Origin: an uncultured Pseudomonadales bacterium
GTDB lineage: Bacteria > Pseudomonadota > Gammaproteobacteria > Pseudomonadales > Porticoccaceae
Direction of reading: 5' to 3'
Length of the DNA stretch: 64,000 bases
Assembly: GCA_943788895.1 (NCBI GenBank)
Contig: CALSRZ010000006.1
Coordinates: 1-64,000, forward strand
Below the pieces are notes generated by a model. It did not search any database, was not told where the DNA came from, and saw nothing but the letters and a program-made list of their open reading frames with translations. Within the stretch, counting starts at the first letter, position 1, and the number at the start of each line of letters is the position of its first letter. Made by a program: the position numbers and the translations under genes. Below are positions 1 through 64,000 of this stretch, in pieces.

Positions 1-241
1 TGTCCTCTGCTTTCAACTGCAGAGCCGCAATCATCAAAGCGACAATATAAGGTTGTGAAATAGTCTGTCTGGCAGCTATGGGAAGAGGTGCGTCATGATA
101 GGCAAACTCAACCAGATCTGAGGGTACAAACTTCTCTCGTGGAACAGCATTAACCGCTGCAAGCACCTGCTCGTCACGCAATCCCCGGGCAACCATTTGG
201 TGCTCTATCATCTGCCGCTTTAATTCAACAAAATTGCTCAT
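1..241 (-). CDS. pcm: Protein-L-isoaspartate O-methyltransferase, N-terminal part (runs off the window)
   Basis: The minus-strand frame from an ATG at 241 stays open for 80 codons to the window edge. Its translation carries the family's N-terminal signatures, including VPREKFVP and QTISQPYIVA, the region leading into the SAM-binding fold. The enzyme methylates L-isoaspartyl residues in damaged proteins using S-adenosylmethionine. Only the first third or so is here, so the SAM-binding GxGxG motif cannot be checked. The 235 bases separating it from the divergent gene at 477 must hold both promoters; I see no clear operator there. The family call is firm. Whether it is pcm itself or a paralogue cannot be told from this part. 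Confidence 0.85.
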   Translation of the reverse strand, partial: MSNFVELKRQMIEHQMVARGLRDEQVLAAVNAVPREKFVPSDLVEFAYHDAPLPIAARQTISQPYIVALMIAALQLKAED

Positions 242-476
242 AAGTCGGGCCCTGCAAAATCACATAAAATTACCATTGCTTAGAGCGTTCAATTGTTACA
301 ACTCCCTGTAGAAGAAAATTGACAGGGGTCATAAATACCCAAGCCTAGCTTCGTACCCGCATTAAATTCTATCCACATGCTATTTGACCGACATCAATAA
401 TGTCCCCACGACAACCGGTTTAACTGGTCTAACTATCATTCACCTGACAGCCAGGCGCTGGACGCCTTGAGGTTGT

Positions 477-1202
477 ATGTCGAAACAGTTAGGCCTGATT
501 AAAAGCATTGTGATTGGCATCGTTGTTGTGACCCTGCTGCTTTTGATCATGCTTTTTCTGGATATAGACAAGCAGATTCTCAGCACCCTGCAGTGGCTGG
601 ATTCACTGGGTACCTGGGCACTTTTTTGGTTTGTATTAATAATTGCTCTGGTCGTGATATTGGTACTGCCGGGGGTTTTATTTACCACTGGGGCCGGATT
701 TGTCTTTGGCATAACCAAGGGCACAGCCAGTGTCGCGATTGGGACAACACTGGGCGCCTGCATTGCATTTCTAATCGCCCGCCATCTTATGGGACGCCGC
801 CTGAAGCGCTATATTCTAGCCAACAACCGACTCGACCTGATCAGCGAAGATATAAGCTCTCAGGGCTTCAAAATAGTTCTTTTAACTCGACTGATTCCTT
901 TTTTTCCCGGCAAACTCTCCAACTACCTGTTTGGTTTGACGGAAATGCCATTGCGGGATTTTGCCGGCGCCAGCCTACTCGGGTTTATTCCCTTCTCCTT
1001 GCACAACGCTTATCTCGGCTCTCTGGCTGCAGATATCGCAACGCTGGGAACTCGCCACGCAGAACGCACTGCCCTGGAATGGGCAGCCTATGGCATCGGC
1101 TTTGTGATGACAGTAAGTATTGTTCTATACCTCCACCACTGGGCCAACCGCCTGCTATCAGCAGATATCAATCATCATCCAACTCCCGATGGGGAGCCCT
1201 AA
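477..1202 (+). CDS. TVP38/TMEM64 (VTT/DedA-like) membrane protein
   Basis: A 241-residue inner membrane protein with five or six hydrophobic segments. The VTT-type core spans about residues 65-101 (GAGFVFGI region), followed by the conserved LLTRLIPFFPGKLSNYLFGL stretch at 135-154, which is typical of TVP38/SNARE-associated Golgi proteins. Members of this superfamily are linked to lipid scrambling or transport across membranes; no substrate can be read from the sequence. The ATG at 477 follows a TTGAGG ribosome site. It lies 18 bases before a GT4 glycosyltransferase and then a phosphodiesterase fusion on the same strand, so the three probably form one envelope-lipid or glycolipid operon. That role is inferred from context. 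Confidence 0.85.
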   Translation: MSKQLGLIKSIVIGIVVVTLLLLIMLFLDIDKQILSTLQWLDSLGTWALFWFVLIIALVVILVLPGVLFTTGAGFVFGITKGTASVAIGTTLGACIAFLIARHLMGRRLKRYILANNRLDLISEDISSQGFKIVLLTRLIPFFPGKLSNYLFGLTEMPLRDFAGASLLGFIPFSLHNAYLGSLAADIATLGTRHAERTALEWAAYGIGFVMTVSIVLYLHHWANRLLSADINHHPTPDGEP

Positions 1203-1220
1203 TCATTTGAGGAGCTAACT

Positions 1221-2591
1221 GTGAACACCAGTGCCAGGCTTAATATTGTTATGTTTACCAACACCTTTACCCCTCATGTGGGAGGTGTAGCGCGATCTGT
1301 CGAAGGCTTTGCACAGCAGTATCGAAAACTCGGGCACCGGGTTCTGATCGTTGCGCCAGAATTTGAGCATACTCCGAGCGATGAAATTGATGTATTGCGT
1401 GTTCCAGCACTGCAAAAGTTTAACGGCAGTGACTTCTCCGTCGCGCTGCCAGTATCCGGCCTGCTCAGCCGCAAGCTCGATGAATTCCAACCTCATATCA
1501 TCCACGCCCACCATCCGTTTCTGCTCGGTATGACAGCGATGCGTATTGCACGCTATCGCAATCTGCCACTGGTCTTTACCCAGCACACACTCTACGAGAA
1601 GTACACCCACTATGTGCCTGGAGACTCCCCCAAAATGCAGCAGTTTTCCATTGAGCTAGCCACCCACTATGCCAACCTGGCCGATAGAGTCTTTGCCCCC
1701 AGCGAGAGTGTTGCGACCCTGTTGCGACAACGAGGCGTTAATTCAAAAATTAACGTGGTTCCAACTGGCGTTAAAATTTCACAGTTTGAGAACGGCAATG
1801 GCGAGCGCTTTCGCAAGGCCATGAATATCCCCAAAAAAGCATTTGTAGTCGGCCACCTGGGCCGTCTGGCTGCCGAGAAAAACCTACCCTTTCTCAGTGA
1901 GACAGTGGCTCAATTTATTGCATCAAGCACTTTAAAAAACGCTTTTAAAAACACTGCAAACAACCCTAAAGGCAAAAAGCACTCCAGGGAGGTACATTTT
2001 CTGCTTATCGGCAAAGGTCCATCAGAGAATCATATCCGAACCACTTTCCAGCGCGCAGGAATAACCAAGAGACTGCATGTGGCGGGCATTTTAAACCCCA
2101 GGCAATTAGCAGATGCCTACGATGCCATGGATGTATTTGCCTTTGCTTCTAAGAGCGAAACTCAGGGCATGGTTCTGACTGAAGCCATGGCCTGTGGCGT
2201 GCCTGTAGTTGCGCTTGATGCCAGCGGCGTCAAAGAAGTCGTTATAGATACCATCAATGGCCGTCTGTTGCAGAGAGAGAATGCCGCTGCTTTTGCCGCT
2301 GGATTAAAGTGGGTAGCCGATCAACCGCCACTGAGGCGATTATCACTATCTCTGGCAGCGCGTAAAACAGCCCGCGAGTTTTCAATGTCCAATACTGCAA
2401 ACCTGGCGCTTCAGCATTATCAAGACTTATGCCATCAACGAAGTCCAGAGCAAACTAAAAATTACCGCCACTTAACCCAACTACTAGAGCTGATAAAAAT
2501 TGAATGGGCAATCATTGAAGGATTTGCCAATGCCGCAAGCCACTCCATTGTGACCAATCATACTAGGCAAGAAGAAGCTGCAGGTAGCTAG
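1221..2591 (+). CDS. GT4-family glycosyltransferase
   Basis: A 456-residue GT-B fold glycosyltransferase. The N-terminal acceptor domain begins with the FTNTFTPHVGGV motif, and the C-terminal donor domain has the retaining GT4 EX7E signature (E313 and E321, in SETQGMVLTEAMACG). It resembles diacylglycerol alpha-glycosyltransferases and mannosyltransferases, so a membrane lipid is a plausible acceptor, but the sugar donor is not readable. The start is GTG at 1221 behind a strong GAGGAG. Its stop (TAG, 2589-2591) abuts the ATG of the next gene, indicating translational coupling. There is an unusual Lys/Asn-rich insertion near residues 236-255, and about 50 residues follow the glycosyltransferase fold. 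Confidence 0.85.
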   Translation: MNTSARLNIVMFTNTFTPHVGGVARSVEGFAQQYRKLGHRVLIVAPEFEHTPSDEIDVLRVPALQKFNGSDFSVALPVSGLLSRKLDEFQPHIIHAHHPFLLGMTAMRIARYRNLPLVFTQHTLYEKYTHYVPGDSPKMQQFSIELATHYANLADRVFAPSESVATLLRQRGVNSKINVVPTGVKISQFENGNGERFRKAMNIPKKAFVVGHLGRLAAEKNLPFLSETVAQFIASSTLKNAFKNTANNPKGKKHSREVHFLLIGKGPSENHIRTTFQRAGITKRLHVAGILNPRQLADAYDAMDVFAFASKSETQGMVLTEAMACGVPVVALDASGVKEVVIDTINGRLLQRENAAAFAAGLKWVADQPPLRRLSLSLAARKTAREFSMSNTANLALQHYQDLCHQRSPEQTKNYRHLTQLLELIKIEWAIIEGFANAASHSIVTNHTRQEEAAGS

Positions 2592-5084
2592 ATGCTCACA
2601 CAGGTTGAAACAATTTTAAGGCGTTTCCGCAGAACCCTGAGTCGCAGCGAATGGCTCGGTCGTTTACTAAAACTGCCCCTGTCCGCAGAACCCGACAGCA
2701 CAGCCGGACTGGTTATGGTGCAAATTGACGGTCTCTCTCACCATGAATTAGAGCGGGCAATTGAACAGGGCGAAATGCCCTTTTTAAAGCATCTTATCAA
2801 GCGCGAAAACTACCAACTTCACAGCCTTTACTCGGGCATTCCATCGACGACTCCCGCCGCTCAGGGGGAACTGTTCTATGGCATTAAAACCGCTGTGCCC
2901 AGCTTTAACTTTAAACCTCGTAACTCTGAAGATCTGGTACGCATGTTTGAACCCGCCGCGGCGGACAATGTGGAAAAGAAACTGAGTGCCATGCAGACAG
3001 CCCCCCTGCTAAAGGATGGTAGCTGCTATGCGGACAACTTTACTGGTGGGGCCGCTGAAGCACATTTTTGCCCCAGTTCACTAGGTTGGGGTAAAACATT
3101 ACAGGGCGCCCGCCCCCTGGTATTGCTATTACTGGTCGCTAGTCATCTGTTCAGCTTTATTCGAACCCTGGCATTGATGCTGCTGGAAATCGTACTGGCA
3201 GTTGTTGATTTCACTCGCGGCCTGGTTTCCGGACGCGATTTATGGGCAGAGTTAAAATTTATTCCCAGCCGGGTATTGATTGTTATTTTACTTCGCGAAC
3301 TGACCACCATTGGCGTAAAGATCGACGTCGCCAGAGGCTTGCCCATCATCCACGTCAATTTCCTTGGCTATGATGAACAGGCTCATAGACGCAACCCAAA
3401 ATCGCTCTTTGCCCACTGGACACTTCGCGGTATCGATAACGCCATCGCTCGAATATGGCGAGCTACGCTACAGGCCAGTCGCCGCAGTTACGACCTGTGG
3501 ATTTACTCTGATCACGGCCAACAGGAAGTAGTGCCCTATGAAAAAATCTTTAGTACAAGCTTTGCTCAGGCCGCGACCAATATCTTCAGTCGCGAATTGG
3601 GCTGCCCTGTAGACTGTATAACCGCAGGTAGAAAAGGCATCCAGCTGGAGCGTATACGAATGTTTGGCGGCAGGCGTACGCAAAAGATTTTCGCCGAACT
3701 ACTAGCCAATATCAGTAATGGAAAATACCCATCGCCTGGAGACAATAGACCACAGCTCCGTATAGCCACACTGGGACCCGTGGCGCACCTTTACTTTAAT
3801 CAGGCCCTGGCCGCCCATCAGCTCAGCGCACTTGCTCACGCCCTGTGTACAGAGGCCCATGTGCCTGTGGTTTTATACTGCAATGCAAGCGGACAGGTGC
3901 GCGTCTGTCGTCAACACAGCGAATACAATTTAAAGGAAAACCCCAGCGCACTGTTCGGCAGTGACTACCCCTATCCGGATATGGCCTATGAGGATATTCA
4001 ACGGCTCTGCCAACATCCAGACGCCGGTGTACTGATAGCCTCCGGCCAATTTATTAACCCTCCTGAACATGAAGACTACCAGGCAGTAAGTTTTGCTGTG
4101 GAAACTGGTACTCACGGCGGATGGAGCCGCCAGCAAACCGATGCCTTTGCACTGCTTCCAGAAGATATCTATCTGGGGAAAACAACCTCAGAGGGATCAC
4201 GGCTAATGGATATAAGAGATGCAGCCCTTGAATTTATGCATCCAGAAAAAGTCACTGTAAAAAGCCGTAACAACATTGATGAGCAGGACAAAACCCTCAG
4301 CCATCCCAGCGCCGAAACATCCAATCAACGGGAGACAATGCTACGAATCATGACCTACAACGTCCACAGCTGCATCGGAATGGATGGCAAGCTGGCACCA
4401 GAGAGAATTGCCCGTGTTATTGCTCGCTACAGCCCCGATATAGTTGCGCTTCAGGAATTGGATGTTAATCGTTTGCGCACACAAGAGCTTGATCAAGCGG
4501 ATGCTATAGCCCGCTATCTGGGGATGCAAATGCATTTTCACAGCCCAATGCAACTCCAAAAAGAACGCTTTGGCGATGCGATACTCACAGCGTTTCCCAT
4601 ACGGCTTATCAAGGCCAGCAACCTGCCGAGCCCTTCCTATAAACCCAACAGTGAACCGCGCGGCGCACTATGGGTCGCCATTGATATTTTCGGTCAGGAG
4701 ATTCAGCTGATTAACACCCACCTTAGCCTGCGCAGTCAAGAACGTCGAACAGAGGTGCAGAGTTTACTTGGCGATAAGTGGCTCGGACATCCCGAATGCC
4801 ATCAACCCACTATTCTTTGCGGCGACTTTAATGCCAGACCCGGCACCCCTGAATGGCAAAAACTCAACTGCCGACTCCCGGACGGCCAGGTCACGCTGGC
4901 TGATCATCGGCCAAAAAAAACCTTTTTCAGCCGCCTGCCGACCACCCGAATTGACCATGTTTTTATGGATAAAAGCATTGAACCGCTGGCAATTTATACA
5001 CCCAATAATGCTCTGGCCAGAGTGGCCTCCGATCACTTGCCACTGATCATGGATATACGCCTGAAATTAGCCGGTAAACAATAG
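2592..5084 (+). CDS. Fusion of an alkaline-phosphatase-type phosphodiesterase and an endonuclease/exonuclease/phosphatase (EEP) domain
   Basis: An 830-residue two-domain protein. The N-terminal half looks like the type I phosphodiesterase/nucleotide pyrophosphatase branch of the alkaline phosphatase superfamily: VQIDG (metal ligand D46), the SGIPSTTPA nucleophile region near residue 80, YSDHGQQE as a metal-binding DH pair, and HGG further on. Two hydrophobic segments at about residues 175-212 interrupt it and suggest membrane anchoring. From about residue 583 an EEP domain follows, with TYNVHS, ALQELD, NTHLSLR, CGDFNARP, RIDHVF and SDHLPL, the catalytic set of the DNase I/sphingomyelinase fold. 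The partners are a GT4 enzyme and a VTT protein, so lipid head-group phosphodiester cleavage is the likeliest theme. Substrate unknown. Confidence 0.8.
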   Translation: MLTQVETILRRFRRTLSRSEWLGRLLKLPLSAEPDSTAGLVMVQIDGLSHHELERAIEQGEMPFLKHLIKRENYQLHSLYSGIPSTTPAAQGELFYGIKTAVPSFNFKPRNSEDLVRMFEPAAADNVEKKLSAMQTAPLLKDGSCYADNFTGGAAEAHFCPSSLGWGKTLQGARPLVLLLLVASHLFSFIRTLALMLLEIVLAVVDFTRGLVSGRDLWAELKFIPSRVLIVILLRELTTIGVKIDVARGLPIIHVNFLGYDEQAHRRNPKSLFAHWTLRGIDNAIARIWRATLQASRRSYDLWIYSDHGQQEVVPYEKIFSTSFAQAATNIFSRELGCPVDCITAGRKGIQLERIRMFGGRRTQKIFAELLANISNGKYPSPGDNRPQLRIATLGPVAHLYFNQALAAHQLSALAHALCTEAHVPVVLYCNASGQVRVCRQHSEYNLKENPSALFGSDYPYPDMAYEDIQRLCQHPDAGVLIASGQFINPPEHEDYQAVSFAVETGTHGGWSRQQTDAFALLPEDIYLGKTTSEGSRLMDIRDAALEFMHPEKVTVKSRNNIDEQDKTLSHPSAETSNQRETMLRIMTYNVHSCIGMDGKLAPERIARVIARYSPDIVALQELDVNRLRTQELDQADAIARYLGMQMHFHSPMQLQKERFGDAILTAFPIRLIKASNLPSPSYKPNSEPRGALWVAIDIFGQEIQLINTHLSLRSQERRTEVQSLLGDKWLGHPECHQPTILCGDFNARPGTPEWQKLNCRLPDGQVTLADHRPKKTFFSRLPTTRIDHVFMDKSIEPLAIYTPNNALARVASDHLPLIMDIRLKLAGKQ

Positions 5085-5119
5085 AAACCTGTCGCTGCTA
5101 ATTTACAAATTATTCTTCG

Positions 5120-5151
5120 GCCTCAGGGCAATATTAGAATCGCCCTGAGGC
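5120..5151. other. Inverted repeat between the fusion gene and the yebC-like gene
   Basis: Ten-base perfect arms (5120-5129 and 5142-5151, GCCTCAGGGC and its complement) flank a 12-base loop, 36 bases after the stop of the upstream gene. There is no clean T-tract on the plus side, so it is at best a weak terminator. It could also be a leader structure of the following gene. Confidence 0.4.
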
Positions 5152-5202
5152 GCTGGCTGTTGTAGAATCACGGCTCCTAAAAAATTTGAATTGGAATTCA
5201 CA

Positions 5203-5925
5203 ATGGGCAGAGCCTACCAAAACCGCAAAGACTCCATGGCCAAAACATCCGACGCTAAAGCCAGGGTGTACAGTAAATATGGCCGCGAAATTTATGTTGT
5301 CGCCAAATCTGGCGGTCTTGATCCCACTGGTAACCTTGCCCTTCGCAGCTTGATTGACCGGGCAAAAAAAGACCAGGTTCCAACCCATGTGATCGACAAG
5401 GCGATAGAAAAAGCCAAGGGCGGCGCGGGTGAAAACTTCGAACTAGCTCGCTATGAAGGATACGGCCCAGGCAACTGCATGGTGATTATCGAATGCTTAA
5501 CCGATAATCCAAACCGCACCTTCGGTGATGTTCGCCTGTGTTTTACCAAAACCAAGACCAAGATCGGCACCCAAGGCGCCGTTAGCCATATGTTTGATCA
5601 CCTAACCATTCTCCGTTTTGGTGGCCATGACGAAGAAGCGGTTTTAGATACTCTGCTAATGAGCGATGTCGATGTTATCGATATTGAGAATGAAGACGGC
5701 ATGTTGACAGTGTTCGCACCTCATACCGAGTCATTCAAGGCTAAAAATGCACTTAGCGAAGCCTTTGGCGAAATCGATTACGAAGTCGATGAAGTCCAGT
5801 TTATCGCCCAAAACACCGCCCCCCTCGGCAACGATGACGACAGGGCAATGTTTGAACGCTTTATGGATATGCTCAATGATCTGGATGACGTCCAAAATAT
5901 CTATCACAGCGTAGAAACTGAGTAA
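5203..5925 (+). CDS. YebC/PmpR-family transcriptional regulator, YeeN-like
   Basis: A 240-residue member of the YebC/TACO1 family. The N-terminus ([20 protein letters not shown]) matches the YeeN subgroup rather than the AGHSKW start of classical YebC. The three-domain family layout is complete, ending in a long acidic C-terminal region. YebC proteins act as DNA-binding regulators or help ribosomes through proline stretches. I chose ATG 5203 over an in-frame TTG at 5191 because the conserved N-terminus begins there. It is not next to ruvC, the usual place of yebC in this group, so it may be the paralogue with a separate role. It appears monocistronic. Confidence 0.88.
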
Positions 5926-6022
5926 GCTGATTACTCACAGCAAGGTTGAATCCGGTGTCATATCACTGATACCGGCAACCGCCACACTAACCCTGAAATC
6001 ACTTTTAAAGGAATAAGACAAG

Positions 6023-6853
6023 ATGTCCGTGCAAGAGAAAGTATTTGTTGTTGTTGATCCCACCGCCAGTGAACATATCGCCCTGCAGCGCGCCATTATT
6101 ACCGCAAGATTCCGCACGCCATCACCAACTCTCTACATCTTCGTTGGTGTTGACAGTGAGGCTGTGGATACGCGCGCCAGCAATGATGCGCTGTTTAAAA
6201 ACAGTCAGTGGTTCGAAGATGAGATACATGCCCCTCTCAAAAAAGAAGGCCTTGATTATAAAATTGAAATCTCCTGGTCCAGTGAATGGCAGCGCTCGAT
6301 TTTAAAATCAGCCAATAGCTTCGGTGCCGATCTTATTCTGCTGCCGATTCCAAAGAAAAAGAAAAACGCCCTGCGCTTCACCTTTAGTGAATCAAAATGG
6401 AAAGTACTGAAGAAGGCCACCTGCCCGGTGATTTTGGTTCGCCCCGGTGCCGCAGAGCAGCGCAAAACTATCCTTGCCGCGGTTAACTTCCAGGCTATTG
6501 GCACCCAGCAAAAATTGCTTAACGCCAATATTCTCGCCCATGGAAAATGGCTTGCTGAAAACTACGGCGCCGATCTGCATGTAGTCAATGCCTATATAGA
6601 TTCAATGCACTACCCGGATCGCGGCAATCTGGCTAAAGAAGCCGGCATAGCGTCAAAAAATATCCATGTGGTTAAAGGCTATACGGATGAGACTGTCGCA
6701 GAAACCGCGAAGAAGCTTAGTGCTGACCTGGTTATTATGGGTACTCTGGGGCAAACCGGTCTGATTAAAACTCGCCGAGGCAATACTGCTGAACGGGTTA
6801 TATCTGCTCTGGATGTGGATATTGTGGTAGTTAATACCGAATATGAAAGCTAG
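6023..6853 (+). CDS. Universal stress protein with tandem UspA domains
   Basis: A 276-residue cytoplasmic protein made of two UspA folds, about residues 1-145 and 150-275, as in UspE. The second half retains a nucleotide-loop-like GTLGQTGLIKTRRGNTAERV stretch, and the first half is more diverged. Such proteins bind ATP or other ligands and support survival under stress; the exact ligand cannot be stated. AAAGGAATAAG precedes the ATG. It is a single gene followed directly by a strong terminator at 6887. Confidence 0.85.
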   Translation: MSVQEKVFVVVDPTASEHIALQRAIITARFRTPSPTLYIFVGVDSEAVDTRASNDALFKNSQWFEDEIHAPLKKEGLDYKIEISWSSEWQRSILKSANSFGADLILLPIPKKKKNALRFTFSESKWKVLKKATCPVILVRPGAAEQRKTILAAVNFQAIGTQQKLLNANILAHGKWLAENYGADLHVVNAYIDSMHYPDRGNLAKEAGIASKNIHVVKGYTDETVAETAKKLSADLVIMGTLGQTGLIKTRRGNTAERVISALDVDIVVVNTEYES

Positions 6854-6886
6854 AAAAAGCTTAGAAGTTAGTAGGTTTTGATCGAT

Positions 6887-6920
6887 AAAATGGAGGGGTT
6901 TCAGCCCCTCCATTTTTTTA
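6887..6920 (+). terminator. Rho-independent terminator after the universal stress gene
   Basis: Twelve-base arms (6887-6898 and 6905-6916) with GC-rich centres AATGGAGGGG/CCCCTCCATT and a 6-base loop run into a run of seven T. The A-run on the other side lets it also stop minus-strand transcription arriving from the sigma-factor operon. Confidence 0.85.
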
Positions 6921-7151
6921 TGGCTGACTACAAAACTGCGGATAGAACCAGTACAGCAGCATCGCCGCAATGACCATACCGCTTAACACACCGGCTACAA
7001 AACTAACTCGGCAGCGGATCTTTCTGGGTAGATAAACAGATCTTTTGCGCGCCTCAAATTGCCGCTCAAGGTGGCTTATCTCCTTATCGGCCCAGGGTTC
7101 AAGCTCTTCCAGAGCAGCCCTGATTTTTTCAGCATCGTGACTTTCAGACAT
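6918..7151 (-). CDS. Small single-pass membrane protein coupled to an ECF sigma factor
   Basis: A 77-residue protein: a charged N-terminal half (DAEKIRAALEELEPWADKEI) predicted to be helical, a basic patch (PRKIRCR), one transmembrane segment at about residues 50-69, and a short tail. Its ATG overlaps the end of the sigma-factor gene by 8 bases (7144-7151), so the two are translated together. A cytoplasmic helical domain plus one membrane span, encoded directly after an ECF sigma factor, fits a minimal anti-sigma factor. No recognised anti-sigma domain or zinc motif is visible, so that role is inference only. I do not recognise a named family. Confidence 0.65.
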   Translation of the reverse strand: MSESHDAEKIRAALEELEPWADKEISHLERQFEARKRSVYLPRKIRCRVSFVAGVLSGMVIAAMLLYWFYPQFCSQP

Positions 7152-7800
7152 CCATCAAAGCAAATTCAGTTAACGCCTTGGCGGTTTGATCCTGTGCGCA
7201 GTCAATATGGGTCTCAACAACCGACTCAGAGACCTCAAGAAGATGGGCAATATTCGTTTTGGACATTCCCTTAAAATGGTACAAAAGGAAGATATAGCGG
7301 GTTTTTTCCGGTAACTGAGAAAGGCTTTCTTTTAATGACTCCTGCCTGAGCTCATCTAACAAAACCCTGTAGGCAGAACTATCCTCTCCCGAGAATTTCT
7401 GCAGACTTTCAGAATTACAGTAGTATTGACTGTCCAATTGACGCTTACGCAAGACATTTAGAGCCAGCCTCACCGCCATACTGAACAGATAGCGACGTAG
7501 ATTTCCAACATCCTGATTATGCTTGATGCGAATAAGTTTTAGATAGGCATCCTGAGCCAACGCCTCAGCGCCCTCTTCATCCCCGAGCTTGCGCACCAAC
7601 AGGCGGCGCAACTCGTCAGAGGTATCCTGATAGAGCTGAGTAATCTCAGCATTTGTGATGCCAGCACCGGCAGCAGTCATTTCCAAAATAAGCCTCTCTA
7701 ATTCCAGAGCCTCATGCTCTGGATTTCCAGTAGCTAGAGCCTCAGCTTGTATATTCTCAGCCTCTAGATTAAGAGTTTGGTTTTGCGGTTTATGACTCAC
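7144..7800 (-). CDS. RNA polymerase sigma factor, ECF (FecI-like) type
   Basis: A 218-residue sigma-70 family protein with regions 2 and 4 only. Region 2 includes LAQDAYLKLIRI and NLRRYLFSMAVRLALNVLRK (about residues 80-125). Region 4 includes LSQLPEKTRYIFLLYHFKGM and the helix-turn-helix that follows (about residues 160-210). An N-terminal extension of roughly 55 residues, rich in Glu and Ala, precedes region 2 and is unusual. The start is GTG at 7800 behind AGGAG. It overlaps a small membrane protein gene downstream, a plausible antagonist. No TonB receptor or FecR lies nearby, so an iron role is not supported. Confidence 0.82.
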   Translation of the reverse strand: MSHKPQNQTLNLEAENIQAEALATGNPEHEALELERLILEMTAAGAGITNAEITQLYQDTSDELRRLLVRKLGDEEGAEALAQDAYLKLIRIKHNQDVGNLRRYLFSMAVRLALNVLRKRQLDSQYYCNSESLQKFSGEDSSAYRVLLDELRQESLKESLSQLPEKTRYIFLLYHFKGMSKTNIAHLLEVSESVVETHIDCAQDQTAKALTEFALMDV

Positions 7801-7823
7801 CTTGTCTCCTGCACATCCATTGT

Positions 7824-7845
7824 CTAACGACCATCCTGTCGTTAG
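7824..7845. promoter_or_regulatory. Perfect dyad upstream of the ECF sigma-factor gene
   Basis: CTAACGAC (7824-7831) and its exact complement GTCGTTAG (7838-7845) are separated by 6 bases and sit 24 bases before the GTG start. The position suits an operator or a leader hairpin controlling the sigma-factor operon. No regulator can be assigned. Confidence 0.4.
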
Positions 7846-8035
7846 TAATTGCTCCGTGATTGCCTGTTTTGCTCAACCGACCCCAGACCTTACAAAGTAA
7901 TCAGGCGGTGTACTTAATAAGACTCCAAAAACACCTTTATCCCCACCTTCGAAAGAAAATATTTTTCTCCCTCCCCTAGGTCAGAGGCCCTGTTTATCAC
8001 CAGACAGCCGACAAATCTGGTCTATTATTTATTCC

Positions 8036-9319
8036 ATGCAACCAACAAAAACATCACAGAAAAACGGCTCAGACAATCCCCAGCGTCAACTCAAACGCGC
8101 GCTAAACCTGCCATTAATTACCCTCTATGGACTGGGAACAACCATCGGCGGTGGAATCTATGTATTAGTGGGCAAGGTCGCAGAGCGCGCCGGCATGATG
8201 GCACCAATTTCATTTGTCGCTGCAGCACTGCTATCGGCATTTACCGCACTGACTTTTGCAGAATTATCCAGCCGTTATCCAAAAAGTGCCGGTGAAGCCG
8301 TCTACGTCCAAGAAGCGTTTAACTACAAACAACTAGCTCTGTTTGTAGGTATTCTGGTGATTCTCAATGGCTGTGTATCCGCCGCCGCCCTCGCCAATGG
8401 CTTTGTCGGCTACCTGCAAACCTTTTTACCCATCCCTGACTGGGCTGCCATTATCGCCATCAGCATCGCCCTGGGACTCCTTGCAGCTTGGGGCATAGGA
8501 CAATCGGTTAGTGCCGCAGCAATAATCACCCTGATCGAAATAGGCGGCCTGCTATTGATTATCTGGGTAGCCCGAGATGAATTTTCCACAGTCCCATTGC
8601 GCAGCCATGAGCTGATGCCCGGATTAGATGGCACCATCTGGCTGGGGATTTTAAGCGGTTCATTCTTGGCTTTTTATGCCTTTATCGGCTTTGAAGATAT
8701 GGTCAATGTTGCAGAGGAGATCAAAGATGTTGAGAAGACATTACCCCGCGCGATAATTATCACACTGGTACTCACCACATTAATTTATTTTCTGGTTGCT
8801 CTGATAGCAGTGCTGAGTATCTCCCCCCTCGAGCTGGGCCAGCAAAAAGCCCCACTCAGCTATATCTATCAGATTAAATCCGGTTCCGATCCCGCCCTTA
8901 TCAGCCTGATAGGCATCTTTGCGATTCTAAACGGCGGTTTGATTCAGATGATTATGGCTTCGCGGGTTTTATACGGTATGAGCCGCCAATCCCTCGCCCC
9001 CAAATCGCTGCGTTTTATGGGCGATATTAATCCACGAACCCAAACCCCGGTTAAAGCCACAGCCGCTGTTGTTTTGCTGGTAAGTTTTTTAGCGCTGAGT
9101 TTTGATATTGAAGGACTGGCAGAAACCACATCGCTGATGATTTTAATTATCGCAACACTGGTCAATGCTGCACTGCTACGTTTAAAACTGGGCGATAGAT
9201 ATAGAGAGAGTGACAGGCCGCCATTAACCGGCATTACTGTGCCTCTATGGGTGCCCCTCTGTGGCTTGATTGTCAGTTTTAGCTTTGCGCTGATGATCGC
9301 AATAAGTCTGATTAAATAG
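8036..9319 (+). CDS. APC-superfamily amino acid permease
   Basis: A 427-residue integral membrane transporter with about 12 hydrophobic segments. The first carries the APC substrate-binding glycine stretch (GTTIGGGIYVLVG, about residues 36-48). A FAELSSRYPKSAGEAVYVQ segment (about residues 81-99) is also characteristic of amino acid/polyamine/organocation permeases. Substrate specificity cannot be read. It stands alone, divergent from the sigma-factor operon and convergent with the glyoxalase II gene. The region 7801-8035 must hold both divergent promoters. Confidence 0.85.
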   Translation: MQPTKTSQKNGSDNPQRQLKRALNLPLITLYGLGTTIGGGIYVLVGKVAERAGMMAPISFVAAALLSAFTALTFAELSSRYPKSAGEAVYVQEAFNYKQLALFVGILVILNGCVSAAALANGFVGYLQTFLPIPDWAAIIAISIALGLLAAWGIGQSVSAAAIITLIEIGGLLLIIWVARDEFSTVPLRSHELMPGLDGTIWLGILSGSFLAFYAFIGFEDMVNVAEEIKDVEKTLPRAIIITLVLTTLIYFLVALIAVLSISPLELGQQKAPLSYIYQIKSGSDPALISLIGIFAILNGGLIQMIMASRVLYGMSRQSLAPKSLRFMGDINPRTQTPVKATAAVVLLVSFLALSFDIEGLAETTSLMILIIATLVNAALLRLKLGDRYRESDRPPLTGITVPLWVPLCGLIVSFSFALMIAISLIK

Positions 9320-9337
9320 AGATTAAACCACTGCTAA

Positions 9338-10114
9338 CTACCAGCTATCACGCAGTGAGCGCAAAGCAACAAACACCTGCTTATCAGATGCCAGCTGACA
9401 GTCGAGACGCTCGCGTATCTGCGGGCTATGAAGGCGGAAAAAACTATTAAACAGCCGTTCATCACCAATACAGGTGGTTATTGGCTCAACCAATGGATCA
9501 GATTTAAGCGCCCGCTCCAACCAACGTTGAGCATTTATATTATCCGGCTCAAGGTTCAGGGTAAAACGCAGATTATTTTCCAGATACTCATGCCCGGGAT
9601 AGACAATCACATGATCCGGCAAACTGTGGAACTGTTTAGAGACAGTTTGATAAAGCACTTCAGCATCACCACTGCGGCAGTGTCCAACACCAGCATTAAA
9701 CAGCGTGTCGCCGGTAAATACGGCTTTGATTTGAGAGTTGTCGAGCACCAGAAAGCAGAGATGGGCAAAAGTATGGCCTGGAGTGTCCAGCACTTGCAGT
9801 TCTATGCCGCTATCGAGGGTTATTTTCTCACCTGCTTCAAGGGTGCGGCTTAGGCCGGGGATTTTGCCCTGACCATTTGTATGAGCCCAGACTTCGCAGC
9901 CGTGTTGGGCAACTAAGGCTGGATTTCCCTGGATATGATCCCAGTGTTCGTGGGTATTGATGATTGCTTTTAGGTTGAGTTGGTTATCATCGAGAAGTTT
10001 GTTGATCACCCCTTCGTCCCAGGGATCTATGGCAATGGCGCTCCTATCTGACAGTTCGATCAGGTAGGTGAAGTTGCGTAATTCGCTGGCGGTGTAGACT
10101 TGGTGGATTTTCAT
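9338..10114 (-). CDS. gloB: Hydroxyacylglutathione hydrolase (glyoxalase II)
   Basis: A 258-residue metallo-beta-lactamase-fold enzyme that hydrolyses S-lactoylglutathione to lactate and glutathione, the second step of methylglyoxal detoxification. The binuclear metal motif NTHEHWDH is followed by DTPGHTFAHLC, FTGDTLFNAGVGHCRSGD and YPGHEY, the remaining metal and glutathione residues of the family, and the C-terminal glutathione-binding helices are present. I start at ATG 10114 (MKIHQVYT), because the open frame continues about 50 codons upstream through sequence without family similarity. One end of the 34-bp tRNA-derived repeat (10196-10229) lies 82 bases upstream of this start. Confidence 0.9.
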   Translation of the reverse strand: MKIHQVYTASELRNFTYLIELSDRSAIAIDPWDEGVINKLLDDNQLNLKAIINTHEHWDHIQGNPALVAQHGCEVWAHTNGQGKIPGLSRTLEAGEKITLDSGIELQVLDTPGHTFAHLCFLVLDNSQIKAVFTGDTLFNAGVGHCRSGDAEVLYQTVSKQFHSLPDHVIVYPGHEYLENNLRFTLNLEPDNINAQRWLERALKSDPLVEPITTCIGDERLFNSFFRLHSPQIRERLDCQLASDKQVFVALRSLRDSW

Positions 10115-10195
10115 TGTTGGTCCGGGCGGGGAGGTTTTTTTAATTGTTTTAAGACAATAGCGATTTGGGGTTGGTAATGCCAGTGGAATGTTTTT

Positions 10196-10229
10196 GAGGT
10201 TTTTAGATTTTGGTGGGCCGTGATGGATT
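10196..10229. repeat. Direct repeat copy 1 (tRNA-Lys 3'-end fragment)
   Basis: These 34 bases are identical to 11300-11333, same orientation, offset 1104. They contain the last 15 bases of the tRNA-Lys gene (minus strand, including CCA) plus 19 bases of its downstream flank. No tRNA body follows here. The pattern is that of an attachment-site duplication. Confidence 0.85.
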
Positions 10230-10339
10230 GATAATTTGTAACATTTAATGTCAATATAGGACAGCACCTACTACCCTAAACTAGAAACCTTCAAGATATA
10301 ACCCTTCAAAGATCACCGTAAATGGAGTTTACAATCACT

Positions 10340-10981
10340 ATGAAAAAAATTCTCTGGATAGCTCTTATTGCTACCTTTATAACTGCATGCTCTGCAAACA
10401 AGCCATATGTCATTGAAGAAACAAAGACTATTGGCTCTCTTGGCTCTGGAGCAACCATTACTGTTATTGATCAAAGGCCAAGTGACGATAAAAAATTCAG
10501 CGTTGGCTCATTTATGGTTTTTAAATCTGATTACGGAATAATGACCTTAGGTGATAAAGGATTTTCTCCAGCATTAGATGAGCTGTTAAGAATAAGAGTG
10601 CATAAGGCTATTTCAACTTGGGAAGACCAACCAAATGAAATTGATATAGTTCTTAACAAGATGATTTTTCAATCGAACCAACAAGCTGACTTATTACAAA
10701 GTTCAAGCACCAGTGCTGGTATAGGGCCTCTCGGAGTATTGATTTCCGAAACCATGCATGGCAAGGAGTTCGAACTCGATTATGACAAGACCCGCCCTTT
10801 TATAATTGGCTTTGTTAAAGCGACGGTTGAACTAACATTCGCAGACAACAAGAAAATCAAAAAAGACATCTCTGTATCTAAAATTGAGAATTACTCTAAC
10901 TATATGGATGCAAAAGGTAGGGAAGCTGCTGCTATATCTGTAGCTAATCAAGTTTTCGATAGCTTTACAGAAAATTTATAG
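10340..10981 (+). CDS. Predicted lipoprotein of unknown function, YajG-like
   Basis: A 213-residue protein with a lipoprotein signal: MKK start, hydrophobic core, then ITAC as lipobox with the modified Cys at about residue 17. The mature part starts with a beta-rich segment (TITVIDQRPSD) reminiscent of YajG-type lipoproteins, but I am not certain of the family. I prefer ATG 10340 to the in-frame ATG 10322, because the signal peptide begins there. It is visibly more AT-rich than the neighbouring genes and lies wholly inside the 1.1-kb interval bounded by the tRNA-derived repeat, both consistent with acquisition. No operon partner. Confidence 0.7.
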   Translation: MKKILWIALIATFITACSANKPYVIEETKTIGSLGSGATITVIDQRPSDDKKFSVGSFMVFKSDYGIMTLGDKGFSPALDELLRIRVHKAISTWEDQPNEIDIVLNKMIFQSNQQADLLQSSSTSAGIGPLGVLISETMHGKEFELDYDKTRPFIIGFVKATVELTFADNKKIKKDISVSKIENYSNYMDAKGREAAAISVANQVFDSFTENL

Positions 10982-11049
10982 AATAATGGTGCGGTAGGCG
11001 AATTTGGGCTATAGGTATAGCGGTCCGGGTGATTCGACGGTTTTTTTGA

Positions 11050-11240
11050 CCCCTGCGGGGCGTGTTTGATCGAACGTTAGCTCTTTCCGGACAAACCCTT
11101 CAGACAAATAAAAAAGCCACCCATAGGGTGGCAGTTCTGCCGACTGGAAGTTTGGGATGGATTGATAGATAGCAGCTTTAGGCTGCTATCTACCCCTTCG
11201 GGGCGCCTTCGGCGTCCAAACTCGGCTGGAGCCGAGTTTG
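11050..11240. other. Cluster of short hairpins in the 10982-11314 intergenic region
   Basis: This gene-free stretch holds at least five stem-loops: CCCC/GGGG at about 11050-11062; 11116-11132 (terminator-like, listed separately); a 10-bp perfect stem 11167-11176/11182-11191; CCCC/GGGG at 11193-11203 overlapping a GCGCC/GGCGT stem to 11215; and a 10-bp stem 11217-11226/11231-11240 with a TGGA tetraloop. No ORF with coding character spans it. It could be a structured RNA, or debris of the repeat-bounded insert. Confidence 0.5.
11105..11132 (-). terminator. Terminator-like hairpin, minus strand
   Basis: GCCACCC (11116-11122) pairs with GGGTGGC (11126-11132) around a 3-base loop. Read on the minus strand, it is followed by TTTTTTATTTG. 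Its position 180 bases past the tRNA-Lys terminator suggests either a backup or the end of a separate short minus-strand transcript from the hairpin region. Confidence 0.6.
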
Positions 11241-11282
11241 TCGAACCAGGATGATTCTCGACCATTACAATCTCCCAGAACC

Positions 11283-11309
11283 AAAAAACCTCCACAAGGG
11301 AGGTTTTTA
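11283..11309 (-). terminator. Rho-independent terminator of the tRNA-Lys gene
   Basis: AAAAACCTCC (11284-11293) and its complement (11299-11308) form a 10-bp stem with a 5-base loop. On the minus strand the stem ends in a run of T, immediately after the CCA end of the tRNA. Its right arm lies inside the 34-bp direct repeat, so the other repeat copy has only half of it. Confidence 0.8.
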
Positions 11310-11333
11310 GATTTTGGTGGGCCGTGATGGATT
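11300..11333. repeat. Direct repeat copy 2, overlapping the 3' end of tRNA-Lys
   Basis: Identical over 34 bases to 10196-10229. This copy is embedded in the complete tRNA-Lys gene and half of its terminator, so it is the original. The other copy is a duplicated fragment. Confidence 0.85.
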
Positions 11334-11389
11334 CGAACCATCGACCAATTGGTTAAAAGCCAACTGCTCTACCGCTGAGCTAACGGCCC
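11315..11389 (-). tRNA. tRNA-Lys (anticodon TTT)
   Basis: A 75-base cloverleaf on the minus strand: acceptor GGGCCGT pairs with ACGGCCC, discriminator A, and an encoded CCA at 11315-11317. The D stem is GCTC/GAGC, the anticodon stem GTTGG/CCAAT around loop CTTTTAA, and the T arm GATGG-TTCGAAT-CCATC. It follows queC by 39 bases on the same strand, with its own promoter and terminator. Its 3' end is duplicated at 10196-10229. Confidence 0.97.
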
Positions 11390-11404
11390 TCAGAAGAGGT
11401 GCGT

Positions 11405-11432
11405 ATCATACTGACCAGAAGTTAAAATTCAA
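11405..11432 (-). promoter_or_regulatory. Predicted sigma-70 promoter of tRNA-Lys
   Basis: On the minus strand TTGAAT (11427-11432) and TATGAT (11405-11410) are 16 bases apart, ending 15 bases before the mature tRNA 5' end. The -35 box overlaps the queC stop codon. The bases after the -10 box are GC-rich (ACGCACC), as in stringently controlled tRNA promoters. Confidence 0.6.
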
Positions 11433-12109
11433 GCGTTATTTTGATATCTGGTGGGGTCTTTTACAGCGGCTTGTTCAAAGCCTTGTTTGCGCAATCTGCA
11501 GCTCTCACATCTACCACAAGCCTGACCTTCTAAATTGGCTTGATAACAGGATACTGTCTGGCTGTAATCTACGCCCAAGGCCAATCCTGACTGGATGATT
11601 TGGGCCTTGGTCATATCTATTAGCGGGGCGTGAATGCTGAGCTTTTGCCCTTCAACACCGGACTTGGTGGCGAGGTTGGCGACTGTTTCAAAGGCGCTGA
11701 TATATTCTGGTCGGCAATCCGGGTAACCTGAGTAATCGACGGCGTTTACGCCAAGGAATATATCATTGGCGCCGAGCACTTCTGCCCACCCCAAGGCGAT
11801 TGAGAGAAATACGGTGTTGCGCGCGGGTACATAGGTTACAGGTATTCCTGAGGTCTCTTCTTCTGGAACATCAATGCTTTCATCAGTCAGCGCTGAGCCA
11901 CCAATTGTGCCCAGATCAAGTTTGACTACTTTATGTTCGCTCACGGCCATATTCTCAGAGACACGCTTAGCTGCTTCGAGCTCTGAACGGTGACGCTGTC
12001 CGTAGTCAAAACTCAGGGTGTAGCAGTCGAAGCCTTGGCTTTTTGCCATGGCGACTACTGTGGTTGAATCCAGTCCACCGGAGACTAGAATTACGGCTTT
12101 TTTTGACAT
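11429..12109 (-). CDS. queC: 7-cyano-7-deazaguanine synthase
   Basis: A 226-residue PP-loop ATPase that converts 7-carboxy-7-deazaguanine and ammonia to preQ0 in queuosine biosynthesis. The ATP pyrophosphatase motif SGGLDS is at residues 10-15, and a four-cysteine zinc cluster ([17 protein letters not shown]) lies near the C-terminus. The length is standard. It follows queE with a 72-base gap on the same strand, so these two consecutive enzymes of the pathway are co-located. queD and queF are not in the window. Confidence 0.96.
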
Positions 12110-12181
12110 ATTAATTGGTGGCCTTACTTTCAGAGATTTTGTTGTCGGGGGCTACTTATATAGAACCTACTTATTTAGACT

Positions 12182-12832
12182 CTAGTGACCGGGCTGGTCG
12201 CCCCAGATATATTTATGGGTCTGCAGCTGCATTCGGACATTTAGTTTATCGTCTAAAATCCACTCTGCAAGTTGTCTCGGGGGGAGCTGTCCCTGACTGG
12301 GTGAAAACAGTACCTCGGCTACCCTGCCCTGCAAACCAAGCTCATCGACTTTCATACAGGTCCAGTCGTAATCTTGGCGGTCGCAGATAACAAACTTAAC
12401 CTCATCATGAGGCAGTAAGTGGTCGACGTTGTCGTAGAGATTCTTTGAGACTTCTCCTGAGCCAGGGGTTTTTAAGTCAACAATTTTAAATACTCGTTTG
12501 TCGACATCGGCAATCGGCATCGCACCGCTGGTCTCCAGTGAGACGCGGTAACCCTGATCACAGAGCTGCTCAAGTAGTTCAATACACTGAGGCTGCGCCA
12601 GAGGCTCGCCACCGGTCACGGTCACGCAGTTAGCGCCGTATTCAGCCACGGTTGCCATTATCTCACTGAGGGCCATCTTATGGCCGCCTTCAAAGGCGTA
12701 GGCGGTGTCGCAGTAACCGCAGCGCAGTGGGCAACCGGTGAGACGCACAAACACTGTGGGCAGGCCAGTGGTGCTGGTTTCACCCTGCAGGGAATGGAAG
12801 ATTTCGGTAATACGCAGTTCGGTTTCAGACAT
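12182..12832 (-). CDS. queE: 7-carboxy-7-deazaguanine synthase (radical SAM)
   Basis: A 216-residue radical SAM enzyme that rearranges 6-carboxytetrahydropterin to 7-carboxy-7-deazaguanine. The iron-sulfur cluster cysteines form CPLRCGYC (C34, C38, C41), preceded by the FHSLQGE substrate motif and followed by VTGGEPLAQP. It is the shorter gammaproteobacterial type. It lies 40 bases after cpoB and before queC, so it may be read through from the Tol-Pal operon, as in many gammaproteobacteria. Confidence 0.95.
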   Translation of the reverse strand: MSETELRITEIFHSLQGETSTTGLPTVFVRLTGCPLRCGYCDTAYAFEGGHKMALSEIMATVAEYGANCVTVTGGEPLAQPQCIELLEQLCDQGYRVSLETSGAMPIADVDKRVFKIVDLKTPGSGEVSKNLYDNVDHLLPHDEVKFVICDRQDYDWTCMKVDELGLQGRVAEVLFSPSQGQLPPRQLAEWILDDKLNVRMQLQTHKYIWGDQPGH

Positions 12833-12872
12833 TGAATTATTTTTTATAGTTTTATAGAGAAGGTTTGTGGGC

Positions 12873-13739
12873 TTAAAAGTTATTTTTCAAATAACTCTGT
12901 GCCTTATTGGCTGCACCACCTGCACCTTTGGCTGCAGTTTCCAGAAGCTCACGAGCGCGCTCTACCTCACCCAGCTGATGGTAGATTTTACCCAGTTTAA
13001 AGTTCGCATCCAGTGCCTTGCCGTGGGTTGGGTGTTGATCGACAACTAGTGTAAAGGCTTGACGCGCCAGTTCATCCTGACCCTGCAAGAGGTAAATTTC
13101 GCCAAGCCAGTAGTGGGCATTGGCAATATAAGGACTATTTGGGTAGTCAATAACGTGCTGCTTAAAGGCTAAAACAGCACCATTAAAATCTCGCTGTTTT
13201 AAAAGCAAATTCGATGCTTGGGCATAGTTCTCGGCAATCTCTTCGCTGTTGGCTGCGGATTCTGTTGCTGCCTGACTTTTGCGCTGAGAAATCGTCTGAA
13301 CAGCTGTTGGGGTTATGGCGACACCCGCCTCTGTTGGCTCAAGGGGTTGCTCGCCTGTCACAGCGGTACTCGCTTGTCCCTCAATACCTGTCACGGATTC
13401 ACTTGGGACAGCGCCAGAAAGTACCGTGCTTAACCTGCGGTCAATATCCAGATAATCGTCCATCTGTCGCTGTTTTACGCGCTGTAGTTCATAACTTAGC
13501 TGCTCTACCATGCCGCGCAATTCACGAACTTCATTCTGCAACATCTGCGACTGGTAGTAGCTGTCGCCTGCAGTTGCACTACTCTTATTGACTGACTTTT
13601 TAACGGTTTTTGGTGCCGATGAATTTGCAGCACTTAAATCAACCACTGGCGCGGGATTTTGCGCAAGCACAGAGACTGAGGTCAAAGCCAATCCAATTGA
13701 GAGAGCGATTAAAGAAGTACAGGCGATAGGAGATTTCAT
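12873..13739 (-). CDS. cpoB: Cell division coordinator CpoB (YbgF), Tol-Pal associated
   Basis: A 288-residue periplasmic protein. A signal peptide ends near residue 26 (SVLAQNP). It is followed by a coiled-coil trimerisation region at about residues 58-110 (SQMLQNEVRELRGMVEQLSY) and C-terminal TPR repeats from about residue 168 (YAQASNLLLKQRDFNGAVLAF and onward). CpoB links Tol-Pal constriction with PBP1B-driven septal peptidoglycan synthesis. It sits directly after pal, its standard place. The 169-base gap upstream contains a weak stem at 13805-13828 followed by a T-run on the minus strand, so partial termination after pal is possible. Confidence 0.93.
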   Translation of the reverse strand: MKSPIACTSLIALSIGLALTSVSVLAQNPAPVVDLSAANSSAPKTVKKSVNKSSATAGDSYYQSQMLQNEVRELRGMVEQLSYELQRVKQRQMDDYLDIDRRLSTVLSGAVPSESVTGIEGQASTAVTGEQPLEPTEAGVAITPTAVQTISQRKSQAATESAANSEEIAENYAQASNLLLKQRDFNGAVLAFKQHVIDYPNSPYIANAHYWLGEIYLLQGQDELARQAFTLVVDQHPTHGKALDANFKLGKIYHQLGEVERARELLETAAKGAGGAANKAQSYLKNNF

Positions 13740-13908
13740 AACTATTCCAGAGGTTTCGAAGATATTCGAGAGTGTTCCTGTTTATTCTACAAAAAAACCA
13801 ACGACCAGAGCTAACAATATAACTCTGGCCGGTGGGTTTTATTTGTTACTACCTTGTTGCTGGCTTGTTGCCGGCTTGCTGACAAACCGGGCAATCCAGA
13901 CAGGGGTT

Positions 13909-14409
13909 TTACTTTAGCTCAACGCGACGGTTTAAGCCCCAGGCATCTTCATTGCTGCCGTAGGCTGCTGCACGCTCTTCACCGTAGCTGATCACTTCGA
14001 TGAGGCTTGGTGATACGCCCTGGAGAACCAAAAATTCTTTAACTGCCTGTGCACGACGCTCACCCAGTGCCATATTGTACTCGCGAGTACCACGCTCATC
14101 GGCATGACCTTCAAGACGTACATTGCGCGGGTTGCTCTGCAACATGGCTGAATGCTCGAGCAGTGCCGCACGCGACTCAGGCTTGAGCAGTGCTTTGTCG
14201 AAGTCAAAATAGAAAATAGTGTCTGCAGCTACAGTCTCAACGGCCACATCCTCTATCTCTGAGCTATCAACCTGGCCAGTCTGTACTGATGTGTCTTCGA
14301 TATCTGTTGAAGTTGTCGGCTCTTCAACAACTGGATTACTGCTACAACCTGCAAGAAGCGCGGCAAAGAACAGTGCACTAAGACCAGATTTGATGGATGA
14401 TACTTTCAT
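13909..14409 (-). CDS. pal: Peptidoglycan-associated lipoprotein Pal
   Basis: A 166-residue outer membrane lipoprotein. The signal peptide ends in the lipobox LLAGC. An acidic Thr/Ser-rich linker follows to about residue 60, then the OmpA-like peptidoglycan-binding domain with [31 protein letters not shown] and NRRVEL. It anchors the outer membrane to peptidoglycan and is recruited to division sites by TolB. It lies in the usual tolB-pal-cpoB order. The AT-rich 80-base gap upstream may carry a separate promoter. Confidence 0.96.
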
Positions 14410-14489
14410 GTTTAACTCCTGTTGAGCATAAGTTTAAATAAATTGGATTAAGTATAAGTAACTTAAATATAAATAGTTTAAATAAAATT

Positions 14490-15788
14490 TTAGCGTAAAA
14501 ATGGCGACCATGCCGGTTCTCTAACATCACCAACACTTGAGGGCAGCACATAACGCACTCCGGCATCCAGCGATACCGCCGCCAGAACGCCCCTATCACC
14601 CTGTTTGGTGGCATACATCAGCATAGCCCCATTAGGCGCAACGGTCGGTGATTCATCCAGTCGCGTCTGCGTTAATTCGATCATTCTGCCGGTTTTAAGA
14701 TCAAACGAGGCAATATGAAAAGTGTCTTTTTGGCGGTGAACCATGGCCAGTGTTCGCCCATCTGGCGCGAGACTTGGGCGAGCGTTGTAATTACCGGTGA
14801 ATGTTAGGCGTTCCGTGCGCTTGGTTGCAATATTTAATTTATATATTTGCGGTGTTCCACCCCGATCAGAGGTAAAAAGCAGGCTTTTTCCATCGGGCAT
14901 CCAAGTCGGCTCTGTATCAATGGCGAAATGGCGGGTCAGGCGGGAGAATTTATTGCTCTGCAGATCCAGCAGGTAGATTTCCGGATTGCCATCTTTGGAG
15001 AGTACAAGCGCCATCTGGGTGCCATCGGGCGACCAGGATGGTGCGCCGTTGAGGCCGGTAAAGTTGGTCAGCTGCTGACGTGCTGCGGTTACCAGATTTT
15101 GGCGGAATATCGCTGGGCGACCGGTTTCAAACGACACATAAGCCAGTTCTTTGCCATTTCCCGACCAGGATGGCGACATAATCGGCTCAGCGGATTCCAG
15201 TACCAGCTTTTCTCTGGCGCCATCGGCATCGGCAACATTTAATCTGTAGGTGTATTTGTCGTTTTTACGAATCGCGGTGACATAGGCGAGCCTGGTGGAA
15301 AATGCACCGCGAATACCGGTGATTTCCTCATAGACTTTATCGCTGACCAAATGGGCAAGGTCACGCATCTGGTTAATGGAGCCACTGACCTTGTGGGTGA
15401 GTACAGTCTTTTGTGCGGTGACATTGAGCAGGCTAAATTCTAACTGGTAGCGACCGCCGCCCACTGAGCGCAGCTGTCCGGCAACCAGGTATTCGCTGCC
15501 GAGCATTCGCCAGTCTCTATAGTAAACATCCTGAGCTCGGCCGGGAAAGGCGAGCATATTGCGACGTTCAATGGTTTCAAACAGGCCGCTGCGCTGTAGA
15601 TCGGATTCAACGATACGACTGATATCTTCACCGGTCTGGATACCGGTCTGATCAATGGGCGCTATGGCTATTCTGGTCGGCTTGTCATTACCTTGGGTGA
15701 CGCGAATAACCAGCTCACTGTAACTGGCTGAAGAGAACAACAGCAAAAATAGCAGCGCGAATATTTTTTGACCCACAGATATCTCCAT
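14490..15788 (-). CDS. tolB: Tol-Pal system periplasmic protein TolB
   Basis: A 432-residue periplasmic protein. The signal peptide ([13 protein letters not shown]) is followed by the N-terminal domain containing the TolA-binding box region (RIAIAPI). A six-bladed beta-propeller carries repeated WSPDG/W-PDGK/LAPDG motifs from about residue 200. TolB shuttles between TolA and Pal. The length is normal. It follows tolA by 60 bases in the conserved operon. Confidence 0.96.
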
Positions 15789-15848
15789 TTTTTAACCGTA
15801 AATTTACTTTCTACAAACGCTTTTACAAGCTCAGATTACAAGCTTGAG

Positions 15849-16592
15849 TTACAAGCGAAGATCTTCAGGGCTAAACGCCACATCGACCTGACGAAACCTT
15901 TTCTCAAACAGTGCCGGATCCATCGCCTGCAGTTCGACAAACTGTTCGGCCTTGAGGGCCGCCTGCTCTACCGAGCGATCAAATGCACTGTCGCCGCTGG
16001 ACTTTAAGACCGTAACGCCGACAACTCGTCCGGTAGGTACCAGGCGGATACGTATTAATGTTTCCATACCCAGTCGCGCACTCGGCGGGCGACTCCAGTT
16101 CTCTGACAGGCGCTGCTGGATCAGCTGGCGGTAACTATTGGCCGCCTGTTCATCTTCACGAGCATTGACTAGCGCCTGTTCGGCGGCCAGTGCCTCGGCA
16201 AATTCTGATTCTTTGCGCTGACGCTCAGCCTCCTGTCGCTGCTGTTCTTGGCGCTCTTGCTCGGCCTTCTTTAAACGCTCTTCTTCGAGACGTTTCTTCT
16301 CTGCGGCTTTTTTCTGCGCGGCAACTTTTGCCAGGCGCTTTTTCTCTTCGCGTTTTTTCTTGGCTAAATCTACCCTGGGCTTTTTTGGCGGGGCTTTTGG
16401 TTTAGACTTTAATTTAGGGGCCGGCGTTTTTTTCTTTGGCGCCAATTCAACAAGCTTAGCCTCAATATATTGCGGCTGCATCATCACCCGCTCGGTCTCT
16501 GGCTGCCAGTTGACAAAAAGTGCGCCGACAAGCGCAATATGCAGCACAAGGCTTAGCAAAATCGCGACTGAGTAACTCAGGGAATTACGCAT
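15849..16592 (-). CDS. tolA: Tol-Pal system protein TolA
   Basis: A 247-residue inner membrane protein: one N-terminal transmembrane helix (residues about 7-27), a long Lys/Ala/Glu/Arg-rich helical rod at about residues 50-150, and a C-terminal TonB-like domain (IRIRLVPTGRVVGVTVLKSS). It is much shorter than the 421-residue E. coli protein, the rod being the shortened part, as seen in many marine gammaproteobacteria. It transmits the proton-motive force from TolQR to TolB-Pal. It starts 1 base after the tolR stop, so the two are coupled. Confidence 0.94.
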   Translation of the reverse strand: MRNSLSYSVAILLSLVLHIALVGALFVNWQPETERVMMQPQYIEAKLVELAPKKKTPAPKLKSKPKAPPKKPRVDLAKKKREEKKRLAKVAAQKKAAEKKRLEEERLKKAEQERQEQQRQEAERQRKESEFAEALAAEQALVNAREDEQAANSYRQLIQQRLSENWSRPPSARLGMETLIRIRLVPTGRVVGVTVLKSSGDSAFDRSVEQAALKAEQFVELQAMDPALFEKRFRQVDVAFSPEDLRL

Positions 16593-16593
16593 A

Positions 16594-17016
16594 TTAATTC
16601 TGTGGCGGCTCCGTCACCAGCCCCACCGAAGGCGCACCCGCCAGCTGCAGCTCACTCATCAGATTGACCACAACACCGTAATCAACGCTACTGTCGCCCC
16701 ACACCAGCACTGGTGTTTTCGGGGTCTGACGCAAAACCTTGGCCACACGATCTTTAATGATCGCCAGACTCTGGGCCTGATTTTCGCCTTTAACGTCAAT
16801 CCAGTAACTGCCATCGGCTTTAATCGAGACAATAAAGGGTTCCTGATCTTTGGTATCCATCGGCGCTGAATTGGCATCCGGCAGTTCAACCTTAACGCCC
16901 TGCATTAATAGAGGTGCAGTAATCATAAACACCACCAGCAAGACCAGTGTTACATCGATATAGGGAACCACATTGATCTCGGCTACCAGTTTTCGCTTGG
17001 TTCTTTTACTCTTCAC
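16594..17016 (-). CDS. tolR: Tol-Pal system protein TolR (ExbD family)
   Basis: A 140-residue ExbD/TolR protein with one N-terminal transmembrane helix. The proton-path aspartate sits in the conserved VVPYIDVTLVLLVVFMIT segment (residues 17-34). The periplasmic domain follows, with the WGDSSVDYGVVVNLM signature. It forms the motor with TolQ, 11 bases upstream. Length and motifs are standard. Confidence 0.95.
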   Translation of the reverse strand: MKSKRTKRKLVAEINVVPYIDVTLVLLVVFMITAPLLMQGVKVELPDANSAPMDTKDQEPFIVSIKADGSYWIDVKGENQAQSLAIIKDRVAKVLRQTPKTPVLVWGDSSVDYGVVVNLMSELQLAGAPSVGLVTEPPQN

Positions 17017-17027
17017 TTAGCAAAGCC

Positions 17028-17717
17028 TCAGTGGGCATGTACTTGACGGTGCAGAATACTGGAGAATTCTTCCGCAAAAGTTTCGTAATTACTATTAGTC
17101 ATTTCCACGAGTGCCGCATAGCGGTTGTAGGCAATAACTGCTGGTATTGCAGCAAAAAGGCCCATTGCTGTGGCGATTAACGCTTCGGAAATGCCGGGGG
17201 CTACGGTCGCCAGAGTCGCCTGCTGCACCATGGCCAGACCACGGAAGGAGTTCATAATCCCCCACACTGTGCCGAACAGTCCAATATAGGGACTTACCGA
17301 GGCTACACTGGCCAAAAATGGCAGGCTGATATTAAGTTTTTCGTCCTCTCTCGACAGCGCCACGCGCATGGCGCGATCGGCACCTTCCATCACTGCATCC
17401 GGATCGGCTTTATCACCCTGAGTGAGGCGATTGAACTCACGGAAGCCGGAGCGGAAAACATTTTCAATGCCATCAGTGCCGCCCTGCTGTTTGGCTTTTT
17501 GGGTGAGCTCTGTATACAAACTAGCTAGATCGACACCAGACCAGAAGGCATCTTCAAATTCACGGAAGCCTCGCTGGGCACTGCGCAGGTAGAGTCCGCG
17601 CTGAATTATCATCACCCAGGACATTACTGAGGCAATAAACAAAATCGCCATCACCCCTTGAACCAGCAGGCTGGCATTGGCAATTAACGACCATATGGAT
17701 AAATTTTCTTCAATCAC
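17028..17717 (-). CDS. tolQ: Tol-Pal system protein TolQ (ExbB family)
   Basis: A 229-residue inner membrane proton-channel protein with three transmembrane helices: about residues 13-38, 133-155 and 165-190. The second and third carry the conserved LATVAPGISEALIATAMGLF and AAIPAVIAYN segments lining the proton path. It works with TolR and TolA to power outer membrane constriction. It follows ybgC by 15 bases in the conserved order ybgC-tolQRAB-pal-cpoB. Confidence 0.95.
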   Translation of the reverse strand: MIEENLSIWSLIANASLLVQGVMAILFIASVMSWVMIIQRGLYLRSAQRGFREFEDAFWSGVDLASLYTELTQKAKQQGGTDGIENVFRSGFREFNRLTQGDKADPDAVMEGADRAMRVALSREDEKLNISLPFLASVASVSPYIGLFGTVWGIMNSFRGLAMVQQATLATVAPGISEALIATAMGLFAAIPAVIAYNRYAALVEMTNSNYETFAEEFSSILHRQVHAH

Positions 17718-17732
17718 TGCTTAACTCCAGGT

Positions 17733-18170
17733 TTAGCCTAGTTGGCTTTTTAAGGTTTCAAACATAATTTTTGGCATGCCTTTGGGGCGCTTGCTACGGG
17801 CATCGATACAGGCAACTTTTACACTGCCCTCGACTAATAATTCTCTATTTTCTTCTGAGCTGCCTCGAAAAACCTGCTGGGTCATTTCAAAGGTTACTCT
17901 GGTCGCTTTGGTTAGCTTTGCTGTTACAAATATCTCGTCATCGAGGATCGCCGGACTATGGTATTTAAGCCCAACCTCATGAACAACAAATTGCATACCA
18001 TCAAACAGCGCCGGTTTGTCAAAGCCTAGACTACGCATTAATTCGGTGCGCGCCCTTTCCATAAATTTGAGATAGTTGGCATAAAAAACAATGCCGCCAG
18101 CATCTGTATCCTCGACATAGACTCTGATTGGCAGAGAATACTCAGCGCGCTCATTAGTCATCAAGGGCAT
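17733..18170 (-). CDS. ybgC: Tol-Pal associated acyl-CoA thioesterase YbgC
   Basis: A 145-residue hotdog-fold thioesterase with the 4-hydroxybenzoyl-CoA thioesterase-type motif [20 protein letters not shown], whose aspartate is the catalytic residue. YbgC hydrolyses acyl-CoA or acyl-ACP and is linked to phospholipid synthesis in the Tol-Pal operon. Two in-frame starts exist: ATG 18170 and ATG 18161 (MTNERAEYS). Both lie inside the end of ruvB, whose stop is at 18154-18156, so translation is coupled to ruvB. The second start is as likely as the first. Confidence 0.93.
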
Positions 18171-19191
18171 CCAGTTGTTGATTGACCGGCTTGGGACTTT
18201 TTAAGCCAAAGTATTCATAGGCCATTCGGGTTGCCATACGTCCTCGCGAGGTGCGCATCAGGTAACCCTGCTGGATCAGGTAGGGTTCGAGCACATCTTC
18301 AATGGTGCCGCGCTCTTCGCTGAGCGCTGCCGCGAGGCTGTCGACACCTACAGGACCACCCTCAAATTTTTCCATCAGGGTTAACAGCAGACGCCGATCC
18401 TGATGATCAAAACCGCGCTGATCGACATTGAGCATATTCAGTGCCGCATCGGCAATCTCTGCGCTAATGCTGCCATCGCCTTTAACTTCGGCATAGTCGC
18501 GCACGCGGCGCAGCAGGCGGTTGGCAATTCTTGGGGTTCCTCTTGAGCGACAGGCAATTTCTCGGGCACCGGCGGCATCTATATCGACATTTAATATGGC
18601 GCCAGCTCGCTGCACAATACTGGTTAGGTCAGCTTCAGAGTAAAATTCCAGACGTTGAACAATGCCGAAACGATCGCGCAGTGGCGAGGTCAGCAAACCG
18701 GCTCTGGTGGTTGCTCCAACCAGAGTAAACGGTGGTAGATCGAGTTTGATTGAGCGCGCCGCTGGGCCTTCGCCAATCACAATATCCAGCTGGTAGTCTT
18801 CCATCGCTGGGTAGAGTATTTCTTCAACCACTGGGCTGAGACGATGAATCTCGTCGATAAACAGCACATCACCGGGTTCGAGATTGGTCAACAGTGCCGC
18901 CAGATCGCCGGCCTTTTCCAGCACTGGGCCGGAGGTGGTTTTAAGATCTACCTGCATCTCGTTGGCAATAATATGTGCAAGGGTGGTTTTACCCAGACCT
19001 GGGGGACCAAACACCAGGGTATGATCCAGAGGTTCGTCGCGTTTTCGCGCCGCTTGAATAAAGATATCCAGCTGTTCAACCACCACTGGCTGGCCCACAT
19101 AATCGGCGAGTGCAACAGGCCTTAGGGCGCGATCAAAACGCTCTTCAGCAACAGAGATATCTGGGGAGATTATGCGATCCGGTTCTATCAT
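18154..19191 (-). CDS. ruvB: Holliday junction branch migration helicase RuvB
   Basis: A 345-residue AAA+ motor of the RuvAB complex, driving branch migration of Holliday junctions. Walker [10 protein letters not shown] is at residues 62-70, Walker B FIDEIHRL near 115, the sensor region [18 protein letters not shown] near 170, and the C-terminal winged helix (RTSRGRMAT) near 320. Length and motifs are standard. It follows ruvA by 90 bases and overlaps ybgC by 17 bases. Confidence 0.97.
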
Positions 19192-19281
19192 CTAACACCA
19201 TCTTGGTTTTGCTGGGTAGCATACCTTGGTGGTGTACATTTTTCACTAACCGACCAGTTGTTTCTTTGGCTTAAACCGCGA

Positions 19282-19884
19282 TTAAGAATTCATACTTTTT
19301 AATGCCAGACGGATTAGCTGTCCAGCATCGGTGACCGATTCATCAGCGACTCGATTAATAATTTTTGCCGCATCTGCAGGTTTGTAACCCAGAGCGATCA
19401 GGGCGCTCTCAGCCTCTTGAGCCAAGTCAGACTGGGCGCTGAGACTATTGCCCGACCCAGTATCGCCGCCACTGGTATCTATATCGCCAATCTTGTCACG
19501 CATTTCAATCAGCAAGCGCTCGGCGGTCTTCTTGCCGACACCAGGTAGCTTAACCAATGCCGCTGTATCGTTATTGTGCACAGAGAGTGCAAAATCATTG
19601 GCCGACATGCCCGAGAGAATTGCCAGCGCCATTTTGGGGCCTACACCGTTAACCTTAATTAGATTGCGAAACAGGCTGCGCTCGGAGACTTTGGTAAAAC
19701 CGTAGAGCTGCTGAATATCCTCACGCACCACAAAGTGGGTATGAAGAGTGACAACGGCACCGACTTCCGGAATATCGAAAAAGGTATTTAACGACACCAG
19801 CACCTCATAGCCAACGCCCTGCACATCGACCAGTAAATCCGGTGCCTGCTTTTCTACTACCTTGCCCTGAAGTCGTCCAATCAT
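19282..19884 (-). CDS. ruvA: Holliday junction branch migration protein RuvA
   Basis: A 200-residue protein with the three RuvA domains. The OB fold starts MIGRLQGKVV. The helix-hairpin-helix region includes VNGVGPKMALAILSGM and LPGVGKKTAERLLIEMRDK. A flexible Ser/Gly linker (about residues 138-152) leads to the C-terminal domain (LIALGYKPADAAK) that contacts RuvB. It tetramerises on four-way junctions. It follows ruvC by 33 bases. Confidence 0.97.
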   Translation of the reverse strand: MIGRLQGKVVEKQAPDLLVDVQGVGYEVLVSLNTFFDIPEVGAVVTLHTHFVVREDIQQLYGFTKVSERSLFRNLIKVNGVGPKMALAILSGMSANDFALSVHNNDTAALVKLPGVGKKTAERLLIEMRDKIGDIDTSGGDTGSGNSLSAQSDLAQEAESALIALGYKPADAAKIINRVADESVTDAGQLIRLALKSMNS

Positions 19885-19917
19885 AATGTTTGCTGTTCTC
19901 GTCTATTGACTGTCATA

Positions 19918-20436
19918 TTATTTGTGTCGCCCGCGGGCGTAACCGCTGGCACCGGCCATGGCGGCCAGAGATTTTGATGTCTGTGCATGGCAGAGTGCGA
20001 CTGCCAGAGCATCGGCGGCATCTTCAGCCGGCGCTTCGGATAATTTTAGCAGCTGCACAATCATCATCTGTACCTGAGATTTATCTGCGGCACCTGTGCC
20101 GACCACCGCCAGCTTAACGCTGCGTGCCGAGTACTCACCGACGCTAAGGCCGGCATTAACTCCGGCGACAATGGCGGCGCCGCGAGCCTGGCCCAATTTT
20201 AGCGCGGAGCTGGCATTGTGGGATAAAAACACTTCTTCAATACCCATCTCTTCGGGGTGATATTGCCCGACCAGCTGGGTGATACCATCAAAAATAATTT
20301 TTAAACGCTCGGGGAGAGATTCTTCCGGTAGGCGAATAATACCGCTGGTGACATAGCGTGCTTTTCCCGCCTCAACATCGATAATACCGTAGCCGGTACG
20401 CCGTGATCCTGGGTCTATGCCAATTATTCGAGTCAT
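19918..20436 (-). CDS. ruvC: Crossover junction endodeoxyribonuclease RuvC
   Basis: A 172-residue RNase H-fold resolvase that cuts Holliday junctions. The metal-binding acidic residues are visible: D in RIIGIDPGSRRTGYG (residues 3-17), E in GIEEVFLSHN (about 65-74), and the DAADALAVAL pair near 139-148. It is first in ruvCAB. The gene usually upstream of it, yebC, is absent; a MacAB-like exporter lies there instead, also on the minus strand. Confidence 0.97.
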   Translation of the reverse strand: MTRIIGIDPGSRRTGYGIIDVEAGKARYVTSGIIRLPEESLPERLKIIFDGITQLVGQYHPEEMGIEEVFLSHNASSALKLGQARGAAIVAGVNAGLSVGEYSARSVKLAVVGTGAADKSQVQMMIVQLLKLSEAPAEDAADALAVALCHAQTSKSLAAMAGASGYARGRHK

Positions 20437-20529
20437 GGGGTTGTTTGCTTTCTAATTTGCCTGCGAGTGTTGCAACCCAGCGCCGTTGAGTCAACCTCAA
20501 TTGCCTTTGCGCACTTCTATATCAGCTCC

Positions 20530-21726
20530 TTATTCAGCTCTAAGCGCATCAATCGGGGTCAACCGCGCCGCGCGTCCGGCGGGTCGACTGCCGGCAACCA
20601 GACCAATCAACATGGAGATACCCAGCGCACCGAGAACAATTGTCGGACTAAGGGCAACCGGTAATCCCGGCACAAATAGATAGATAATTAATAGCAATAA
20701 ACCGACTAACAACAGACCGCAAATACCGCCAATCAGACCCAGTACCAATGCCTCACCTAAAAACAGCGTGCGCACTTCACCGACAGTGCCTCCCAGAGCG
20801 CGCAATAACCCTACTTCGGCAATTCGCTCATTGACGGTAATCATTAGAATGGTGGTGATACCGACACCACCCACTAGCAATGAAATAGCCCCTAACCCAG
20901 CGCCAGCAAAGGTCAGGATAGATAAAATATTATCCATGGTTGAGAGCACCTGATCCTGGGTGACTATAGTGAAATCCTCAAACCCATGACGCTCGATCAA
21001 TAGCTTGCTGATCTTTGCGGCCATCGCCTCACTCGTTGATCTTGGATTAAAGAAGATATCAATTTCCATCAGGCTCTGGCGGTTAAATAACTGCATCCCT
21101 TTGCCCGCCGGAATATAGACCAGGTCATCGAGATCTGTGCCCAAAAATTCACCTTTCGGAGCGGTGACACCAATCACCCGAAATCGCGCGCCACCTATAT
21201 GGACAAAATCCCCCACCGGATTAGCATTGGCAAATAACTCCTGCCGAACCTTACTGCCCAACACCACAAAAGAGCGCGGTCGCTGCAGATCATCGGCGGG
21301 CAAAAAGCTACCCAGTTCCAGCTCGAGCTTCCAGGCCTTGTCCGCCGCACCGCCGACACCGGCAATATCTACATAGCGACCGCGCTGACCGGCTTTAACC
21401 TTGGCATTGCCCATCACTACCGGCACCACCTGCTCAACATTGGGCAAATTGGCGATTGCCGATGCATCATCCAGGGATAGTGGCCTGGTGGTATTTAATA
21501 ATCCCCCGACCCCAAAGGTTTCTGTTTTACCGGGATTTACGGCAATAATATGACTGCCAAACTGGGTGAATTCATTGAGTACAAAAAGCCGCAAACCCTC
21601 ACCCAGCGCACTCAATAAGACCATCGCCGCAATACCTATAGAGAAGCCAATAACGGTCAATAAGCTGCGAGTGCGCTGCATCCACAGCGCCTTAAAAATC
21701 CAGCGACTGCTGTCGCCCAGGCGCAT
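20530..21726 (-). CDS. MacB-type ABC transporter permease, second copy
   Basis: A 398-residue permease of the MacB/FtsX family: one N-terminal transmembrane helix (RSLLTVIGFSIGIAAMVLLS, about residues 18-37), a large periplasmic MacB-core domain, then three C-terminal helices with the conserved INERIAEVGLLRALGGT-like segment (here VNERIAEVGLLRALGGTVGE). Start ATG 21726 overlaps the stop of the preceding permease by one base (TAATG), so they are coupled and probably heterodimerise. A longer open frame upstream of this ATG lacks similarity and lies in the neighbour. Confidence 0.9.
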   Translation of the reverse strand: MRLGDSSRWIFKALWMQRTRSLLTVIGFSIGIAAMVLLSALGEGLRLFVLNEFTQFGSHIIAVNPGKTETFGVGGLLNTTRPLSLDDASAIANLPNVEQVVPVVMGNAKVKAGQRGRYVDIAGVGGAADKAWKLELELGSFLPADDLQRPRSFVVLGSKVRQELFANANPVGDFVHIGGARFRVIGVTAPKGEFLGTDLDDLVYIPAGKGMQLFNRQSLMEIDIFFNPRSTSEAMAAKISKLLIERHGFEDFTIVTQDQVLSTMDNILSILTFAGAGLGAISLLVGGVGITTILMITVNERIAEVGLLRALGGTVGEVRTLFLGEALVLGLIGGICGLLLVGLLLLIIYLFVPGLPVALSPTIVLGALGISMLIGLVAGSRPAGRAARLTPIDALRAE

Positions 21727-22934
21727 TATTGCAAGCCTCGCAGTGCCAGAACCGGGTCCAGCGCCGCAGCGCGCCGGGCCGGTGCAATAGAGAATGTTAG
21801 GCCGGTAATAAAAGCCATACCCACTGCTGCAGGCACTGCCCAGAGCGGTGGCATCAGTGGGAACTGTGGCCATAGATTGGCAAATACAAAAATCAGTCCA
21901 AAGGCGAACAGAATACCGGCGATAGAGCCCATGGAGATCAACAGTAGCGACTCACCGACAAACAACTGCCTTATCTGTCGGCTACTAGCACCTATAGCTT
22001 TTAACAAGCCTATTTCCCGACGCCGCTGGCTAACGGAAATAAGACTGATATTCATAATTAAAATACCCGCGACCAATAAACTGATCGATGAGATTGCGGC
22101 AATCGCCATGGTCAGTACCGAGAGAATATTATCGAAAGCAGCAAGCATGGAATCCTGACTGATCACCGTGACATCCTCCTCGCCATCGTGGCGTTTGCGA
22201 ATGGTCGATAACATCTGCTGCTGAATTTTGTCGCTGTCGGCGCTGGCTGCTATATCGAGAATAATACGAAATAGCCCAGGCGAATCGAACAGCTGTTCGG
22301 CGGTGCGTACTGGTATCACCAACATATCACGCAGATCCAGACCCAGGGATTCACCGCGTTCTTCAAGCACGCCAATAACCCGCATACGCCGATCACCGAC
22401 TCTTACCCATTCACCCAGTGCGCGACTATTGCCAAACAACTCGCGCTTGAGTTTTACTCCTAGCACACAGACTGCCAGCGCCTCTGAACGGGTGCGCGGC
22501 GAGAGTATGCGGCCAGCGCCCACATCCAGCTGTCTTACCGCAAAAAAAGCATCGGTGCTGCCTAGGGTAATCACTTCTCTGGACCGACTGTCACGCGCCA
22601 CGGTGGTCATACCGGCAATAATTGGCGCCATTGCCAGAACACCGGGAATTCTCTGCAGGGCATTGGCATCTTCGAGAGTCAGGTCGCGAGGTACAGCGCC
22701 ATAAATTGGCGGTCCACCGCCGGTTGTCTCCTTGCGACCGGGGAGAACAATCAATACCCGATTTCCCAGCGCCGAGAATTCCCGATCGACATAGCGTCGC
22801 GCACCCTCACCAAGACTGGTCAATAAAATAACCGAGGCGACACCAATCCCCACCGCCAGCAATAAAAGAAAGGTACGCACTCGATGGCGCTGGAATATCT
22901 GCCCATTGAAAACAAACTGATCAAGCAGTTTCAT
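21726..22934 (-). CDS. MacB-type ABC transporter permease, first copy
   Basis: A 402-residue MacB/FtsX-type permease with the same layout as its downstream partner: an N-terminal helix (VRTFLLLLAVGIGVASVILL, about residues 19-38), a periplasmic domain, and three C-terminal helices including SQRRREIGLLKAIGASSRQI. Sharing one operon with a second permease, a dedicated ATPase and an HlyD-type adaptor, it forms a tripartite exporter of the MacAB/LolCDE-like class. The cargo is not readable; macrolides, peptides and lipoproteins are all exported by relatives. It overlaps the ATPase gene by 14 bases. Confidence 0.9.
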   Translation of the reverse strand: MKLLDQFVFNGQIFQRHRVRTFLLLLAVGIGVASVILLTSLGEGARRYVDREFSALGNRVLIVLPGRKETTGGGPPIYGAVPRDLTLEDANALQRIPGVLAMAPIIAGMTTVARDSRSREVITLGSTDAFFAVRQLDVGAGRILSPRTRSEALAVCVLGVKLKRELFGNSRALGEWVRVGDRRMRVIGVLEERGESLGLDLRDMLVIPVRTAEQLFDSPGLFRIILDIAASADSDKIQQQMLSTIRKRHDGEEDVTVISQDSMLAAFDNILSVLTMAIAAISSISLLVAGILIMNISLISVSQRRREIGLLKAIGASSRQIRQLFVGESLLLISMGSIAGILFAFGLIFVFANLWPQFPLMPPLWAVPAAVGMAFITGLTFSIAPARRAAALDPVLALRGLQ

Positions 22935-23628
22935 TATTCACCTGAGGCATTGCTGTGAGTCTGTAGTCCCGATCAATCTGCCCATCGACCATACGAATAT
23001 GCCGTGTCGCACGATCGCCAATATTCTGGTCGTGGGTCACCATAATCAGGGTAATACCCTCGCGGTTAAGGCTTTCCAAAACATCAATAACTTCACCACC
23101 AGAACGGGAATCGAGATTCCCCGTAGGCTCATCTGCAAGCAGCAGTCGTGGGCGCATAACGATGGCCCGGGCAATGGCTACCCGCTGTAACTGGCCTCCG
23201 GATAACTGGTTGGGTTTATGGCTGGCCCGCGAAGTCAGGCCAACCATCTCTAAAACCTCGGCAACTGCCTCGCGGCGCTTTTTAAGTGGCTGTTCGGCAA
23301 GCATCAGCGGCAACTCAATATTTTCAAAGGCGGTCAGTCGATTTACCAGATGAAATGACTGGAAGATAAAGCCGATATTCTCGCCGCGCAGTCGCGCGCG
23401 CTGCTCTTCTGCGAGCACCTCGGTAGCGACATTATCAAACCAGTAGCGGCCGGAATCCGGGCGATCGAGCAGGCCAATCATATTTAACAGGGTCGATTTA
23501 CCCGAGCCTGAGGGGCCCATTACCGACAGGTATTCGCCGGACTCAATTGATAGGCTGACATCGCGCAACGCACGCAATGGCGACTCGCCAACCTGGTAGG
23601 TCTTATTAACCATCTCGAGTCTGATCAC
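22921..23628 (-). CDS. MacB/LolD-type ABC transporter ATP-binding protein
   Basis: A 235-residue ABC ATPase: Walker A GPSGSGKST (residues 38-46), Q-loop in FIFQSFHLV, signature LSGGQLQRVAIARA, Walker B LLLADEPTGNLDSRSGG and H-loop VTHD. The TGNLDS extension is typical of the MacB/LolD/FtsE group, which uses ATP for mechanotransmission with FtsX-fold permeases. It overlaps the HlyD gene by 4 bases upstream and the first permease downstream, so the four genes are one operon. Confidence 0.94.
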   Translation of the reverse strand: MIRLEMVNKTYQVGESPLRALRDVSLSIESGEYLSVMGPSGSGKSTLLNMIGLLDRPDSGRYWFDNVATEVLAEEQRARLRGENIGFIFQSFHLVNRLTAFENIELPLMLAEQPLKKRREAVAEVLEMVGLTSRASHKPNQLSGGQLQRVAIARAIVMRPRLLLADEPTGNLDSRSGGEVIDVLESLNREGITLIMVTHDQNIGDRATRHIRMVDGQIDRDYRLTAMPQVNNETA

Positions 23629-24755
23629 TGGGCGACAACCACTTCGGCACCTGCAACTATGCCCTTAACGCCAATATTGCCGACAATTAAATCGCCCTCT
23701 TCGAGCCCGCTGAGCACTTCACTGTAGTGCCAGTTGGCGAGACCGATCTCTATTTCACGCTGCTGGACAAGGTTATCTGCATCGACTACCAGTACAAATT
23801 TCTCATCGACAATCAACTCGGTAGGCACTCGCAGGGCGCTGCTTTTAGCCTGCAGAATCACCTCCATATCGGCGCTATAACCGGCCAGCAGTCGAGGCAT
23901 ATCTGCATCGGGCAGCAGATCCGCCTCCACTTCAACAGTTCTCGCCTGCTTTTCGAAGTCCAGTACATAGGTTGAAATTCTGCGGATAGTGGCGGGAAAG
24001 TTTCGCTCACGGAAGGAGTCCATAGTCACCCGCACTGGCATACCAACGGCAATATCGGAAGCATCGACCTCATCGATTGGTGCGCTGATGTAGTGGCAGT
24101 TATCGGTTAATAGATCAATCGCCGGCGGTGTTGGCACCCCCGGTGGCGAAGGTGTGGAGAACTCCCCTACCTCACCGGTAACCTCGGCAACACGTCCGGC
24201 AAAGGGGGCAATCAGATAGGTCTGGGCTAAAATTGCCTCGGCGAGTTTTAAGCTGGCCAGTGCCTGGGCTTTTCGCGCATCGGCCGCTGCACAGGCCGCT
24301 TCGCTGGACTGGGATTTTGCCGCGGCCATATCGGCGCGCTCCGCAGAGATAAGTTTTTGTTTCAGCAGGCGCGACAGGCGATTCGCCTCACGGGCATCCG
24401 AGGACGATGCAATGCAGATACTTTGATGCTCTTTGTTGGCGGACTGGACCTGCGCTCTGGCCTGCTCGACCTGGGCCTGTCGATCGTTATTCCACAGGGA
24501 CATCAGTAACTGTCCCTTTTCAACCCGATCCCCTTCACGCACATGCAGCTCGGCAATTTGACCGCCAATCGGCAGGGATAATTTAGAGCGCAGACAGGCA
24601 TTCACTGTTCCGGCCCGGGTATTTGAAACAGTTTGCTCAACCACCCCCGAAGAGACTTTTACCAATTTCACTTCTGGCAGATCGGGCCTGGATAGCAGAT
24701 AGATAAGTCCGACCAGAACCACAATAACCACAGCGACTATCAATCTCTTCTTCAT
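23625..24755 (-). CDS. HlyD/MacA-type periplasmic adaptor protein
   Basis: A 376-residue membrane fusion protein: N-terminal signal anchor (residues about 4-20), biotinyl-lipoyl-like half (LPIGGQIAELHVREGDRVEKG), a coiled-coil hairpin at about residues 90-170 rich in Ala/Gln/Lys, the returning lipoyl half (TYLIAPFAGRVAEVTGEVG), and beta-barrel domains. It couples the ABC permeases to an outer membrane channel. No TolC-like gene is present here, so a shared TolC must be encoded elsewhere. It is the first gene of the exporter operon; its promoter should lie between 24756 and 24887. Confidence 0.92.
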   Translation of the reverse strand: MKKRLIVAVVIVVLVGLIYLLSRPDLPEVKLVKVSSGVVEQTVSNTRAGTVNACLRSKLSLPIGGQIAELHVREGDRVEKGQLLMSLWNNDRQAQVEQARAQVQSANKEHQSICIASSSDAREANRLSRLLKQKLISAERADMAAAKSQSSEAACAAADARKAQALASLKLAEAILAQTYLIAPFAGRVAEVTGEVGEFSTPSPPGVPTPPAIDLLTDNCHYISAPIDEVDASDIAVGMPVRVTMDSFRERNFPATIRRISTYVLDFEKQARTVEVEADLLPDADMPRLLAGYSADMEVILQAKSSALRVPTELIVDEKFVLVVDADNLVQQREIEIGLANWHYSEVLSGLEEGDLIVGNIGVKGIVAGAEVVVAQ

Positions 24756-24887
24756 AGTAATTCCTTTAATAGATTACTAATTCAATGTAGTTAATAGTTG
24801 TGCAGGTTTCTACTGTTCGGCTAAAACTGCCGGGCTCTGCGAATGGCTAGATGACTTATAGCAAGTCAGTGGAGAATATGCAGGCAA

Positions 24888-24926
24888 AAAAAAGACCCTT
24901 TGGATTTAATCCAAAGGGTCTTTTTT
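24888..24926. terminator. Strong bidirectional terminator
   Basis: Perfect 19-base arms (24888-24906 and 24908-24926) around GACCCTTTGGATT, with A6 on one side and T6 on the other. It ends the Lys/Ala-rich gene on the minus strand 12 bases after its stop and can equally stop plus-strand transcription. Confidence 0.9.
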
Positions 24927-24937
24927 GACAAACCAAT

Positions 24938-25552
24938 TTACTCTTCAGCTTTTGGCTTTGCTTTTGCCTTGGGCGCTGCTTTGGCTTTTGGTGCAGCCTT
25001 GGCTTTAGCCTTTGGAGCAGCTTTTGCCTTGGCCTTTGGTGCAGCTTTGGCTTTAGGTGCAGCTTTTGCCTTTGGAGCAGCTTTCGCCTTGGCCTTTGGA
25101 GCAGCCTTTGGCTTTTGGCTTTTCCGCAGGGGCTTCTTCGGCTGCTGGGCTTCTTCTGCAGCGGAGCTTCTTCTGCAGCAGGACAGGCTCTTCAACCACA
25201 TCCTCTACCACAGGAACTTCTTCCCACGGAGCTTCTTCGCCGGGGCTTCTTCTACAACCGCCGGGGCTTCTTCTACAACAGGAGCAGCTTCTTCTGCAGG
25301 TGCCTCTTCGGCAGGAGCTGGTTCTTCAACAGGCGCCTCCTCAACAACTGGAGTTTCCTCTACAGCAGTTTCTTCAACGACTTCTTGAACAACAGGTGGG
25401 GCTGGCTTGGCAGTCTTGATTAGACCTTCCGCCAATAGAATGGTGATTTTTGCGTCTGCATTTACCCAGTTCTTGTCTGCATCTTTAACTGCATAACGAC
25501 CTGAGCCTTTCTGGTAAACAGTGTATTCCTTAGTCTTTTTTATAACTTTCAT
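24938..25552 (-). pseudogene. AlgP-like Lys/Ala-rich protein with conserved N-terminal domain, frameshifted
   Basis: The ATG at 25552 (behind AGAGGTG) opens a conserved ~50-residue domain (KKTKEYTVYQKGSGRYAVKD, then LLAEGLIKTA) seen in gammaproteobacterial hypothetical proteins. A Glu/Ala/Pro-rich stretch of EEAP repeats follows. The frame then closes at 25205, but the repeat pattern resumes in other frames: EEAP repeats again, then PKAKA repeats to 24938, a histone-H1-like basic tail. At least two or three single-base shifts lie between 25120 and 25250. Rejoined, the protein would be about 205 residues with an acidic middle and basic tail, likely DNA-associated. Slippage in repeats or sequencing indels would both explain it. 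Confidence 0.65.
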
Positions 25553-25655
25553 CGGTAACACCTCTTTTTATGATTACTCGTCTGAGTTTATAGTTTTTCC
25601 TAATACCGCCTCTTAACTTGCTTTTACTTATATCTATCTTACTTTCTAGAAAATC

Positions 25656-25694
25656 CACGGCTGCTGTATCCTAACTGAAAAACAGCCGCCGTGG
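25656..25694. other. Long imperfect hairpin after aspS
   Basis: CCACGGCTGCTGT (25656-25668) pairs with ACAGCCGCCGTGG (25682-25694) with one mismatch, 14 bases after the aspS stop on the minus strand. Few T residues follow, so it is a weak terminator or mRNA 3'-end structure. Confidence 0.45.
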
Positions 25695-25708
25695 AAATAT
25701 GCCTCTAT

Positions 25709-27484
25709 TTATGCCTCTGGATCTTTGCTGCGCACTCTTATGCTCAGATCACGCAACTGTGCACTGTCGACTGTTCCCGGAGCATCAGTTAACAGACAGG
25801 CCGCAGACTGAGTTTTAGGGAAGGCGATAACATCGCGAATAGAATCCGCACCGACCATCAACATAATCAGTCTATCCAGACCAAATGCCAGTCCACCATG
25901 AGGTGGCGCACCATGCTTAAGAGCATCCAGCAGGAAGCCAAACTTCTCGCGCTGCTCTTCTTCATTGATACCCAGCACTTCAAATACAGTCTGCTGCATA
26001 TCCTGATCATGGATACGAATAGAACCGCCACCCAACTCACAGCCATTCAATACCATATCGTAGGCGCGGGACAGAGCTTCTGCGGGGTTGGCTTTCAGCT
26101 CTTCCTTAGAACAGGAAGGTGCAGTAAACGGATGGTGCAATGGTGTCAGACCACCGTTATCTGTGGTTTCAAACATCGGGAAGTCGACAACCCACATCGG
26201 CGCCCACTCTTTGGTGTAAAGATTTAAATCTTCACCGACCTTGCAGCGCAATGCGCCGAGGGCCTCGGAGACAACCTGTGATTTATCTGCACCAAAGAAG
26301 ACGATATCGCCATTCTTGGCATCAAGACGCTGCATAATATTCATGGTGACTTCATCACCGAGGAATTTAATAATCGGCGACTGCAGCCCTTCTATACCAG
26401 TCTCAATGGCATTGACCTTAATCCAGGCCAAACCTTTGGCGCCATAGATAGAGACAAACTTGGTGTACTCATCAATCTTCTTGCGTGAGATCTCAGCACC
26501 ACCAGTGACCTTCATTGCTGTCACTCGACAGGCAGGGTCGTTGGCCGGGCCAGCGAAGACTTTAAATTCGATATCTTTAAGCAGATCTTTAATCTCGACC
26601 AACTCGAGAGGAATTCGCAAGTCGGGCTTGTCGGAACCATATTTATGCATGGCATCGGCATAGGTCATACGCGGAAACTCACCGAACTCAACATCCATAT
26701 GCTCAGCGAAGATACCGCGAATCATAGTTTCGGTAGTCGACATAATGTCCTCTTCATCCACAAAAGAGGCTTCTATATCAATCTGGGTGAATTCTGGCTG
26801 ACGGTCAGCACGCAGATCTTCATCGCGGAAACACTTGGCAATCTGGTAGTAGCGGTCAAAGCCGGCAACCATCAACAGCTGCTTAAATAGCTGCGGCGAC
26901 TGCGGCATAGCAAAGAACTGGCCGGGATGAGTTCGCGACGGGATCAAATAGTCACGGGCACCCTCTGGGGTCGCGCGGGTCATAATCGGCGTTTCAATAT
27001 CCAAAAAACCATTGTCGACAAGGTAATTGCGAATTGAAGAGGTAATCTTTGAGCGGAAGCGCAGGCTGTTTTGCATCTCATTGCGACGCAAATCCATATA
27101 GCGATACTTGAGGCGAACATCTTCACCAACGGTCACATGATCGTCGAGCTGAAATGGCGGTGTCTCTGCACTATTGAGAATTTCCAGCGCTGTACCGTAG
27201 ACTTCAATCTCACCGGTAGCCATATTTGGGTTTACGGTGGCTTCGCTACGAGCGCGCACCTTACCGGTTACCTTGAGCACATATTCAGAGCGAACTCTGT
27301 CAGCCTGTGCAAAAAACTCACCGGCATCGGGATCGAAGACAACCTGAACAATACCTTCGCGATCGCGCAGATCGACAAAGATAACCCCGCCGTGATCACG
27401 ACGACGATCAACCCAGCCACAGAGGGTAACTTCTTCGTCAATGTTTTTGCTGGTGACTAATCCACAATAGTTAGATCGATACAT
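25709..27484 (-). CDS. aspS: Aspartyl-tRNA synthetase
   Basis: A 591-residue class II aminoacyl-tRNA synthetase that charges tRNA-Asp. The N-terminal OB anticodon-binding domain (about residues 1-105, [20 protein letters not shown]) is followed by the catalytic core with motif 2 ([20 protein letters not shown]) and motif 3 ([15 protein letters not shown]). The bacterial GAD insertion lies between them at about residues 290-420. The length matches bacterial-type AspRS. It follows fmdB with a 66-base gap, an arrangement common in gammaproteobacteria, where yebC and ruvC usually come next. Confidence 0.97.
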
Positions 27485-27550
27485 CTGCTGTCTATCCCTA
27501 CTCTAATTCGTTTAAATTTCTATTGAAGCTGCGCTGGCGTTAACACCAGA

Positions 27551-27769
27551 TCAACTTTCGCTATTACTGCTAATATTCTTTTTACTGCCTGTTTTAAAGT
27601 CTGTCTCATACCAACCGCTGCCACTTAAGCGGAATCCACCCGCTGACAGAAGCTTCTTTAAATCTGGTTTTGCACAGGCCGGGCAGTCTACAAGAGTCGC
27701 GTCACTGATCTTTTGCAAGGCCTCAAGTTCATGACCACAGGCATTACAGCGATACTCATATATAGGCAT
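27551..27769 (-). CDS. FmdB-family zinc ribbon protein
   Basis: A 72-residue protein with the FmdB/CxxC regulatory fold: MPIYEYRCNACGHELEALQK at the start, then CPACAKP, giving two CxxC pairs for one zinc. The tail is Ser/Lys-rich (GSKKNISSNSES). Family members are proposed regulators, without a defined mechanism. The gene typically precedes aspS in this lineage, as here, and the two are likely cotranscribed. Confidence 0.9.
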   Translation of the reverse strand: MPIYEYRCNACGHELEALQKISDATLVDCPACAKPDLKKLLSAGGFRLSGSGWYETDFKTGSKKNISSNSES

Positions 27770-28030
27770 ATGTTAATTTCCTAAACCATTATCCAGCAGC
27801 TACCAAGTTGTGTAGCCGGTAAAAAAGCGAGGCATTATACCCCAGCACCTGCACTTCGAAAATGCCCCTGCGGAAGCATAATCCGTTGAAAACTAAAAAA
27901 AAGCCTAAAAATGCTGCTATTCGTGGCACAACGGGAAAACAGCGGCTATAAATAATGTCGAGGCCCTGTTAGCTGTTGCCCTCGACTCGACAGGGATAGT
28001 GTAAATTTTACATTCATAAAGGAAGAGATA

Positions 28031-28567
28031 ATGGCTGTTAAAAAAGGATCAGCGAAATCAAAACCAAAGGCAAAAGCTCCTGCCAAAAGAAAGACCGCTT
28101 CGAAAATAACCGCAGCAAGAAACACGGCTCCGAAAAAAGCATCCGTGGTTAGAGGTACCAGCAAGAAGGTTGCCGCGAAGAAAAAACCTGCTGCTAAGAA
28201 GCCGCTAACAAAGAAGGTTGTAGCTAAAAAATCTGCGGCCAAAAAACCAGTTACTGCCGTTAGAGAACGCTACAGCAAAACACAAATTATCAGTGAACTG
28301 GCTGCCAACACCAATATGACCCGCAAGCAGGTTAATTCAGTGCTCGATGAGCTCGCAGTGCTGATTGAGCGACATGTTAAAAAGCGCTCAGTAGGTGAGT
28401 TTGTACTGGCAGGCCTGGTTAAAATCCATACGGTTAAGCGCCCGGCAAAGAAGGCATACACTGGTATAAACCCGTTCACCGGCAAACAGACAACCTTTAA
28501 AGCACGACCGGCCTCTGTTGCGGTTAAGGTTCATGCTCTCAAGGGTCTTAAGGATATGGCGCAGTAA
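28031..28567 (+). CDS. HU/IHF-like DNA-binding protein with a histone-H1-like N-terminal tail
   Basis: A 178-residue hybrid. Residues 1-78 are a Lys/Ala/Pro-rich tail with AAKKKPAAKKP-type repeats, like bacterial histone H1 homologues. Residues about 82-178 form an HU-superfamily domain (RYSKTQIISELAANTNMTRKQV, GEFVLAGLVKIHTVKRPAKKA, then NPFTGKQTTFKARP). The GK..F and R.A elements of the HU arm are recognisable. It should bind DNA without strong specificity and compact the nucleoid; this is inferred from composition and fold. GGAAGAGATA precedes the ATG. Such fusions are known in Bordetella BpH2-like and planctomycete proteins, but here it is one of two Lys-rich proteins flanking aspS. Confidence 0.88.
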   Translation: MAVKKGSAKSKPKAKAPAKRKTASKITAARNTAPKKASVVRGTSKKVAAKKKPAAKKPLTKKVVAKKSAAKKPVTAVRERYSKTQIISELAANTNMTRKQVNSVLDELAVLIERHVKKRSVGEFVLAGLVKIHTVKRPAKKAYTGINPFTGKQTTFKARPASVAVKVHALKGLKDMAQ

Positions 28568-28602
28568 ACTTTTTCCTGTCGTCTCGAAGGTATGTAAGAG
28601 AT

Positions 28603-28662
28603 CTGATGGAGGTCCCAGCCTTCGCTGGGATGACGGTGGTTTCTTTTGTCATCTCGGCGAAG
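28603..28662. repeat. REP-like palindromic repeat fragment
   Basis: CCCAGC-CTTC-GCTGGG (28614-28629) is followed by GATGAC and a second GTCATCTCGGCGA block. The same word set (CGCTGGG.TGAC and GAGATGAC) recurs at 44399-44470, so these are two members of a dispersed intergenic repeat. It lies between the convergent HU-like and HIT genes and could act as a transcript end. Confidence 0.55.
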
Positions 28663-28667
28663 AGACA

Positions 28668-29084
28668 TCACCCCAGCCCATGGGGTTCGAGTGAAGTCGC
28701 AATTCGCTCGACCCTGTGCGCCAGCATATCTTCCGGGTAAGCAACAGCTTCTACCGCTCCCCAAATCGGCTTCGGCCAGGCCGCATCGCTTTTAAACCTG
28801 GCCACATGGTGCATATGCAACTGCGGCACCATATTGCCAATCGTCGCCACATTGATTTTATCCGCTGCAAAAAGCCCAGACAGAGTTTCCGCCAACAGAC
28901 AGGACTCATGTAAAAGTTGCGCTTGATCAGCCTTATTCAACTGATATATTTCCTCCAACCCATCGCGCTGCGGCACCAAAATACACCAGGGGTAATTGGC
29001 ATCCTTACTCAGTAGTAAGAGACTCAGTGGAAAGCGCCCTACCAGTACCGTATCCGCCTCTAGTTGTGGATGTAATTGAAACAT
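28668..29084 (-). CDS. HIT-family hydrolase
   Basis: A 138-residue histidine-triad superfamily protein. It has the PWCILVPQR strand and the active-site segment [12 protein letters not shown] followed by [10 protein letters not shown]. The third histidine of the HxHxH triad is displaced, which I recall as usual for this proteobacterial subgroup ending in AWPKP-WG. Members hydrolyse nucleotide derivatives; the substrate is unknown. I start at ATG 29084 ([11 protein letters not shown]), because the extra 15 upstream codons lack similarity and run toward the divergent proS promoter. Confidence 0.85.
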
Positions 29085-29177
29085 TTTGCCCTCATATCTG
29101 CTTATGGCTGTACCGCGACAGAAACGCACCGTAAAATAGCCGACTTAAACTCATTGACCACCAGTGTAAGAGAAACC

Positions 29178-30902
29178 ATGCGCGCCAGCCAATACCTGAT
29201 TTCAACAAAAAAAGAATCACCCGCCGACGCTGAAGTTATCAGCCATAAACTCATGCTGCGAGCTGGAATGATTCGCAAAGTCGCCTCGGGCCTCTACTCC
29301 TGGCTGCCAATAGGGCTGCGCGTCTTTCGCAAAGTTGAAGCCATAGTGCGGCAGGAGATGGATAAGTCCGGCGCTCAAGAAATTATGATGCCTGTGGTAC
29401 AGCCCGCCGATCTCTGGGAAGAGTCTGGACGCTGGGGACAGTTTGGCCCAGAACTGCTGCGTATCAAGGATCGTCACGATCGCGAGTTCTGTCTTGGCCC
29501 AACCCACGAAGAGGTGGTGACAGATATTATTCGCAATGAAATTCGCAGCTACAAACAGCTGCCTGCCAATTTCTACCAGATTCAAACCAAATTCCGCGAT
29601 GAGCGCCGCCCGCGCTTTGGCGTAATGCGCACTCGCGAATTCTGTATGAAAGATGCCTACTCTTTCCATATCGATAGTGCATCCCTGCAGCAAACCTACG
29701 ACCTGATGTACCAGACTTACTCAGCAATCTTTGAGCGCACCGGTTTGGTATTCCGCGCAGTACTGGCAGATACCGGCAGTATTGGCGGCAGTGTCTCCCA
29801 TGAATTTCACGTACTGGCTGACTCAGGAGAAGATGCGATTGTCTTCTCCTCAGAGAGTGACTATGCAGCCAATATCGAAAAGGCCGAGGCTTTAGCATCT
29901 GACTCTAAGACAGCGGAAGGCAGCGCCGAGATGGCTGAACTCGCCACCCCCGGCGTGCGAACTATTGATGACCTATGCGCCTTCGTAAACAGCAGCCCCG
30001 AGCAATGCCTTAAAACATTAATTGTCAGCGCCGACGATAATGAGGGCAACAGCCAACTCTATGGCCTGATGGTTCGCGGCGATCACGAGCTCAATGAAGT
30101 AAAAGCCCAGCACGCACTGGGACTGGCCACTGAAGTGACCTTTGCCACTGAAGAGCAGATCAAAGCGACTCTGAATTGCTCGCCTGGCTCACTGGGCCCG
30201 GTTAATTTAAACCTGCCTATGGTGATTGATCACAGCGCCGCGCAACTCAGCGACTTTACCTGTGGCGCCAACCGCGACGGCTTCCACCTGACCGGTGTTA
30301 ACTGGCAGCGCGACTGCGGCGAATATACGATTGCCGATATCCGCAATGTGGTGGCCGGCGATGCCAGCCCCGATGGCAAAGGCGTATTGGAAATTAAACG
30401 CGGTATTGAAGTGGGCCATATCTTCCAGCTTGGCACCAAGTACAGTGAAGCCATGAAAGCCACCGTACTCGATGAAAATGGCAAAGAGCGCAATATGTCT
30501 ATGGGCTGCTATGGTATAGGTGTAAGCCGTATTGTCGCCGCCGCTATCGAACAGAACCACGATGACAATGGCATTATCTGGCCTGAGTCTATCGCCCCTT
30601 TCCAGGTCGCACTAGTGCCTATCAATATGCATAAGTCAGAGCTAGTCAAAGAGACCTGCGAAGCGCTTTATGAAAAACTCAGCAGCGCTGGCTATGAAGT
30701 GCTATTTATGGATGAAGCCAAAGCAAGATTGGGTGGCATGCTGGCCGATATTGAGTTGATCGGTATTCCCCACCGCATCGTGATCGGTGATCGCGGTCTT
30801 GAAGGTGGCACTGTGGAATATCGCAATCGCCGTGAACCGGAAAACCAACATATAGCTATGGATAAGCTGGATGCCTTTATTAGCGAGAACATCTCTAAAT
30901 AA
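29178..30902 (+). CDS. proS: Prolyl-tRNA synthetase
   Basis: A 574-residue class II synthetase of the bacterial type. Motif 1 lies in the first 60 residues, motif 2 is [17 protein letters not shown], and an editing (INS) domain follows at about residues 225-390. Motif 3 ([17 protein letters not shown]) and the anticodon-binding domain complete it. It charges tRNA-Pro and edits mischarged Ala-tRNA-Pro. The start is ATG 29178 ([10 protein letters not shown]), which matches the family N-terminus; the open frame upstream is not conserved. It overlaps the lytic transglycosylase gene by 32 bases. Confidence 0.97.
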
Positions 30903-31485
30903 CTATCTGATCAGCGCACTTATGCTGATACTGTCTGCGCTGGGGCACTTTGCTTCAGCGGAGTCAGTATCAATAGCGGAGCCAGTTAATAAAGTAGCAG
31001 AGCCGTCACTGGTTCAAGCACTAAAAACCGCCGCCTCCGCCGCCCACAGTTTTGACAATGCCTACGATGCAGAAGTCTGGCTGGTCGCCAAAGATCGCCC
31101 GCTGGCAAAGATAATCAAAAATCCGCAACAGCGCCTCAACCTGCTTAAACTGATTCATGCCGAAGCCTCTCTTGCACAGTTACAGCCAGAGATTGTGCTA
31201 GCCGTTATTGAAGTAGAGAGTCGCTTTGATAGTTACGCAGTTTCCAGTGCCGGCGCTATGGGTATGATGCAGGTAATGCCATTCTGGAAAAAAGAGATTG
31301 GCCGCCCCAATGATAATCTGATCGATACCCAGACCAACCTGCGTTACGGCTGTACCATTCTTAGATATTATCTCGATAAGGAAAAGGGCCGCCTTGCCGA
31401 TGCCCTCGCCAGATACAATGGCAGCTATGGTCAATACTGGTATGCCGAACGAGTGCTGGATGCCTGGGCAAAAAACTGGCGCTAG
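30871..31485 (+). CDS. Lytic murein transglycosylase (SLT domain)
   Basis: A 204-residue secreted protein. A hydrophobic signal region (residues about 10-30, [15 protein letters not shown]) precedes a goose-lysozyme-like SLT domain from about residue 90. That domain has the catalytic Glu in VIEVESRFD, the [11 protein letters not shown] motif, [14 protein letters not shown], and the terminal [10 protein letters not shown]. It cleaves glycan strands to 1,6-anhydro-muropeptides. The start at ATG 30871 lies inside proS; a second ATG near 30921 would still leave a short signal peptide. It may be cotranscribed with proS. Confidence 0.87.
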
Positions 31486-31566
31486 AGCAGAGCATTTTAT
31501 ATTCCCCAATCGAGACTGTATGCTGTGCCTGAAACACCCCAACAATCCTGCTATCAAGGCCCAATA

Positions 31567-32313
31567 ATGCCATTACTGTTAAATTGTGATCTCGGCGAAT
31601 GCCTCGAAACCCGGGAAACCGGTCTCGACGATCAGGTAATGCCATTTATTGATCAGGCCAATATCGCCTGTGGTTTTCATGCTGGCAACCACAGCCTGAT
31701 GAAGAGCACACTACTCTCAGCCAAACAGCACAATGTCGCTGTCGGCGCTCACCCCAGCTATCCAGACTCTGTTGGCTTTGGCCGCCGCTCGATGAACCTG
31801 CCGCCTGCAGAAGTAATAAAGCTGGTGCAGCATCAGATTCGCGTGCTCAGCGAAGTGGCAGAAACCCTTGATATACAGGTCAGCTACGTTAAACCCCACG
31901 GTGCCCTGTACAACGATATGATGACCAATGGCCATCTGCGCAGCGCGATTATGCAGGCGATCGCTGATAGCCAAGAGCAGCATAGCCGACCATTAGCCTT
32001 TATGTTGCAGGCCACGGCAGATGCCGAAATCCATCGTCAGGAAGCGCAGATATTTGGGCTTAAACTTATCTTTGAAGCCTTTGCCGACCGCTGTTACAAC
32101 GACGATGGCAGCCTGCTGTCACGCAGTGAAGAAGGCGCCATCCACAGCCGCGAGAAAATGCTTGCGCAGGTACAGCAGATGAAAAATCACCGCACTGTAA
32201 CCACAGCCAGCGGTCTTGTATTACCCCTGCAGGCGGATTCACTCTGCGTCCATGGTGACAATCGGGAAGCGGTTAATGCCATTGAAGAAATTCGCCAGCT
32301 GATCAATCAATGA
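31567..32313 (+). CDS. pxpA: 5-oxoprolinase subunit A (LamB/YcsF family)
   Basis: A 248-residue LamB/YcsF protein with LNCDLGEC at the N-terminus, ANIACGFHAGN and VGAHPSYPDSVGFGRR in the core, and VKPHGALYN. With PxpB and PxpC it forms the prokaryotic ATP-dependent 5-oxoprolinase that opens pyroglutamate to glutamate. The start is ATG 31567; an in-frame GTG at 31525 gives a non-conserved extension. It overlaps pxpB by 4 bases (ATGA), so the three subunits are translationally coupled. Confidence 0.94.
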   Translation: MPLLLNCDLGECLETRETGLDDQVMPFIDQANIACGFHAGNHSLMKSTLLSAKQHNVAVGAHPSYPDSVGFGRRSMNLPPAEVIKLVQHQIRVLSEVAETLDIQVSYVKPHGALYNDMMTNGHLRSAIMQAIADSQEQHSRPLAFMLQATADAEIHRQEAQIFGLKLIFEAFADRCYNDDGSLLSRSEEGAIHSREKMLAQVQQMKNHRTVTTASGLVLPLQADSLCVHGDNREAVNAIEEIRQLINQ

Positions 32314-33011
32314 GTGCAGAAAAGACTATTTCCATCGCTGGAGAAAATGCCCTAATTGTCTATTTTGCCGACAAACCCAGTGCAGCCATTTCCACTGAGA
32401 TCGCCACTACAGTAAAAAAACTCCAGACCTATCTGGGTGCAACCCTGATTGATCTGGTGCCCTCCTACGCCTCTCTGCTGGTTATCTTCGATCCGTTTAA
32501 AACCGATCACCAGTCTGTACGCATAGCTATTAACACTGCTATCAAAGATTTAAATAAAATTACTCATGCATCAGAAACAAGCAGCGGATCGCTGGTCACA
32601 CTGCCGGTTTATTACAGCAGTGAATCCGGCCCCGACCTGCAGAGAGTTGCCGATGGTGCAGGACTTTCTGTAGAAGAAGTTATAACCATTCATCAGCATA
32701 GTGAATATCGCGTCTATGCGATTGGTTTTGCTCCGGGCTTTGCCTATCTCGGCCAAGTCGATCAGCGTATAGCCACCCCGAGATTGGCTACTCCCAGACA
32801 GCAGGTACCGCGTGGCGCTGTGGCTATTGCCGACCAACAGACTGCCGTCTATCCGGCACAGTCACCCGGCGGCTGGAACCTGATTGGACTCTGCCCAATA
32901 TTGATGTTCGACCCACAGGCTACACCCAGCATGCCCGTGCAGGTTGGCGATCAGGTGCGCTTTCAATCCATAAATAGAGCGACGTTTATCGCCATGGGCG
33001 GTGAGCTTTGA
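32310..33011 (+). CDS. pxpB: 5-oxoprolinase subunit B (KipI family)
   Basis: A 233-residue protein of the allophanate hydrolase subunit 1/KipI family. Its C-terminal domain has the conserved IGFAPGFAYLGQVDQRIATP and PRGAVAIADQQTAVYP segments and GGWNLIG. It is the partner of PxpA and PxpC in 5-oxoproline cleavage; in Bacillus the homologue KipI inhibits a sporulation kinase, which is not relevant here. It overlaps both neighbours by 4 bases. Confidence 0.93.
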   Translation: MSAEKTISIAGENALIVYFADKPSAAISTEIATTVKKLQTYLGATLIDLVPSYASLLVIFDPFKTDHQSVRIAINTAIKDLNKITHASETSSGSLVTLPVYYSSESGPDLQRVADGAGLSVEEVITIHQHSEYRVYAIGFAPGFAYLGQVDQRIATPRLATPRQQVPRGAVAIADQQTAVYPAQSPGGWNLIGLCPILMFDPQATPSMPVQVGDQVRFQSINRATFIAMGGEL

Positions 33012-33955
33012 GCCTGAAAGTTATTAAACCGGGAATATACAGCCTGCTACAAGATGGCGGACGCTATGGCCAGCACAGTATGGGATTGACCAACGGCGGC
33101 CCCCTGGATCGCAACGCCTTTCGCTGGGCCAACCTGCTCTGCGAAAACCCCCAAGAGAGCGCCTCTATTGAAATTACAGTCGGCGGTCTGGCATTGGAAT
33201 CTACAGTCAAAACCACTCTGGCTGTAACTGGCGCCGATATTCCCCTAAGTATCAACAAACAATCCGCCGCACTCTGGCACAGCCATAGCATTAATCCCGG
33301 CGACCTAATTGAACTGGGTTTTGCCCGCAGCGGCAGCCGCGCCTATCTTGCCGTTGCCGGAGGCTTTCAAGCCGAACCGGTTTTTAATAGTGTGTCCACG
33401 GTTCCCCGCGAGGGATTGGGCGGTCTGCACGCTGATGGCTCTGCACTAAAAAGCGGCGATATATTGCCCTGCAAGCCAATTGAAAAACCTCGCTTATGGC
33501 AACTGCCAGAAGAGCTAAGAGCGGACTACAGACAAAATTCAGCACTGTTAAGAGTTGTCCTCGGCTATCAGCAAGAGAACTTTAGTGAGACTCAAAAGCA
33601 GCTATTTTTTAACTCCAGTTACAGGGTTACCAAATTCAGTGACCGTATGGGTTATCGCCTTGAAGGTCCCGAAATTACTCACTCCATCAAGGGCATTCTC
33701 TCCGAGGGCATCTGCCTGGGCGCCATTCAATTCCCCGCCGATGGGCAGCCGATTATCCTGCTAAATGACCGCCAGACCATGGGTGGCTATCCGAAGATTG
33801 GCTCAATACTCTCTGTGGATATAGGAAAACTGGCACAGCTTTCAGCTGGAGGCACTGTACGCTTTGAGGCCATCAGCATGAATCGGGCACAGGCCTTACT
33901 GGCGGAAAATGAAAAACAATTTGTATCAAGCAGGCTACTAAATCTTTGCTTGTAA
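33008..33955 (+). CDS. pxpC: 5-oxoprolinase subunit C (KipA family)
   Basis: A 315-residue biotin-dependent carboxyltransferase-like protein (allophanate hydrolase subunit 2/KipA). Segments of note: LQDGGRYGQHSMGLTNGGPL near the start, RAYLAVAGGF, and the C-terminal LLNDRQTMGGYPKIG. The start codon is TTG at 33008, overlapping the TGA of pxpB as TTGA. No ATG is available near the conserved N-terminus, so this rare start is needed. It completes pxpABC. Confidence 0.92.
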   Translation: MSLKVIKPGIYSLLQDGGRYGQHSMGLTNGGPLDRNAFRWANLLCENPQESASIEITVGGLALESTVKTTLAVTGADIPLSINKQSAALWHSHSINPGDLIELGFARSGSRAYLAVAGGFQAEPVFNSVSTVPREGLGGLHADGSALKSGDILPCKPIEKPRLWQLPEELRADYRQNSALLRVVLGYQQENFSETQKQLFFNSSYRVTKFSDRMGYRLEGPEITHSIKGILSEGICLGAIQFPADGQPIILLNDRQTMGGYPKIGSILSVDIGKLAQLSAGGTVRFEAISMNRAQALLAENEKQFVSSRLLNLCL

Positions 33956-34025
33956 CAGTGCGTACTGATACCATTTTTGGGTTAGGGAAAAACCACACAG
34001 CAGTCGACTCTTTTAAAGGAAAAAC

Positions 34026-34884
34026 ATGAATATCGCATTTCTCAATGGCACCTACCTACCACTGGAAGAAGCCAAAATATCGCCCATGGATCGCGGCTTT
34101 TTATTTGGTGACGGCATCTATGAAGTCGTGCCCTCTTACGCGGGAAAAATGGTTGGCTTTGCTCCGCATATTGAGCGCATGAATAATGGCCTCTCGGCTA
34201 TTGGCATCAACCTGGGCTGGTCAGAAAATGACTGGTCCGATCTCTGCGCACAGTTGATTGAGAAAAACGGCGCCGGCAATCTGGGTATTTATATTCAGGT
34301 AAGCCGTGGTGCCGACAGCAAGCGTTTCCATGGATTTCCCGAGAATGTCGTTCCCACAGTATTTGCCTTCACCTTTAATATAGCCTCCGCCATCGGTGGC
34401 CGATAAGGCACTGGCGAAAAAATACACCGCCTCCACCGCCAGAGATCTGCGCTGGGAGCGCTGCCAAATTAAATCCACCGCACTGCTTGGTAATGTCCTA
34501 CATTTTCAGCAGGGTCAGGATCAGGGCAACGATGAAACACTGCTATTTAATGCCGACAATCAGCTGACCGAAGCCAGCTCCTGCAATGCCTATATAGTGA
34601 AAGATGGCGTGGTGATAACACCGCCGCTGGACAATCAGCTGCTACCGGGGATTACCCGCCATATCCTGCTGGATATACTGCGTCGCGATGGGGGTATTGC
34701 GGTCGAAGAGCGAATTGTTAGTATGGATGAAGTGCGTAATGCCGATGAAGTATGGATTACCAGCTCCTCCAAAGAGATTGGCGCTGTCGTGGAAATAGAC
34801 GGCGAACCGGTCAGCAACGGTGAAGTTGGCGATATATGGCTGGCGGCACAAACGCTATACTCTGCCGAAAAATACAATTATTAA
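34026..34884 (+). pseudogene. dat: D-amino acid transaminase, split by one frameshift
   Basis: Two frames join into one fold-type IV PLP aminotransferase of about 285 residues. The first (34026-34406) carries the N-terminal PMDRGFLFGDGIYEV and IYIQVSRGAD motifs. The second (to 34884) carries RWERCQIKSTALLGNVL, with the PLP-binding Lys, then NAYIVKDGVV and ITRHILL. The break is near 34390-34397, where one missing C would restore continuity (ASAP-SVADKAL). No slippery sequence suggests programmed shifting. The enzyme interconverts D-alanine and D-glutamate; alr follows 25 bases on, so both would feed peptidoglycan precursors. A sequencing indel is as likely as a real mutation. Confidence 0.85.
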
Positions 34885-34909
34885 AACAGTTATTAACAGG
34901 CTTTAACTC

Positions 34910-35992
34910 ATGTCTCGACCCACTCAGGCAACTATCGATCTGCAGGCACTGCGCGATAACTTCACTCTCGCCCAGTCACTGGCAACAGATTCCCAAACCA
35001 TGCCCATGGTCAAAGCCAATGCCTATGGTCACGGTATGGTCGAAGTCGCTCAAGCGCTTGCTGATCTAGCCCCGGCCTTTGGTGTCGCCTGTATTGAAGA
35101 GGCACTGGAACTTCGCGATGCCGGTATCTGCCAGCCTATTCTGCTGCTCGAAGGCACGTTTAGTGCCGATGAGGTCAATACCGCCGCCCTTAAAGGCCTC
35201 TGGTTAATGGTCGAAAACCACCTCCAGAAAGAGGCTGTTCTGAATGCTGATATAGCCCAGCCAGTCAATGTATGGCTGGGTGTGGATACAGGGATGCACC
35301 GCCTTGGCTTTCCACCTGAGGAAGTCGCCGAGGTCTTTCAAAGCCTGTCTGATAGCCGCAATGTCAATGATCAGATAGTGATCGCCTCGCACTTTGCCTG
35401 CGCAGAAGATTTAGACAATGATTTTACCGCTGTGCAGTTGGCAACCTTTGGCAACACTATTTCAGGCTTTGATTCAGTTAAAACCAGCCTAGCCAACTCT
35501 GCCTCGATACTTGGCAGGCCAGATACCCATAGAGATTGGAATCGCCCCGGTTATATGATCTATGGCGCATCACCCTTTGATCATGCTCAGGAGAATGGCG
35601 ACAAACTAAAACCAGTAATGACCCTTAGCTCAGCAGTGATTTCAGTGCGCAATATAGAGGCTGGCGAGAAAGTCGGTTACTCCGGCAAATGGTGTGCTGA
35701 GCGACCCACAACCATCGCCACCATCGGCATTGGTTATGGTGATGGCTATCCTCGAACCGCGCCCAAGGGCACGCCAGTACTGGTCAATGGTATTGAATGC
35801 CCACTGGTGGGCAGTGTCAGTATGGATATGATTACCGTGGATGTAACTGACCTTAAAACAGTGGCTATTGGCGACTCTGTTGAGCTCTGGGGCAAGCAGC
35901 TGCCGGTTAATCGCGTTGCTGAATATTGCGCAACTCTGGGTTATGAACTGCTAACCCGAATGCCGTTGCGGGTTCCAAGAATTTATAAATAA
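34910..35992 (+). CDS. alr: Alanine racemase
   Basis: A 360-residue fold-type III PLP enzyme that makes D-alanine for peptidoglycan. The PLP lysine is K35 in MPMVKANAYGHG, and the C-terminal beta domain has the IGIGYGDGYPR segment, which holds the catalytic tyrosine, and GSVSMDMITVD. The length is normal. It follows the D-amino acid transaminase gene on the same strand and is convergent with the Lrp-type regulator gene, only 23 bases from its end. Confidence 0.95.
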   Translation: MSRPTQATIDLQALRDNFTLAQSLATDSQTMPMVKANAYGHGMVEVAQALADLAPAFGVACIEEALELRDAGICQPILLLEGTFSADEVNTAALKGLWLMVENHLQKEAVLNADIAQPVNVWLGVDTGMHRLGFPPEEVAEVFQSLSDSRNVNDQIVIASHFACAEDLDNDFTAVQLATFGNTISGFDSVKTSLANSASILGRPDTHRDWNRPGYMIYGASPFDHAQENGDKLKPVMTLSSAVISVRNIEAGEKVGYSGKWCAERPTTIATIGIGYGDGYPRTAPKGTPVLVNGIECPLVGSVSMDMITVDVTDLKTVAIGDSVELWGKQLPVNRVAEYCATLGYELLTRMPLRVPRIYK

Positions 35993-36015
35993 TCGAGTTG
36001 TACTTTCAATTTCAC

Positions 36016-36492
36016 TTACAGATTAATCTGCAGTGCCGTTTGCGATTTCACATCCTCAATAACCACATAGGTATGGGTCTGGCTTATCCCCTCGATAGCG
36101 GATAACTTCTCCCCCAAAAACCGCTGATAGTGCTGCATATCGGCCACGCGAATCTTGATCAGATAATCAAAACCACCGGCCACCATCTGGCATTCAAGAA
36201 CCTCATCCAAATCCATCATTTGCTGATTAAACTGACTGATCGCCTCCGTGGTGGTACTGGTCAACTGCACTTCAATATAGGCACAGAGCGCCGCATTGGC
36301 TTTTACCGGATCCAGCAGTGCCACATAGTCAGTGATAAAGCCCTCTCGCTCCAAGCGTTTGACCCGCTCCAGACAGGGTGTGGGTGTCAGATTAACCTCA
36401 CGAGCCAGATCGACATTGGCAATCCGGCCATTGTGTTGCAAGGTATTAAGAATCCTGCGATCGGTGCGATCCAGATCCGTTACTGTTTTCAT
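36016..36492 (-). CDS. Lrp/AsnC-family transcriptional regulator, probable proline utilisation regulator
   Basis: A 158-residue Lrp-type protein: N-terminal helix-turn-helix (LDRTDRRILNTLQHNGRIANV, then VNLTPTPCLERVKRLEREG) and C-terminal RAM effector domain (DYLIKIRVADMQHYQ). It is transcribed divergently from putA across a 187-base AT-rich region. Since this PutA lacks its own DNA-binding domain, an Lrp-type activator responding to proline, like PutR in alphaproteobacteria or the Lrp of Pseudomonas put genes, is the natural interpretation. That role is inferred from position. Confidence 0.9.
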   Translation of the reverse strand: MKTVTDLDRTDRRILNTLQHNGRIANVDLAREVNLTPTPCLERVKRLEREGFITDYVALLDPVKANAALCAYIEVQLTSTTTEAISQFNQQMMDLDEVLECQMVAGGFDYLIKIRVADMQHYQRFLGEKLSAIEGISQTHTYVVIEDVKSQTALQINL

Positions 36493-36679
36493 ATTTCACC
36501 CCTCAAAAAAACTAAAAAAATCAAAATATCCCTTCAGAATAATAGTCTATTAATTTAAGTATGACAGACTAAAAAACTGTTAAATCAATAATTATGGAGA
36601 CAAATATCAAGATAAATAACCGAAAATGCCAGATATTACACAGAATCAAATTTTAGGGATAAACACTTAAGGACAAACT

Positions 36680-39600
36680 ATGAACCAGGCAGAGCTACGC
36701 AACAGAATTCGCCAGCTAACTCATCAGGATGAGCATCAGGCTGTCACTCAATTGCTGCACAGCAACCCGCTCACCAGCAAGGCTCGCAAAAAAATCCTCC
36801 ACGACTCTCGACAACTGGTCACCCAGTGCCGCGCCGACAAAACTAGCAGCGGAACACTAGATGCCTTCCTGCTCGAATTTGGCTTATCCAATGCCGAAGG
36901 TGTAGCACTTATGTGTTTGGCCGAAGCCCTGCTGCGGGTTCCCGACGCCTTAACCGCAGACCGTCTGATTGCCGAGAAAATTCAGGCCGGAAACTGGAAC
37001 ACCCACCGCGGAAAATCGGAATCCCTATTTGTCAATGCATCCACCTGGGGGCTAATGCTCACCGGTCAGCTGGTCAGCCTCGACAGAGAGATTACCCAGG
37101 ATACCGACAGCTGGATAAAACGCCTGACGGCCACAATGGGTGAACCAGTAATTCGTGCCGCAGTAATGCAGGCAATGAAAATAATGGGCGGCCAATATGT
37201 ACTCGGCCGCACTATTACCGAAGGACTAAAATGCGGTACCAAACACAACAATAAAGAAACCAGATTTTCTTTTGATATGCTCGGCGAAGGTGCCCGCACT
37301 GAAGCAGATGCTGCCGAATATCTAAAAGCCTACAGCATCGCCATTGATGAGATTGGAAAAAACACCTCTGGGGATTCAGTGTTTAATGCCAACGGCATCT
37401 CAGTAAAACTCTCCGCCCTGCACCCGCGTTATTACTACGCTCAACATCAAGCAGTGATGGAAGAGTTACTGCCGCGCATTAAACAACTCTGCCTGCAAGC
37501 CAAACAATACAATATAGGCCTGTCGATTGATGCCGAAGAAGCCTATCGACTGGATATCTCATTGGATATTTTTGAGGCACTGGCAAAAGGCCCCGACCTT
37601 GAAGGCTGGCAGGGATTGGGCTTTGTATTACAGGCCTATCAAAAGCGCGCTCCGGATACCGCCAAATGGTTGATCGGCCTAGCCAAAGAAACCAATCGCC
37701 GCCTAATGGTGCGATTGGTCAAAGGCGCCTACTGGGATGCCGAGATTAAACATGCTCAGGAACTTGGTCTTGAGAGCTATCCAGTATTTACCCGCAAAGC
37801 CAATACCGACCTCTGCTACCAGCACTGCGCCGGTATTCTTCTCGATGCACAAAAAGAGATTTACCCGCAGTTTGCCACCCACAATGCCTACACCGCCAGT
37901 ATGATTTTAGAACTGGCTGGCGAGCGTGAATTTGAATTTCAACGCCTGCATGGTATGGGTCATATTCTCTATTCACAGCTTAAAAACAGCTATAAAAACA
38001 AGCAACTTGCCGTTCGAGTCTATGCCCCTATCGGCAACCATAAAGACCTGCTGCCCTATCTGGTTCGCAGGCTTTTGGAAAACGGTGCCAACAGCTCTTT
38101 TGTCAATCGCTTTTTGGATCATCAAACCCCTGTCGAAGAGTTACTCGAAGATACCAGAGACCAGGTCACCAGTGCCTTTCCCTACCAACATAAGATGATC
38201 GCTATACCAGAGCAGATATTGACTCTGGCCGGCGAAGACCGCAAAAATGCCCGGGGAATAGATTTGGACTCGCCATTGGAAACACAGGCTCTGCTGCGCA
38301 CAGTGGCACAGATATCTGCACTGAATTCTCACCCGATTATTGATGGCGAACCCGTGGAAGGCGAAGCGCAAGAAACCTATAACCCCACATATCAACAGCA
38401 GCTTATTGGCTATTATTCCAAAGCTAACGAAGCAGATATTTTGCGCGCACTTGGTTCCGCACATACAGCGCAACCCGACTGGGATAGTCTGGGTCATAGC
38501 GGCCGCGCCGATATTCTGGATAAAGTTGCCGATCTAATTGAAAGAGACTCGGAGGAACTTATTGGGGTTATTGCGACAGAGGGAGGAAGAACCTTAGGCG
38601 ATGGCATTTCCGAAGTTCGCGAAGCGATAGATTTCTGTCGATACTACGCATTACAAGCCAGATCATTACCCTCCCATAACCTTCAAGGCCAGGGTGTATT
38701 CCTGTGCATTAGCCCCTGGAACTTCCCACTGGCTATCTTTGTCGGCCAAATTGCCGCCGCACTGTCAGCAGGCAATACAGTCATCGCCAAGCCAGCCGCC
38801 CAGACTCCAGCCATTGCCGCCTGCGCGATCAGACTATTTCACGAAGCCGGTATTCCCGGTGCCGCCCTGCATCTATTGCTCGGCAGCGGCTCCCAGATCG
38901 GTAAATTATTAATCGGCGATAGGCGTATTGCTGGCATCGCCTTTACCGGCTCAACCTATACTGCCCAGAGTATCAACCAGCAGCTGGCCGCACGTCCCGG
39001 CGGGCCAATACCTTTTATCGCCGAAACCGGTGGCCAGAACTGCATGATAGTCGACTCCACTGCCCTGCCCGAGCAGATCGTTGATGATGTGATTATCTCC
39101 GCCTTTCAAAGTGCCGGCCAGCGTTGCTCTGCCCTGCGGGTATTATTTATTCAAGAAGATATTGCCGATAACACATTGAAAATGCTCTCCGGAGCCATGG
39201 ACTCTCTAAAGGCAGGAAACCCTAAAAAGCTCTCCAGCGATCTTGGGCCAGTTATCGACAGCGGCGCTCAGGCAGAACTCCAGGCACATATAGAGCGCAT
39301 GTATAAAGAAGCCAAATTTATCGCCAAGGTAGAACTCAGTAATAGTTGTAACAACGGCAGCTTTGTTGCACCCCACGTTTTTGAAATCGATTCCCTTGAT
39401 CAGCTAACCGAAGAGGTGTTCGGCCCAGTGCTTCATGTGATTCGCTACTCGTCAGAAAAGCTCAGCTCAGTTATTCAACAGATCAACAACACTGGCTACG
39501 GACTGACACTGGGCATCCACAGTCGTATTGAAGCCTTTGCTGAAACCGTCTACCGCAACACTATTGCCGGAAATACTTATATCAACCGCAATATGGTCGG

Positions 39601-40414
39601 TGCTGTGGTTGGGGTAAACCCCTTTGGTGGACGGGGACTATCCGGCACCGGACCCAAAGCCGGCGGCCCCAATTATCTACTGCGTTTCTCCGCAACTTCT
39701 AATGAAACAAACAGTAATCAAAAGCATAAAAACACCTATTCGTTAGATTTAAACAAGGCCATAGCGGCCAAATCACAGAGCATTAACAGTGCGGTTAAGG
39801 CCATGGCCAAATGGCAACTGACCTCAGTTGATAGCCGCCTGTCAATTATCGGCAAGTGCAGTGCAGAGTTTCTACCGGTGATTGAACAGATCGCTCGAGA
39901 AAAACTCGCCAACCCTATTCAACTGCCGGGCCCAACCGGTGAAGATAATAAGCTGTCACTTTTTGGCCGCGGAGTGATGGTTTTGGTTGTCACTAAAAAT
40001 GATCTGATGGCTAAAGCAGAGAAACAAATTGCCTGCGCTTTGCTCTGCGGATGTCCGGTGATAATTGCAGCAGATCAGTCCCACAAAGCCTCAGTAAAAA
40101 CTATACAGGCAAACTATCTGCAAGCAGGACTAGCAGCAGACTTACTGCAGATAGAACCCATAGAAAACCTTAGCGGGCTAATACAGGACAGTAGCGTTGA
40201 AGGATTAATCGCCAACAGCCTTAACTCAGATAGCTCAGCATTAAGACAGGTCATGGCGCAGAGAAACGGCAGTGTTATTCCGTTAATTGAATGGCCGGAA
40301 AATAACGAGGGATACAATTACCACTGGTTGCTGTGGTTTTTGAGTGAGCGCACCAGAACAGAAAATCTGGTGGCCAGAGGCGGTAATACTCAGCTGTTTA
40401 ATTTAGCGGGGTAA
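36680..40414 (+). CDS. putA: Bifunctional proline dehydrogenase / P5C dehydrogenase, long form without RHH domain
   Basis: A 1244-residue enzyme oxidising proline to glutamate with channelling. Order: helical arm (residues 1-120), FAD-dependent proline dehydrogenase barrel (about 170-460, with RLVKGAYWDAEIK), and an aldehyde dehydrogenase domain (about 560-1000, with FIAETGGQN and catalytic C816 in SAGQRCSALR). A C-terminal ALDH-superfamily domain (about 1010-1244, RGVMVLVVTKND) follows. It begins directly at the arm domain and lacks the ribbon-helix-helix repressor module of E. coli PutA, so it is the type-B, non-DNA-binding long form. Regulation probably comes from the divergent Lrp-type gene. 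Confidence 0.95.
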   Translation: MNQAELRNRIRQLTHQDEHQAVTQLLHSNPLTSKARKKILHDSRQLVTQCRADKTSSGTLDAFLLEFGLSNAEGVALMCLAEALLRVPDALTADRLIAEKIQAGNWNTHRGKSESLFVNASTWGLMLTGQLVSLDREITQDTDSWIKRLTATMGEPVIRAAVMQAMKIMGGQYVLGRTITEGLKCGTKHNNKETRFSFDMLGEGARTEADAAEYLKAYSIAIDEIGKNTSGDSVFNANGISVKLSALHPRYYYAQHQAVMEELLPRIKQLCLQAKQYNIGLSIDAEEAYRLDISLDIFEALAKGPDLEGWQGLGFVLQAYQKRAPDTAKWLIGLAKETNRRLMVRLVKGAYWDAEIKHAQELGLESYPVFTRKANTDLCYQHCAGILLDAQKEIYPQFATHNAYTASMILELAGEREFEFQRLHGMGHILYSQLKNSYKNKQLAVRVYAPIGNHKDLLPYLVRRLLENGANSSFVNRFLDHQTPVEELLEDTRDQVTSAFPYQHKMIAIPEQILTLAGEDRKNARGIDLDSPLETQALLRTVAQISALNSHPIIDGEPVEGEAQETYNPTYQQQLIGYYSKANEADILRALGSAHTAQPDWDSLGHSGRADILDKVADLIERDSEELIGVIATEGGRTLGDGISEVREAIDFCRYYALQARSLPSHNLQGQGVFLCISPWNFPLAIFVGQIAAALSAGNTVIAKPAAQTPAIAACAIRLFHEAGIPGAALHLLLGSGSQIGKLLIGDRRIAGIAFTGSTYTAQSINQQLAARPGGPIPFIAETGGQNCMIVDSTALPEQIVDDVIISAFQSAGQRCSALRVLFIQEDIADNTLKMLSGAMDSLKAGNPKKLSSDLGPVIDSGAQAELQAHIERMYKEAKFIAKVELSNSCNNGSFVAPHVFEIDSLDQLTEEVFGPVLHVIRYSSEKLSSVIQQINNTGYGLTLGIHSRIEAFAETVYRNTIAGNTYINRNMVGAVVGVNPFGGRGLSGTGPKAGGPNYLLRFSATSNETNSNQKHKNTYSLDLNKAIAAKSQSINSAVKAMAKWQLTSVDSRLSIIGKCSAEFLPVIEQIAREKLANPIQLPGPTGEDNKLSLFGRGVMVLVVTKNDLMAKAEKQIACALLCGCPVIIAADQSHKASVKTIQANYLQAGLAADLLQIEPIENLSGLIQDSSVEGLIANSLNSDSSALRQVMAQRNGSVIPLIEWPENNEGYNYHWLLWFLSERTRTENLVARGGNTQLFNLAG

Positions 40415-40467
40415 GGCGCGAGCTTAACCCTATTTAAAATAGTCCACTTGGGATGAGCAACTTAAAC

Positions 40468-42282
40468 CTAACTGGCCTCGGCATAACGGCGAAGGATATC
40501 CAGAAAATCACCGCCATATTTTTCCAACTTGCTTTCACCAACGCCGGTAATGGTCAGCAATTCCGCTTCCGAAGTCGGTAAAGTATCGAGCATCTCCTTA
40601 AGCGTGGCATCATGAAAAATCACATAGGGCGGCACATTAAACTCATCGGAGAGCATCTTTCTGCACTCCCGCAGCTCATCCCATAATTCCTGATCTTCAG
40701 GCTGTATCTGAGCTTTTCTGGCAGACTTTGAGCCGGCCTTTTTAGCGGAGGGAGCCTTGATTTCTTCTATACGTAAAAACAGCGATTGCTCGCCTTTTAG
40801 TACCGGTCTACAGAGGTCCGTTAGCTGCAGAGCACTATAGCCCTCAATATCGACACGCAGTAAACCGCGCACCACCAACTGGCGAATCACTGAACGCCAG
40901 CGGGCTTCATGAATATCAGCGCCAATACCAAAGGTACTCAACTGGTGATGGTGATGCTGCAATACCTTTTCAGTTTCTTTGCCTTGCAGCACATCCATCA
41001 CATGCACAGCACCAAAGCGCTGGCCAGTGCGGTAAACGCAGGACAGGAGCTTCTGGGCAGCTTCCGTGGCATCCCAGGTCTCAGGGGGAATCTGGCAGTT
41101 ATCACAGTTCCCACATTGTTCCGGGGCGTTGTCGGCAAAGTAGTTGAGCAGCACTTTGCGACGGCAGCTGGTGACTTCGCAGAGCCCCAACATGGCGTCG
41201 AGTTTGTGGCGCTCAGCGCGCTTAAATTGCTCGGAGCCATCTGATCCCTGGGCCATTTGCTGAAGGCGCACTACATCTTGTAAACCGTAAACCATCCAGG
41301 CATCGGCTGGCTGTCCGTCGCGCCCTGCCCGACCGGTTTCCTGATAATAGGCTTCAATACTTTTCGGCAGGTCGAGGTGGGCGACAAAGCGCACATCGGG
41401 TTTATCTATGCCCATTCCAAAGGCGATGGTGGCAACAATAATCACCCCATCTTCACGCAAAAAACGACTCTGGTGAGTTTGTCTAAGTTGAGCGGGCAAG
41501 CCTGCATGATAGGGCAAGGCAGTAAAACCCTGCTGGGTTAACCAGGCCGCTGTGTCTTCGACTTTTTTACGGGACAGGCAGTAGACAATGCCGGCTTCAC
41601 TTTTACGCTGCTTTAAAAAATCCAGCAGTTGCTTTTTGGCGGTGGTTTTGTTGGCAATCGCATAGCGAATATTGGGGCGATCAAAACCGCTGATATAGGA
41701 ATTGGCGTCCACCAGAGATAGCCGCTCAACAATTTCTTTTCTGGTGCGCACATCTGCAGTAGCCGTCAGGGCAATGCGCGGTATCGCCGGAAAACGCTCA
41801 TTGAGTAAACTTAATGAGAGATAATCTGAACGAAAGTCATGACCCCATTGGGATACACAGTGAGCTTCGTCAATGGCAAACAGGGCTAATTTACAGCGTT
41901 CCAATAGATCGAGGGTATATGACTGGATAAGCCTTTCAGGGGCGATATAGAGTAAATCTAACTGCCCGGCCATTAGCTGTTGCTCAATAATATTTTGTTC
42001 GCTATGGGAGAGACTGGAATTTAGAAAGGCCGCCTTAACACCCAACTGCTGCATAGCATCGACCTGATCCTGCATCAGAGCGATCAGCGGTGAGATAATC
42101 ACACCTACCCCATCGCGGATCAGGGATGGAATCTGATAACAGAGCGACTTACCACCGCCGGTAGGCATCAGTACTAGTGCATTATTACCGGCGCTAACAT
42201 GTTCAATAATCTCGGCCTGGTGACCACGAAAACTATCATAGCCATACAGGCTGTTTAAAATCTCTAGTGCTTTTTGCGACAT
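40468..42282 (-). CDS. recQ: ATP-dependent DNA helicase RecQ
   Basis: A 604-residue RecQ helicase. Walker [14 protein letters not shown] and the box [15 protein letters not shown] are followed by helicase C ([23 protein letters not shown]), the four-cysteine zinc domain ([10 protein letters not shown] and CGNCDNC), a winged helix, and an HRDC domain at the C-terminus ([16 protein letters not shown]). The length and domain set equal the E. coli enzyme, which unwinds DNA 3'-5' in recombination repair. It is convergent with putA across 53 bases. Confidence 0.96.
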
Positions 42283-42318
42283 GTTGTTCCGACTTTTAAT
42301 TTTTAAACGAGAGAGATT

Positions 42319-42816
42319 TTACAGCTGCCACTCAGTACGGCCTGCGAAGCTGTCGCCATTATTGGTAAAGCGTACAAATGAGGGGGTAACCCGGTAGAAG
42401 TTAGATTTAGCAAAGGCAGAACCAATCAGGCGCTCCTGGTCGGTGGTCGGATTATCGACCAGTGCCCAGACTTCCGGAAAGCGGGCAAAATAGAGATCGG
42501 CAATCCTGTCCCTATCAGCCACCTTGCTTATCGTACTGTAGATTTGCGCACCACATATTGACTGCCAGTCACCAGTGTAATCAGAATAGATTGAAACAGC
42601 TGCGCTGCCGTTAGCCGGAATACTTTTAATATGCCGACTGTTTGCAGACGACAGGAAGTAGAGTTCAAATGGCTCTAGAGAGATATCTGCCACATAGAGT
42701 ACTGGCGCTGACCAGGGGCCGCAGGCATCAGAAGTGGCGATAGTTAAAACCGATTCTGCGTTCAAAAACTCATGCAGTTTGGTGAAATCTTTAACTTCAT
42801 CAGCCACCTTAGACAT
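42319..42816 (-). CDS. PNPOx-like flavin-binding family protein
   Basis: A 165-residue protein of the pyridoxamine 5'-phosphate oxidase-like split-barrel fold: EFLNAESVLTIATSDACGPW at the N-terminus, ADISLEPFELYFLSSANSRH in the core, and a conserved FYRVTPSFVRFTNN C-terminus. Relatives bind FMN or heme. It resembles YhbP/HugZ-like members, and the reaction is unknown. Its ATG overlaps the end of ubiX by 8 bases; since UbiX makes prenylated FMN, a flavin connection is suggestive but unproven. Confidence 0.75.
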   Translation of the reverse strand: MSKVADEVKDFTKLHEFLNAESVLTIATSDACGPWSAPVLYVADISLEPFELYFLSSANSRHIKSIPANGSAAVSIYSDYTGDWQSICGAQIYSTISKVADRDRIADLYFARFPEVWALVDNPTTDQERLIGSAFAKSNFYRVTPSFVRFTNNGDSFAGRTEWQL

Positions 42817-43372
42817 TGCCCTGCCAACGCTTCATACCATCCATCTCAATATCAAACAGATCGAGAATACGAGCTACTGAATGATTAACTATATCGTCGA
42901 CTGTTTTTGGCTCGCTGTAAAATGCAGGTGAAGGTGGGCAAATAATGGCACCGTATTGACTGGCTTTATACATCAGCTCGCAGTGACCTGTGTGCATAGG
43001 TGATTCGCGGGGAACAATCACCAGTGTACGACGCTCTTTTAAAACCACATCGGCAGCGCGTATTAGCAGATTATCGGCATAGGAGTTAACAATACCGGAA
43101 AGGGTTTTCATTGAGCAGGGAACCACAATCATGCCCGCGGTTTTAAACGAACCACTGGCAATAGTGGCGCCAATGTTTTTATTGTTGTGGACTTCGTCGG
43201 CCAGCGCCTCAACATCTTCTGGCTTCCAGTCGGTTTCGATACCGATATTCATGCGTGCTGCCTGGCTCATTACCAGGTGGGTTTCTATATCACTGCGTTC
43301 GGCCAGCACCTGAAGCATTCGGATGCCGTAAATAACGCCGCTTGAGCCGGATAGGCCAATAATTAGTCGCAT
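42809..43372 (-). CDS. ubiX: Flavin prenyltransferase UbiX
   Basis: A 187-residue flavoprotein with IIGLSGSSGVIYGIRML at the N-terminus, the SGSFKTAGMIVVPCSMKTLS segment, and ESPMHTGHCELMYKAS near the active site. It attaches dimethylallyl to FMN to make the cofactor of UbiD decarboxylase in ubiquinone synthesis. The GVIYG/SFKT variant may place it in the Pad1/UbiX paralogue group rather than the housekeeping enzyme. No ubiD lies nearby. Confidence 0.88.
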   Translation of the reverse strand: MRLIIGLSGSSGVIYGIRMLQVLAERSDIETHLVMSQAARMNIGIETDWKPEDVEALADEVHNNKNIGATIASGSFKTAGMIVVPCSMKTLSGIVNSYADNLLIRAADVVLKERRTLVIVPRESPMHTGHCELMYKASQYGAIICPPSPAFYSEPKTVDDIVNHSVARILDLFDIEMDGMKRWQGNV

Positions 43373-43524
43373 GATGATTCCTTGTTTTAGGCCGTCTATT
43401 CTGCCTTTTTTACTGGCAGCTGGGTAGTGAAACTTGTTGAATGATACGTAGTAAGGGTGTGGGTGGTTTTACTCTTTTTACTTGGCTTCAGGGGGTTTAT
43501 GGGTCAGGGTTGGGCTGGAGTGGG

Positions 43525-43679
43525 ATAGCCTCTGTAGATCCCCTTGAGATCGGTCCCATAAGTTTATAATTTTCAGCGCTCCCGCAACTCGCTACGCTCA
43601 AACAGGCGCTCGCTCAACCTGAAAATCATAAACTTATAAGCGGGCCCTGACTGATCTCAAGGGGATCTACAGAGGCTAT
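43525..43679. repeat. Long palindromic element, copy 1
   Basis: This lies in the 350-base gap between ubiX and the GFA gene; the rest of that gap (43373-43524) holds nothing I recognise. A perfect 27-bp outer stem (43525-43551/43653-43679) encloses an asymmetric internal loop and a 19-bp inner stem with one mismatch (43558-43576/43619-43637), then a 42-nt apex (43577-43618). The apex is 39/42 identical to that of the second copy at 44211-44367, read in the opposite orientation. The stems differ between copies but stay paired. See findings. Confidence 0.85.
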
Positions 43680-43722
43680 TTGCAAGACTCGCAGATTCTG
43701 AAAGCTAAACTAAGCCTTATTT

Positions 43723-44115
43723 TTAATAGAGTTTGCACCAATTCTTCTTACGGCGTGCTAGACGCATACTTATGGTTTCAGTGGAATAATCTTTTAAAAC
43801 TGAATCTATGGAATAGCCCTTAAGCCCCATAACTTTTGCATTGATAACTCCATAATTATCGCCATCAATCTGGCAGGACACAAATGCAGTCCCACAGTTT
43901 TTGCATTCGTGGAAATCTGCGGTTTTATGGCCATGCTGGACTATTACATGGTCGGATGGGTTATTGATTTTAAAGCTAAAGCTTGAACCCGAGTCACTCA
44001 CATACTCTCCAGAATTTTTTCTACAGTATTCACAGGAGCATGAGCGGGCAATCAAACCTTGAGGCTTAACATCCCAGTCGATTTGGATATTTTTACAGCT
44101 GCAAGAGAGTTTCAA
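43723..44115 (-). CDS. GFA/CENP-V-family zinc protein
   Basis: A 130-residue protein of the glutathione-dependent formaldehyde-activating (GFA)/CENP-V fold. The zinc-binding cysteines appear in order: C5 and C7 (CSC), C26, C28 and C31 (SCSCEYCRK), and C71 and C74 (CKNCG). The family includes S-hydroxymethylglutathione synthase, but many members have no known reaction, and I do not assign one. The gene is flanked on both sides by oppositely oriented copies of a ~155-bp palindrome, and neither neighbour appears to be its operon partner. Confidence 0.85.
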   Translation of the reverse strand: MKLSCSCKNIQIDWDVKPQGLIARSCSCEYCRKNSGEYVSDSGSSFSFKINNPSDHVIVQHGHKTADFHECKNCGTAFVSCQIDGDNYGVINAKVMGLKGYSIDSVLKDYSTETISMRLARRKKNWCKLY

Positions 44116-44210
44116 AATACACCTCGAAAGTAAGTTATCCTGTTAAAGGTAGAACATATTTTTAAAACCAAAGATTAAAAAACGATACCAAAGCCCACTC
44201 CAATAATTCA

Positions 44211-44367
44211 AATAGCGCCTGTCTCTTCCCTTGAGATCAGTCAGGGCCCGCTTATGGATTTGCAATTTTCAGATTGAGCGAGCGCTTGTTTGAGCGAAGC
44301 GAGTTGCGGGAGCGCTGGAAATTTCAAATCCATGGGACCGATCTCAAGGGAAGAGACAGGTGCTATT
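44211..44367. repeat. Long palindromic element, copy 2 (opposite orientation)
   Basis: It occupies the gap between the GFA gene and the MDR gene. The outer stem is 28 bp (44211-44238/44340-44367, one G-T pair) and the inner stem 19 bp (44254-44272/44315-44333, one mismatch and one wobble). The 42-nt apex (44273-44314) has the GAGCGAGCGCTTGTTTGAGC core. Conserved blocks CTTGAGATC, GGTCCCAT and AAGCGGGCCCTGACT are shared with copy 1 after reverse complementation. Confidence 0.85.
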
Positions 44368-44398
44368 GTGCTCCCAAACTAAGGAGTAACCGGCAGTG

Positions 44399-44470
44399 CG
44401 ATCTCTCGTCGCTTTGCTCTGTCGAGATGACAGGTTAAACGGGCCACAGCCGACGCTGGGGTGACATTCC
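44399..44470. repeat. REP-like palindromic repeat, second location
   Basis: It contains GATCTCTCGTCGCTTTGCTC running into GTCGAGATGACAGG, and CAGC-CGAC-GCTG followed by GGGTGAC. It shares the GAGATGAC and CGCTGGG.TGAC words with 28603-28662. It directly adjoins palindrome copy 2 and the end of the MDR gene. Confidence 0.5.
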
Positions 44471-44480
44471 TTCGCTGGCT

Positions 44481-45458
44481 TTATGCCATAGATAAAATAA
44501 CCTTGCCCTTGGCGCGGCGTTCAGAAATTGAGGAAAATGCCGCTTTATAGTCATCCAGCGGATAGACCTCAGTCACCAGCGGCGAAAACTTGCCGTCATC
44601 AATCATCGCAATCAGCTCCTGAAAGTTCTTCTGTGACTCCCGCGGAAACTTAGTCGCCCAGGTGCCCCACCAGACACCGACAATAGACGCACCCTTCAGC
44701 AAACATAAATTGAGCGGAATTTTAGGAATTGGCCCCGAAGCAAAACCAACCACCAAAAAGCGACCATCCCAGGCAATAGCGCGAAATGCCTGCTCGGAAA
44801 AATCACCGCCAACCGGATCGTAAATAACATCCACACCCTTACCCTTGGTCAGCGCCTTAACCTGCTCCTTAAGGTCTTCAGTGGAATAATTAATCCGCAG
44901 ATCAGCGCCAGCCTCGCAGGCAAAGTCCAACTTCTCCTCGCTACTGGCCGCAGCAATAACCGTAGCGCCCATCGCCTTGGCAATCTGGATAGTGGCAATA
45001 CCCACACCCCCAGCCGCACCCATTACCAACAGCGTCTCGCCAGGCTGAATCTTAGCCTGCTGCTTTAACGCGTAATAGGAAGTCCCATAGGTAATCGCAA
45101 AGCCCGCCGCCTGCTCGAAACTCATACTCTCGCCCAGTGGAAACGACATATATTCCGAAGTAACACACTGCTCTGCAAAGCCACCAAAGGGAACCGTCGC
45201 TATCACCTTATCGCCAACCGCGCGGGTACTAACCCCCTCGCCCACCGCAGAGACCACACCAGATACCTCAGCACCGGGAACAAACGGCAGTGGCGGCTTA
45301 AACTGATACTTGCCTTGAACAGTCAGCAGATCGGGGAAATTAACCCCAGACGCTTTTACATCAATCAGAATCTCGCCCCTGCCAACTTCCGGCCTGGGCC
45401 GCTCTTCAAGATCAAGCTGTTCTGGCGGTGCAAACTCATTGCAGACTAATGCTTTCAT
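44481..45458 (-). CDS. NADPH:quinone oxidoreductase-like MDR protein
   Basis: A 325-residue medium-chain dehydrogenase/reductase of the zeta-crystallin (QOR) type without zinc ligands. It has PFVPGAEVSGVVSAVGEGVS and the Rossmann motif VMGAAGGVGIATIQIAKAMG (about residues 144-163). It should use NADPH to reduce quinones or enoyl groups; the substrate is unknown. A GGGGAG ribosome site precedes ATG 45458. It is the last gene of a minus-strand run with three acyl-CoA dehydrogenases, suggesting a part in acyl-CoA breakdown. Confidence 0.88.
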   Translation of the reverse strand: MKALVCNEFAPPEQLDLEERPRPEVGRGEILIDVKASGVNFPDLLTVQGKYQFKPPLPFVPGAEVSGVVSAVGEGVSTRAVGDKVIATVPFGGFAEQCVTSEYMSFPLGESMSFEQAAGFAITYGTSYYALKQQAKIQPGETLLVMGAAGGVGIATIQIAKAMGATVIAAASSEEKLDFACEAGADLRINYSTEDLKEQVKALTKGKGVDVIYDPVGGDFSEQAFRAIAWDGRFLVVGFASGPIPKIPLNLCLLKGASIVGVWWGTWATKFPRESQKNFQELIAMIDDGKFSPLVTEVYPLDDYKAAFSSISERRAKGKVILSMA

Positions 45459-45504
45459 AAAGCTCCCCTACTCAATTCATTATTCTTATTAGGTCGACCA
45501 AAAA

Positions 45505-46719
45505 TTACATATATTGCTTGAGCTCGCGACGACCAATCACCATACGATGAACCGCATCCGGGCCATCGGCAAAGCGAAGCACACGCTGCCCGCCATACCA
45601 GTTTGCCAGCGGTGTATCCTGGGACAGACCCAGACCACCGTACATCTGTATAGCTTCATCAATAATCTTTAGAGCCATATTCGGTGCGGCAACTTTAATC
45701 ATTGAGATATAGGGCTGCGCTGCATCGGTGCCCACATTGTCCATCAGCCAGGCAGCTTTTAGACAGAGCAGACGAGTCATCTCTATATCAATGCGCGCCT
45801 GAGCAATAATATCCACATTGCCACCCAACTTAGCCAGTGGGCGACCAAAGGCCTCACGCTCCAGAGAACGCTCACACATCATCTTTAAAGCCGCTTCAGC
45901 AAGACCAATGGATCGCATGCAGTGGTGAATGCGGCCCGGCCCTAAACGACCCTGAGCTACTTCAAAGCCACGGCCTTGACCGAGGATCATATTTTCTTTG
46001 GGAACGCGCACATCTGTAAAACGCATATGCATATGGCCGTGGGGCGCGTCGTCTATATTGAAGATTTCCATTGGTCGCAGGTTTTGCACCCCGGGTGTGG
46101 CAAAGGGAACCAGCACCTGCGAGTGACGGGAATGACGCGGTGCATCCGGGTTGGTATTGCACATCACAATCATAATTTCACAGCGCGGATCACCGGCACC
46201 AGAGATCCAAATTTTCTCGCCATTCAAAACCCACTCATCGCCATCGGCAACACAGGACATTGAGATATTGGTCGCATCGGACGAGGCGACATCTGGTTCA
46301 GTCATTGCGTAGGCAGAGCGGATTTCACCATTGAGCAGCGGCGTTAACCAGCGCTGTTTTTGCTCATCGGTACAGAAGCGCGCCAGCACTTCCATATTGC
46401 CGGTATCCGGCGCCGAGCAGTTAAACACTTCCGGGGCCAGATGGGAGCGACCGGTCTCCTCGGCAATATAGGCGTATTCAACGGTGTTAAGACCATGGCC
46501 ACCGGGCCAGTGGGTAAGGAAGAAATTCCACAGATTTTGCGCTTTGGCTTTAGCCTTCAAGCCTTCGAGGATTTCAGTCTGGCGTTCGGTGTAGGTCCAG
46601 CGATCACCACTGCCGATCTCGGCGTGATATTCCCCTTCTAAGGGCAGAATCTCTGTATCAATAAACTGTTTTACTTCTGCCAGTATGGGTTTGACCTTGT
46701 CGCTAATACCTAAATCCAT
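45505..46719 (-). CDS. Acyl-CoA dehydrogenase, ACAD10/11-like
   Basis: A 404-residue FAD enzyme catalysing alpha,beta-dehydrogenation of acyl-CoA. Conserved segments include APEVFNCSAPDTGNMEVLAR, AYAMTEPDVASSDATNISMS (FAD/substrate loop), WISGAGDP, and the C-terminal AIQMYGGLGLSQDTPLANWY. The FNCSAPDTGNMEVL motif is characteristic of the ACAD10/ACAD11 branch. In animals ACAD11 carries a fused kinase domain for 4-hydroxy acids; here no kinase is fused or adjacent, so that substrate class is only a possibility. It lies 58 bases after the next ACAD gene on the same strand. Confidence 0.9.
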   Translation of the reverse strand: MDLGISDKVKPILAEVKQFIDTEILPLEGEYHAEIGSGDRWTYTERQTEILEGLKAKAKAQNLWNFFLTHWPGGHGLNTVEYAYIAEETGRSHLAPEVFNCSAPDTGNMEVLARFCTDEQKQRWLTPLLNGEIRSAYAMTEPDVASSDATNISMSCVADGDEWVLNGEKIWISGAGDPRCEIMIVMCNTNPDAPRHSRHSQVLVPFATPGVQNLRPMEIFNIDDAPHGHMHMRFTDVRVPKENMILGQGRGFEVAQGRLGPGRIHHCMRSIGLAEAALKMMCERSLEREAFGRPLAKLGGNVDIIAQARIDIEMTRLLCLKAAWLMDNVGTDAAQPYISMIKVAAPNMALKIIDEAIQMYGGLGLSQDTPLANWYGGQRVLRFADGPDAVHRMVIGRRELKQYM

Positions 46720-46776
46720 CTGCTTATCCCTTTTAATTATTCTAATTTTTGTTAATGTTTTTAAAATCTGTAAGCT

Positions 46777-47917
46777 CTAATAGCCACTGAGAAGCGCAAA
46801 GCGATCACCATGGTAGCTGTAGTCGCCAAACAGCATAGCAGCCGGACGAGCGCGCTTGATATAGAAGCCTATATCATACTCATCGGTCATGCCTATACCG
46901 CCGTGCATCTGTATCGCTTCATTGGTCGCCAGCTCGGATACTTCACAGAGTTTAGCTTTGGCAATACTGACCAGCAGCGGACTATTGTCGTCGCCCTTAT
47001 CTAGGGCTTGCAGTGCTTTCAGAACAACGGATTTACACAGCTCAACTTCACTCCACCAGTGGGCGGCGCGATGCTGTAATGCCTGAAATGAGCCGATAAG
47101 CACACCAAACTGCTTGCGCTCTTTTAAGTACTGCAGCGTGGTATCAAAAGTCTGTTGGGCTATTCCCAGCAACTCCGCGGCGAGATAAGCATTGCCCACA
47201 TCCAGATGTTGCCGACAGGGCCTGAAAGCCTCTGCCCTCTTCACCCAGCAGTGCGGATTGAGGCACTTCAAGATTATTAAAATTGATATTGGCATAGTTG
47301 CGGCAATCGACCATCTGGGTGCGCTCAACCTCAACACCAGCTGCAGTGCGATCGACTATAAACAGGCTGATGCCGTTTATATCCCCAGCATCACCACTGG
47401 TGCGTGCGGCAACAATTAACTTGTCGGCAGTGCTGCCATCGGCGACAAAACGCTTACTGCCATTTAAAACATAGCCCTGCCCTTTAGCCGATGCGCTCAT
47501 GCTGATCTCTGTCGGTGCGTGGTGAATCTTCTCATCCACAGCCAGTGCCGTGGTCAATTCACCCCCAGCAATCGCAGCCAACAGTTCAGCTTTTTGCTCT
47601 TCGCTACCTGCCTGATTAATTGCCGTCACACCGAGAATTGCCGTGGAGAAAAGCGGCGAGGCAGTTAATGTGCGCCCGCTCTGCTCGACTATCTGACCCA
47701 TACCCACATGGCCAAACTCCAGACCGCCGTAGGCTTCGGGCACCAGAATTGCCGCCCAACCCATATCCACCATCTGCGCCCAGAGGTTGTCTGCGTAGCC
47801 TTTTTCGCTGCCTGCATCGCGCTGCTTGCGCAACTCGGCAACCGGGGCAAACTCAGCCAGGAAACCCTGAGCTGACTCTTTGAGCATCTGCTGTTCTTCG
47901 TTGATAACCAATGCCAT
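46777..47917 (-). pseudogene. Acyl-CoA dehydrogenase (small, beta-type), one frameshift
   Basis: The first frame (47917 down to 47144) gives the N-terminal and middle domains: VINEEQQMLKESAQGFLAEF, the LVPEAYGGLEFGHVG loop, and GEEGRGFQALSAT. The C-terminal helical domain continues in another frame to 46777: LDVGNAYLAAELLGIAQQTF, RKQFGVLIGSFQALQHRAA and QMHGGIGMTDEYD. The junction is near 47205, and removing one T in the ACATCTGG stretch would rejoin it as SAT-LDVGN. The whole would be about 380 residues. Adjacent ACAD pairs often form heterotetramers in steroid or branched acyl-CoA degradation, which fits the next gene. Confidence 0.85.
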
Positions 47918-47927
47918 ATATTGTCCC

Positions 47928-49107
47928 CTAACCTAAGCCAAGAATATTTTTAGCGATAATATTGAGCTGAACCTCAGAGGTTCCACCTTCAATCGAGTTG
48001 CCCTTGGTGCGCAGCCAGGTGCGCGGTGTCCAGCCACCATTGGAGTTGGCGCCATCCCAGATCATCGCGTCACTGCCGTCGATCTTCATCATCAACTCAT
48101 AGCGGCGTTTATTTAACTCTGTACCGTAGTACTTGAGCATGGCGGAGGTTGCACCCACACCATGGCCGGATTTAACCTCATCGGTAACCCGCTCTGCGGT
48201 CATGGCAAAAGCCGCGCCATCAATTTCCCACTTAAGAACATCCGCGCGCAACAGTGAGTTGTTTATACGGCCCTCTTCAACACCGACTGACTTGGCGGCA
48301 ATCTGGCCCAGAGTGTCAGAACCGGCATCGGTCAAACCAAAGCCACCGATCATTTCCCGCTCATGAGTCAGCAGATATTTGGCGATAGTCCAACCCTGAT
48401 TTATCTCACCAACCACCTGATCTTTTTCAACCCGAACATCGTCGAGAAAGGTTTCACAGAACGGAGAGCTGCCAGAGATAAGCTTAATAGGCTTGGGGGT
48501 TACGCCCGGGGTTGCCATATCAAACAGCACCAGACTGATGCCCATCTGTTTTTTGGCTTCGAAGTCTGTGCGCAAGAGACAGAACATCCAGTCGCATTTA
48601 TCCGCATAGGAGGTCCATACCTTTTGACCATTGGCAATAAAGTGATCCCCTCTATCTTCGCCCTTGGCCTGCAGGCCGGCCAAGATCAGAGCCAGCACCT
48701 GGCTCGGAGTAACCCTGGCACCAGCGAATCTCGCCGCGAATAATGGGTGGTAAATGCTGCTGTTTTAAAGCCTCTGAGCCAAACTTTAGCAGTGCCGGGC
48801 CAATCATCCAGATACCAAAACTATCCAGTGGTGAGCGGGCATTGATACGCGCCATTTCTTCTTTGAGAATCTTGGTTTCGGCCTTATTTAGACCACCACC
48901 GCCGTATTCCGCAGGCCAGTCCGGTGCAGTCCAGCCGCGGGCAGCCATGCGCTCCATCCACTGCTTTTGCTCTTCACTCTTAAAAATCCAGTTGCGACCA
49001 CCCCAGCAGGAATCGTCTGAATTGGTAATCGGAAAGCGCATACTGGGAGGACAGTTCTCTTCCAACCAGTCGCGGGTCTCTTGTCTGAAAGTTTGTAGAT
49101 CAGCCAC
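47928..49107 (-). pseudogene. Acyl-CoA dehydrogenase (FadE-like), one frameshift
   Basis: The N-terminal frame (GTG 49107 behind AGGAG, to 48652) carries WTAPDWPAEYGGGGLNKAE and CQGYSEPGAGSDL. The rest, from AGLQAKGEDRGDHFIANGQK through KVWTSYADKCDW to GNSIEGGTSEVQLNIIAKNI, is in another frame to 47928. Deleting one T from GATCTTGGCC near 48690 rejoins them at SDL-AGLQ. The restored protein of about 390 residues is a FadE-type dehydrogenase. It sits 10 bases before the second ACAD gene and is probably its partner. One indel in each of two adjacent ACADs is striking. Confidence 0.87.
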
Positions 49108-49306
49108 AGTTTTCTCCTGCTATTTCGCTGCTTTAAATCAGCGTTTATTGCTATAAAATTTGACGGTACAGTAGGCTTTTGTAGCTTACAAGCATTTGGG
49201 TGACAGACAGGCTCTGTATACAGGGCTTTATTGCGTGCTTTTATGACTCCAGGGTTTTACTATCCTCTGTCGTGCTTACAAGCGATTAAATAACAGGGAT
49301 AAGTAT

Positions 49307-50197
49307 ATGACTGAAGCATTAGCGGAATTACTCGACACTCTCGATCTGGAGAGAATCGACACCAATATCTACCGTGGACAGACCCCGGAAACCCGCAATA
49401 AAAGAGTGTTTGGTGGCCAGGTATTTGCTCAGGCTATGCGCGCCGCTCAGGATACAGTCTCAGAAGAGCGTATGGTGCACTCCCAGCACGCCTATTTTTT
49501 ACGCCCCGGTGATCCCTCAGTGCCAATACTTTTTGAAGTCGATGGGATTCGTGACGGTAAGTCATTTACTACTCGCCGAGTGGTTGCTTCACAGCGCGGT
49601 AAAGCGATCTTTAATACCGAACTATCGTTTCAGGTTAGAGAGTCAGGACTCTCTCATCAGGCGGATATGCCAGACTGTGTGGGGCCGGAGAAACTCGAAG
49701 ATGACAGCGTTCTCTGGGCCAGACTCAAAGAAGCGACGAAAAAAAAATCTCAGGATAGCTCAGCCGCCAACCGCACTCCGCTGCGACCGATTGAAATTCG
49801 CTCGGTAAATCCAATTGATCTTATCAATCCAGTAGCCAGAGAACCGCAGCAGCTGGTGTGGGTAAAGGCCAATGGCGTAATTGAGGATATTAATGGCCGT
49901 GCGGATAGGCCATTGCATCACGCTATTCTCGCCTATGCCTCGGACTTTAATCTGATGGGCACAGCACTGCTGCCCCATGCAGTTAATCTTGCCAGCCCCA
50001 AACTACAGCCAGCCTCTCTGGATCACTGTATCTGGTTTCACGATGAGTTTAGAGCCGATGAATGGTTGCTTTATGCAATGGATAGCCCGCGCTCCAGCCA
50101 TGCCCGGGGGCTTAGTCGCGGATCGTTCTACAGCCGCGATGGGCGACTGGTGGCCAGTACTATTCAGGAAGGGTTAATGCGCCTGCACAACGACTAA
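49307..50197 (+). CDS. tesB: Acyl-CoA thioesterase II
   Basis: A 296-residue double-hotdog thioesterase. The N-terminal half has IYRGQTPETRNKRVFGGQVF and HAYFLRPGDPSVPI. The C-terminal half has LDHCIWFHDEFRADEWLLYA, SPRSSHARGLSRGSFYSRDG and a final VASTIQEGLMR, where the catalytic Asp/Gln region of TesB lies. It releases fatty acids from CoA. It is transcribed divergently from the acyl-CoA dehydrogenase cluster, consistent with a shared acyl-CoA theme. CAGGGATAAG precedes the ATG. Confidence 0.93.
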   Translation: MTEALAELLDTLDLERIDTNIYRGQTPETRNKRVFGGQVFAQAMRAAQDTVSEERMVHSQHAYFLRPGDPSVPILFEVDGIRDGKSFTTRRVVASQRGKAIFNTELSFQVRESGLSHQADMPDCVGPEKLEDDSVLWARLKEATKKKSQDSSAANRTPLRPIEIRSVNPIDLINPVAREPQQLVWVKANGVIEDINGRADRPLHHAILAYASDFNLMGTALLPHAVNLASPKLQPASLDHCIWFHDEFRADEWLLYAMDSPRSSHARGLSRGSFYSRDGRLVASTIQEGLMRLHND

Positions 50198-50281
50198 ATG
50201 CGCTTCAACGCTATACTTTTTTAAGGCAATGCCCTCAAGGATGGGCTTGAACTTTATCCACTTGTAGTGTCTTATTGAAAT

Positions 50282-50680
50282 ATGAAACCCTTTTCAACAC
50301 GCAGGTTTATCTTACTCAACCTACTGGTCACCGTATTCACCTTGAATGCCGTACTGGTGCACAGCGCCTGCTTTATGGAAATCACCGCTGCTGAGCAAAC
50401 TTCCAGCGCTAAAATGAATATGCCTTGCCATACCCAAGAAAACAGCCAAGCCACTATTAATCATCCAGATATGGTGATGGAGGATTTGGTTATAGAGGGC
50501 ACGGAAATGCAGGGCATGGAAAAGGATTGCTGTTCTGCCTGCTCAGTTCTGGTTCTCACCACCGATACAGCAGTGTCCATAACTGCGGCACATGCAGATA
50601 TGATTGATATACCCCTAGTCTCATTAATAGATCGTACTTTGGAAATACCTTTCAGACCCCCCATCTATCACCGCTCATAG
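50282..50680 (+). CDS. Small secreted Met/Cys-rich protein, CopL/DUF2946-like
   Basis: A 132-residue protein with an N-terminal hydrophobic segment (residues 9-29) ending in HSAC, then a Met- and His-rich region (KMNMPCH, HPDMVME, EMQGMEKD). A CCSACS cluster follows (C83, C84, C87), and the C-terminus ends FRPPIYHRS. The layout resembles CopL/DUF2946 proteins found in copper operons. A metal-binding periplasmic role is inferred from the Met/His/Cys content and from the three metal-type genes downstream. I do not recognise a precise family. Confidence 0.7.
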   Translation: MKPFSTRRFILLNLLVTVFTLNAVLVHSACFMEITAAEQTSSAKMNMPCHTQENSQATINHPDMVMEDLVIEGTEMQGMEKDCCSACSVLVLTTDTAVSITAAHADMIDIPLVSLIDRTLEIPFRPPIYHRS

Positions 50681-50734
50681 TTTTTTCACGCCCTCTGCGG
50701 TGTTAGATCCACTTGAAAACTGAATGGTGAAACC

Positions 50735-51067
50735 ATGTTTAATAAAACTATAGCGATTGCGCTGCTCTATGCGCTGCTTTCCACGCCTCTGCTAGCACAG
50801 AATTATGTGGTCAATGTAAATGGTATTGTCTGTGAATTTTGTGCCTATGGCGTAGGTAAAAAGATTCGCAAGCTGCCCTTTATCGACCGCTCACAGTATG
50901 ACCAGGGGGTTAGAGTCGATATTGAAAATCAGCGCGTATTTGTCGCTCTGCGCGAAGATGCGTTATTCGACAAATCCGCCCTATTCAAGGCCATCGAATC
51001 CGGCGGTTACAATCCAGTAGATATCCGAGAAATCCCCAACAAAGAACCAGTGGAGGTGATCGAATGA
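50735..51067 (+). CDS. Periplasmic heavy-metal-associated (HMA) domain protein, MerP-like
   Basis: A 110-residue protein: a signal peptide (cleavage near LLAQN, residue 21-22), then a ferredoxin-like HMA fold with VNVNGIVCEFCAYGVGKKIR. C33 and C36 form the metal CxxC. The rest of the fold ends in ALFKAIESGGYNPVDIRE. It would bind a soft metal such as Cu(I) or Hg(II) and pass it on. Its last four bases overlap the ATG of the next gene (ATGA), so they are coupled. The CEFC spacing residues differ from both MerP and CopZ. Confidence 0.82.
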   Translation: MFNKTIAIALLYALLSTPLLAQNYVVNVNGIVCEFCAYGVGKKIRKLPFIDRSQYDQGVRVDIENQRVFVALREDALFDKSALFKAIESGGYNPVDIREIPNKEPVEVIE

Positions 51068-51717
51068 AACCGATCCTCGCTGTTTTATTTTTTACTCTGG
51101 CTGGCAACCTATATGCCCACCAGCCGGTTATGGATATGGCGCCACGCTGGAATAATGGCTATGGGGTACAGACTCGAATAGAGCATGCCAACTCTGAAAC
51201 CACCACATGGCTTGAGGGGGTTTACACCTTTAAACCATCCTTGCGCATGACCTTAAAAGTGCCCCACAGTAATGGCGAAATCGGTGATGCTATTTTTGCC
51301 ATGCCGATAAAACGCTATAAAAATGCCGGCGCGTTTACCTCCAACTGGGGGCTTACACCCTCAGTGCGAATGCCAACCGGCGGCGGAAGCCAATGGGATG
51401 CGGGCCTAAGCCTCAGTTACAGTTCAGAGAGCCGCAAGGTCTACCAACTCTACGACCTCTATACACTTGGCGACACCACCGGCGTGGATATCAATGTTGG
51501 ACTGGTTCATGCGGATGGCAAAGGTTCATCCTGGTTTACTCTGTGGGATATTACTGCCAAAGATTCCGATTCCGGGCAACATCTGCTTAGCGGACCGGTG
51601 CTGGTGTATTTCAAGCGCAACCTGATACTGCGTGCCGAGTATAAATTTTCCGCCTATGACGATGATAGCCAATGGGATGGTGATTACTTTAGTTTTGGCA
51701 TTGGCCTGGTCTATTAG
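51064..51717 (+). CDS. Predicted outer membrane beta-barrel protein in the metal operon
   Basis: A 217-residue protein with a signal peptide (ILAVLFFTLAGNLYA) and alternating strands rich in aromatic and polar residues (YGVQTRIEHANSETTTWLEG, GLSLSYSS). It ends in a terminal aromatic (FSFGIGLVY), the usual C-terminal signature of outer membrane barrels. I do not recognise the family. It lies between an HMA protein and a MerT-like transporter and overlaps the former, so a role as outer membrane pore or sensor for the same metal is plausible but unproven. Confidence 0.7.
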   Translation: MKPILAVLFFTLAGNLYAHQPVMDMAPRWNNGYGVQTRIEHANSETTTWLEGVYTFKPSLRMTLKVPHSNGEIGDAIFAMPIKRYKNAGAFTSNWGLTPSVRMPTGGGSQWDAGLSLSYSSESRKVYQLYDLYTLGDTTGVDINVGLVHADGKGSSWFTLWDITAKDSDSGQHLLSGPVLVYFKRNLILRAEYKFSAYDDDSQWDGDYFSFGIGLVY

Positions 51718-51724
51718 GAGCAGC

Positions 51725-52123
51725 ATGATGGAAAATAAGACAGAGGAAAGAATGAAAAAACCGCGTACCTGGAGCTGGCTTCTGCTTTTCACCACCTCAG
51801 GAACCCTGATCTGCTGCGCCATTCCGATCACCCTAGTGACCCTGGGACTCGGTGCCAGTGTTGCGACACTGGCATCGTCGGCACCCTGGTTAATCACTCT
51901 CAGTCAATACAAAGGCTGGATGTTCGCAAGCTCCGCCGCGCTAATCGGACTGGCCTACTGGGCCGTTCATCGCCCGGGGCGTACCTGCCCTTCAGACCCA
52001 GTGTTGGCTGCTGCCTGTAATAGAGCGGATGTTTGGAATCGTCGATTTATTATGCTTTCAGGGGGCATGTGGCTAATAGGTTTTCTTGCCGCTTTTGGGC
52101 TGCCACTATTGCTGCGCTTTTAA
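51725..52123 (+). CDS. MerT-like small inner membrane metal transporter
   Basis: A 132-residue membrane protein with three hydrophobic segments. The first has vicinal cysteines C30 and C31 in TLICCAIPITLVTLGLGASV, as in MerT/MerF mercury transporters. Two further Cys (RTCPSDPVLAAACNR) lie in the loop between the second and third segments, also as in MerT. The start is ATG 51725 behind AGGAGCAGC; an open frame further upstream lies inside the previous gene. With the HMA protein before it, this looks like a transport pair of the MerP-MerT kind, but no merA or merR is present, so the metal is undecided. Confidence 0.75.
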   Translation: MMENKTEERMKKPRTWSWLLLFTTSGTLICCAIPITLVTLGLGASVATLASSAPWLITLSQYKGWMFASSAALIGLAYWAVHRPGRTCPSDPVLAAACNRADVWNRRFIMLSGGMWLIGFLAAFGLPLLLRF

Positions 52124-52151
52124 ACTGATACCAAGGACGGAAATCACTGGC

Positions 52152-52622
52152 CTAAAGCCAACGGCGTACTGTTGACTGGTAAGCCTCAAATTCGTCACCA
52201 AATAGCTTATGCATTGCACGCTCTTCAGGAACAATCTGAAAGCGTTGGATATAAGCTATAAACCCCAGTACCCCTATCAGACCAAAGGGTGCTGCAAGAT
52301 AGATAGTCCAGGCCAGCAATATAATCGCCAGTCCAACATACATTGGGTTTCGCGAGTATTTAAATACACCAGAGGTCACTAATGCAGAGGCCGTTTCAGG
52401 CTTTAACGGGTTAACCGTGGTTTTGGCCATACGAAAGGAAATACCACCAGAGATAGCAAAACTAAAGCCCAGTATCAGTAAAATAACTGCACTCAATAAT
52501 CCCTGCTGTTGGCTAATGATTGATACAGGCAATACATAGGTTAGTGTAGAGATTGCCCAAATAATGACGCAAAAGAGTAAGCCGACAACAGGTGGCGGAA
52601 TTTTGTTTTCAAGGAAGGTCAT
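52152..52622 (-). CDS. Isoprenylcysteine carboxyl methyltransferase (ICMT/PEMT)-like membrane protein
   Basis: A 156-residue integral membrane protein with four or five helices and the ICMT/PEMT-type SAM-binding end: SGVFKYSRNPMYVGLAIILL (residues 85-104 or so), then EERAMHKLFGDEFEAYQSTV. Bacterial relatives methylate isoprenoid or phospholipid-like substrates, or remain unassigned. It overlaps no neighbour and is convergent with the metal operon. No substrate can be inferred. Confidence 0.83.
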   Translation of the reverse strand: MTFLENKIPPPVVGLLFCVIIWAISTLTYVLPVSIISQQQGLLSAVILLILGFSFAISGGISFRMAKTTVNPLKPETASALVTSGVFKYSRNPMYVGLAIILLAWTIYLAAPFGLIGVLGFIAYIQRFQIVPEERAMHKLFGDEFEAYQSTVRRWL

Positions 52623-52665
52623 TTTTTATACCTCTATAATTTTTATTATCTGGCATCGGGCAAAA

Positions 52666-52953
52666 CTACAAATGCGCGATAGGCTTATCAGTAAATAAAT
52701 AATCCTTTAGCTCCTTATCCATCCGCGGATCCTTGCGTCGTATCCACTCCAAGACCATCGCCGCATGTTCCTTTTCCTCATCGCGATTATGCTCAAGAAT
52801 CGCCTTTAATTCATCATCTACACAGGCATCGACTCGCTGGTTATACCAGTCAACCGCCTCCAGCTCTTCCATTAGAGATGTTATGGCGCGGTGCATATCA
52901 CGGGTTGCATCACTCAGTTCGTTAATCGGCTCATGGTAACCTTCATTTGACAT
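52666..52953 (-). CDS. Encapsulated-ferritin (EncFtn)-type protein without targeting tail
   Basis: A 95-residue two-helix ferritin-like protein of the EncFtn family: LSDATRDMHRAITSLMEELE, EAVDWYNQRVDAC, then HNRDEEKEHAAMVLEW and ELKDYLFTDKPI. The iron and entry-site residues known from the Rhodospirillum rubrum protein line up (E30, Y37, E60, H63). The start is ATG 52953 after GGAGATAAGG; upstream codons are unconserved. The chain stops right after the ferritin domain, so the C-terminal peptide that docks such proteins inside encapsulin shells is missing, and no encapsulin gene is in the window. Confidence 0.88.
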   Translation of the reverse strand: MSNEGYHEPINELSDATRDMHRAITSLMEELEAVDWYNQRVDACVDDELKAILEHNRDEEKEHAAMVLEWIRRKDPRMDKELKDYLFTDKPIAHL

Positions 52954-53111
52954 CCTTATCTCCTTTGATTGATCAAAAACCGGCTGGAGAAAATTAATAA
53001 AAAACCCAACTTTCACTAGCCGATAAAAATTTACTCCTAGTAAGTCTGGTATAGAAATGGCTTAAAGGCTAATCAACAGAGAGTTTTTTCAGCGCTGTCA
53101 TTCTGTGCAAT

Positions 53112-53882
53112 CTAAAAGGCGCTATAGATCATTTTAGCGGCAGCAATCATTAACACTGCAGCAAGCAGTTTGCGCAAAGTAACCGGTGTCGCACGATGGG
53201 AGGCAATCTCAGCGCCCAGCAGGCATCCGGCAAAGGCAGCAATCATTAACCAGCCGGTTCCAAGTGGCCAGGGCTGACCGCTAACCATATAGCCTGACAG
53301 GCCACCGATTGAATTTAGCAGGATAAACCCCGCGGCAACTGCAGTGCTTTGACGAACCGTACACCAACCAAAAATCAGCAGTAGCGGACTTAGAAATACA
53401 CCGCCGCCTATACCGGTTAATCCGGCAGAGAGACCCAATAAGAGACCAACCGTTATCAATAACCAATGGGCGGGCAAGGCGACTTTCTCCACTGGCTTTG
53501 CGCTAATAATCATTCGCAGTGCAGCCAGCGCCATTAGCACGCCCACTAACAGGTGATAGCTCAGGGCATCAATTTTCCATAGCCCACCAACGAAGGCCGC
53601 TGGGGTTGAGACGATCACCAATGGCCAAAACAGCTTGTAGGGCATTAATTTGTAGGGTTGAAAGCGATATAACAGCCAGCTGGTAACAATAATATTCATT
53701 GCCAGAGCTGCGGGGCGCATCTCTTCCGGAGCCAGTCCCCAAAGTGCCATTGCTGCCAGATAGCCCGAGGCGCCACCATGCCCGACTGAAGAGTAAAGCA
53801 CTGCCATCAGAGCGATAGCGGCGAGTAGCCAATAGCTGTATTCGAAGGCGAACATCTGCGCCATCACTGAATCTATAAACAC
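53112..53882 (-). CDS. TauE/SafE-family anion exporter
   Basis: A 256-residue membrane protein with about eight hydrophobic segments in two TauE/SafE halves: SSVGHGGASGYLAAMALWGL near the start, and GLSAGLTGIGGGVFLSPLLL at the start of the second half. Family members export sulfite, sulfoacetate or other small anions. It starts at GTG 53882, five bases after the moaA stop, or at ATG 53864. It is thus the last gene of the molybdenum cofactor operon. A link to a molybdenum sulfite-oxidising enzyme is attractive, but no such enzyme is in view. Confidence 0.88.
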   Translation of the reverse strand: MFIDSVMAQMFAFEYSYWLLAAIALMAVLYSSVGHGGASGYLAAMALWGLAPEEMRPAALAMNIIVTSWLLYRFQPYKLMPYKLFWPLVIVSTPAAFVGGLWKIDALSYHLLVGVLMALAALRMIISAKPVEKVALPAHWLLITVGLLLGLSAGLTGIGGGVFLSPLLLIFGWCTVRQSTAVAAGFILLNSIGGLSGYMVSGQPWPLGTGWLMIAAFAGCLLGAEIASHRATPVTLRKLLAAVLMIAAAKMIYSAF

Positions 53883-53886
53883 TGCA

Positions 53887-54861
53887 TCAGCCGCCAGTCA
53901 TATTCATAAAACGCACTATATCGACCTGTTCAGGATCAAAATAATGGCGCTCTGGCTTTGTCTTTAGGGCTTCAGTGATTTTACTTTTTAGCAACTCGCT
54001 ATCGCCGGGATTACTGCGCATAACTTCGCGCAAATCCATACTGTGCTCATTGCCGAGACAGAGAAGCAACCGCCCTTCCGCGGTCATGCGCACACGGTTA
54101 CAGGATTCGCAGAAGTTATTCGACATCGGCGAGATAAACCCAATTTTGGACTTGCTGTTGGCAACCTGCATATAGCGGGATGGGCCGCCGGTTGTCTCTG
54201 CGCTATCAATCAGGGTAAATTCTGATGCCAGCTGTTCGCGCAAACTGGTGCTGGTGATCTGCGTATTAACCCTTTTATGGGAGTCTATTTCGCCTAAAGG
54301 CATCTCTTCGATAAAAGAGATATCCATGCCCTGATCAACGGCAAATCGCGCCAGATCAATAACCTCATCGTCATTAAAGCCAGCCAGTATTACAGCGTTG
54401 AGTTTGACCTTTTTAAAGCCTACTGCAGCTGCCGCTTGAATACCTTCAATAACCTCATGGAGATTGCCTACACGGGTAAGCTGTTTAAAGCGATCCGCTT
54501 TAAGACTGTCGATACTGATATTAAGCCTTGAGAGACCTGCATCTTTGAGTGGCTGGGCCATTGTCGGCAGCAGCACACCGTTGGTGGTCATGGTCACTTC
54601 ATCCAGGCCCGGCAGCGCCGTCAGTGAGCTAACCAGTTTAATAATATCGCGCCTAATCAGTGGCTCGCCGCCGGTTAAGCGTATCTTGCGAATACCCAAT
54701 TCGACAAAAGCCGCAGCCATATCACGCAGCTCTTCAAGACTGAGAATCTGCTGTTTGGGCAGAAAAGTCATCTCCTCGGCCATACAGTAGGTACAGCGCA
54801 AATTGCAGCGGTCGGTGACCGACAGGCGCAGGTAATCAACCGTTCGCCCAAAGGGGTCGAC
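53887..54861 (-). CDS. moaA: GTP 3',8-cyclase MoaA, 5' end disturbed
   Basis: A radical SAM enzyme for the first step of molybdenum cofactor synthesis. The reading frame is open from 54861 and contains DPFGRTVDYLRLSVTDRC and CNLRCTYC, the cluster motif, then RLTGGEPLIRRD, and in the C-terminal half the second cluster cysteines (CESCNRVRMTAEGRLLLCLG) and the terminal GG. No start codon precedes DPFG: a TGA lies at 54862-54864. The frame immediately upstream reads a plausible N-terminus (EIEAPSL), rejoined if one A is removed from CTGAGTCGAC. A single indel therefore probably broke the first 10-20 codons. Confidence 0.85.
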   Translation of the reverse strand, partial: VDPFGRTVDYLRLSVTDRCNLRCTYCMAEEMTFLPKQQILSLEELRDMAAAFVELGIRKIRLTGGEPLIRRDIIKLVSSLTALPGLDEVTMTTNGVLLPTMAQPLKDAGLSRLNISIDSLKADRFKQLTRVGNLHEVIEGIQAAAAVGFKKVKLNAVILAGFNDDEVIDLARFAVDQGMDISFIEEMPLGEIDSHKRVNTQITSTSLREQLASEFTLIDSAETTGGPSRYMQVANSKSKIGFISPMSNNFCESCNRVRMTAEGRLLLCLGNEHSMDLREVMRSNPGDSELLKSKITEALKTKPERHYFDPEQVDIVRFMNMTGG

Positions 54862-54926
54862 TCAGTGATGGCGCTTCTATTTCAGGATTTCGGTTATCTC
54901 ACATTATTGTCGCAATGATTATGGCT

Positions 54927-56111
54927 TTACACACTATAGGGTAGTACATCGACCAGATCGCCAACCTCTATGGATTGGCCGCTCTGCTGTACAACAAAAA
55001 CCTCACCCCAGCAGGCCGAAGATAATACGCCGCTGCTCTGGTTTGGGTAAATTTCGACACCGGCCTCTGTCAGTTTGCCACGCAGATAGACTTCGACGCT
55101 TTTCGCCGGACTTTGCAAATTGGGCGATGGCTTTTAAAGGCTGAGGCAATACCTGCACTTAAACCCTGACTGGCCAGTAGAAAGGGCCGCGCCAAAATCA
55201 TAAAGGTGACAAATACAGATGCGGGATTTCCCGGAAGCCCTATAAATGGCGTGCTTCTATCTGCCCAAAGGCCAGCGGCTTGCCCGGCTTGATCGCCACC
55301 TTCCAAAAATCGATGCTGCCGAGATCTGGCGACAGCGCTCTTTTACATAGTCTTCATCACCAACCGAGACACCGCCAGCACTTAAAGATAATATCGCCCT
55401 CTGCGGCGGCTTTTTGCAATACGGCTTCGGTGGCTTCAAGACTATCTGGCACTGTGCCCAGATCAATCGGGCTCATACCCAGAGATTGAATTAAGCCTGA
55501 TCAGGGTGGCGCGATTGGAGTTGTAGATCTGTCCGGGCTGCAGAGCCTCACCGGGTTCGACCAGCTCATCACCGGTGGAAAAAATAGCGACCTTTAAGGG
55601 TTTATAATACCTCGACGGTTTTAATACCAATCGACGATAACAGACCCATTTCCTGAGCGCGCAATTTAGTACCGGCGCTGAGAATAGTCTGGCCCGACTG
55701 AATATCCTGACCTTGGCGACGAATATTGGCCCCATCAGTTACAGCGTTGCCGATAGTCACTGTTCCATCTTCGTCACTGCAGTTTTCCTGCATGGCCACC
55801 GTATCGGCACCAGCGGGTATTTCAGCGCCGGTAAAAATACGTGCAACAGTCGCTGGATTTAATGCTTTTGGGGCAACACCTGCGGGAATTCGCTGACTTG
55901 TGGGCAGCTTAAAATCACTTTTTAGCGCATCTGCGTAACAGAAAGCATAACCATCCATAGCGCTATTATCCGCCGGTGGCACATTTATAGTGGCAATGAT
56001 CTCTGCTGCCAATACCCGCCCAAGGCTCTGTGTAACCGTTAGCTGTTCTTTGACATCTGTGGTTTTAGCACTGGTTATCAGCTGCTCTATAGCGGTGGAG
56101 ACTGAAATCAT
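54927..56111 (-). pseudogene. moeA: Molybdopterin molybdenumtransferase MoeA, multiply frameshifted
   Basis: MoeA inserts molybdate into molybdopterin-AMP. Its parts are all present, in order but in different frames: ATG 56111 with VPPADNSAMDGYAF and FTGAEIPAGADTV (to about 55620), AIFSTGDELVEPGE (to 55510), SPIDLGTVPDSLEATEAV, LSAGGVSVGDEDYVK, KVAIKPGKPLAFGQ, FIGLPGNPASVFVTF, and VYLRGKLTEAGVEIYP to the stop at 54927. At least six single-base shifts are needed, several being one extra T or A. Codon-level similarity is intact between shifts, so decay is very recent or the read is faulty. The rest of the pathway is intact. Confidence 0.85.
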
Positions 56112-56635
56112 TATTTCGCTTTGACTCCAACATGCTGAACAAAATTACATGGACCGAAGGTATTGTTTAACTGCTCGCGAATAATACCGTTCCAGCCAGT
56201 TTTACAGGCGCCGGTGGAACCGGGAAGGCAGAAGATGGCTGTTCTGTTGGAGAGGCCGGCAAGACAGCGCGACTGTACTGTAGAGGTGCCAATTTCCTCG
56301 TAGGAGAGCTGACGGAAAAGTTCGCCGAAGCCTTCGATATGTTTATCAAATAATGGCGCCAGAGCTTCCGGGGTGCTGTCGCGTCCGGTAAAGCCGGTGC
56401 CACCGGTGGTAAGAATAATATCGACCTGTGGATCGGCAATCCAGGCTGAAACAGTGGCGCGCATCTGGTAGATATCGTCGATCACCAGCTGGCGATCGGC
56501 CAGATGATGGCCCTCTTCTTCCAGGGCCTGTTGCAGATAGCTGCCGCTGGTATCGGTTTCCAGGCTGCGTGTATCGGAAACGGTTAGCAGTGCTATATTT
56601 AGAAATCGTCTCTCTTTTGAAAGGTCGTGACCCAC
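56111..56635 (-). CDS. moaB: Molybdenum cofactor biosynthesis protein B
   Basis: A 174-residue MogA/MoaB-fold protein that binds molybdopterin and, in its family, adenylates it before metal insertion. It has [38 protein letters not shown] and [19 protein letters not shown] place the start at GTG 56635 (AGGAG six bases upstream), 17 bases after moeB ends; the longer frame runs back into moeB. Its stop overlaps the moeA start by one base. Confidence 0.93.
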
Positions 56636-56651
56636 TGTTTTCTCCTGTAAT

Positions 56652-57419
56652 TTATTCTCGAATTTCGGTACTACAGATGTCGCACTGAGGTTTTGCTGCG
56701 GCGCGTAAATTAAGCCAGCGCCCCGATTTACCATCATAACGCTGCATCTCACCATGCTGCTGAAAAAAGCCCAATAACAGCCGTATCACTGTTGTCGCCT
56801 GCAAGCTGCCCATTGCGCCAAGCACCGGCCCAACGACACCAGAGTTGGAACAGTTAAGCAGAGGTTCCGGGGAATCTTTATCAATAATACAGTTAAAGCA
56901 GAGGCTTGGGTTATGCGCAAAATCAAAGGCGACCAACTGGCCTTCCCAACCCAGAGCCGAGGCACTGACAAAGGCTTTTTTCTCAGCAAAACAATGTTGA
57001 TTGATCAGCTGTCGCGCTGCCAGGTTATCAGTGCAGTCGACAACAATATCGTAATTATTCAGCAGCAATTGGCCACTGACCTTTTCGGCGTAACTATTAA
57101 TCTGCAGATTGGGATTTAAGGCGCTTAACTCTCGTTTGGCACAGCTGACCTTTAACTGCTCACAGTCAGCCTCTGTATAGAGTATCTGCCGCTGTAAGTT
57201 GCTTAATTCAACAGTATCTGGATCGCAGAGGCCCAATTCCCCAATGCCTGCCGCGGCAAGATAGAGTGCGACGGGACAGCCCAGACCACCGAGCCCGACG
57301 ATCAATACTCTGGCGTTACTGAGCTTTTGCTGTCCGGCTTCGCCGATATCGTCCATCAGCAGATGGCGGCTGTAGCGCATAAATTGTTTATGACTTAAAT
57401 TTCCGGCATCTAGGGACAT
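56652..57419 (-). CDS. moeB: Molybdopterin-synthase adenylyltransferase MoeB (ThiF/HesA family)
   Basis: A 255-residue E1-like enzyme that adenylates the C-terminal glycine of MoaD. The nucleotide loop VGLGGLGCPVALYLAAAGIG is near residue 41, D and R of the adenylation site lie in the LCDPDTVELSNLQRQ region, and the zinc cysteines form CFNC and CDIC pairs. It overlaps mobA by 10 bases. Substrate moaD is in the same operon, which separates it from ThiF. Confidence 0.93.
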   Translation of the reverse strand: MSLDAGNLSHKQFMRYSRHLLMDDIGEAGQQKLSNARVLIVGLGGLGCPVALYLAAAGIGELGLCDPDTVELSNLQRQILYTEADCEQLKVSCAKRELSALNPNLQINSYAEKVSGQLLLNNYDIVVDCTDNLAARQLINQHCFAEKKAFVSASALGWEGQLVAFDFAHNPSLCFNCIIDKDSPEPLLNCSNSGVVGPVLGAMGSLQATTVIRLLLGFFQQHGEMQRYDGKSGRWLNLRAAAKPQCDICSTEIRE

Positions 57420-58018
57420 ACAATAGCCTCTGCCAGAGCCAGGTCTTCGCGACTGTTGATATTAAAAAAGGGATTTACCGATTGCTCTGGCCAATCCAAA
57501 TAGACGGTATTTAATGTCTGCAACAGCGGCTTAAAGCCACCATTCTTATCCACCAGCAGTGCAGTCTCCACCGCGTCGCGCACAGACTTATCCCAGAGGG
57601 TAAAGGTTGGCTGTGCTGCGCCCTGATAGCGGATACAGGCAATATCTGCACTCTCGCTGACAATCAGCTGGTAGAGCTCTGCAACCAGATTTTCGGGGAT
57701 AAAGGGGCCATCACAGGGGGTTAACATCAGATAGCGGGCGTCGCTGAGTTGATCGCTGACCAGGGCGCTGTATAAGCCAGTGAGCGGCCCCTGAAAATTC
57801 TTCAGTTTATCCTCTATAACAGGATAAGACGGATTACCAATAGCCTCTGCACAGAGAGCCGGGTCGCCATTAATAAACAGGTTTCCGACCTGGGGTGCCA
57901 ACTTATCAATAACCTGTTGAAGCAGAGTTTTTCCCGCCAGCAAGGCCTGAACCTTATTGCCGGTGACCATTCTTCTGGAGCGCCCAGCGGCCAATATTAA
58001 GCCATCGACATCAGTCAT
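57410..58018 (-). CDS. mobA: Molybdenum cofactor guanylyltransferase
   Basis: A 202-residue nucleotidyltransferase that adds GMP to Mo-molybdopterin to make the MGD form of the cofactor. It has the GLILAAGRSRRM nucleotide loop, LLQQVIDKLAPQVGNLFING and LMLTPCDGPFIP. The start is ATG 58018 (MTDVDG), overlapping the moaE stop; the longer upstream frame is inside moaE. The presence of mobA implies that a DMSO-reductase-family enzyme uses the cofactor. Confidence 0.92.
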   Translation of the reverse strand: MTDVDGLILAAGRSRRMVTGNKVQALLAGKTLLQQVIDKLAPQVGNLFINGDPALCAEAIGNPSYPVIEDKLKNFQGPLTGLYSALVSDQLSDARYLMLTPCDGPFIPENLVAELYQLIVSESADIACIRYQGAAQPTFTLWDKSVRDAVETALLVDKNGGFKPLLQTLNTVYLDWPEQSVNPFFNINSREDLALAEAIVCP

Positions 58019-58475
58019 CTGTGGAATCCCATCGGCTCGCTGCATCATTGTCCGCGTCTTTGCTCTCAACCCAGTGCTGCTGTCCATCCTGACTTACCTG
58101 CTTCCAAAAGGTTGCCTTGGTTTTTAGATAGTCCATTATGAACTGCGCCGCTTCAAAGGCATCTGCTCGATGCTGGCTGGCAACGCCAACAAAAACTATT
58201 TGATCTCTCGGCAGTAACTCCCCTACCCGGTGAATAACGGTGCTGCCAATCAGCTGCCAACGCTTATTGGCCTGATCGACAATCTCTTGCAACAGGGTTT
58301 CGGTCATTCCCGGATAGTGCTGCAAACTGAGGGAATCAATGGAGGCGTCCAATTCAAAATCTCGTACCAAACCGGTGAAGGTCACCACCGCGCCAACAGT
58401 CGATGAAAGTTCACGAAGCTGATGGTACTCCTGAGCCAGGTCGAAGTCATGGGTTTGAATCCGGATACGGTTCAA
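58011..58475 (-). CDS. moaE: Molybdopterin synthase catalytic subunit
   Basis: A 154-residue large subunit of molybdopterin synthase, which transfers sulfur from MoaD thiocarboxylate onto precursor Z. Motifs: GAVVTFTGLVRDFELD, SLQHYPGMTE, HRVGELLPRD, ASQHRADAFEA and KTKATFWKQ, the last with the catalytic lysines. An extra 15-residue acidic tail ends the protein. It overlaps mobA and follows moaD by 6 bases. Confidence 0.95.
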   Translation of the reverse strand: MNRIRIQTHDFDLAQEYHQLRELSSTVGAVVTFTGLVRDFELDASIDSLSLQHYPGMTETLLQEIVDQANKRWQLIGSTVIHRVGELLPRDQIVFVGVASQHRADAFEAAQFIMDYLKTKATFWKQVSQDGQQHWVESKDADNDAASRWDSTDD

Positions 58476-58481
58476 GGTTAT

Positions 58482-58721
58482 TTAGCCTCCGGTTACCGGT
58501 GGCAAGAAAGCCACCTCGCTGCCATCAGCCAAGGGCTGATCCCAACTGACAATCATCTGATTAACTGAAACTAATACTTGGGGCTCCGAGAGCTCCTTGC
58601 CCAGTGTGGGGTGGTCGGTGGTTAACCGCTGGCGAATCTCTGCGGGAGTTGAAGCTTCAATTGTTGCTGGTACGTCTTTAGAAAAGTCGCCAAGGCGACC
58701 AAAAAACAACAGGTTAATCAA
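58482..58721 (-). CDS. moaD: Molybdopterin synthase sulfur carrier subunit
   Basis: A 79-residue ubiquitin-fold protein starting with [15 protein letters not shown] and ending with the required LPPVTGG, the glycine that MoeB adenylates and that then carries sulfur. I choose a TTG start at 58721, which overlaps the moaC stop codon (ATTGATTAA) and has an AGGA eight bases upstream. The longer frame with upstream codons lies entirely in moaC and gives no similarity. Confidence 0.9.
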
Positions 58722-59211
58722 TGCTATGGTCCTCGTTACAAGCTTCTGCACGCCAGCTTCCTGACTTTCCACCGCTCTTTTCCAATAATCTGGTTTGACT
58801 GATAACCATACCTTTATCCAGTCCCTTGCACATATCATAGACGGTTAATGCAGCAACCGAGGCGGCGGTCAGTGCTTCCATTTCGACACCGGTTTTGCCG
58901 GTAGTTTTACACAGAGCGGTAATAATCAGGGTATTGCCCTGCAGTTCAATATCCAGGGTTACTTTCGAGAGGGGTAGAGGATGGCAAAGGGGAATTAAAT
59001 CGCTGGTTTTTTTTGCTGCCTGAATACCGGCAATGCGAGCCGTTGCATAGAGGTCGCCTTTGGGCAGATTGCTGTCGCTGATCGCTGTGACAATAGATGG
59101 GGTTAACTCGACCTGAGACTGGGCAATAGCGGTGCGACTGGTATCTGCTTTATCCGATACATCGACCATATGGGCTTCGCCACTGGGGTTTAGGTGGGTT
59201 AGTTTCGACAT
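58714..59211 (-). CDS. moaC: Cyclic pyranopterin monophosphate synthase
   Basis: A 165-residue protein that converts the MoaA product to cyclic pyranopterin monophosphate. Family motifs are clear: FTHL-type start ([20 protein letters not shown]), [12 protein letters not shown] and [20 protein letters not shown]. It is the first gene of the operon moaC-moaD-moaE-mobA-moeB-moaB-moeA-moaA-tauE. I see no molybdenum cofactor riboswitch in the 234 bases upstream. Confidence 0.96.
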
Positions 59212-59393
59212 TCCTGTTGCATAATTCCTGATTCGCTAATAAGCAAAACATTATGGCAAAGTCTGGTTGGCTAATAAATGATTTAAACCATTATAAGCAG
59301 TAGATAAAGCGGCTTTATTTGCTGGAAATAGAATATGGCTGCAGAAACTTGTTTTGAGCGTTAACTCATAGGTGGTTTTGGGAAAAGTAGACT

Positions 59394-59429
59394 GCAACCA
59401 TAAAACACCAAAAGATGTTTTATGGTTGC
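59394..59429. other. Perfect 14-bp inverted repeat downstream of wzc
   Basis: GCAACCATAAAACA (59394-59407) and its complement (59416-59429) surround an 8-base loop, 16 bases after the wzc stop on the minus strand. No T-run follows, so it is not a classical terminator. It could stabilise the 3' end or bind a protein. Confidence 0.5.
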
Positions 59430-59445
59430 TGAATTTTACCGACAG

Positions 59446-61692
59446 TTAATCTCTGGAGCTGTCCGGTTCATAGCTGTAATTGTAATAGCTATAACCGCCG
59501 TAATAATTGGACGCCTTGGCTTCGATGGCGTTAAAGATAAGCCCTTTAACCGCAATACCATTTAGACTAAAGCGATCGTTGGCAGCCTGTACTTCTCTGG
59601 CCGTTGATTTTTCAAATCTGACAACCATCATTGAGGTGCCGGCAAACTGCCCAATAACGGCAGCGTCGGTAACCGCTAATATTGGCGGGGTATCAATAAC
59701 GATTAGATCGTAGGCATTCGAAGCCTGATCGATAAAGTCCTTGAATCTGTCACCCATCAGCAGTTCAGACGGATTTGGTGGCACCGCACCTCTTGAAAGA
59801 AGGTCCAGCCCATCAATATTGGTTTTTTTAATAATATCAGCAAGAGAAACAGGCTCGCGGAGAAAATCTGATAATCCCGAGCCGACACCTAAGGAAAACC
59901 TGTAGTGCAGGTATCCTCGGCGTAAATCCGCATCTACAAGAAGAACTCGCTGGCCTGACTGCGCCAATACAGTGCAGAAATTCGACGCGATAAAAGACTT
60001 GCCAACCTCAGCGCTTCCACTGGATATCATAATGACATTATTTTCGGCTTCGACCATTCCAAAGTGAAGCGAGGTTCTTAAACTTCTTATGGCTTCTACT
60101 GATAGATCGGTAGGATAGTCGTTAGCAAGCAGTAGCTCAGAACCAGAATATATAGTGCGCCTTTTCCTCAGGGCCTCTTTCATTCGATCAAATTTTATTT
60201 GAATCATAGAGATTGGAATGGTGGCATAAATATTTAAGCCAACACTTTGTAATTCATGGACACTGGAAAGGCCAGGGTTGAAAAAACTTCTGATTAAAAC
60301 AAATAGGACACTTGAAATAGCGCCAAGAAAAACTGCAACAGCAAATATAATCCCTTTCTTCGGCGAACTTTCCCTAGGGAAAACCTCAGCGGAATCCAAA
60401 ATGCGAACATTACCTACCGTACTGGCTTTTACAATCGCCAGCTCTTGGCTTTTATTTTGCAGTGATAAATAGATTGCCTGATTGACTTCAAAATCTCTCA
60501 TCAACGTAAGAATTTTTTGCTGGGTTTCTGGCAAGGCGCTAATCTTTGCATCTAACCTGTCACGCTGAGCAAATAAATCCGCTTGCTGACGCTTAAATGA
60601 AACGTAATTTGGGTGCTGTTTAGTAAATCTGCGTGAAATATCAGATTCATTAAGAGCCATTGCACTAATATCAGCTTCCAGTTTTACAAAGGATTCTAAA
60701 AGTGACTGGGTTTCTAATGATAAATCCACAGATTCACGGGCTGCACGGTATGTGTTTAATGCTATCTCAGATTCATTGAGTGAAGCCTGAACGATGGGTA
60801 TCTGATCTTTAATAAAGTTGAGACTATTCTCGGCCTCAGCAGCTAAACGCTGGACATTCTGTGTCACATAGTTAGCAGATATAGAGTTTAGAATTGCAGC
60901 GATTTTACCCTTATCGGAACCGTACAGAGTCAACTCCATAATACCGGTATCCTTACCCAGGTTCGCCGCTTTAAATTCCCCCTGCAAATCCATAATAGCC
61001 TTGAGCCGAGACTTCTTTTTGACAAAGAAATGCGTCCCTTTATTGGCATGGAGGTGCTCTACTTTGATATCAATGCCCTCTTGCACATTACTGGCAAAGG
61101 AACCAACCTCTCCGCTTAACAGTTTTTCCTCATTAAACCAAATGCTATAGCGCTGATCGCCTTCAACAACCAGGGTTAAAAATTTCGATAAAAACCGTTT
61201 CGGCACGTTCAAATCAGAAACAGTAACCTGTTCACCGCCCCAGGCGTATGAAGAACCAAACATCGGAGTAGCAAGCTCAGCTGACTTATGTCGAGCGGCA
61301 AACAAAGCACCTACGACCGGAAAGTAATTTGGCTTAACTTTGACAGTAAGATTCAAATCATCAACTGTTTTTCCCAAGACAGAACGAGATTTAAGAATAT
61401 AGATCTCTGTATCTGCAGAGCTCTCGACAGCAAACATATCGCCGATATCATCCAGAGCCAGCACACCACCTGAGTTATCTTCAACCTGGATCAGTGCATT
61501 AGACTTATAGATCGGCGTTAAAAGCTGCGCATAGATGAAACCACACAAACCAAAGACCAACGTGACGGCAAGTATCATCCACTTTTCATTAATAATTTCA
61601 TAGAAAAGCTTGCCGACATCAATTTCATCAGAGCTTCCGTTGATGGCTAGAGCTGAATTGTAGTCTGCTGAGTTGGTATCATTTGCAGTCAT
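59446..61692 (-). CDS. wzc: Polysaccharide co-polymerase / tyrosine autokinase Wzc
   Basis: A 748-residue inner membrane protein controlling exopolysaccharide chain length and export. The N-terminal Wzz domain has two membrane spans (about residues 37-57 and 450-475) around a periplasmic coiled-coil (about 270-420). The cytoplasmic BY-kinase has Walker A (GSAEVGKS), A' (VLLVDADLRRG) and B (YDLIVIDTPP). The C-terminus carries a tyrosine cluster (SNYYGGYSYYNYSY), the autophosphorylation site. The phosphatase Wzb and channel Wza are encoded upstream on the same strand, so the export machine is complete. Polymer enzymes must lie beyond or elsewhere. Confidence 0.94.
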   Translation of the reverse strand: MTANDTNSADYNSALAINGSSDEIDVGKLFYEIINEKWMILAVTLVFGLCGFIYAQLLTPIYKSNALIQVEDNSGGVLALDDIGDMFAVESSADTEIYILKSRSVLGKTVDDLNLTVKVKPNYFPVVGALFAARHKSAELATPMFGSSYAWGGEQVTVSDLNVPKRFLSKFLTLVVEGDQRYSIWFNEEKLLSGEVGSFASNVQEGIDIKVEHLHANKGTHFFVKKKSRLKAIMDLQGEFKAANLGKDTGIMELTLYGSDKGKIAAILNSISANYVTQNVQRLAAEAENSLNFIKDQIPIVQASLNESEIALNTYRAARESVDLSLETQSLLESFVKLEADISAMALNESDISRRFTKQHPNYVSFKRQQADLFAQRDRLDAKISALPETQQKILTLMRDFEVNQAIYLSLQNKSQELAIVKASTVGNVRILDSAEVFPRESSPKKGIIFAVAVFLGAISSVLFVLIRSFFNPGLSSVHELQSVGLNIYATIPISMIQIKFDRMKEALRKRRTIYSGSELLLANDYPTDLSVEAIRSLRTSLHFGMVEAENNVIMISSGSAEVGKSFIASNFCTVLAQSGQRVLLVDADLRRGYLHYRFSLGVGSGLSDFLREPVSLADIIKKTNIDGLDLLSRGAVPPNPSELLMGDRFKDFIDQASNAYDLIVIDTPPILAVTDAAVIGQFAGTSMMVVRFEKSTAREVQAANDRFSLNGIAVKGLIFNAIEAKASNYYGGYSYYNYSYEPDSSRD

Positions 61693-61747
61693 AATATTTA
61701 CTAAATCTTTAAGTTAAAAAATTAAACATCAGGATAAGCTTAAAACC

Positions 61748-62869
61748 CTAATTCGATGATTGGCGGTTAGCCTCGCTTGCCAATCGCACAATACTAAAGG
61801 TTGGAACCAACTGAGAGATAACGCGATTCCAGCGTGCAACCGGTGCAGAGGTCACATAAACAATATCAAGAGGCTGTAACTTAAATTGAGTGCTAAGAAT
61901 AAGCATCGCACTCTGAGAAGCATCTAGCTGAAAAACATCCGCAACCATACCTTCTGTTTCACTGGCCCTTAGAACGAAGACACCGCTGGGATTTGCAGTT
62001 TCTTCATTGATACCGCCAGCATTATTAAGCGCCTCGGCAAGTGTCATGTAGCTGCGATCCATACGCTGCGTAGATGGGGTTTTCACATCACCCATCACAA
62101 ACACCTTTAATTTGTCATTGCGAGGGATATGAACAATGTCATTGTGCTTGATCAGTCGATTCTGGCTAATATCCCCTTTTTCATAAAGGGCATATAAGTC
62201 TATAAGCTCATCCTTTAAGCCCTCGCTGGTTTCAGTTGTCAAAACCACTGAACGCCAATCGGCATCAGGGCTCATGCCACCGGAAAGGTTTAAAGCATCT
62301 AATAAAGTCAACGGCAGGTTTGTCACCGGTATCACCGAAGGAGTCTCGACAGCACCAGTTACAAAAGCTCTCTGGGATCTGTATGCAGCGACAGAGACAT
62401 CAATTTGCGGGGATTCAATATACTGGCTCAACTGATCGGTAATCAGCTGTCTAACCTCATCTACAGTTTTATTGATAACTGAGATTTTTCCCACATAGGG
62501 ATAGAAGATTTGTCCATCTGAATGAACAACATTGCCCGACTCACCCGGCGATCTAAACTGGCCAGCCGGAGTGGTAAGTTCCGGATGATCCCAAACAGTG
62601 ATATTTAAGATATCACCCTTACCGATAAGATAGCTGTACTGACCTATTTCCTTATCAAGTGCTTTATTTGTCTTGGCACCCGGCTCGGACATTTGCAGTT
62701 CAGAGAGTAGAGTGGGGTTAATCGGCCTTACGTTAATCCGAGGGTAAATATCATAGGGTTCTTCTTCAATAAGAAGGCCAACATCAACGTGGCCACCCGG
62801 GACAACAGTACAGCCAGCAATGGCAATAAATGTGCTGTATATAGCTAAACTTCTTAGAATGCTGATCAT
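61748..62869 (-). CDS. wza: Polysaccharide export outer membrane lipoprotein Wza
   Basis: A 373-residue outer membrane lipoprotein that forms the octameric capsule export channel. The signal peptide ends in the lipobox IAGC (Cys 20 or so), followed by the Poly_export domain (YLIGKGDILNITVWDHPELT) and SLBB domains (RAFVTGAVETPSVIPVTN and VFVMGDVKTPSTQRMD). A C-terminal amphipathic helix (WNRVISQLVPTFSIVRLAS) probably crosses the membrane. It lies 55 bases before wzc, matching the wza-wzb-wzc export set. Confidence 0.93.
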   Translation of the reverse strand: MISILRSLAIYSTFIAIAGCTVVPGGHVDVGLLIEEEPYDIYPRINVRPINPTLLSELQMSEPGAKTNKALDKEIGQYSYLIGKGDILNITVWDHPELTTPAGQFRSPGESGNVVHSDGQIFYPYVGKISVINKTVDEVRQLITDQLSQYIESPQIDVSVAAYRSQRAFVTGAVETPSVIPVTNLPLTLLDALNLSGGMSPDADWRSVVLTTETSEGLKDELIDLYALYEKGDISQNRLIKHNDIVHIPRNDKLKVFVMGDVKTPSTQRMDRSYMTLAEALNNAGGINEETANPSGVFVLRASETEGMVADVFQLDASQSAMLILSTQFKLQPLDIVYVTSAPVARWNRVISQLVPTFSIVRLASEANRQSSN

Positions 62870-62956
62870 GTTATTTTGTTAATCTCAATTGTTTTATAAT
62901 TTTTATATTAGAGATTTTACTTTCTAATAATTAACCAATAGATCACTAATTTAAGG

Positions 62957-63397
62957 CTAATTATCCTTGTTTAACCTGTCATACCAGCTTAAACAGCCAG
63001 CTTCAATTTGATTGAATATGTAGTTAAATACTTCATCGCTTCTGCGATAGGGGTCATGAATATCAATATCATCCTGCCATTTACCCATCAGCAATATCTT
63101 TCCTGAGGCCTGAGGATACTGTTTCATTATTAGGTTTTGATGGTCATTTTCCATAACTAACACTAAATCAGCATCGGCAATCATTTGGCCGTCCAGCTTT
63201 CTGGCAACGTGCTTTGTAGCCTTATAGCCATTGGCCTCTAGCAAGGAAGCTGCATTTTTGTCTATCTCATGACCCACCAGCGCCTTGACCCCAGCGGATG
63301 AAATTATTTTGTTTGGCATCTTTTGCTGAAGTATTCTTTCAGCAGTAGGGCTTCGACAGATATTACCGACACAAACGATTAAAATATTGTTAAAGAT
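62957..63397 (-). CDS. wzb: Low-molecular-weight protein-tyrosine phosphatase Wzb, start codon unclear
   Basis: The frame encodes ILIVCVGNICRSPTAERIL, the CX5RS catalytic loop of LMW-PTPs, then DADLVLVMENDHQ and DIHDPYRRSDEVF with the general-acid Asp. Wzb dephosphorylates Wzc. The only ATG in frame (63319) lies after the catalytic loop, so translation must start earlier. The family start position (xFNNILIVC) corresponds to an ATC codon at 63395-63397, and the frame closes at a TAG a few codons further upstream. Either a rare ATC/ATT start is used or a base is wrong. About 146 residues from there. Confidence 0.82.
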   Translation of the reverse strand: MFNNILIVCVGNICRSPTAERILQQKMPNKIISSAGVKALVGHEIDKNAASLLEANGYKATKHVARKLDGQMIADADLVLVMENDHQNLIMKQYPQASGKILLMGKWQDDIDIHDPYRRSDEVFNYIFNQIEAGCLSWYDRLNKDN

Positions 63398-63913
63398 AAG
63401 AACTAACCCTTCTGAAGCCTACAATACCACTCTAAACCCTGTATTTTTTATAATAATTTGCTGCGTAAGATTTTATAAAATCTTCTAAAAAACACTAAAA
63501 TGTCATACAAAATAACTAATTAGCATAAGACGCAACTTATGGTTTATAGAGTGAACTACGCAGTAATACTAATATATAACGACATAAAGTCCCAGCATTT
63601 TATCATTCTTCGAGTAGAGTAAAATCTTGGAAAAAAACAGGATAAGACTAGTAAATAAGGGTTAAAAACCAATAGATGAAACTCGAATTATCGACAAAAA
63701 CTCTGATCAGTTTGCCTTTTTCAGCAGTATTATTTGCAGGCTAAGGGCTGATTACGGCCTCTGAGATAATCCAAAAAACCATAGCTCTTCGTAAAAAGGC
63801 AGCTTACTTTATTAAACTAAACATAAATACATAGGCACACCCTGTATCATTTTCACAGAATGAACAAATAATTAAATTTTTATAATAAAAACAATAAGTC
63901 CCCGGGGGAAATC
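63398..63913. other. AT-rich intergenic region between divergent wzb and a secreted-protein gene
   Basis: 516 bases, markedly AT-rich, with no ORF that looks coding on either strand. It must hold the promoters of the export operon (minus) and of the gene at 63914 (plus). I see no ops/JUMPstart element for RfaH and no convincing operator. Confidence 0.5.
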
Positions 63914-64000
63914 ATGCAAATTCGTACATCTGTATTAGTATCTTTAATATTTATGGGCTCTGTATCAGTCAACACTGTAGCAGCACCAAGCAATCAAGAA
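63914..64000 (+). CDS. Start of a secreted protein (runs off the window)
   Basis: The first 29 codons of a gene: ATG 63914 behind a strong GGGGGAA ribosome site, then a signal peptide (IRTSVLVSLIFMGSVSV) with likely cleavage after VAA. The mature part begins PSNQE and is cut by the window edge. It is divergent from the polysaccharide export genes, so an exopolysaccharide-associated or extracellular protein is possible, but its family cannot be told. Confidence 0.7.
   Translation, partial: MQIRTSVLVSLIFMGSVSVNTVAAPSNQE

Follow-up and report, generated by a model that had tools for sequence, protein, structure and literature searches.

Two palindromes in a 64,000-nucleotide stretch of DNA (the window) from a marine bacterium belong to a real, apparently selected family of strand-specific hairpins that most likely act as single-stranded DNA. 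Computation revealed a dispersed family with defined helices and bulges, maintained pairing, a strand bias, a mini-hairpin at the apex, an orientation that goes with GC skew, flips in place and one loss by recombination between arms. With about even confidence, we regard the palindromes as non-autonomous dispersed elements that work as a single-stranded DNA hairpin formed by the strand reading TGTTTGAGCGNAGCGAGTT at the apex, hereafter the folding strand; its complement carries AACTCGCT.

Two inverted palindromes at the GFA site

The earlier note had placed both palindromes correctly, on opposite strands, and the near-identity of their apices was reproduced, with 3 of 42 positions differing between the copies (Table 1). 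Taken as a 158-nt inverted pair, copies 1 and 2 are 83% complementary. Complementarity within the two copies is 97% and 94% for the outer arms (31 and 32 nt) and 95% and 89% for the inner arms (19 nt). The single-strand DNA fold of copy 1 far surpassed those of 200 shuffles, none of which reached it (z −10.9). The only Rfam match in the window at gathering score was a tRNA gene at 11318-11389 on the minus strand.

Table 1 Features of the palindrome site, in window coordinates
Feature	Position	Strand	Remark
Copy 1, whole palindromic element	43525..43679	+	AACTCGCT apex strand on +; proposed folding strand −
Copy 1 outer stem, left arm	43525..43551	+	27 nt, GATC at end
Copy 1 middle stem, left arm	43552..43557	+	6 nt
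Copy 1 inner stem, left arm	43558..43576	+	
Copy 1 conserved apex	43577..43618	+	42 nt
Copy 1 mini-hairpin GA GC [GTA] GC GA	43589..43599	−	proposed folding strand
Copy 1 inner stem, right arm	43619..43637	+	
Copy 1 right-arm bulge AAGC	43638..43641	+	
Copy 1 middle stem, right arm	43642..43647	+	
Copy 1 right-arm bulge TGACT	43648..43652	+	
Copy 1 outer stem, right arm	43653..43679	+	27 nt
GFA-family gene (PF04828), between copies 1 and 2	43723..44115	−	in G033; not in G017 or G038 at the site
Copy 2, whole palindromic element (core)	44212..44366	−	AACTCGCT apex strand on −; proposed folding strand +
Copy 2 mini-hairpin GA GC [GAA] GC GA	44292..44302	+	proposed folding strand
CGTC-REP-like repeat adjoining copy 2	44400..44431	−	read by eye; the motif pattern misses it

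In the window's own genome (G000) the order of the site is ubiX, copy 1, GFA, copy 2, quinone oxidoreductase. G033 retained GFA and copy 2, with copy 1 reduced to a 41-bp relic. In G017 the GFA gene is gone and one hybrid element is left, in which copy 1's left arm is joined to copy 2's body and right arm and the arms now match poorly; the simplest reading is a deletion through directly repeated arms rather than an inversion. G038 has neither element nor GFA and offered the only element-free site, one too diverged to define boundaries. The suggestion that the opposed copies might invert the GFA segment found no counterpart in these four genomes: the gene points the same way in G000 and G033, and G017 and G038 lack it. 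The other 26 ubiX loci of the genus contained no GFA, element or oxidoreductase in the fetched stretch and have no bearing on the site.

A dispersed family with a common architecture

The genome (SAR92 genus, Porticoccaceae; 1.95 Mb in 6 contigs, 93.1% complete) yielded 11 copies in a BLAST search with copy 1, including the two in the window, and 16 matches to a covariance model. At E ≤ 0.001, model R1 matched 25 of 94 genomes (own included), namely three outside the window's genus and 22 of the 50 within it. This bears out the earlier proposal of a dispersed element, with copies both across the genome and in its relatives. Our working set held 102 matches (99 unique, 3 of them from G057 outside the genus), taken from 80 fetched regions and the own-genome loci; it was drawn from the best model matches, and weaker copies are under-represented. 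A half copy in the own genome (L013 1501-1534) is cut after GGTCCCA. Three tandem copies with a 190-bp period occur in G041 (L088 2524-3060), where the orthologous site is single-copy in G022 and G036. Around an inverted element pair (L090, L091), G020 and G040 are identical over about 3.7 kb, through either recent transfer or assembly mixing.

All 11 own-genome copies could be aligned to the same architecture. A 27-bp outer stem carries GATC at its end, and pairing soon stops beyond it. On the right arm only, a bulge TGAYT (or near variant) and a second bulge AAGC (or near variant) flank a 6-bp middle stem on its two sides, followed by an inner stem of 19-20 bp and an apex some 42 nt long. 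A single position of the middle stem is mostly mismatched, in 8 of the 11 own-genome copies and 57 of 85 distinct copies. The outer-stem sequence is nearly free while its pairing is kept, and many outer columns show all four Watson-Crick pairs.

ERIC and MITE elements have a similar size and intergenic dispersal. The arms of the present element differ in not being fixed in sequence, a comparison made for ERIC by description only. Of the earlier note's ERIC/MITE-like assignment, the dispersal stood; the genomes compared gave no recurrent neighbouring gene family, transposase link, target duplication or fresh insertion. Across 155 loci (L137-L251, L333-L372), no cluster of neighbouring ORFs recurred at more than 7, and by eye the top clusters look like common families. 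In these genomes, the element was linked to no transposase, no integrase and no gene beside it.

Matched changes in the stems

Stem covariation, originally claimed from two copies, holds on both larger sets. In the 11 own-genome copies, 94.3% of 575 cells across 53 pairs were paired, and 34 pairs showed a change on both sides, a number reached in 0 of 500 shuffles. Both-side changes amounted to 114 cells as against 33.3 in shuffles, and 2 cells had changed on one side to another standard pair. The second set comprised 85 distinct copies, 84 from other genomes together with L096, an own-genome copy unused in model building; its alignment was made to fit the structure, with 76 of 91 searched loci included. 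Here, 52 pairs had 91.5% of 4411 cells paired and 953 cells changed on both sides, compared with 272.8 in shuffles and 138-205 in slid controls. Further copies thus exist and their stem changes are largely matched, although 8.5% of cells still have no standard pair, 57 of these at a single middle-stem position.

Orthologous copies show how such changes accumulate with divergence. With flanks at least 93% identical (n = 5, L070/L085 excluded from the pair sums), we counted 3 double and 8 single changes, with flanks at 88-93% (n = 9) 19 double and 24 single, and with flanks at 76-83% (n = 16) 138 double and 55 single. The 16 pairs at 83-88% were left unsummed; they include L085, L110 and L131, whose out-of-register arms (at the model ends) inflate single changes. 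The shift from single to double changes fits stepwise compensation; the 76-83% group contains replaced subfamilies, and part of the trend may reflect subfamily replacement.

Mismatches point to the proposed folding strand

A palindrome acting only as double-stranded DNA is expected, by symmetry, to carry equal numbers of G·T and A·C mismatches. In 96 copies, the AACTCGCT strand of the outer stems contained 81 A·C and 30 G·T mismatches and 61 transversions (p 1.4e-6; identical local contexts collapsed, 3 copies skipped for badly matched arms), with 18 columns leaning to A·C and 4 to G·T. Re-registering the arms, which shifted 8 copies and dropped one of these (L110) and is unfit for orthologue comparison, gave 90 A·C, 28 G·T and 59 transversions in 98 copies (p 9e-9). 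G·T-type wobble is therefore commoner on the opposite strand, where whole arms showed 146 G·T and 48 A·C mismatches. The bias had the same direction in all four gene contexts (smallest: 9 vs 4 and 15 vs 1) and thus goes with the element. By reasoning, known deamination asymmetries would push it the opposite way. Outside SAR92 the bias was weak (104 A·C vs 74 G·T, summed over three other sets), and the G164 family displayed none (sense strand: G·T 13, A·C 19; collapsed, 17 copies).

The same data bear on whether selection is needed at all, since template-switch (quasipalindrome) correction during replication could copy changes from one arm to the other. Such a process would account for the excess of both-side over one-side changes in the own-genome set (114 against 2), as well as the pair L006 and L057 (flanks 90% identical), which differ by six double changes and no single one. 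It should, however, favour no wobble type, contrary to both mismatch counts, and should erase the constant one-sided bulges. In addition, the closest orthologous pairs have more single than double changes, and the G017 hybrid keeps its badly mismatched arms. We therefore consider template switching a rather improbable explanation of the pairing. Selection for base pairing, as the earlier note had proposed, is favoured because one wobble type predominates on one strand and because single changes prevail in the closest orthologues and double changes in diverged pairs, the latter possibly in part through replacement.

A mini-hairpin at the apex

On the folding strand, 98 of the 99 unique copies contain the apex core GA GC-loop-GC GA or a close variant (pattern tolerating up to 4 substitutions). 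The loop comprises 3 nt in 44 copies and 4 nt in 54; its first base is G in 93, its last base A in 95, and both hold in 92 of the 99. The inner closing pair C-G is replaced by T-A in 6 copies and by T-G in 1, and the second closing pair G-C by A-T in 2, which leaves 8 copies with one of the two G-C pairs as T-A or A-T. In passages of PMC4686876, mini-hairpin DNA whose GNA or GNNA loop is combined with two or more G-C pairs is called extraordinarily stable; passages of PMC6479982 also mention GNA loops. The G..A loop of 3-4 nt that marks extra-stable DNA mini-hairpins in those passages of PMC4686876 is the one present in the 92 copies.

Among the 54 tetraloops, a purine occupies the third position in 7 and a pyrimidine in 47 (p 2e-8 against one half, treating copies as independent), so GNRA can describe only a minority of them. 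DNA parameters give the folding strand the lower energy in 95 of 99 copies, a result not independent of the apex and mismatch evidence, and RNA parameters favour the same strand in 94 of 99. Since both parameter sets agree, energy alone cannot separate DNA from RNA; we prefer single-stranded DNA because the loops are of the GNA/GNNA mini-hairpin type and mostly not GNRA.

Orientation towards genes and replication

Judged by simple ORF calls, the copies are mostly intergenic (4 of 99 overlap an ORF of at least 150 aa) and prefer gene 3' ends. The 93 classified copies (6 lay at edges) fell into 44 convergent, 45 co-directional and 4 divergent gaps, while 99 background gaps included 11, 57 and 31, respectively. 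In co-directional gaps, AACTCGCT was on the coding strand 37 times and not so 8 times (p 1.5e-5), with ratios of 27:6 and 26:8 at other cut-offs. Three other sets showed no bias to gene direction (14:15, 6:6 and 5:3).

The G-rich strand carried AACTCGCT at 78 of 96 loci and at 16 of 16 in the one-contig genome G022, with GC skew taken from about 2.5-5 kb per locus, not from whole replichores. At convergent sites, where coding is nearly balanced, AACTCGCT was G-rich at 35 of 45, and the intercept of a regression over 91 loci persisted once the coding excess was removed (t 4.96). By the usual convention, a G-rich AACTCGCT strand makes the folding strand the leading-strand template. Passages of PMC5371416 report the attC bottom strand of sedentary integrons placed likewise in 25 of 30 cases.

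Among 47 orthologous pairs of single-copy sites, 38 had the element in the same orientation and 9 were flipped; the flipped pairs share sites and do not amount to nine events. The inverted piece was about the palindrome itself for L003/L100 (171 bp), the palindrome plus about 56 bp for L058/L098, and about 486 bp bounded by inverted GTCAT-type repeats for L006/L099. The same site may also hold different subfamilies in different genomes, as in L006 and L128.

These results can be set against a structured RNA, which the earlier note had offered as one possible identity: a transcript of the TGTTTGAGCG strand, or an mRNA 3' end, would fold and act in regulation or mRNA protection. Covariation combined with wobble pairs commoner on one strand is a classic sign of RNA, and both the RNA energies and the mostly intergenic positions near gene 3' ends would suit such a role. 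We nevertheless judge it unlikely and do not favour that identity. With a pyrimidine where GNRA needs a purine, 47 of the 54 tetraloops break the rule, and GNA triloops alternate with GNNA. Moreover, the folding strand is antisense to genes in co-directional gaps, orientation follows GC skew even after the coding correction, and the element matched no Rfam family at gathering score (one sub-threshold miRNA match, 20.9 bits against 211).

Occurrence of the apex beyond the genus

The apex pattern was found in at least 115 stretches of the genome collection, and among those listed are records titled Patescibacteria, Nitrospira, Bacteroidales, Burkholderiales, Marinobacter and Acetivibrio; many of the records are metagenome-assembled genomes, one marked as contaminated, which makes single phylum assignments soft. 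In other phyla the apex recurs inside unrelated inverted arms. The arms flanking it aligned left to right at a score of at least 40 in 48% of 172 cases (some Porticoccaceae included), compared with 3% for shuffled partners. We make no claim that the cross-phylum bearers are one family by descent. In the class sample, a shorter apex pattern occurred in 30 of 369 genomes and 25 of 272 genera (own genus included), and the reversed pattern in 0 of the 369 genomes.

In other genomes of the class (L342-L347, L353-L372), the apex is frequently part of a longer element of another kind. The outer portion of that element resembles CTTTTCTTTG..CAAAGAAAAGTAACCAAAAGAAAGG, a hairpin of purine tracts with an additional, third run of purines, and the element occurs several times as close inverted pairs.

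Carriage by phages or plasmids was rejected on record searches with a 32-nt apex query at E ≤ 0.1, which is short and misses diverged forms: 50,697 phage records gave no match, and 72,556 plasmid records gave only a 21-nt piece in two. Three stretches with the exact apex pattern were present in viral contigs. Judged from titles and the starts of abstracts, no listed paper was about this element; six apex strings had text matches in 4 papers, and the 3 of these that were listed were unrelated.

Relation to attC sites, REPs and candidate enzymes

By the tests run, the element is of the same general kind as attC sites and REPs and a member of neither; its mobility and function are proposed. As in attC, one strand's folded structure would be recognised, little sequence is conserved, and the computed single-strand fold has one-sided extrahelical bases and the leading-strand-template orientation. 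An integron-like attC site with GFA as its cassette is nonetheless very improbable, and membership was largely refuted: the copies around GFA are inverted to each other, and a conserved apex with a variable outer stem is the reverse of attC, which conserves the ends. The element is also dispersed and mostly single, and 49 genomes of the 50 in the genus yielded no integron integrase. With a cut-off of E 1e-30, the integrase was detected only in G011 (G011:C3:150064-151011), a genome with 3 element matches, and not in G000; it was rejected as a partner.

GTAG REPs, processed by TnpAREP (RAYT), are likewise dispersed intergenic palindromes, handled single-stranded and strand-specifically, some of them bulged, according to PMC8266576. 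They measure 20-50 nt as opposed to about 155 bp, and by eye the element has no GTAG tag (many arms begin ATAG). RAYT/Y1_Tnp was also rejected as a partner: there was no match in G000, nor in G022, G033, G039 and G041, Y1 transposases occurred in 8 of 50 genus genomes, and these were not linked to the element.

CGTC REPs, which include Neisseria dRS3, offer a further comparison. Passages of PMC3733652 (2013) describe them in several phyla, as hairpins of 20-40 bp said to be without a dedicated transposase. In our reading, the GTCAT-type repeats of SAR92, many with the same GAGCGNAGCGA core as the element, resemble CGTC REPs and often adjoin the element, lying within 120 nt of 32 of 95 copies. 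The element itself differs from these short hairpins in its 27+6+19-bp stems and a length of about 155 nt, and by eye shows no CGTC at its arm ends.

The small solo type-b GIY-YIG nuclease, which we take to be the family called Ssn, is the best candidate for a partner enzyme, inside SAR92 only. Of the 50 genus genomes, 8 carry its gene, one of them as a fragment at the end of a contig; they make up 8 of the 13 with at least 7 element matches and 0 of the other 37 (p 2.4e-6), a test that is not independent as the genus genomes are related. The YhbQ type is present in most genus genomes and carries no information. GTCAT..GGATC repeats lay within about 1.5 kb of the type-b gene at 9 of 9 genus loci (L294-L302) and 21 of 30 class loci (L303-L332), compared with 1 of 24 YhbQ-type, 2 of 9 Y1-transposase and 10 of 27 ubiX loci. 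The GAGCGNAGCGA-type core was found near the gene at 7 of 9 genus and 12 of 30 class loci and at none of the controls; motifs of this type numbered 28 in 25.6 kb of genus type-b loci and 0 in 73.7 kb. The type-b protein could be the missing enzyme of CGTC REPs.

Together with the repeats adjoining the element, these associations raise the tentative possibility that the palindromes are substrates of this nuclease and longer relatives of the CGTC REPs flanking its gene. The repeats at ubiX loci show, however, that such motifs are not confined to the nuclease gene, and the fetched surroundings of the gene contained no palindrome. Five genus genomes with at least 7 matches lack the type-b gene, G000 among them, whose single match (E 3.8e-7) is at the level of the YhbQ type. 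G164, with 32 apex matches and 100% completeness, has one GIY-YIG protein, of UvrC size, and no solo GIY-YIG; only proteins of UvrC size were found in G199, G262, G343 and G395 as well. At class level, 4 of the 30 genomes with the apex had type-b (at least 60 bits), as did 69 of the 339 remaining ones. The nuclease was thus rejected as a universal partner: the link holds in the genus and fails in the class.

Discussion

Under the preferred reading of a single-stranded DNA hairpin, a structure-reading protein would bind the folded strand through its capped apex and bulges, by analogy with integrases at attC sites and TnpAREP at REPs. Copies might spread and flip by way of single-stranded DNA during replication, and the leading-strand-template orientation may be favoured because it hides the folding strand. 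A broader proposal, which we advance only tentatively and think somewhat doubtful, is a cross-phylum class of chromosomal single-stranded DNA hairpins, with GNA/GNNA apex and free arms, that would be mobilised by an undescribed structure-reading enzyme. Such a class would need neither integron integrase nor Y1 transposase, would have no gene of its own and would keep its replication orientation despite flipping.

Stem covariation is usually read as a sign of RNA. Here, strand-resolved mismatches, loop type and replication orientation point to DNA, and together they offer a simple computational way to separate DNA from RNA folding. If the interpretation is true, a structure-read DNA element would stand beside attC and REP, with an apex that occurs in 25 of the 272 genera sampled in the class as well as in records of other phyla, and its partner enzyme would be a findable target.
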